A stretch of DNA of 22,590 nt from a virus, in the IMG/VR virus record IMGVR_UViG_3300039106_000072, positions 1 through 22,590 of that record; one strand, given 5' to 3'. Below, piece after piece: positions 1 to 22,590 of the stretch (within the stretch, counting starts at the first letter, position 1; the number at the start of each line of letters is the position of its first letter). Below the pieces are notes generated by a model, which worked only from the letters and a program-made list of their open reading frames with translations, was not told where the DNA came from and did not search any database. The translations under genes were made by a program, and so were the position numbers.

Positions 1-272
1 ATACACCCTTCTGTGTCTTTGGGTGTATTTCCGTTATGAATTCTTACCCCTGCAAAGTTAGGCACGTTCAAAATAAGTGGCATCAAGCGTTTGAAGCGTA
101 TGCTCATATCAATAACGACTTTGTAATGCCCTAATGGAATGGCAGTTTCACCTGCTATTTTCTCGGCACGTTCCTCATCTTCCATTGTGTCGCAAAAGTA
201 TTCGCCATCTATTGATAGATCCCCTGCGGTAAATCCTTTAGTGCCATGCTTACGTTGTAGCGTTAATTTCAT
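1..272 (-). CDS. DUF5675 family protein, probable lysis-related (3' end outside window)
   Basis: The ATG at 272 overlaps the stop of the upstream holin-like gene as TAATG. Ninety residues are readable before the left window edge. The N-terminus (MKLTLQRKHG), the CDTMEDEER segment at about residues 27-35, IPLGHYKV at 45-52 and VRIHNGNTP at 76-84 followed by DTEGC at 86-90 match what I know of the DUF5675 family of phage and bacterial proteins. The conserved His79 and Cys90 in an H-x-GN...GC arrangement recall the His/Cys catalytic motif of YkuD L,D-transpeptidases, but this similarity is my inference. The position directly after a two-helix membrane protein suggests a cell-wall role at lysis. 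No other endolysin is visible in the window. The family call is fairly sure; an enzymatic function is not. Confidence 0.8.
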   Translation of the reverse strand, partial: MKLTLQRKHGTKGFTAGDLSIDGEYFCDTMEDEERAEKIAGETAIPLGHYKVVIDMSIRFKRLMPLILNVPNFAGVRIHNGNTPKDTEGC

Positions 273-496
273 TATTTAGCCTCTGTGTTGACTTTAAAGC
301 CTAAAGCAGCACCACCCCCTGCCAAGACAAGCCCTGCACCTGTACCGAATGACACCGCATCCCATGTCTGCCCCATCGCAATAGCAAAAATGGCACAGCC
401 TAGAAACGTCAATACAGACATAGCCCATAAAATTCTGCCCACATCCCACGTTTCACCGTTATGCGTAGTGAAGCAGTCTTTTATAAATTTATTCAA
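272..496 (-). CDS. Small two-helix membrane protein, putative holin
   Basis: This 74-residue protein has two predicted membrane segments, about residues 21-42 (starting RILWAMSVLTF) and 47-69 (rich in Gly and Ala). A short polar N-terminus with WDVGR precedes the first, and a Lys-containing tail follows the second. Size and topology fit small phage holins, which permeabilise the inner membrane. The gene sits just before the DUF5675 gene and shares a TAATG junction with it, so the two are probably translationally coupled. The start is a TTG at 496: an in-frame stop lies four codons upstream, and AGGG precedes the TTG at a suitable distance. No family was recognised with certainty; another small membrane protein is possible. 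Confidence 0.7.
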   Translation of the reverse strand: MNKFIKDCFTTHNGETWDVGRILWAMSVLTFLGCAIFAIAMGQTWDAVSFGTGAGLVLAGGGAALGFKVNTEAK

Positions 497-510
497 GGTG
501 TAGCCCTAAT

Positions 511-539
511 TTGACAAGAGTTGGGTAAAGGGTTAATGT
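511..539 (+). promoter_or_regulatory. Sigma70-like promoter candidate, plus strand
   Basis: A perfect TTGACA (-35) at 511-516 is followed by a 17-base spacer and TAATGT (-10) at 534-539. The -10 keeps T1, A2 and T6 but matches only three of six consensus bases. Transcription would begin at about 546, next to the ATG of the 30-residue ORF, and would run antisense into the 3' end of the ejection-protein gene. The hexamer match could be chance. Confidence 0.3.
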
Positions 540-545
540 TTTGTT

Positions 546-638
546 ATGGAATTTACAGATTTTATGATCTATAAAGCGCTGGCTTTTTTTGTTGCTTGTT
601 GTATTTATGGTTTTTGGCTAGGCATTACTGGGCGCTAG
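546..638 (+). CDS. Possible 30-residue single-helix membrane peptide on the opposite strand
   Basis: This is a short plus-strand ORF in the only sizeable gap near the lysis genes. The peptide starts MEFTDFMIYK and ends WLGITGR. It has one hydrophobic helix of about 18 residues (roughly 9-26), two Cys, and a positively charged end, as in small phage membrane peptides. A purine-rich AAAGGG at 527-532 lies 13 bases upstream of the ATG, which is longer than ideal. A promoter-like sequence lies at 511-539. The ORF converges on the large ejection-protein gene and overlaps its last 14 bases. All other genes run the other way, so chance cannot be excluded. Confidence 0.35.
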   Translation: MEFTDFMIYKALAFFVACCIYGFWLGITGR

Positions 639-2952
639 ATACGCTAGGTAAACTTAGCAAACCATACTTACGCAATACCTCATTGATAGCAGGTTGTGGC
701 ATTTGCATACTTCTTAGTTTTCTTGCTATTTGATTACCTGTAACATTTGGATTTTTAAGCATATCAGCCATTTGAATATCTAACTGCCTCATTGGTTTTG
801 TTAAAGCAAAATCTCTTACTGCGCTTAAGGCTTTGACTGGTGTAGATACCAATTTAGTTGTATTGATAAGTTTATCTATTAGTCCTGATTGTTCACCTTT
901 TGCGTTATAAGCTAAGTGTTGATAAGTAGGCGATCCAAGTCCTTTCCCTAATACATCCCCAGCATTTACCATCTCATTATCTTTAATTAAATTGGATAAT
1001 GTTTTCTTTTGAGCGTCAGAAAAAATATTGTTTAATGTAGCGCCTTTAAACCCTGTTACATTTCTAGCTAAAGCATCGCCAGTATCTTGATATATTTTTG
1101 CAAGATTTGCTCTATTTAACTGCAACGGTACTGGGGCATCTCGATACATTGCCGGAATAAACCTATCTCTAATAGCATTACCTAACTCCATTTGATTTAT
1201 TGGTTTAGATAACTCTGCAAATTTATCATTAGCAATTTTTACGCTAGGTACTGCATCATTCAAATACTGATTAAAGTCATTTGATGCGCCTTGTATGCCA
1301 CGATGTAATGAAGCGTCTGCACTATTGTTTGGGATGATATTTTTTTGTGAATTTAATACTTTTCTTATTTCATTTAACGCGTTGCCAGAGTAAACCTTAT
1401 TGCCATCTATTTGACTAAAATAGCTACCAGCATCACCAACGCTAGGGTTAATCATTTCACCGCTTGATGGTGCGTGTAATGGCGCATCATGCAAGGCAAA
1501 GCTCTTTTCACCGCCAAGACTATTTCTTATAGCATCTTTTAGGTACTGAACCCCACCATCAACATCCTGCATAGCTTCATGTGGCATATAGCCTAAATCA
1601 TTTAACTGTGAGGCTAAGTCATCTATACCATGACCGTTATTGCTAAATAATCCAACTTGAGCTTTAGCTTTTGATGCCATTTTCTCGCCAGTAATATCGC
1701 GCAAGTGACTTTGGTTAATACCACCTAATTTCTTAATTGCTTGTAATAAAGTGTCACCCTTACCACCGCTTACTAATTCGCTTGGATATTCTTTAAAGTA
1801 AGCCTCATTCGGTACTTGAGTTAATGTATGACCTTCACCCGCTAAATTGGGCAATTCAATCGTTTTACCTGATGACAATGATCTACCTAAATTAAGTGAG
1901 TTTGCTTCTGCTGCCCCTACTGCATTTTCTATAGCAGGTCTATTCATCAATCCTGCTAATTCTGGTGTAGAAGCTACTATTTCTGAGTTTAATACATCAA
2001 ATAAAGGCTCTGTGGTAGCTGTCCTTGCATCTAAAAGCCCCTTCATTGCCAAATCATCGCCACCCAAATTTCTAGCGCCTTGCGCTAACGCCCCATTTTG
2101 GCTATTGATAACATCCTCAAATAGTCCTGCATTGCGATTTTTAAACATACGCTCAAACGCAGCTAATTCAGCGCTATTACCTGCTTGTCCTGCTGTTGGC
2201 TTAAACCCTGCTGTATTCCCTTGCGCTTTACTTAAATTATTCGCAATCGTTGAGGCTTTATCGCCAAGCATTTCAATAAAATTATTAGTCAATATGGCAT
2301 TGCGACCTTTTTCAGTTAATGGCTGTAATGTTCTACCAATAGCTTTAAATGTTTCACCACCCACTTTGCCAATTACAGGTAATGATGCGCCAATAGCGAC
2401 ACCCCTACCAGCACTCTCAGGATCAACCATACCAGCTGTAATACCACCATTCGCAGCACCGCCTAATACCCTTGTAGCGCCATTAACAATAGTGTTACCA
2501 CCTGCACCACCTAAATTAAACCCACCACTAGCAATAGCATTACCTAGTTTAGTTGCACCTAATGCTTTAGCACCGCTACCAATAGCACCGCCAATAGGTA
2601 AAGTTAGCCCTATTTCAGTCGCCAACTTACCACCTTGATAATTACCTGATGTAGGGTCTGCACCGTATGATTTTAACGTGGGGTCTATGTTATCGCGCAT
2701 TTCTTTATTATTGCCTAGCGCACCGTCAGCAATAGCTTGAAAAGGTTGTGCAATAGTTCCACCAATACCAGCCGCACCTCGTATAGCGCCAAATCCAGTA
2801 TTAGCTTTATCGTACACATATTTAGCTATACCATTGATAGCTTTAGTGCCAAAATCTTGTTCTTTTGATGCTTCTTTAGGTGCATCAAACTTATCAAAGT
2901 AATTGCCAGTAGTTTCTGGTGCATCAAACTTATCAAAGTAATTGCCAGCCAT
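625..2952 (-). CDS. Large internal virion / DNA ejection protein
   Basis: This 775-residue protein is the last and largest of four consecutive virion-internal genes. The N-terminus carries GNYFDKFDAP twice, with a 13-residue period. Residues of about 50-200 are very rich in Gly and Ala with many G-x-x-x-G patterns and amphipathic hydrophobic stretches, as in membrane-active phage pilot proteins. The middle and C-terminal parts are polar and look alpha-helical. By analogy with P22 gp7/gp16/gp20 and T7 gp14-16, it is probably packaged in the capsid and ejected with the DNA to form a channel through the envelope. The ATG overlaps the upstream stop (TAATG) and has GGGAG before it. No catalytic motif was recognised, so a hidden peptidoglycan hydrolase domain cannot be ruled in or out. 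Confidence 0.7.
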   Translation of the reverse strand: MAGNYFDKFDAPETTGNYFDKFDAPKEASKEQDFGTKAINGIAKYVYDKANTGFGAIRGAAGIGGTIAQPFQAIADGALGNNKEMRDNIDPTLKSYGADPTSGNYQGGKLATEIGLTLPIGGAIGSGAKALGATKLGNAIASGGFNLGGAGGNTIVNGATRVLGGAANGGITAGMVDPESAGRGVAIGASLPVIGKVGGETFKAIGRTLQPLTEKGRNAILTNNFIEMLGDKASTIANNLSKAQGNTAGFKPTAGQAGNSAELAAFERMFKNRNAGLFEDVINSQNGALAQGARNLGGDDLAMKGLLDARTATTEPLFDVLNSEIVASTPELAGLMNRPAIENAVGAAEANSLNLGRSLSSGKTIELPNLAGEGHTLTQVPNEAYFKEYPSELVSGGKGDTLLQAIKKLGGINQSHLRDITGEKMASKAKAQVGLFSNNGHGIDDLASQLNDLGYMPHEAMQDVDGGVQYLKDAIRNSLGGEKSFALHDAPLHAPSSGEMINPSVGDAGSYFSQIDGNKVYSGNALNEIRKVLNSQKNIIPNNSADASLHRGIQGASNDFNQYLNDAVPSVKIANDKFAELSKPINQMELGNAIRDRFIPAMYRDAPVPLQLNRANLAKIYQDTGDALARNVTGFKGATLNNIFSDAQKKTLSNLIKDNEMVNAGDVLGKGLGSPTYQHLAYNAKGEQSGLIDKLINTTKLVSTPVKALSAVRDFALTKPMRQLDIQMADMLKNPNVTGNQIARKLRSMQMPQPAINEVLRKYGLLSLPSVSSAQ
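2879..2948. repeat. 31-bp perfect direct repeat, two copies, 39-bp period
   Basis: The copies at 2879-2909 and 2918-2948 are identical over 31 bases. They encode the two GNYFDKFDAP motifs at the start of the large ejection protein. The period is a multiple of three, so gain or loss of a copy keeps the reading frame. Confidence 0.95.
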
Positions 2953-3854
2953 TATTTACTCCCTAGTATTTTCGCAGATGAACCTTGCCCATATTTAGCA
3001 TCAAATTGTTGCGCCATTTTTGGATTCATTTTTAATGCGTTGATTGATGCAGTAGGAATTGATGGCGCGACTGGCGCTACACTACTACCCTGCCCTGATA
3101 ATTCTAATTTCAATGCAGTAATATCAGCTTTACTTACTGGTTTACCGTTTTGTATAGCTGAGTAGATTGTCATTGCATGAGGGCTAATTAAATCTGTTAC
3201 TTGTGCATTTAACCCCATACCTTGTTTATATTGGTCATCAAGAGCGTGCATTGCCCCAGCAAGTAAATTTGTGCTGTTTTGCAAATAATCTTTTTGAGCA
3301 TTTTTTGATGCGTTCATTGGGAATGTATCTTTCCATGCCTCATGCTCAGTCACATTGCCACCACCACCGCCAGCCATCGATTTATTTAACTCTCCAGAAA
3401 GCGCTTGCCTTGTTTGGTCATATACACCTTGCTTGCTACTACCAAAAAAACTTTCAACTGGATTTACAATGTAATTTAACGGTGTTGCTAATCCATTAAA
3501 GTTATCTAACTGGTCAATGTTTTGCGATAAAGTACCCATGTGAGATATTGCTTGATTAACAGCCCTTACTTTATCAGCCGTAGGTCCTGCCGAAAATGCT
3601 TTAGCAGTAGCCTGTCTTTTAGCATAATTGGTTGCATCAAACTCTGGATCGTATTGCGTTAAAATAGGCTCTAATTGCGCCCCTTGTTTACTTCGCCAAA
3701 ACATAGGTGTTACTGCCTGTTTTCCTGATGCAAAAGATTTAACAAGTCGCTGTGTTGATGGTGGTAATGTTTTTAAATAATCCTCGCCAGTAAGTTGTGC
3801 GGTATCTACTTGAGGTGCAACTGGTGCATCTACCCAATCGGTTAAAGTTGCCAT
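2952..3854 (-). CDS. Internal virion / ejection-associated protein
   Basis: This 300-residue protein starts MATLTDWVDAP after a clear GGAG sequence. It is mostly polar and helical. A middle region with FWRSKQGA, then YDPEFDATNYAKR and a helical segment with NQAISHMGTLSQNIDQL, resembles a widespread phage protein found next to ejection proteins. A Gly5 run lies near residue 163. The gene sits between two other probable ejection genes and shares a TAATG junction with the large one downstream. The WVDAP at its start faintly echoes the KFDAP motifs of that neighbour. The biochemical role is unknown; a structural part of the ejectosome is the most likely, from position. Confidence 0.6.
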   Translation of the reverse strand: MATLTDWVDAPVAPQVDTAQLTGEDYLKTLPPSTQRLVKSFASGKQAVTPMFWRSKQGAQLEPILTQYDPEFDATNYAKRQATAKAFSAGPTADKVRAVNQAISHMGTLSQNIDQLDNFNGLATPLNYIVNPVESFFGSSKQGVYDQTRQALSGELNKSMAGGGGGNVTEHEAWKDTFPMNASKNAQKDYLQNSTNLLAGAMHALDDQYKQGMGLNAQVTDLISPHAMTIYSAIQNGKPVSKADITALKLELSGQGSSVAPVAPSIPTASINALKMNPKMAQQFDAKYGQGSSAKILGSK

Positions 3855-3857
3855 AAA

Positions 3858-4793
3858 CTACTCCTGTATTAACTTTTTAACACCATTCTTAACGGTGTAA
3901 TATCTACCGCTTACTGGGTCTAATGTGCCAGACACAGAGCCACCACCATCTAACTTAAATAACTTTGATTTTGGTAAATCTACTTTGGGCTGATCTACCT
4001 GTGGCGATAAAAATGGATTTTTATTTTTTTCAGCTTCTCTCTCTTTTTCAGCATTAACAGTGCGAATGTTATTCTTGGTTGATGTTTCATTATCATATTT
4101 ACTGTCTGCTGATTGCGTATTCCATTTATTCCATCCAAGTTGTGCGCTTAACTTAGCATCGGCACTAGCACCTTTAGGCATTACTGCGCCTGTTGGTTGC
4201 CCTTGCTCGTCTAACTGCACTAAACTATCCCCTGCATCTTGCCATGTGTGTTTGTCTTGCTTAGTCATCATAGCCAATTGGTCTTTAGCATCTAAAAATT
4301 GCATAGCACCATTCATATATTTTTGCTTATCAAAGGTTTGTGTTGTCGTTGTTTCCGGTACTGTTGCAAAGTTAGGCGCATCTGTGCCTTGTGGGGCTGG
4401 TACGTTGGTTGTTGATTGAGTGGTGGAGTTAGGAGTGCCATACGTTTTCATGTAGGCACTTAGTTTATTTTCTTTATCTAAATCAGCCTTGTACTTATCA
4501 ATCTGCATTTGATACAGTTTATTGTGCATCTCCTCTTGCTGTTTACGCAAAGCCAATTCTTTACCATGTTGCATAACTTGCATTCCAATCTGCACCGCAT
4601 TTTCTGGGTTAGAGTGGTTAGCGGCTAACATAGCTAATCCAGCCATATGTTGTGGATCATCAAACCAACTGCCATCCTTACTGCTATTAGTATTAGCTGA
4701 TGGGATGCCTAATAAACCGCCCCATGAGAACCCTGCGCTATCTGGCATACCGCCAGACTCACCGGGCATAAATCCTGATAATAACCCTGCCAT
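3858..4793 (-). CDS. Probable ejection / internal virion protein with coiled coil
   Basis: The protein has about 311 residues if it starts at the ATG at 4793 (MAGLLSGFMPG), which has GGGG about seven bases upstream. A TTG four codons earlier is also open. The N-terminal 50 residues are Gly- and Ser-rich and hydrophobic, followed by a helical stretch with many Lys, Gln and Glu (about 75-115) that looks like a coiled coil, then a Thr/Pro-rich linker and a polar C-terminal half. The end (LDPVSGRYYTVKNGVKK) looks like a small beta-domain. There is only a one-base gap after the stop of the S74-bearing gene, so the two are co-translated. No named family was recognised; the role is inferred from the cluster. 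Confidence 0.55.
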   Translation of the reverse strand: MAGLLSGFMPGESGGMPDSAGFSWGGLLGIPSANTNSSKDGSWFDDPQHMAGLAMLAANHSNPENAVQIGMQVMQHGKELALRKQQEEMHNKLYQMQIDKYKADLDKENKLSAYMKTYGTPNSTTQSTTNVPAPQGTDAPNFATVPETTTTQTFDKQKYMNGAMQFLDAKDQLAMMTKQDKHTWQDAGDSLVQLDEQGQPTGAVMPKGASADAKLSAQLGWNKWNTQSADSKYDNETSTKNNIRTVNAEKEREAEKNKNPFLSPQVDQPKVDLPKSKLFKLDGGGSVSGTLDPVSGRYYTVKNGVKKLIQE

Positions 4794-4794
4794 A

Positions 4795-5904
4795 TTAAGC
4801 CCCAATCATTGCATAATTAACTGTTTTAAAGCCGTCTTGCATCCCTACTGCCTCTGGGATAAGTTGCTCAACCTCATCAGCCATAGCGCCAGTTGATTTT
4901 TCACCCCAAATATATGTCCATGAGTATTTATTTAAGCCATTCTCATACTTGCCTATTAGTTCAATATCTTTCTTTAAACGTCTATCAGAGAATATAGACA
5001 ATCCAGCACCTATCATGCCCGGAATTGGTCCAGCACCATTTTGTTTGCTAGTTGATGTGCCACCATTGGGTTGATTGATAATATTAGAGTAATTCTGTAA
5101 ATTACCTTGAGCAAAGTTAATGGGGTTTTGTATGCCACCATATTTTTGAGTAATGCCTTGCATCATGGTATTTAGGTTTTGATTTTGTGCCACAGCATTA
5201 GAGTTAGCTGTACCCATTTCCGCTTCTAAGCCCCTAGCTGCGTTTGTTTGTGCGTTGGAATATGCTTGATTGTTTAAGTCGGTTGCTGTGCCTTGCATAC
5301 GGTTCTGAGCGTTCTCATAAGCACCGCCATACAAGTTAGAGAGCGAATTAGTAATCGCTTCATTTGTTCTGCCTATCGCTTGACCTTGTGCAATTCCTTG
5401 ACGGCTACCGCCATATTGACCAGCCATACTTGCTTCACCATTCACCTGTGGCATGATGTTTTCTAATAGGTTTCTATTAGCCACGCTAGTAATCGCTTGC
5501 GCTTGCTTATCTAAATAGGGGTTATTAACATTGCCACTAAGTAGGCTCTGAATAGCCGTTGATGGGTCTAGTGCGCCCTGTGATGCTCTTGCCTGTACCA
5601 TATCAACAGGGGCAGCATTAAAGTTTTGCTTCGACACATTGTAAGCGCCCCCTAATATGCTATCGCCAAATTTAGCTTGGTCTACACCCACCCCATCAAT
5701 AGCACCAGCTTTAGTTTTAGTGCTGTCATATACGCTTTGAGCTTCTGGGAATATCCCCCGTATTGTTTTGGGCTTTTCCTTTACGATTTTACCTTTAGCA
5801 TCGACTGTTTGCCCTAATATATAAGGCTGTGCTGGTTTCCACGGGGCTGAACTGCCTGATGATGTTTTAGCGCCACCACCGAATACCTTTGTTAATAAAC
5901 CCAT
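4795..5904 (-). CDS. Ejection-type virion protein with C-terminal S74 chaperone/self-cleavage motif
   Basis: The 369-residue protein begins MGLLTKVFGGG. Its middle, about residues 100-270, is rich in Asn, Gln, Ala and Gly and predicted helical, resembling P22 gp7-like and other podovirus ejection proteins. The last 64 residues start at Ser306 with FSDRRLKKDI and contain GAMADEVEQLIPEAV, the signature of the Peptidase_S74 intramolecular chaperone domain. In that family a Ser-Lys dyad cuts the chaperone from the mature protein; here Ser306 and Lys311/312 are the candidates. The domain is short compared with those on tail fibres and endosialidases. It is the first of four ejection genes. The ATG has GGAG 6-7 bases upstream. 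Confidence 0.7.
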   Translation of the reverse strand: MGLLTKVFGGGAKTSSGSSAPWKPAQPYILGQTVDAKGKIVKEKPKTIRGIFPEAQSVYDSTKTKAGAIDGVGVDQAKFGDSILGGAYNVSKQNFNAAPVDMVQARASQGALDPSTAIQSLLSGNVNNPYLDKQAQAITSVANRNLLENIMPQVNGEASMAGQYGGSRQGIAQGQAIGRTNEAITNSLSNLYGGAYENAQNRMQGTATDLNNQAYSNAQTNAARGLEAEMGTANSNAVAQNQNLNTMMQGITQKYGGIQNPINFAQGNLQNYSNIINQPNGGTSTSKQNGAGPIPGMIGAGLSIFSDRRLKKDIELIGKYENGLNKYSWTYIWGEKSTGAMADEVEQLIPEAVGMQDGFKTVNYAMIGA

Positions 5905-5917
5905 CTCTAACTCCTAA

Positions 5918-6193
5918 TTAAAGTTTTGCCCAAACGCTACCGTTGAACCAATAAATACCTGCCCCACTTGCAAGGGGATTCCAGCTTGTACCATCTGCAT
6001 ATCGAATATCACCATCTCTAGGCTTTGTTGGTGCGACATACGTTTTATCAAAATGCCCTGCTGCTAATGCTTGTATTGATAATGCAATTTTCCTTAACTC
6101 ACTTTCTAAATAAGCCTTAGTTGTTGCCTCTATCTCATTAGGAAGTGGGCTAGGTGAATAAAATACCGTGTTAAGGTTTGGGGTTCTCACCAC
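5918..6193 (-). CDS. Small conserved phage virion-associated protein
   Basis: This 91-residue protein has an N-terminal helix (residues 18-45, EATTKAYLESELRKIALSIQ) and a C-terminal GDIRYADGTSWNP...GIYWFNGSVWAKL segment. The second part is a common short aromatic module in phage tail and fibre-region proteins. The start is one of two adjacent GTG codons (6193 or 6190); both overlap the TGA of the nozzle-like gene, so translation is probably coupled. The function is unknown; from position it may help to join tail and ejection proteins. Confidence 0.6.
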   Translation of the reverse strand: MVRTPNLNTVFYSPSPLPNEIEATTKAYLESELRKIALSIQALAAGHFDKTYVAPTKPRDGDIRYADGTSWNPLASGAGIYWFNGSVWAKL

Positions 6194-7740
6194 GCACCTG
6201 CCGTTTCTACGTCTAAGTCGTAAGAGTCAAGCCGCCATTGATAAGCCGTTCCTGTGCCTATCCATACTGAGATATACCTGCCAGACACTAAGCAATGGTT
6301 AGCAATCGTGCTACCTATCGTGTGTGTCATAGTTGTTGAATAAGTAGGGTCTAGGTAAGGGTCATCGCTTGCGCCCACCTTAATTAGCACCGTATCGCCT
6401 GTATTGCCTACCACGCGAGGTCTAATCCCTCTCACCAATTTAATTGTTTCTGGCGCACCAAACGATAGCCCTCTGCGCTCTAAATAAGCTGATGGGATAA
6501 CACCATCAAAAGCACTAGAGCTATCTAACATAAATAGCTTGGTATCATTACTTGCCATAAGCACTTTGGCAGTTGACGGCACAAAGTCAGGATTACCCCA
6601 TGTGCTTAAATCTGAATTCCACGGGGCTGAGTCTTGATTCCAATTACCATTTAAGCCAACATCGGCTGCCCCAAAATTAGCATGATTAACATTAGGTAAT
6701 GTTCTAAATGAAACTGTCTTATCAACATAATTCCATACCATAGCTTTATCACATACGGTAGAGCCTACCTTTGGATAGCAGATAAATACTTCATTAAAGA
6801 AAGGGTTTTTAAATACAAAGCATTTGCCTGTATTGTCCACATCAATGTCTTGGAATAGATAGCGCCTAGTTTCTTTGTCTAGTACGCTTGTGGCTGATTG
6901 TCCGTCATGCACAATCACGTCTGAGCCTGATAGCACCACATGAAAGCCGTCTATTTCAGCAATGCAATTTCTATTTAATGCACCACTTGTACCCAATACT
7001 TTTTGAAACCTAAAAACATAAGTGCCACCGACATAATCCATGCGCCAGCAAGATGACTCTTTATAAATCATAAAACTATCGCGCAGTTGTAAGCCATCTA
7101 CAATGACATCGTAGCCCTCTGCTAAGTCTGTTTCGCCAGCGTCTTTAGTTGCGTCTGTAATATCCCATGAAGCAGGAACGCTACCGGGATCAGCAGGATG
7201 TGACCACTTCACCATAAATGGGTAATTAGTACCTGCCTTTGTTACATTTAGTGCAACTAAGTAATTTTTATATGAGCGTAATGATTTGCAATAAACACCT
7301 GCTGTCCAATTAGCTAAATTAACAAACTTATTGGCAGTATTTAAATCCCACGTCATAGGCACGCTGGTGGTATCACCACAGTTGATAATAGGGATGCCTG
7401 ATAACAGCGTACTTGTCCATTGGTTCACTACCCCAGTTCTGGGGGTTAAGTGCGTAATGTCTGTATGTACAGGTGTGCCAGCCGTATTCGTTACGCAATA
7501 GGTATTGGCTGCACTTGTATATATCCAATAGCGATTGCCTGATACTGTGCAAGGTAAAACGTGTTGAGGCACGACTGTCGGGGAATTGTAAACCTCACCA
7601 TGCCCATAGAATTGATAAGCAAGCCCATCTAAAAATCGAATATTACTTGCATCTGTCCATGCGTTATTTGGCAGTTCATGGCTTGATAGGTCTTTATTAA
7701 CCCCTACACCACCTGTATTCTGTACTTTAACTAATGCCAT
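6187..7740 (-). CDS. Probable tail nozzle/hub beta-propeller protein
   Basis: The 517-residue protein starts at the ATG at 7740 (MALVKVQNTGG), preceded by GGAG at six bases. An in-frame ATG at 7770 would sit inside a terminator stem and is rejected. The sequence is beta-rich, with many Trp, Tyr and Asn residues and recurring short blocks such as IVHDGQ, IYKESSCWRMD and VFICYPKVG, typical of propeller-like phage tail proteins. Position between the fibre/adhesin block and the ejection genes, and size, fit the P22 gp10 packaged-DNA stabilisation protein or the T7 gp12/SU10 nozzle. Such proteins close the portal channel and carry fibres. The fold is inferred from composition and context, not from a decisive motif. 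Confidence 0.6.
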   Translation of the reverse strand: MALVKVQNTGGVGVNKDLSSHELPNNAWTDASNIRFLDGLAYQFYGHGEVYNSPTVVPQHVLPCTVSGNRYWIYTSAANTYCVTNTAGTPVHTDITHLTPRTGVVNQWTSTLLSGIPIINCGDTTSVPMTWDLNTANKFVNLANWTAGVYCKSLRSYKNYLVALNVTKAGTNYPFMVKWSHPADPGSVPASWDITDATKDAGETDLAEGYDVIVDGLQLRDSFMIYKESSCWRMDYVGGTYVFRFQKVLGTSGALNRNCIAEIDGFHVVLSGSDVIVHDGQSATSVLDKETRRYLFQDIDVDNTGKCFVFKNPFFNEVFICYPKVGSTVCDKAMVWNYVDKTVSFRTLPNVNHANFGAADVGLNGNWNQDSAPWNSDLSTWGNPDFVPSTAKVLMASNDTKLFMLDSSSAFDGVIPSAYLERRGLSFGAPETIKLVRGIRPRVVGNTGDTVLIKVGASDDPYLDPTYSTTMTHTIGSTIANHCLVSGRYISVWIGTGTAYQWRLDSYDLDVETAGAW

Positions 7741-7759
7741 AACTACTCCACATAGACGT

Positions 7760-7780
7760 AAAAAAACCACCCGAAGGTGG
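7760..7780 (-). terminator. Rho-independent terminator, UUCG loop
   Basis: On the minus strand, CCACC-TTCG-GGTGG forms a five-pair stem with the very stable UUCG tetraloop closed by C-G, followed by seven T. It lies 20 bases after the stop of the 70-residue gene and just before the Shine-Dalgarno of the nozzle gene. It probably ends or lowers transcription from the fibre block. Confidence 0.8.
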
Positions 7781-7800
7781 CTGATTAACTTTATATATAT

Positions 7801-8013
7801 TTATTTTATATTCCATCCATGCGAGGCGGCATAGCCATATAAAAACATCACAAGCCCTGCCGATGCTAACCCTCGTAATGACCATTTGCCAAAAGCCATA
7901 AATTGCTTATCAAGCCACTCAGAGATGGCTTCTTTAATTGCCTCTTTGTGTAGTTTTTTTAGTTCATCAGGCAACATATCATTATCCCTACGATTATAAT
8001 TATTATCAGACAT
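7801..8013 (-). CDS. Small single-helix membrane protein
   Basis: The 70-residue protein has a polar, charged N-terminus (DELKKLHKEAIKEAISEWL) and one hydrophobic segment at about residues 44-62 (WSLRGLASAGLVMFLYGYAA), ending in a short polar tail. An amphipathic helix followed by one membrane helix resembles small phage membrane proteins seen among fibre and lysis genes. It may be an accessory holin-like or envelope-contact protein. The ATG directly follows the upstream TAA, and a terminator follows the gene. No family name can be given. Confidence 0.6.
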   Translation of the reverse strand: MSDNNYNRRDNDMLPDELKKLHKEAIKEAISEWLDKQFMAFGKWSLRGLASAGLVMFLYGYAASHGWNIK

Positions 8014-8253
8014 TTAGATTATCCCTTGTGGCGCTTGACTACGTTTTATTTCTGAAAGGTAACTTCTCATACAATGACCGCTACCAAATAGCTTATCTAT
8101 AATAGGTCTAAAGAATATGCCTGATAGCTTACCTTTGCGTTCCATTCGGTAAGCGGCACTAGACATAGTTTCATCAGGGTAGCCAGCACCTAAAGTCACG
8201 ATGCAATAGAGTAGCTGGTCTATACAGATTAAGAAGTTGATAACTCGTTGCAT
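8014..8253 (-). CDS. Conserved phage protein of unknown function
   Basis: This 79-residue protein begins with a hydrophobic stretch (INFLICIDQLLYCIVTLG, about residues 5-22), followed by GYPDETMSSAAYRMERKGK and FFRPIIDKLF. I recognise this pattern as a short protein that recurs in many phages and prophages near tail or lysis genes, without a known role. The His and Cys near the C-terminus (GHCMRSYL) also recur in relatives, as far as I recall. It shares a TAATG junction with the gene before and abuts the one after, so it belongs to the same operon. Confidence 0.65.
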   Translation of the reverse strand: MQRVINFLICIDQLLYCIVTLGAGYPDETMSSAAYRMERKGKLSGIFFRPIIDKLFGSGHCMRSYLSEIKRSQAPQGII

Positions 8254-8690
8254 TAAGTAACTTTACCTAAAAGAATTTCAGCCTTACGACCCACCACTAA
8301 AATGTTTAATGCAGTCATGTAGTCTAAAGCATCACTAATTGATTTAAGCGATAAGTCAACCGTATCCACACGTTGGTCGTTAAGTAACTCGTATAAGTCC
8401 TGTATGACAGCGTCAGTAGAAGTCTTAATAGCAATCCGCTCTTGTACTGTAAACAGCATCTTGTACTCAATCACACTTACTTTAGGCGGTACAACGGGTA
8501 CAGGTTCTGGGATAACAACTTCAGGTACTGGGATTGGGATTAAGTTTGTACCATCCCAGCCTTGACCATTCACCGCTTCGTCAGGTACTTGTGTGTCATA
8601 GAACTTGGCTACGTCTGCGTGAAATATCTCAGAAGGATTACTATGTGCTATATCACGAATTTTATCATTTTCTATCCATGCGTATTTCAT
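8253..8690 (-). CDS. Tail-fibre-assembly-like protein
   Basis: The 145-residue protein has an N-terminal module (MKYAWIENDKIRDIA, then FYDTQVPDEAVNGQGWDG), a Pro/Val-rich linker at about residues 52-70, and a helical C-terminal domain with MLFTVQERIAI and ISDALDYMTALNIL. This layout is typical of small proteins that follow phage fibre or adhesin genes and act as assembly chaperones or tip proteins. It lies directly downstream of the Gly-rich adhesin and shares a TAATG junction with the next gene. The assembly role is inferred from layout and position; it could also be a minor virion component. Confidence 0.55.
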   Translation of the reverse strand: MKYAWIENDKIRDIAHSNPSEIFHADVAKFYDTQVPDEAVNGQGWDGTNLIPIPVPEVVIPEPVPVVPPKVSVIEYKMLFTVQERIAIKTSTDAVIQDLYELLNDQRVDTVDLSLKSISDALDYMTALNILVVGRKAEILLGKVT

Positions 8691-8691
8691 A

Positions 8692-9834
8692 TTAATAGCC
8701 CTCTGTCCAATAAAGAATTACTGCGCCACCACCACCAGCACCAGCAGTAGCACCAATTCCTGCACCACCGCCACCACCTATACCACCATCACCAGCAACG
8801 GTTGATGAAGCACCACCACCGCCACCAAATCCACCATTACCACCAGCACCAACAGTAGCACCAGCAGCACCACCGCCACCACCTATACCACCATCACCAC
8901 CATTACAGGAAGCGAAATATACTGCACCACCACCACCACCGCCAGCACCACCAGTTCCTGCTGGACCAAATCCACCACAACCACCGCCACCACCTAATAA
9001 TGATTTATTAATAATGTCTGTAAAATTTCCGTTAATAATTCCACCTGACCCAGCAATTAAAGCATCTAAACCTGATGCGTTACCAGTTCTTCCTGGAGTT
9101 CCTGGAACTGGTCCACCGCCATAATTCCCAACTTGCGCTGTTGCACTTGCAGATGGTCCAGTAGTACCTTTACTTAAAGCGCCACCACCACCACCACCAC
9201 CATAGCCTGATGTAATACCACCACCATTGCCCCCATTATATAAGCCACCGCCACCGCCATTACCTGTTGATGCAACAGTACCTCCACCTGCACCGCCAAA
9301 ACCACCGCCTCCACCATAGGCTGATGCAAAAGAACCACCGCCCTTTCCTCCTGTTCCATAAGGTGAGCCAGCACCACCACCACCGCCACCACCAGAAGCA
9401 TGAGCGCCACCAGCCCCACCTGTTGCGGTAAATGCTTGTCTTAATGATGATGATGCTGTACCTGTACCACCAGCCCCACCACTAGCAGAAAAAGTACCAC
9501 CAGATGATGATAATAATGTGCCAAATGAGGAAGTCCCTCCAGAACCAGAACCAGCCGTGCCACCAGCACCTATTGTAATGGTTGGTAGCAATTGACCTGG
9601 AACTACATCAACAATTCCCATTGAAAAACCGCCACCACCACCACCACCATAGGCTGATGCACTTGCACCACCACCACCGCCACCCCAAACACATACCATT
9701 ATTTGATACACGTTCTGAGGTACAGTTTCAGTAGAAGTTGTTGCTGTAATTATTTTGTAGTTAGTCCACTTTGGCGGAGCAACCCTTGTCGCTACGTTAG
9801 GTGGTAGCGAATAACCATACATACCTTTATTCAT
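8692..9834 (-). CDS. Glycine-rich receptor-binding (adhesin-like) protein
   Basis: The 380-residue protein has a short non-repetitive N-terminus with WTNYKIITATTSTETVP (about 23-39) and VYQIMVCVWGGGGGG (42-56). The rest is dominated by runs of four to eight Gly, separated by Ala, Ser and Tyr. It ends with AVILYWTEGY. This is the polyglycine pattern of phage adhesins, such as S16-type gp38 tips, which fold into packed polyglycine-II helices and bind outer-membrane proteins. The N-terminal part probably anchors it to the tail or fibre. The start at 9834 has AAGGA seven bases upstream, located inside the 3' end of the endonuclease gene. A smaller Gly-rich relative lies at 18253-19185. Confidence 0.65.
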   Translation of the reverse strand: MNKGMYGYSLPPNVATRVAPPKWTNYKIITATTSTETVPQNVYQIMVCVWGGGGGGASASAYGGGGGGGFSMGIVDVVPGQLLPTITIGAGGTAGSGSGGTSSFGTLLSSSGGTFSASGGAGGTGTASSSLRQAFTATGGAGGAHASGGGGGGGAGSPYGTGGKGGGSFASAYGGGGGFGGAGGGTVASTGNGGGGGLYNGGNGGGITSGYGGGGGGGALSKGTTGPSASATAQVGNYGGGPVPGTPGRTGNASGLDALIAGSGGIINGNFTDIINKSLLGGGGGCGGFGPAGTGGAGGGGGGAVYFASCNGGDGGIGGGGGAAGATVGAGGNGGFGGGGGASSTVAGDGGIGGGGGAGIGATAGAGGGGAVILYWTEGY

Positions 9835-10345
9835 GGCTAAATCCTTGTAAATATGCTATTGAATTTTTCATAATTTCTATATCCTCTTGTAAATAACCTA
9901 TTCCTGCATTGCATGGATGACACAACAAACCTCTAACTTCACCAGTAATATGATTATGGTCTACTGATAAGTTTGATGAATTCTTATTTCTTGAGTCCTT
10001 ACTTCCACAAATGGCGCACTTCCAATTTTGTTTTTCACCAAGTACAAAATAATCTTCTTTAGAAAGCCCATACTTATTTTTTAATCTATATTCTCTCGAT
10101 GTTGCAGATGCTTTATCTTTATTATTTGCATACCATTCTTTTGCTTTGTTCCGAATTTCTTCACTATGCTCTGAGTGATATTTTGCTTTTCTATGTTTAA
10201 TAACTTCTATATTTTTTAATCTATATAATTTATTTTTTATAGAGCAACATTCTTTACATATAGTTACAACGCCATTCTTTTTGCTTTTGTCTTTATGAAA
10301 CTCACTAAACTCTTTGTGAGTTTTACAATAATTACAAATTCTCAA
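9827..10345 (-). CDS. Endonuclease VII-like HNH endonuclease, probably a homing gene
   Basis: The 172-residue protein has an N-terminal zinc-knuckle-like set (Cys4, Cys7, Cys30, Cys33), a basic helical linker and a C-terminal domain with WKCAICG (Cys110, Cys113), LSVDHNHITGEVRGLLCHPC (His130, His132, Cys142, Cys145) and Asn146-Ala-Gly. These are the marks of the T4 gp49 recombination endonuclease VII family, which uses a beta-beta-alpha-metal HNH site to cut DNA. As a stand-alone gene inside a tail operon it is more likely a homing endonuclease than a packaging resolvase. It begins with TTG immediately after the upstream TAA, using GGAGGG inside the upstream gene. Its DNA is visibly more AT-rich than the genes around it, which suggests late arrival. 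Confidence 0.85.
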   Translation of the reverse strand: MRICNYCKTHKEFSEFHKDKSKKNGVVTICKECCSIKNKLYRLKNIEVIKHRKAKYHSEHSEEIRNKAKEWYANNKDKASATSREYRLKNKYGLSKEDYFVLGEKQNWKCAICGSKDSRNKNSSNLSVDHNHITGEVRGLLCHPCNAGIGYLQEDIEIMKNSIAYLQGFSHE

Positions 10346-10747
10346 TTAGAATGACCCTCCATAAGCAGTTACACGCACACCTGTTTGCGTTACCGTTGTT
10401 GTAGCTCGTAAGCTATAACCAGTAGGGAGTGTTAATGGCATGATGTTTGCATTACCATTGCTTGAAATGGTTGCAGTATAAGACGGTGTTGTTGTGCTTG
10501 TCGTCACTGCTTGTACAGGGATTTGTTGCCATAATGAGTAAGTAGAGCCATCATAGATAAACAAGTTAATGAGTGATGCAACCGTAGTGGCTACACCCAT
10601 TACTTCAATGTAGTCAATGCGAGAGCCACTTGCCCCTGCTGTTAGCACCGTACCCACCGTAGTAGGTGCTGTGAGTGAAGTATCTGCCGTTGTCAGTAGG
10701 GCTGAACCTACCTGTGGTGTTGATGCGTATTGTGCTGTCGTTGCCAT
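10346..10747 (-). CDS. Small beta-rich virion protein, paralogue of the 149-residue gene
   Basis: The 133-residue protein is rich in Thr, Ser, Val and Ala and looks like an all-beta domain. RIDYIEVMGVATTVASLINL at the centre and LPTGYSLRA near the end, closing with AYGGSF, correspond to matching blocks in the gene at 19358-19807, so the two are probably paralogues. Each precedes a Gly-rich adhesin after one short inserted gene. It may be an adapter or spike part of the host-recognition apparatus. The ATG has AAGGAG seven bases upstream. No named family was recognised. Confidence 0.6.
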   Translation of the reverse strand: MATTAQYASTPQVGSALLTTADTSLTAPTTVGTVLTAGASGSRIDYIEVMGVATTVASLINLFIYDGSTYSLWQQIPVQAVTTSTTTPSYTATISSNGNANIMPLTLPTGYSLRATTTVTQTGVRVTAYGGSF

Positions 10748-10757
10748 TTATTACTCC

Positions 10758-11741
10758 TTAAATTATTCCAAAACCACTTGTACCCATTGTAGGGGGCGAG
10801 TCTATGCCGTTAAATTGTAAAATATAATCTTGTGCGCCAGTTACCACGTTTGCCCATGATGCCGTAGAACCATCTGTTGTAACATACTTTCCACTATTAC
10901 CTGCTTGCGCTGGTAGAACTGAATTAAATGCTGTATTAGCTACAAACTCAGTAGTTGCTACATTTGTATTACTTGTACCTAGTGCTGCTGTTGGGGCTGA
11001 CGGTGTGCCTGTAAATGTAGGTGATGCTAATGGGGCAAAATCTGCGATTGATGCCCCAGACGGAATAGTGACTGTGCCTGTAAATGTAGGTGATGCTAAT
11101 GGGGCTTTTAAATTGTCTTGACCTAATCTTATAGTAGCCTCATCTGCTACCGCCACAGTCACAAAGGCTGTTGTTGCTAGGTTTGTTGTATTATTCCCAG
11201 ATGGTAGCGTTAAGCCAGTAGCTGTATTTAATGTTGTTGCACCAGTAACACCTAAAGTGCCTGATATTGTTTGATTGCCAGCAATCGTTAAATTACCTGT
11301 CAATGTTTGATTGCCAGTTTTTGATAGCAATTCAGAGCCAGCCATAGCAATAAAATTAGTGCCGTTATACATCAGCAATAAGGGCTGTCCTGCCACAATA
11401 TCACCAGCAGTAGGGTCAGCATTTGCCAATGTTTTAATAGACTTAGCCCCTAGCCCTGATACATTAACTGTAATTGCACCAGTATTAGTCACATTAGGCA
11501 TATACAATAAGCACAACATAGACGTATAGCCTACAAGTGCTGTGGTAGGGGTTAAGACATGGGCGGCAGCCGTTCCAGTATCAGCAGCAGTCACTAAAAT
11601 AGCGCCTGTGAAGCCATTTAGCGTTTCTTTCAATACTGTTTTAATCAGTCTAAAATGGTCATCACCTTGACTTTTTGGATCTGTGATAGTCGGGTTAGTA
11701 ATCACTAAATCCGCTATGTAATTGCCTGTTTCTAGTGACAT
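10758..11741 (-). CDS. Tail fibre protein
   Basis: The 327-residue protein has an N-terminal domain (GNYIADLVITNPTITDPKSQ, then DDHFRLIKTVLKETL) found at the start of many podovirus fibres. A beta-domain follows, with LLLMYNGTNFIAMAG at about 121-135. Then come fibre repeats: GNQTLTGNLTIAGNQTISGT, NLATTAFVTVAVAD, and two copies of PLASPTFTGT. Such repeats form triple-stranded fibre shafts. The C-terminal end is short, with no recognisable receptor-binding or chaperone domain, so the tip may be supplied by the Gly-rich protein encoded downstream. The ATG lies one base after the adaptor's TAA (TAATATG), so translation is probably coupled. Confidence 0.8.
   Translation of the reverse strand: MSLETGNYIADLVITNPTITDPKSQGDDHFRLIKTVLKETLNGFTGAILVTAADTGTAAAHVLTPTTALVGYTSMLCLLYMPNVTNTGAITVNVSGLGAKSIKTLANADPTAGDIVAGQPLLLMYNGTNFIAMAGSELLSKTGNQTLTGNLTIAGNQTISGTLGVTGATTLNTATGLTLPSGNNTTNLATTAFVTVAVADEATIRLGQDNLKAPLASPTFTGTVTIPSGASIADFAPLASPTFTGTPSAPTAALGTSNTNVATTEFVANTAFNSVLPAQAGNSGKYVTTDGSTASWANVVTGAQDYILQFNGIDSPPTMGTSGFGII
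11004..11105. repeat. 33-bp perfect direct repeat, two copies, 69-bp period
   Basis: Copies at 11004-11036 and 11073-11105 are identical. They encode the two LASPTFTGT shaft repeats of the tail fibre. The 69-base period keeps the frame, so recombination between copies would remove or add a 23-residue unit. Confidence 0.95.
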
Positions 11742-11742
11742 A

Positions 11743-12375
11743 TTAGAGCCTTATATTTGTTAAATTTACGTCAGACTTAACTTGCATCGTATTACCAGCT
11801 ACCCAATCATTTACGTTAATGCCTTGAACAACTCTGCCATATAATCCTTCCCAATTTGAGCCAGCTTCAGCATCTTTGGTATAGATTGCAACTTGCATCA
11901 ATGTTGCATATAAATAGGCTGATGGATAATTAGTTAAAAGCCAGTTTGTCGTATTTGTTACGCTTAAATTAGCTAACCTAGCCTCATAAATCGCTTTTAG
12001 CGTATATACGTCATCAGGAATAGGTTGTAGATGTATGTTTGAGCCAATCACGGTATAAGCGCGAGGTGTGCCTGTATAGTCGTATTGGAACTCTTGAGCA
12101 TATTGAGATGGGCTAAGAAAGGATAGCGTTTCATGGCGAGTGCCAGAGCTAATGGATAAGCTACGAAATGACATAAAGTCAGTGGGTAGTGCGACTGTTT
12201 CTGTATTCGCTACCGTGCTAAGTGATGCTTGCGTATCTTGTTGCCTAGAGTCCAAGTCACCATAAATCACATCCTCTGCCAAACGAATTAACGTAGGCAA
12301 TACGGTGGTTAAATCAGTTCGATGAGCAAAGTCAGCTACCGCTGTCTGTAATTCTGCATAAGTAGTAATCGCCAT
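11743..12375 (-). CDS. Head-to-tail adaptor protein (T7 gp11 / SU10 type)
   Basis: From the ATG at 12375 (MAITTYAELQTAV) the protein has 210 residues. It is helical at the N-terminus (FAHRTDLTTVLPTLIRLAED), with a beta-rich middle (TVALPTDFMSFRSL, YTVIGSNIHLQPIP) and helical C-terminal blocks (WLLTNYPSAYLYATLMQVAI). This pattern is known from the podovirus adaptor or upper tail-tube proteins that bind the portal and receive the nozzle. The start overlaps the upstream TAA as TAATG; a TTG six codons earlier is less likely. The neighbouring DUF5309/SU10-type capsid gene supports the call. Confidence 0.75.
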   Translation of the reverse strand: MAITTYAELQTAVADFAHRTDLTTVLPTLIRLAEDVIYGDLDSRQQDTQASLSTVANTETVALPTDFMSFRSLSISSGTRHETLSFLSPSQYAQEFQYDYTGTPRAYTVIGSNIHLQPIPDDVYTLKAIYEARLANLSVTNTTNWLLTNYPSAYLYATLMQVAIYTKDAEAGSNWEGLYGRVVQGINVNDWVAGNTMQVKSDVNLTNIRL

Positions 12376-12671
12376 TAGATAGCACCCTTCCAAATTCTGA
12401 AATGTGCAAGCGCTGGGTCATTACACATTCTTTTGATATGGTCTTTATTATTTAGAAATTCGTGCATTGTGAGGTTATTGTTGTTCATGTAAGCCTCAAC
12501 CATCACAAAAGGCAAAGTCGCTGCAAGTTTCATGTCAGCAGTGCCTTGAATACCCTCTGACTGTTGGCGCTTTGCATTTTCAGCAATAGCAGTACAGTCT
12601 TGAAATCGCTCAAAAGTTAGCCCACCTTGACCATCGTGATGACGGTGTATGCGAGTCTGAACGTCTAGCAT
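12375..12671 (-). CDS. Conserved phage protein of unknown function
   Basis: From the ATG at 12671 (MLDVQTRIHRHHDGQGG) this protein has 98 residues. It is polar and helical, with many His, Asn and Met (for example VEAYMNNNNLTMHEFLNNKD). It ends HFRIWKGAI. The gene is held by TAATG junctions on both sides, between a small beta-protein and the adaptor, which suggests a neck or head-completion role. I do not recognise a family with a known function. A TTG two codons upstream is in frame but unnecessary. Confidence 0.6.
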   Translation of the reverse strand: MLDVQTRIHRHHDGQGGLTFERFQDCTAIAENAKRQQSEGIQGTADMKLAATLPFVMVEAYMNNNNLTMHEFLNNKDHIKRMCNDPALAHFRIWKGAI

Positions 12672-12970
12672 TAGCAATCTTCCAATGGTGAGATTTGCAC
12701 AACACCGGGCGCTGATACTTGTATTACAGCAAAGTGCGTAAAACCTCCTGGCACTGCCATTGTCACCGCATCACCGGGCTGTACTTGTAAATCAGTAGTG
12801 ACAGCAGTTTGAGCGCCAGCCCCGATACGAATACAAGCGGCTACTGTGGCGGCTACACGAATATAGCGAGGCACTTCACCTGACTGTGCTGTGGGAAGTG
12901 TTGTTCCTGCTGAGGCAGCGCCAGAGGCTTGAGCGACACCCGTTTTGACTACGGTTATAAAATCATCCAT
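12671..12970 (-). CDS. Small beta-rich structural protein, possible head decoration
   Basis: From the ATG at 12970 (MDDFITVVKTG), which follows AAAGGAAA, this is a 99-residue protein. It is all-beta in appearance, with PRYIRVAATVAACIRIGAG and LQVQPGDAVTMAVPGG and the ending VVQISPLEDC. This is a widespread small phage structural protein of the capsid neighbourhood; I know of no established function. An in-frame start 17 codons upstream would run through the leader hairpin and lacks a ribosome site. The downstream junction is TAATG. Confidence 0.6.
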   Translation of the reverse strand: MDDFITVVKTGVAQASGAASAGTTLPTAQSGEVPRYIRVAATVAACIRIGAGAQTAVTTDLQVQPGDAVTMAVPGGFTHFAVIQVSAPGVVQISPLEDC

Positions 12971-12982
12971 GTTGTTTCCTTT

Positions 12983-13040
12983 GCGCTTCTCAGCGTTATA
13001 AAATAGGGATGGGCTTTTCACCCAATCGAGGCTCTCGCCT
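12983..13040 (-). promoter_or_regulatory. Leader with two GAGA-loop hairpins
   Basis: The minus-strand leader contains AGGC-GAGA-GCCT at 13029-13040 and CGCT-GAGA-AGCG inside 12983-12997. Both have four-pair stems with a GNRA-type GAGA loop. The second ends 12 bases before the ATG and just before the Shine-Dalgarno. It matches a hairpin in the scaffold leader except for a compensated base pair. A role in mRNA stability or processing is likely but inferred. Confidence 0.45.
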
Positions 13041-13049
13041 TAGGTTTTG

Positions 13050-13466
13050 TTAAGCGTAACGACCAACTACTGAAACACCACCAATAGCTGATGTTGCTGT
13101 ACCTGTATAGACAATCCATACGGATGAACCAGCAGGAACATTCACATTAGTGAGTGTTAATGTTTGATCTGTGTGAATAGTGCCTACCAAGTTGAAAGTG
13201 CCTGAGTGTGCTGCTGTACCTGAGATGGGGGCAGTACCACTCGCGGCAATCCATACGGCAGCCGTTGCAGCACCGCCAGTACCTAATACAAAGTTACGAC
13301 CTACAATGCCATCAATGACTGTTGCACGAGTAGCGTTATAGATACATTGGGCTGTTGTTGCTACTGGTACGTTATAGTTCACCGTACCCAATACCATAGA
13401 GCCTTTACCTGAGTCTTTACCTTCTAAACCCATGCCACCATCATCGATCTGTTTTAAATTGACCAT
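13050..13466 (-). CDS. Small beta-rich structural protein after the capsid gene
   Basis: From the ATG at 13466 (MVNLKQIDDGGMGLEGKDSG), with GGAAGGA upstream, the protein has 138 residues. After a Gly/Lys-rich start it is a Thr/Val/Ala-rich beta-domain with CIYNATRATVIDGIVGRNF and VNVPAGSSVWIVYTG. It ends VSVVGRYA. Its position right after the capsid gene (an endonuclease intervenes) suggests a head decoration or head-fibre protein. The earlier in-frame ATG at 13481 lies at the edge of the terminator's T run and is rejected. No named family was recognised. Confidence 0.6.
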   Translation of the reverse strand: MVNLKQIDDGGMGLEGKDSGKGSMVLGTVNYNVPVATTAQCIYNATRATVIDGIVGRNFVLGTGGAATAAVWIAASGTAPISGTAAHSGTFNLVGTIHTDQTLTLTNVNVPAGSSVWIVYTGTATSAIGGVSVVGRYA

Positions 13467-13481
13467 CTTTATTCCTTCCAT

Positions 13482-13506
13482 AAAAAAGCCCTCAATTAAG
13501 AGGGCT
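13482..13506 (-). terminator. Rho-independent terminator downstream of the capsid/endonuclease genes
   Basis: On the minus strand AGCCCTC and GAGGGCT form a seven-pair stem around a six-base loop, followed by TTTTTT. It lies just after the endonuclease stop and 16 bases before the next ATG. It probably served the capsid gene before the endonuclease came in between. Confidence 0.85.
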
Positions 13507-13512
13507 GTATAG

Positions 13513-13995
13513 TTATCTCAAATTAGGGCTAAAAGTATGTAGCCTAGCTTTTGCTTCTTTGTATGCTTCATGCGCTAGTTCTGCTGTTTTATGATATCCC
13601 AAAAAATAGCGTTTTTTGTTTACATCTATTTTAGCGTACCATTTTTTATCTTTAAAAAATACTCCAACATATCCAGAAGTATTATTTAATGGAAGTTTTC
13701 TATTTTGAGCATTTTCTAAATCATTAGCTTGGCGCAAATTAGCCAATTTGTTATTTTTTCTATCACCATCAATATGATCTATTTCAAATTCAGGAAAAGA
13801 GCCTATTACATATAGCCATGCTAAACGATGTAACAAATACCCCTTCTTGTCTATTTCCATAGAAAGATATCCATCATTATGACTAGTCCCAACAATAGAA
13901 CCTTTTGCTGAACATCCAGCAGATTTAACTCTAGTAAATAAACCTGTATCTAAATCGTAATGAAAAAACTCTTTTAAACGTGCTTGTGTAAGCAT
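13513..13995 (-). CDS. HNH homing endonuclease with AP2 DNA-binding domain
   Basis: From the ATG at 13995 (MLTQARLKEFFHYD), which has AAGGA eight bases upstream, the protein has 160 residues. LLHRLAWLYVIG and EFEIDHIDGDRKNNKLANLR (about residues 54-87, with His74 and the Asn pair at 81-82) form the HNH_3 nuclease motif. SGYVGVFFKDKKWYAKI onward (about 107-154) is an AP2 domain that binds DNA. This pairing is typical of free-standing phage homing endonucleases. The frame stays open to a TTG at 14082, adding 29 residues without a good ribosome site. The gene separates the capsid gene from its terminator and is more AT-rich than either neighbour, so it is very likely an insertion. Confidence 0.9.
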   Translation of the reverse strand: MLTQARLKEFFHYDLDTGLFTRVKSAGCSAKGSIVGTSHNDGYLSMEIDKKGYLLHRLAWLYVIGSFPEFEIDHIDGDRKNNKLANLRQANDLENAQNRKLPLNNTSGYVGVFFKDKKWYAKIDVNKKRYFLGYHKTAELAHEAYKEAKARLHTFSPNLR

Positions 13996-14086
13996 TTTGT
14001 CATCCTTATCTAATGTTTGAAGTTTGTCAGTAATCCAAGTGAGATAAGCACTTGAAAAGCCTTGCAAAGCCTGTCCTGACAAGCTA

Positions 14087-14095
14087 ATTTTACCA
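14087..14095 (-). promoter_or_regulatory. Extended -10 promoter candidate after the capsid gene
   Basis: The minus strand reads TGGTAAAAT, a TGn extended element with a TAAAAT -10 (five of six consensus bases). It lies in the short gap after the capsid stop. No good -35 was found. If active, transcription would start at about 14080 and reach the endonuclease ATG after a leader of about 85 bases. Confidence 0.25.
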
Positions 14096-14102
14096 CAAAA
14101 TA

Positions 14103-15044
14103 CTACAAGATATCTACTACTGCCCCCGATGCCTTAGGCTGACGAGCTTCTAATGCGTACTCACACACTAACTGTTTAGAAACAGCATCACCTACTGTTG
14201 CTAGGTCTTTTGTTTCGTATGGGCGCAACCATGCTACTGCCCATTTGTCAGATTGAAGTACAAACACGTCACGTGTACGTTGGAAGCGTGATGGAATTGC
14301 TTTTAACTCACCAAAGTCTGAAACATAGACATCAACTGAGGCAAACACAGTTGCATCTTCACCCTTGTCAAAACGAGTAGAGTTACCTGTGAATGTAGAG
14401 AATGTTTGTTTAGCTAATGGCGGTAACAAGATAACGTCTGGCTCACCACCTGCTGTGAAGCATTTTTGCAATACGTTTTTCAAGCGAGCCTCAGTAAACG
14501 CAATTTGTGTACCATCTGTTTGCGCTGTACCTGTTGCAGTTGTGTAAACTGGTGCTACATACGCTGTACCTGCTGTTGCGCCATCTACGTTATCACCAGC
14601 CCAGCCTACTAAACCACGAGTAGTGCGAGGTGATGCTGCTGCTGTTGAGTTTTGTGTCAAACCAAATTCAATGTCGCGTTTTAATTCAAGTGCTGACAAT
14701 GACATTTGATAAGCCATTTCATCTTTGCCACGACCTGCCGCTAATACAGCTTGTTGTGTACCAGAAACAGTGACGTTTTTAGTAGAGATTTGTGTACGGT
14801 TGCTTAGGCGTGTTGTTACTGTTACAGCTTTAGCTACTGCTGTGTCACCCTCAGCCTGTGCATTTGATGCTGCTGATGCTAGGTCTTGAGTTTGCCATTC
14901 GTGCAATGTCGCTGTGGCTTTTGATTTAGCGCACAATGAAAGAAACGGAGTTGCCGTTGGGCTAATGCGATAGATTGCATCTGTTAAATCTTCACGATTA
15001 CCAATAGCACTGGTACTCACAAAGGTGTTGGTTGGTGCTGCCAT
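14103..15044 (-). CDS. Major capsid protein, DUF5309/SU10 type
   Basis: The 313-residue protein starts MAAPTNTFVSTSAIGNRED after a clear AAGGAA. Then LTDAIYRISPTATPFLSLC, TLHEWQTQDLA and TRLSNRTQISTKNVTVSG follow in the order seen in the DUF5309 family, whose type is the head protein of phage SU10. It has an HK97-like fold. Later blocks include ALELKRDIEFGL, PDVILLPPLAKQTFSTF and VFVLQSDKWAVAWLRPYETK. It assembles into the shell around the scaffold encoded just upstream. No cleavage site or N-terminal delta-domain is apparent. It is probably the most highly expressed gene here. Confidence 0.9.
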   Translation of the reverse strand: MAAPTNTFVSTSAIGNREDLTDAIYRISPTATPFLSLCAKSKATATLHEWQTQDLASAASNAQAEGDTAVAKAVTVTTRLSNRTQISTKNVTVSGTQQAVLAAGRGKDEMAYQMSLSALELKRDIEFGLTQNSTAAASPRTTRGLVGWAGDNVDGATAGTAYVAPVYTTATGTAQTDGTQIAFTEARLKNVLQKCFTAGGEPDVILLPPLAKQTFSTFTGNSTRFDKGEDATVFASVDVYVSDFGELKAIPSRFQRTRDVFVLQSDKWAVAWLRPYETKDLATVGDAVSKQLVCEYALEARQPKASGAVVDIL

Positions 15045-15054
15045 GATTTATTCC

Positions 15055-15984
15055 TTATAATAAGTTTGCAAATACTCTAGTAGCATCTTCAATGCTGCCT
15101 GATCTGCGTAATCGGTTCATTGCTGATTTGTGTGCGTCTGCTGGTGCAGAATTCTCACCAGTACCAGATCGTTCAGCCCTTACAGGTGCGGATTGCACAC
15201 GTTTAGTAGCCTCTGGTGACTGTTTTAATAGCTTTCTAAAAGCCATTGCATCACGAATAATCAGCACATCTTTATGATTTGAGATATTGTCTATATCAGC
15301 GTCAGTCCTACCCTCTGATTTTAGAAACTCTCGCATCTCTGCTATGTCAGCCTTTGCCTTCGCCTCATCTTTCCAAGCAGGTAACTTGGCAATTAACTCT
15401 TGCTGTTGTGCTTGCAGGTATGACTGAAGTGCTTGTGTCTGCTCTTGTTGGTTAAGTTGGTTAATTTCTTGCCACTCGTATTGCGTTTGCTGTAACGATG
15501 CTTGTCTAGTTTGTACTAGGTGCTGTTGCTTCAAATACTCTACGGGGTCATTCTCTAACAACTCTTGCCAGTTAATTTGGGATTGCTCTTGTAACGCACC
15601 TTGTAATTGGACAGCGTGCATATTTAACTTCTCTGCATAGGCTTGTCGCTCTTGGTACGCTTGCGCTTTGGCTTGTTCAGCCTCTTTCCGTGTTTCTGCT
15701 ACCTCCATCGTCTTTTTTGTATAATCCGATTGACGTAAGCCGTTCTTGTAGCTCTCTGCAATCTGCTCTGGTGTAAGTGTGACCATCTTGCCGTCTATTT
15801 CAACGGTGATTGCACCTTCCACGCTCTCAGCTTCAGCTTCTACTGGTTCGGCTTCAGTAGTGGGTTCTACTGCCTCGCTAACCTCGTTCTCAATAGGTTC
15901 TTTGGGTTCGAGAATGTTGGCAAAGATATTTGTTGCTTGGTCGATACTTAAATCGCCTGTGGGTTCAGTTGCCTGATTGTCCAT
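15055..15984 (-). CDS. Scaffolding protein
   Basis: From the ATG at 15984 (MDNQATEPTGDLS), with AAAGGAAA upstream, the protein has 309 residues. It begins with an acidic segment rich in Glu and Val (about 35-65). Then GKMVTLTPEQIAESYKNGLR leads into a long Gln/Glu/Ala coiled coil (about 90-200). A basic C-terminus carries SAPVRAERSG and ends RVFANLL. Acidic start, central coiled coil and basic helical end directly before the capsid gene is the classic scaffold layout; the basic tail binds the capsid protein. A GTG 11 codons upstream is in frame but falls within a leader hairpin. Confidence 0.85.
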   Translation of the reverse strand: MDNQATEPTGDLSIDQATNIFANILEPKEPIENEVSEAVEPTTEAEPVEAEAESVEGAITVEIDGKMVTLTPEQIAESYKNGLRQSDYTKKTMEVAETRKEAEQAKAQAYQERQAYAEKLNMHAVQLQGALQEQSQINWQELLENDPVEYLKQQHLVQTRQASLQQTQYEWQEINQLNQQEQTQALQSYLQAQQQELIAKLPAWKDEAKAKADIAEMREFLKSEGRTDADIDNISNHKDVLIIRDAMAFRKLLKQSPEATKRVQSAPVRAERSGTGENSAPADAHKSAMNRLRRSGSIEDATRVFANLL

Positions 15985-16004
15985 GATTTTTCCTTTAGGT
16001 CGTT

Positions 16005-16040
16005 TAGCGGAACTCACCGCTACTAGCGCATCTCTGCGTT
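16005..16040 (-). promoter_or_regulatory. Two hairpins in the scaffold leader
   Basis: On the minus strand, AACGCAGAGATGCGC at 16026-16040 folds as a four-pair stem with a GAGA loop. TAGCGG-TGAGTT-CCGCTA at 16005-16022 folds as a six-pair stem. They lie between the terminator and the Shine-Dalgarno. They may stabilise or process the scaffold/capsid mRNA; this is inferred from structure only. Confidence 0.45.
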
Positions 16041-16054
16041 AAGATTTAGGCAAT

Positions 16055-16076
16055 AAAAAAGCCCACCGAAGTGAGC
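16055..16076 (-). terminator. Rho-independent terminator, UUCG loop, upstream of scaffold
   Basis: The minus strand reads GCTCAC-TTCG-GTGGGC followed by TTTTTT. The stem has six pairs including one G-T. It lies 29 bases after the stop of the -1-frame extension of the small helical gene. It may be leaky, since no strong promoter is seen between it and the scaffold gene. Confidence 0.75.
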
Positions 16077-16081
16077 TAATC

Positions 16082-16098
16082 AGCGGATTGCCACCGCT
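16082..16098 (-). repeat. Inverted repeat AGCGG/CCGCT before the terminator
   Basis: A five-pair stem with a seven-base loop lies just before the terminator. Its arms match those of the hairpin at 16005-16022, so the two could exchange partners. Part of the stretch overlaps no known gene. Confidence 0.4.
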
Positions 16099-16104
16099 TG
16101 AATT

Positions 16105-16344
16105 CTATCGAGTCAACATATACCGTGAAGCCGCTTTTAAACTGGTGAATACCTTGCCATCAACTAAAAACCTGCCCACTCTTTCGCTCTGTCCAATATC
16201 GTTTGGTTGTGCGCTAGTTGTGCTTGCGCTATCTTCCCTGTTTCCATAACTGTTTGCAGTGTTGATTGCACTTTGTTTAACATCCCCAGCATTAAGTACA
16301 GTTTTTCCCTGCCCTCTAAATCCCGACTTGGTGATTGTTGCCAT
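16105..16344 (-). CDS. Overlapping ORF, or -1 frameshift extension of the upstream gene
   Basis: A 79-codon frame overlaps the last 181 bases of the small helical gene in the -1 frame and runs on to a TAG 29 bases before the terminator. Its ATG at 16344 has only a distant GAGG. The overlapped part is Ser/Asn/Gln-rich and unremarkable. The unique last 20 residues (LVDGKVFTSLKAASRYMLTR) look like real coding sequence. They could be joined to the 95-residue protein by -1 slippage at TTTTT next to its TAG at 16164. Whether the overlapping ORF, the fusion or neither is made cannot be decided here. Confidence 0.3.
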   Translation of the reverse strand: MATITKSGFRGQGKTVLNAGDVKQSAINTANSYGNREDSASTTSAQPNDIGQSERVGRFLVDGKVFTSLKAASRYMLTR

Positions 16345-16451
16345 GCTTCGAGTACCTCATCTTTAATTGTTTGAAAAGCCTCAATGTATAATTCATTTTC
16401 AAGGATTTCTTTTGCTCTTGCACCACGCGCTAAATCAATGTCTATTTTCAT
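16164..16451 (-). CDS. Small helical conserved phage protein
   Basis: The 95-residue protein starts MKIDIDLARGARAKEILENE at a TAATG junction with the ADP-ribosyltransferase-like gene. It is highly charged and helical throughout (LYIEAFQTIKDEVLEAWQQS, then REKLYLMLGMLNKVQSTLQ). I recognise this type as a small protein that recurs near portal and scaffold genes in podoviruses; no function is known to me. A role in head assembly is plausible. Its stop (TAG) directly follows GGTTTTT, which could allow a -1 slip into a 20-codon extension. Confidence 0.7.
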   Translation of the reverse strand: MKIDIDLARGARAKEILENELYIEAFQTIKDEVLEAWQQSPSRDLEGREKLYLMLGMLNKVQSTLQTVMETGKIAQAQLAHNQTILDRAKEWAGF

Positions 16452-17284
16452 TACTTCTTCTCTTTCTTGTTGTAAGCATAACCAACACCTGCGGCAGAGC
16501 CTAGACCTAGTAACCCCATCATTTCAGGTGTTGAGTAGCCTAGTAAGTCATTACTGTTAGCATTACTCATATTAAATGCCGCGAATCGTGAACGAACTTG
16601 ATTTGGGTATTTAGTTACAAAATGGTTATCTTCGCCACCGCCTACATTTTCAATCTTGAATGTATCTGTACGTTTCTTGCTAAGAGCATTATTCATATCA
16701 TCATATAAGCCAAAATGAGGTTGAGATTTAACATTCCCCGTTCTTAACATTACAGGATAAACTCTTGGGTTTTCTGAAACTCCGCTTTTAGGTGTTACAT
16801 TCGAATAATCTGAAGCATATTTTTTAGATTCAGAAAACCATGATTTAGGAAGCATTTGGTCAATTTCACCAGTAGTATTTACCCCTGTATAAGCATCTTG
16901 GTCAAACCCCAAAGCATTTGCCCTATCCATAGCAGTATTATTTTCAGGCAATCCATGATTTTTCCATGCGTCTATTCTTGCATCTTCTATTTTTTGTTCC
17001 CATTTAGTAAGTGGTTTAATAGCATCAGACATCTTGCCACCCTTACTTGCAATCATACCTGCCATGCTAGGAATAAACGGTAACACCCCTAATCCATTTA
17101 ATGCAGCACTTCCATAGTTACCATTTTTAATGTCATTAGCAGCAAGTAAGCCTGATTGAATGTCGCCAGTTACAGGTGCAAAGCTATTAGCCAATAACCC
17201 AATATCTACTAATTCATTTTTTAAGTTGTAATCTTTAGGTAATTTAGGCGTAAATCTGCCAAAGCCTTGATTAAAATCAGCCAT
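16451..17284 (-). CDS. ADP-ribosyltransferase-like phage protein, probably virion-associated
   Basis: The 277-residue protein has an N-terminal hydrophobic Gly-rich region (about 25-85, including NGLGVLPFIPSMAGMIAS). A domain follows with DRANALGFDQDAYTGVNTTG (120-139), WFSESKKYASDY (149-160), VYPVMLRTGNV (175-185) and NHFVTKYPNQVRSRFAAF (220-237). The order matches phage ADP-ribosyltransferase-like domains of the form 'ALGF-x-Y[HR]G ... YA ... P-x-QIRS'. At the usual catalytic His/Arg the sequence has Thr133, and at the usual Glu it has His221, so activity is doubtful. A second hydrophobic Gly/Ala segment (about 257-271) precedes a Lys-rich end. It could be ejected into the host. The ATG has AAGGA six bases upstream. 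Confidence 0.55.
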   Translation of the reverse strand: MADFNQGFGRFTPKLPKDYNLKNELVDIGLLANSFAPVTGDIQSGLLAANDIKNGNYGSAALNGLGVLPFIPSMAGMIASKGGKMSDAIKPLTKWEQKIEDARIDAWKNHGLPENNTAMDRANALGFDQDAYTGVNTTGEIDQMLPKSWFSESKKYASDYSNVTPKSGVSENPRVYPVMLRTGNVKSQPHFGLYDDMNNALSKKRTDTFKIENVGGGEDNHFVTKYPNQVRSRFAAFNMSNANSNDLLGYSTPEMMGLLGLGSAAGVGYAYNKKEKK

Positions 17285-17311
17285 AACTTATCCTTGTTTT
17301 GATATTTTCAT

Positions 17312-18241
17312 TTATGCCGCCATTAAAAGTAATTCAACATCTTCTTCATCAAGATACTGCTCATACATTGCTAATAAAGCCTGATATTTACGCTCATTAA
17401 GTAATTGCTCTGCCTGTGCGTTAGCTTTTAGTACAGATAGCATAGCATTTACGTTGTAAACAGGCTGTAAGGCTATTTCCTGCGCCTGTGGCTCGTTTTC
17501 TATTGTTTCTGATATGTCTATGTCAATGAGTGCATTTAATTCATCTGTGGCGCTTAGTTTTTCATCATTATTGAGATGATCTACCGCGTCTTGTTTATTC
17601 TTAAAGACAAGTATCTGATTGTCTTTGTGAATGATGTAATTTTTCTTATAAGTGCCATATGAACCTGCACCGCTAGAGGTTGTGGCTGAAATATAATCAT
17701 CATTAGCACTGATGCCGGTATAGGTATAAGCGCCTACGCTTAAATTATCTAGGTAAGCAACTGCCCCTGTTTTAACATCGGTAATATCTTTGCCAACGTA
17801 GCTATATGCACCTGTGGCTAAATTATCATTTTTAGCAAGTACGTCAACAACGGTCTTACCTACTAAAGAATAACTACCAACCGATAATATATCTGCGATA
17901 ACTTTACTATCGCTAATACTTACCCCTGCGTAAGTATAAGTACCCTTGCTTAAAGTATCGTTCTTAGCAAGTAAATCACTAGCATTAACGCCTGTGTAAG
18001 TATATGTACCTTTAGAAAGTGTATCGTTGTGAGCAAATAAGTCTGTGACTGTTTTGCCTGTGTAGGTATAAGTACCAACTAATAATGTATCAGCATAAGC
18101 TGTTGATGAGCTAGTTTTAACGTCATTAACAGCAATACCTGTATAGACGTAAGCACCTACGCTTAAGTTATCGGCATAACTGGTTATACCACTAGGTAAA
18201 CTACTTACTGGTAAGTATGATACTGGGCTAAAACCTAACAT
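17312..18241 (-). CDS. Repeat-containing virion surface/fibre-like protein
   Basis: The 309-residue protein starts MLGFSPVSYLPVSSLPSG. It then has seven repeats of 22-28 residues from about 22 to 184, each of the form DxLsxGxYxYxGxxxxD, for example DTLSKGTYTYTGVNASD. I recall similar GxYxxTG repeats in other phage tail proteins, where they presumably form a beta-structure. The remainder, from about 200, changes in character: NYIIHKDNQILVFKNKQDAV, an acidic stretch, and a helical end rich in Leu and Glu. AAAGGGG seven bases before the ATG supports the start. The gene follows a Gly-rich adhesin-like gene. Function is unknown; receptor binding or tail decoration is inferred. Confidence 0.6.
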   Translation of the reverse strand: MLGFSPVSYLPVSSLPSGITSYADNLSVGAYVYTGIAVNDVKTSSSTAYADTLLVGTYTYTGKTVTDLFAHNDTLSKGTYTYTGVNASDLLAKNDTLSKGTYTYAGVSISDSKVIADILSVGSYSLVGKTVVDVLAKNDNLATGAYSYVGKDITDVKTGAVAYLDNLSVGAYTYTGISANDDYISATTSSGAGSYGTYKKNYIIHKDNQILVFKNKQDAVDHLNNDEKLSATDELNALIDIDISETIENEPQAQEIALQPVYNVNAMLSVLKANAQAEQLLNERKYQALLAMYEQYLDEEDVELLLMAA

Positions 18242-18252
18242 TGTTTACCCCT

Positions 18253-19185
18253 TTACCAGCACGTTATAATCGCAAACGAAGCCCCACCATAACCAACCAC
18301 ACCAGCAGTAGAAGTTGTCAAAGCTCCTCCAACACCACCACCACCACATCCTAAGTCACCATTACCCCCATTGCCTTGTACTAACCCTGTGGTTGTCGCA
18401 GTACCATGTGTTGATGCTGAACCAGTACCGCCATAACGATACCCTATATTAAAGATAGGCTTCATACCTGCTTTACCAAAATCTGCTGGTACTGTTGCTG
18501 TGGCTGAACCTGTACCACCTATTAATGTAGGGAACTCACCTGCACCTGTAATTGAGCCACCATTAGTACCTGTGGCTGCTGCTGCTGGAAGTCCACCACC
18601 ACCTGTCCCGCCTGTAACAAAAGCACCTGTGACGGGTAATGTTAAGTTGGATGCTGTAACTGCTGCGCCACCTGCTGTACCTACTTGTGAGGCAAAACAT
18701 ACTGAGGTAATAAATGCCCAACCTAACGGCATATTCGCTGCTGTGGCAATGGCTGCGGCAGTACCAACTGTACCACCTGTACCTGCTGAAGCATTACCAC
18801 CATGTAGTCCGCCATTGGCAAATACTAATATGTTGTTAGCCGTATTAACTGGTGCAATAGAGATTGTACTTGCAAAGTTAGCTGTGGCTGTTGGCTTTTG
18901 TCCTGCTAGAGATAAGTACAGTCTATCAGGTAAAAAGTGTAAAGGTACAACAATGTTAGTAATAGCACCTGATTGTCCACCTGCCCCACCAGCACTAACC
19001 GAGTTAGCACCAATAACACCTGTACCACCATTGCCACCTGCGCCCACTAGCATAATGTGTGCCATAGTTTTGCCACGAGGCTTAAGCCATGTTTTCCATG
19101 CCGTACCTACGGCAACTGCATCGCCTATAAAGGTTTGTACCTCAGCCGAGCTAGTAGATACAGGTATATGAGAAAAGTCTAACAT
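18253..19185 (-). CDS. Glycine-rich adhesin-like protein (second copy)
   Basis: The 310-residue protein starts MLDFSHIPVSTSSAEVQTF. The TAWKTWLKPRGKTMAHIMLV segment (about 28-47) leads into a Gly-rich domain with GAGGNGG and AGGAGGQ and a non-glycine strand region (IVVPLHFLPDRLYLSLAG). It ends SFAIITCW. Layout and ends parallel the 380-residue Gly-rich protein at 8692-9834, but Gly runs are shorter and Ala/Thr more common. It is probably another host-contact or fibre-tip protein. The ATG directly follows the stop of the 55-residue gene, whose 3' end supplies GGGG as the ribosome site. Confidence 0.6.
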   Translation of the reverse strand: MLDFSHIPVSTSSAEVQTFIGDAVAVGTAWKTWLKPRGKTMAHIMLVGAGGNGGTGVIGANSVSAGGAGGQSGAITNIVVPLHFLPDRLYLSLAGQKPTATANFASTISIAPVNTANNILVFANGGLHGGNASAGTGGTVGTAAAIATAANMPLGWAFITSVCFASQVGTAGGAAVTASNLTLPVTGAFVTGGTGGGGLPAAAATGTNGGSITGAGEFPTLIGGTGSATATVPADFGKAGMKPIFNIGYRYGGTGSASTHGTATTTGLVQGNGGNGDLGCGGGGVGGALTTSTAGVVGYGGASFAIITCW

Positions 19186-19353
19186 TTACACACCCCAAAC
19201 TGGGATTTCCCAGCTTCTATAAATATAACTAATTGGCTCTTGTGGCGTTTCAACGGTTACACCAAGCAAATCCGTAAATCGTTCTTGACCTATTTCGTTT
19301 ATCTCTTGATAACACGCTAATGAACCATCAATGATTACATTAAAGTATTCCAT
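19186..19353 (-). CDS. Small protein of 55 residues, unknown function
   Basis: This short gene fills the gap between the 149-residue beta-protein and the Gly-rich protein. It starts at an ATG four bases after the upstream stop and ends with TAA directly against the next ATG. The protein begins MEYFNVIIDGSLACYQ. It is acidic, with an aromatic C-terminus (YIYRSWEIPVWGV). The perfect fit between neighbours and the protein-like composition argue that it is real. It may be a small chaperone or linker for the Gly-rich product, by position only. Confidence 0.7.
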   Translation of the reverse strand: MEYFNVIIDGSLACYQEINEIGQERFTDLLGVTVETPQEPISYIYRSWEIPVWGV

Positions 19354-19357
19354 GAAT

Positions 19358-19807
19358 TTAATACTTTCCGCCTATTGCAGTGACTGCCCAGCCCGTTGTG
19401 ACTGCTGTACCAAGACCTGCATATAGTTTATAACCAGCAGGTAAAGCAATGTTTAAAGTAAGTTCTACATCAGGTGTTGCCGCCACTATGGTATTTGCTA
19501 CTGCTGGCAAACCTACCTCACCCACCAATACGTTATTGACGGCTGTGGCATTTGTTGAACCATTGTTAATCCATATACGTAATACTGAGGCTGCGGATGT
19601 ACCTGTTAATCCACAGCATTTAGCTCGTACACGTTGGACAAATCCACCATTAGTAGCATCTGCTGAAAAGATTTGTTTGACGTTTGCATCTGTACCATCA
19701 TAACTAGATACATTACCTGCTGTCATAGCAGAGGTGAATAAGGCTGATGTGCCTGACCATTGAATGTCGCCTACCTTGCTGTAAATTGGGTCACTATTTC
19801 CTGCCAT
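19358..19807 (-). CDS. Small beta-rich virion protein, paralogue of the 133-residue gene
   Basis: The 149-residue protein starts MAGNSDPIYSKVGDIQWSG after a strong AAGGAGT. It is a Thr/Ala/Val-rich beta-domain with VRAKCCGLTGTSAASVLRIW, LPAGYKLYAGLG and a closing AIGGKY. These align with blocks of the 133-residue protein at 10346-10747 (ASLINL, LPTGYSLRA, AYGGSF). It is probably an exposed tail or head-fibre subunit. I know no function for this family. Confidence 0.6.
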   Translation of the reverse strand: MAGNSDPIYSKVGDIQWSGTSALFTSAMTAGNVSSYDGTDANVKQIFSADATNGGFVQRVRAKCCGLTGTSAASVLRIWINNGSTNATAVNNVLVGEVGLPAVANTIVAATPDVELTLNIALPAGYKLYAGLGTAVTTGWAVTAIGGKY

Positions 19808-19817
19808 GTCCTACTCC

Positions 19818-20174
19818 TTAAGGTAAAGCCAAACCACGACTTTGAGCTGATTGCAAACCAATATTTGCGTTGTCTAATATCTCAGTTGCGGCTGTTATAA
19901 ATACGTCTTTAGTACCAGCACTAAAATTGACTAAAGCATTACTATTGCTTGAGCTATGTACTGACTCTCTAGTTAAGCCTGTTGTACCATTAAACGTGCC
20001 ATAGCCTACTTCCCATTCACTACCTCCTACAATACAATAGGGTACTAAAGTATTCCCTGTACCATAGGCAGTAGCAAATGTTTGGTAGCCCGTTGGGGCT
20101 GTACCAGATAGAGTAATAGCAGTAGTGCCTGTGCTAGTCGTACTATCTTTTGTTCTGTCGGCTAATCTAGGCAT
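19818..20174 (-). CDS. Fibre-domain-like virion protein
   Basis: The 118-residue protein reads MPRLADRTKDSTTSTGTTAI, then GYQTFATAYGTGNTLVPYCI, GSEWEVGYGTFNGTTGLTRE and ALVNFSAGTKDVFITAA. This set of motifs is the short beta-module often found in phage fibre and virion proteins, where it usually sits before a fibre shaft. Here it stands alone as a small gene. It is coupled to the upstream gene by TAATG. It probably forms part of a tail or neck appendage. Confidence 0.65.
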   Translation of the reverse strand: MPRLADRTKDSTTSTGTTAITLSGTAPTGYQTFATAYGTGNTLVPYCIVGGSEWEVGYGTFNGTTGLTRESVHSSSNSNALVNFSAGTKDVFITAATEILDNANIGLQSAQSRGLALP

Positions 20175-20599
20175 TACGCAACCGTAAATGTGCCATTAGC
20201 AGCGTCTAGTGTAGGTGTATAAGTATCACCTGCCGCCATTGCTGTTGCACTACCTCTATCCCAATAGCCAATACATTGAGTTTGAGTTAAGTTATAAAGA
20301 ATGACATAGCGGAATGTGAAACCACCACCTGAAGCTGTCCATGTGGGTGAGGCTGGTGCTGCTAGTACTACTTTGTATGTACCTGCCGCTGCTGTTGCAC
20401 TTGTTACAGTACAGTTCACACCACCTGCGGTATATCCCCCACTTGTAGATAGTTCAGTCGCACTTACCGCAGTCGTATTAGTTGCTACGTTTGGGGCTGT
20501 GTTTGATAGGATTAGTTGCCAAGTGTCAGAGCCAGCGTTACCGCCTTCCATCATCTTTTCAATACCTAGCTCATACTTTACATACGTTAATGTTGCCAT
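20174..20599 (-). CDS. Small virion protein downstream of portal
   Basis: The 141-residue protein starts MATLTYVKYELGIEKMMEGG, then DTWQLILSNTAPNVATNTT, and a beta-rich body with GFTFRYVILYNLT and CIGYWDRGS. It recurs in phages near portal or tail genes as a structural protein of unknown function. The start has AAGGA seven bases upstream, reaching over the portal stop. It is followed by a TAATG junction. A head-tail or fibre role is inferred. Confidence 0.65.
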   Translation of the reverse strand: MATLTYVKYELGIEKMMEGGNAGSDTWQLILSNTAPNVATNTTAVSATELSTSGGYTAGGVNCTVTSATAAAGTYKVVLAAPASPTWTASGGGFTFRYVILYNLTQTQCIGYWDRGSATAMAAGDTYTPTLDAANGTFTVA

Positions 20600-20602
20600 G
20601 AT

Positions 20603-22590
20603 TTATCCTTGTGCTGGTGCAACACCTACGGCTTTGCCGTTTTGGTCGCGTATAATTTGTTTAGGTGCTGAATGAGCTACTGCCAATGAACCGATAGCCT
20701 CTTGTAAGCCTTGTAATGCAATAGATACTGCGCTATCAACCTCTGCGCCTTGCCCATCTGCTGCTTTAGCTTCTGCGGCAATCTTAGCCACTAAGACCTT
20801 AGTTTCAGCGTCTAATTGAGCTTTCCATTGGTCAAACTGTAATTGCTGTGCGTGTAAGCTAGTCTTTAACTCAGCCTCATGCTGACGCTCTTGCATATCC
20901 AACTGCGCTTTTTGTTGGTCTATCTGCGCTTGATGCTGGGCTTTCATTGCGTCACGTTGCGCCTCTAGTTGCAATTCTTGCGCTCTTGTTTGTTGTTCTG
21001 CTTGATGTTTATGTACATCAGCCTGTAATTGCTTGTCTTGTAGTTGTGCTTGCGCTTGCGCCTTAATCATCTCTGGGTCAGGCGGTGGCTGTTGTGGGGG
21101 TGCGTTTTTAGGGTCAGTAAAGAACTTATCACCTGATTTCTGTCCTAATGCCTCTGCATATAACTTAGCAGCGTTATAGACGTTCTCAGGCGTTGCTACA
21201 CCGATTTGCAAGGCTTTCTCTTGTATCTGCATCATGCCCATTAAATGCTGTGCTTGTTGCTCTTTGTTATTTGTGCCTAGCCCTACGTTAATGTTTAAAC
21301 CAAATTGGTTTTTCCACTCTCTAGGGTTAATGTTTGTCCATTTACCGCTAACAGCAATGACATCCTCTTTTTGCTGATATTTGCAGACTAATTTAAGCAT
21401 CAATCTAAATAGCTCAGTAATACCGCCCTCTGCAAAGTTCCGTGCGATTAAATCTAAGCGCATATCATCACGGTTAGTGATAAGGTTCATGCCAGTAGCA
21501 GTTTGCGCTTGCAAGCCATTAGCGCCTGTACCTTGTGAGCGTCTAGTCCAGCCAGTAGAGTTTTCGCTGTAATCTTGCATCCACTCAAGCATGTGCATTG
21601 CGCCACCAGTATCACCGTTGCTTTGGTCTAATCTGCCAGCCATCCCTGCTTGCTTCATACGAACAACACCACCGGGTCGTGAAGTCAATAAATCATCTAA
21701 ATTGACTTGTCCTTCAACTGCAAAGTAGCGCCCATTCACTTGTAGGAATTGGTTATCCAACATTGACCGGACTAATTGTGTTTGTAAGCGTTGTGGCTCA
21801 ATCCCTAAATCTGCGACTGATAAGCCAAAGAAGCGATGAGGTAAGATAATAGGTACTAAGGCTGCGAAAGGTGCGCCATCACATTCTTCATTCTCTAGGA
21901 TTTGGTCTCCTGCTCTTACAACCTTACGCCATTCGGCAATACCATCACCATCGACATCAGCGCGTAAGTAGCACTCTGTCACCCATACAATACGCATAGA
22001 CTTATCTAAGCTCGTATCGTTGTTATTCAAGTACGGCATATCATCGTCAAAGCCTGTGCGCTCTATACGCTCACCGTTATATGCGCCTTGACTATCATCC
22101 GAACTAATCTTGTCTACATTCTTGTAGCCCATAGCCTTTAAGTCGGACACGGTACGCATGACACGATGCGCGACAAACGTAGCATCTTTAATGCTCTTAG
22201 CCTTACGACTAATTAAGAATTCCTCTGGCGGTATAGCTTCAATACATAGCTTGCCACCGTCTTTAGTCCGCTTGAATGACACGTCATACAGCATCTTAGG
22301 TGGAGTAGCGTTAATCTGCTCAATCTGCATCTGTATTTGCTGTGCTTGATTAGGGTCTTGCGCTTGCTGTAATTGCTGTGTAAGTTGCGCTAATGCTTGT
22401 TGTCTATGCTCTGCATCTTCTTCGTCAGGGTAAGAGCTTTGCTCTACTGGCTCAATCTCATCATCCTGCATGAGCTGTGCTAAATCAATATCGCTTAAGC
22501 CTTTGTAGTCCTCACGGCTTTCAATAACCTTGTCATCCCACCATATCTTGAGAATACCTGCTTTTTGTAGCAAAGCATCACGGATAGCAG
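20603..22590 (-). CDS. Portal protein, P22-type (5' end outside window)
   Basis: The frame is open to the right edge; 661 residues are visible, beginning AIRDALLQKAGILKIWWDD. Blocks such as EAIPPEEFLISRKAKSI, VTECYLRADVDGDGIAEWRK, PIILPHRFFGLSVADLG and SRPGGVVRMKQAGMAGRLDQ are typical of P22-type podovirus portals. These are dodecameric rings through which DNA enters and leaves the head. A Gln-rich insert lies at about 60-90 of the visible chain, and a long Gln/Ala/Lys coiled coil at about 500-610 resembles the helical barrel of P22 gp1. A nine-residue DxDxDGxxE loop resembles a calcium-binding site. The terminase genes presumably lie outside, to the right. Confidence 0.9.
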   Translation of the reverse strand, partial: AIRDALLQKAGILKIWWDDKVIESREDYKGLSDIDLAQLMQDDEIEPVEQSSYPDEEDAEHRQQALAQLTQQLQQAQDPNQAQQIQMQIEQINATPPKMLYDVSFKRTKDGGKLCIEAIPPEEFLISRKAKSIKDATFVAHRVMRTVSDLKAMGYKNVDKISSDDSQGAYNGERIERTGFDDDMPYLNNNDTSLDKSMRIVWVTECYLRADVDGDGIAEWRKVVRAGDQILENEECDGAPFAALVPIILPHRFFGLSVADLGIEPQRLQTQLVRSMLDNQFLQVNGRYFAVEGQVNLDDLLTSRPGGVVRMKQAGMAGRLDQSNGDTGGAMHMLEWMQDYSENSTGWTRRSQGTGANGLQAQTATGMNLITNRDDMRLDLIARNFAEGGITELFRLMLKLVCKYQQKEDVIAVSGKWTNINPREWKNQFGLNINVGLGTNNKEQQAQHLMGMMQIQEKALQIGVATPENVYNAAKLYAEALGQKSGDKFFTDPKNAPPQQPPPDPEMIKAQAQAQLQDKQLQADVHKHQAEQQTRAQELQLEAQRDAMKAQHQAQIDQQKAQLDMQERQHEAELKTSLHAQQLQFDQWKAQLDAETKVLVAKIAAEAKAADGQGAEVDSAVSIALQGLQEAIGSLAVAHSAPKQIIRDQNGKAVGVAPAQG

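What the first reader, a model, noticed from the sequence alone, without database searches (positions are those of the whole stretch)
16451..17284. ADP-ribosyltransferase-like protein among head genes, with changed active-site positions
Motif order and the end block PNQVRSRFAAF match phage ART-like domains, and hydrophobic Gly-rich segments at both ends suggest membrane contact. The expected His/Arg (Thr133) and Glu (His221) are replaced. It may be an ejected effector with unusual chemistry or an inactive fold kept for structure. Position between fibre-like genes and scaffold suggests it is packaged in the virion.
Basis: partly seen in the sequence, partly recalled or inferred. Interest (0 to 1): 0.6.

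Follow-up and report, generated by a model that had tools for sequence, protein, structure and literature searches.

The report
Decayed ADP-ribosyltransferase-like phage virion-operon protein
A phage gene in the capsid-building operon encodes a relative of phage enzymes thought to be injected into bacteria to tag host molecules, but this copy lacks the histidine almost all its relatives keep, so it is probably a non-working relic or a binding domain rather than an active enzyme.

Summary
The ORF is real: minus strand, 16451-17284, 277 aa, between a fibre-like gene and the small gene before the scaffold. It is a divergent homologue of phage ART-PolyVal (PF18760) proteins. Pfam alone scores it below cut-off (14.4 vs 31.2 bits), but it matches phage relatives that pass that cut-off (L264, E 7.5e-31), and its modelled fold retrieves PARP and diphtheria-type ARTs. 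One relative, L319, carries a polyvalent protein (LPD23, zincin motif, ART) in the same slot and gene order.

The active-site reading is half right. The motif-I histidine is H in 168 and R in 7 of 176 non-redundant domains; the window has T, and one other phage (L396) independently has T. His221 is not a lost Glu: that position is variable family-wide (E, H, T, V, N) and is also His in the closest relative, L284. The membrane evidence is weak.

Best reading: a shortened, horizontally acquired relative of ejected 'polyvalent' ART proteins. Its catalysis is probably lost or strongly reduced, and its packaging is inferred from context only. Known kind, unusual active site; modest interest.

The parts
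16451..17284 (-). 277-aa ART-PolyVal-like protein gene (the finding)
   Evidence: ORF; homologues; fold
17030..17257 (-). N-terminal hydrophobic Gly/Ala/Pro module, residues 10-85 (PVTGDIQSGLLAANDIKNGNYGSAALNGLGVLPFIPSMAG)
   Evidence: 47% identity over 76 aa to N terminus of L308; present in L299, L308, L230, L264, L333; low-confidence in model
16535..17005 (-). ART-like domain, residues 94-250
   Evidence: A3 model pLDDT 89.3; PDB and BFVD fold hits; weak PF18760 hit 148-212
16886..16888 (-). Thr133 (ACA), the motif-I position that is His in 168 and Arg in 7 of 176 relatives
16838..16840 (-). Trp149, motif-II aromatic position (F/W/Y in 56 of 91 relatives)
16805..16807 (-). Tyr160, second aromatic position, retained (Y in 55 of 91)
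16622..16624 (-). His221, front edge of beta-5; variable in the family and also His in L284
16574..16606 (-). PNQVRSRFAAF end block, residues 227-237, hallmark of this phage sub-family
16460..16528 (-). C-terminal hydrophobic Gly-rich tail, residues 253-275, predicted helix
   Evidence: similar tails in L262, L215, L222
16164..16451 (-). 95-aa gene directly downstream (stop/start overlap TAATG); homologue follows the ART gene in L319/L187
   Evidence: phrog_8161 E 3.3e-9; synteny
15055..16017 (-). head scaffolding protein
   Evidence: phrog_3927 E 7.2e-48
14103..15044 (-). SU10-type major capsid protein
   Evidence: PF17236 E 8.5e-91
17312..18241 (-). 309-aa fibre-like gene upstream; its C terminus aligns with the 538-aa gene in the same place in L319
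20603..22573 (-). portal protein
   Evidence: phrog_1216 E 2.5e-115

Best explanation
It is a short relative of the phage 'polyvalent' ADP-ribosyltransferase proteins (ART-PolyVal): a small hydrophobic N-terminal module, a C-terminal ART-fold domain and the RSRFAAF tail. It is made late with the capsid genes and most likely packaged into the particle and released with the DNA. The ART domain has lost the NAD-gripping histidine of strand 1 (Thr133), so it is most likely inactive or nearly so as an ADP-ribosyltransferase. It either persists as a binding or structural domain or is decaying after horizontal acquisition. Shown here: homology, fold, gene position and synteny, and the His-to-Thr change. 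Inferred: late expression, packaging, ejection, loss of catalysis.
For: Homology: phmmer E 7.5e-31 to L264, which itself scores 54.5 bits to PF18760; 48 of 64 aligned relatives match PF18760 at E<=0.1 and one matches PARP at 2.2e-4. Fold: domain model pLDDT 89.3, and the listed top 50 PDB matches are all ARTs; ART-PolyVal-annotated BFVD entries from E 7.9e-7. Slot: L319 has portal, three small genes, fibre-like gene, LPD23+HELQH+ART protein, g95 homologue, scaffold, MCP in the window's order. All 45 ART loci holding a recognisable head gene have the two co-directional. Active site: motif I H168/R7/T1 of 176; the window's codon ACA differs from either His codon at all three bases. Its tree branch is 1.01 against 0.39 for its nearest relative L284 and a median of 0.45. 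In PARP13 and RCD1, losing two or more NAD-binding residues goes with inactivity (PMC7532188); replacing the equivalent His in diphtheria toxin cut activity at least 70-fold (quoted in PMC7955679).
Against: The ORF is intact, with a ribosome-site-like start and coupled stop, which argues against simple decay. Tyr160, the aromatic at 149 and the whole RSRFAAF block are kept. Seven relatives use Arg at the same place, so the position tolerates some change. PDB fold matches are only E 1e-3 to 7e-3 with TM 0.40-0.49. No NAD docking or residue-level superposition was possible. Packaging rests on neighbours only; no ART was found in the 50 phage records checked that share the head genes, so nothing in this phage group requires it.
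Confidence: 0.62

Rival explanations
1. An active but unconventional NAD-using enzyme: Thr133 or another residue replaces the histidine and the T-W-Y-H site does altered chemistry (NADase, slow mono-ADP-ribosylation, or a non-protein target).
For: A second phage (L396) independently has Thr at this position in an otherwise intact zincin+ART protein; Tyr160 and the fold are kept; motif I also changes to Arg in 7 relatives, 4 of them with Glu at the beta-5 site, so the site is evolvable.
Against: His or Arg in 175 of 176 relatives; longer branch of its pair; no second acidic residue clearly retained at 226, which is D/N in 77 of 91 and Y here.
Confidence: 0.13
2. A structural or ejection-machinery protein that merely kept an ART fold as scaffold; its function is mechanical (head, connector or membrane), not effector-like.
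For: Position in the structural block; hydrophobic N-terminal and C-terminal segments shared with relatives; the flanking small gene is conserved beside it in L319 and L187.
Against: Phages with the most similar head genes lack it and carry other cargo in the slot, such as an esterase-like protein in L082, so it is accessory; hydropathy too low for a clear transmembrane helix.
Confidence: 0.15
3. Assembly error or recent pseudogene: the Thr arises from compensating single-base indels in a metagenomic contig.
For: tat-cat-ggg to tat-aca-ggg can be written as one inserted and one deleted base (sequence, inference); a single sequence is known; two extra residues follow the motif.
Against: Needs two compensating events or three substitutions; the other frames are closed around it; the rest of the ORF is intact; Thr recurs independently in L396.
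Confidence: 0.05
4. Unrelated to ARTs; the resemblance is only the RSRFAAF block.
For: Pfam score below cut-off; no match in 50,697 annotated phage records at E 0.01.
Against: Homology spans residues 10-263; fold search returns ARTs.
Confidence: 0.02

Closest known systems
ART-PolyVal (PF18760), ART domain of phage polyvalent proteins (Iyer et al. 2017, PMC5512222)
   Same: Homologous domain, same order of motifs, C-terminal place in the protein, RSRFAAF end block shared with relatives that score above Pfam's cut-off, head-gene neighbourhood.
   Different: Scores 14.4 bits against a cut-off of 31.2; motif-I His is Thr; Tyr instead of D/N at 226; short single-domain protein with no zincin or LPD domain.
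Polyvalent LPD23 + ART proteins of L319 (IMGVR_UViG_3300003499_000007) and Myoviridae sp. ctTUS972
   Same: L319: identical slot between fibre-like gene and g95-scaffold-MCP, 34% identity over the ART part. ctTUS972: same motif order and RSRFAAF tail.
   Different: 663 or 679 aa with an LPD23 match (weak in ctTUS972) and, in L319, a HELQH metallopeptidase motif; motif I reads YHGT.
L284 ART protein (nearest relative)
   Same: Same W149, Y160, H221 site residues, VGGG...HFV strand, 39% identity over 143 columns.
   Different: Histidine retained in motif I; different N-terminal half; lies directly upstream of portal.
T4 Alt (packaged ART)
   Same: Precedent for an ART carried in the head and injected (PMC5512222).
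   Different: R-S-E clade (PMC5512222); no sequence link tested here.
Pseudo-PARPs (PARP13/ZAP, TASOR, RCD1)
   Same: ART fold with lost NAD-binding residues (PMC7532188).
   Different: Eukaryotic; different family; their inactivity is measured, here it is inferred.

Membership tests
ART-PolyVal (PF18760) | Score above Pfam gathering threshold | tested here: not met
   14.4 bits against 31.2
ART-PolyVal (PF18760) | Homology to accepted members | tested here: met
   E 7.5e-31 to L264 (54.5 bits to PF18760); 48 of 64 relatives match the profile
ART-PolyVal (PF18760) | ART fold | tested here: met
   Model pLDDT 89.3; top 50 PDB hits all ARTs at E 1e-3 to 7e-3, TM 0.40-0.49; BFVD ART-PolyVal entries from E 7.9e-7
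ART-PolyVal (PF18760) | His in strand 1 | tested here: not met
   Thr133; relatives H168, R7, T1 of 176
ART-PolyVal (PF18760) | Tyr in strand 2 | tested here: inconclusive
   Trp149; relatives themselves F25/W16/Y15 of 91
ART-PolyVal (PF18760) | Asp in strand 5 | tested here: inconclusive
   Candidate column 226 is D47/N30, Tyr in window; which Asp is catalytic was not established
ART-PolyVal (PF18760) | NAD-dependent transferase activity | not testable with these tools
   needs biochemistry
Phage polyvalent protein | Several unrelated enzymatic domains in one polypeptide | tested here: not met
   Only one recognisable domain in 277 aa
Virion-packaged, ejected effector | Present in the virion and delivered | not testable with these tools
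   Only genomic context
H-Y-E ARTs (PARP/diphtheria type) | His and Glu of the triad | tested here: not met
   Thr133 and His221

The most novel reading that the evidence does not exclude
Phages repeatedly retool the packaged ART domain by replacing the NAD-binding histidine with Thr or Arg, turning it into an NAD/ADP-ribose-binding or differently reacting ejected protein, for example one that intercepts NAD-derived defence signals.
Probability: 0.07. Interest if true: 0.7.

Novelty: new variant of a known kind. Interest (0 to 1): 0.3.

Why it matters
Packaged phage ARTs are one of the commonest predicted first-strike effectors, yet members are usually annotated as enzymes by profile alone. 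This case shows a member that the profile misses and whose catalytic histidine is gone, and that an in-place relative with an intact site exists, so activity against binding or structural roles can be tested with a matched pair. The alignment also shows that the Glu usually expected is not a family feature.

Tried and rejected
1) Direct search with the single protein (phages, plasmids, viral and genome contigs) found no usable relative; a DNA pattern for IRSRFAAFDP opened the family. 2) Small matches in L061/L066-L068 at residues 212-236 lie in a wrong frame of the capsid gene: chance. 3) The match to phage PseuP_222 residues 16-88 is a hypothetical protein between tail genes with no shared pattern: rejected as chance. 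4) N-terminal similarity to a plasmid HNH toxin (39% over 46 aa) suggested a toxin-delivery module; repeating with L308's N terminus found nothing in plasmids or phages and Pfam gave no domain: left as a weak lead. 5) Counting D238, P239 and I230 as decay was rejected because the relatives were selected on IRSRFAAF(DP); a second sample selected on VRSRFAAF was drawn. 6) Uniqueness of Thr133 was rejected: L396 has it too. 7) Close relatives sharing VGGG...HFV: only L284. 8) Position 221 as lost Glu: rejected.

Full report
What is there. The coordinates hold a complete ORF of 277 aa on the minus strand; the plus strand is closed in the given frame. It begins 27 bases after the 309-aa fibre-like gene ends, behind an AAGGAT-type site, and its stop overlaps the start of the next gene, TAATG. 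The window is a virus record of 22,590 bases with portal, scaffold and SU10-type capsid genes, a DNA-ejection-type protein and several fibre-like genes.

Is it an ART relative? Pfam alone would not say so: PF18760 scores 14.4 bits against a cut-off of 31.2. Single-sequence searches found nothing usable, but one weak match in the P22-like phage ctTUS972 carries the same NTAMDRA...GFD...AY(H)G...RSRFAAFDP order and a full-strength ART-PolyVal domain elsewhere in the same protein. A DNA pattern for IRSRFAAFDP then opened a large phage family. The window protein matches it at E 7.5e-31 (L264), 2e-25 (L215) and so on, from residue 10 to 263. L264 and L286 themselves pass the Pfam cut-off, and 48 of 64 relatives match PF18760 at E 0.1 or better.

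Fold. AlphaFold2 with 64 aligned sequences gives mean pLDDT 73 with the domain near 90; the domain alone with 48 sequences gives 89.3. All 50 PDB chains listed in each search are tankyrase, PARP or diphtheria-toxin-type ARTs, though at E 1e-3 to 7e-3 and TM 0.40-0.49 for the domain, so the link is clear but distant. Viral models annotated ART-PolyVal appear from E 7.9e-7.

Active site. In 91 non-redundant relatives the column of Thr133 is H88, R3. A second sample, selected on VRSRFAAF rather than IRSRFAAF, gives H46, R4, T1 of 51. Counting every domain that covers the column gives H168, R7, T1 of 176. The one Thr is L396, a HELQH-motif plus ART protein directly upstream of portal. The codon ACA differs from either His codon at all three positions and the neighbouring frames are closed, so a single sequencing slip cannot explain it. 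The column of His221 is E22, V14, T13, H11, N7 and others. It sits at the start of strand 5 in the model (221-224), the place of the canonical Glu, but the family does not keep a Glu there. The nearest relative, L284, also has His, Trp149 and Tyr160. Iyer et al. describe this family as His-Tyr-Asp (PMC5512222). So one change is window-specific among its near relatives (His to Thr) and one is inherited (His221). Position 226, usually D or N, is Tyr here. Which Asp is catalytic could not be settled.

Ascertainment. Relatives were chosen by the RSRFAAF block, so residues 230-239 are conserved by construction; the window's V230, N238 and M239 are not evidence of decay. Columns 110 and 133 were not selected on; the window departs at both.

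Context. In L319 (38 kb) the order is portal, three small genes, fibre-like 538-aa gene, 663-aa LPD23+HELQH+ART protein, g95 homologue, scaffold, capsid, matching the window's order apart from one extra Gly-rich gene in the window. L187, L318 and L320 repeat the ART-g95-scaffold-capsid part of it. The flanking fibre-like genes share a C terminus. Elsewhere ART genes often abut the portal gene; in all 45 loci with a recognisable head gene the ART gene is on the same strand. Yet in 50 phage records found through their scaffold or capsid genes the ART is absent (control one search finds it in 7 of 7), and in the closest one, L082, the slot carries an esterase-like protein. The gene is thus an accessory in a cargo slot of the structural operon. 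Surveys of phage ARTs take such placement as a sign of head packaging (PMC9503650); that step is inference here.

Evolution. In a tree of 92 domains the window pairs with L284 (94/77; the bootstrap had not settled) on a branch of 1.01 against 0.39, compatible with relaxed constraint but not proof.

Membrane. The most hydrophobic 19-residue stretch scores 1.47 (residues 61-79); the C-terminal one 0.85. Both segments recur in relatives, so they are conserved parts, but a membrane span is not indicated.

Verdict. Homology and fold are firm; the system is a known kind. What is unusual is the motif-I Thr in a short stand-alone form. Likely a pseudo- or weakened ART carried in the virion operon. As an enzyme it should not be filed as an ADP-ribosyltransferase, because a defining residue was tested and is missing; as a lineage it belongs beside ART-PolyVal.

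Noticed in passing
L416, L445, L467, L465 (and L250, L258, L260): Seven relatives have Arg instead of His in motif I; in four of them the strand-5 site is Glu (RGS...WWSE...VWEAL), an R...E arrangement inside an otherwise H-type family, as if the active site switched class.
   Followed up: partly
L396:2102-4123: A second, independent His-to-Thr change in motif I, in a protein with a HELQH metallopeptidase motif upstream of the portal gene.
   Followed up: partly
L284:1942-3234: The protein may hold a second, degenerate ART-like stretch in its N-terminal half (EWFSETPDLANVYAG...).
   Followed up: no
window 17030-17257; L160:2399-3343: The N-terminal module resembles (39% over 46 aa) the N terminus of a plasmid-borne WHH/HNH nuclease toxin-like protein, hinting at a shared delivery or processing module; not reproduced with a relative as query.
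   Followed up: partly
window 9827-10345 and 13513-14082: Two HNH-type endonuclease genes (Endonuclease VII-like; HNH_3 plus AP2) sit between structural genes, the second directly next to the capsid gene: likely homing endonucleases.
   Followed up: no
window 17312-20599 compared with L082:5401-6945: The interval between portal and the g95 gene is a variable cargo slot: fibre-like genes plus ART in the window, one esterase-like protein in the nearest relative.
   Followed up: partly
window 8692-9834 and 18253-19185: Two long Gly-rich fibre-like proteins, one in each half of the structural block; the first coincides with the strongest GC skew of the window.
   Followed up: no
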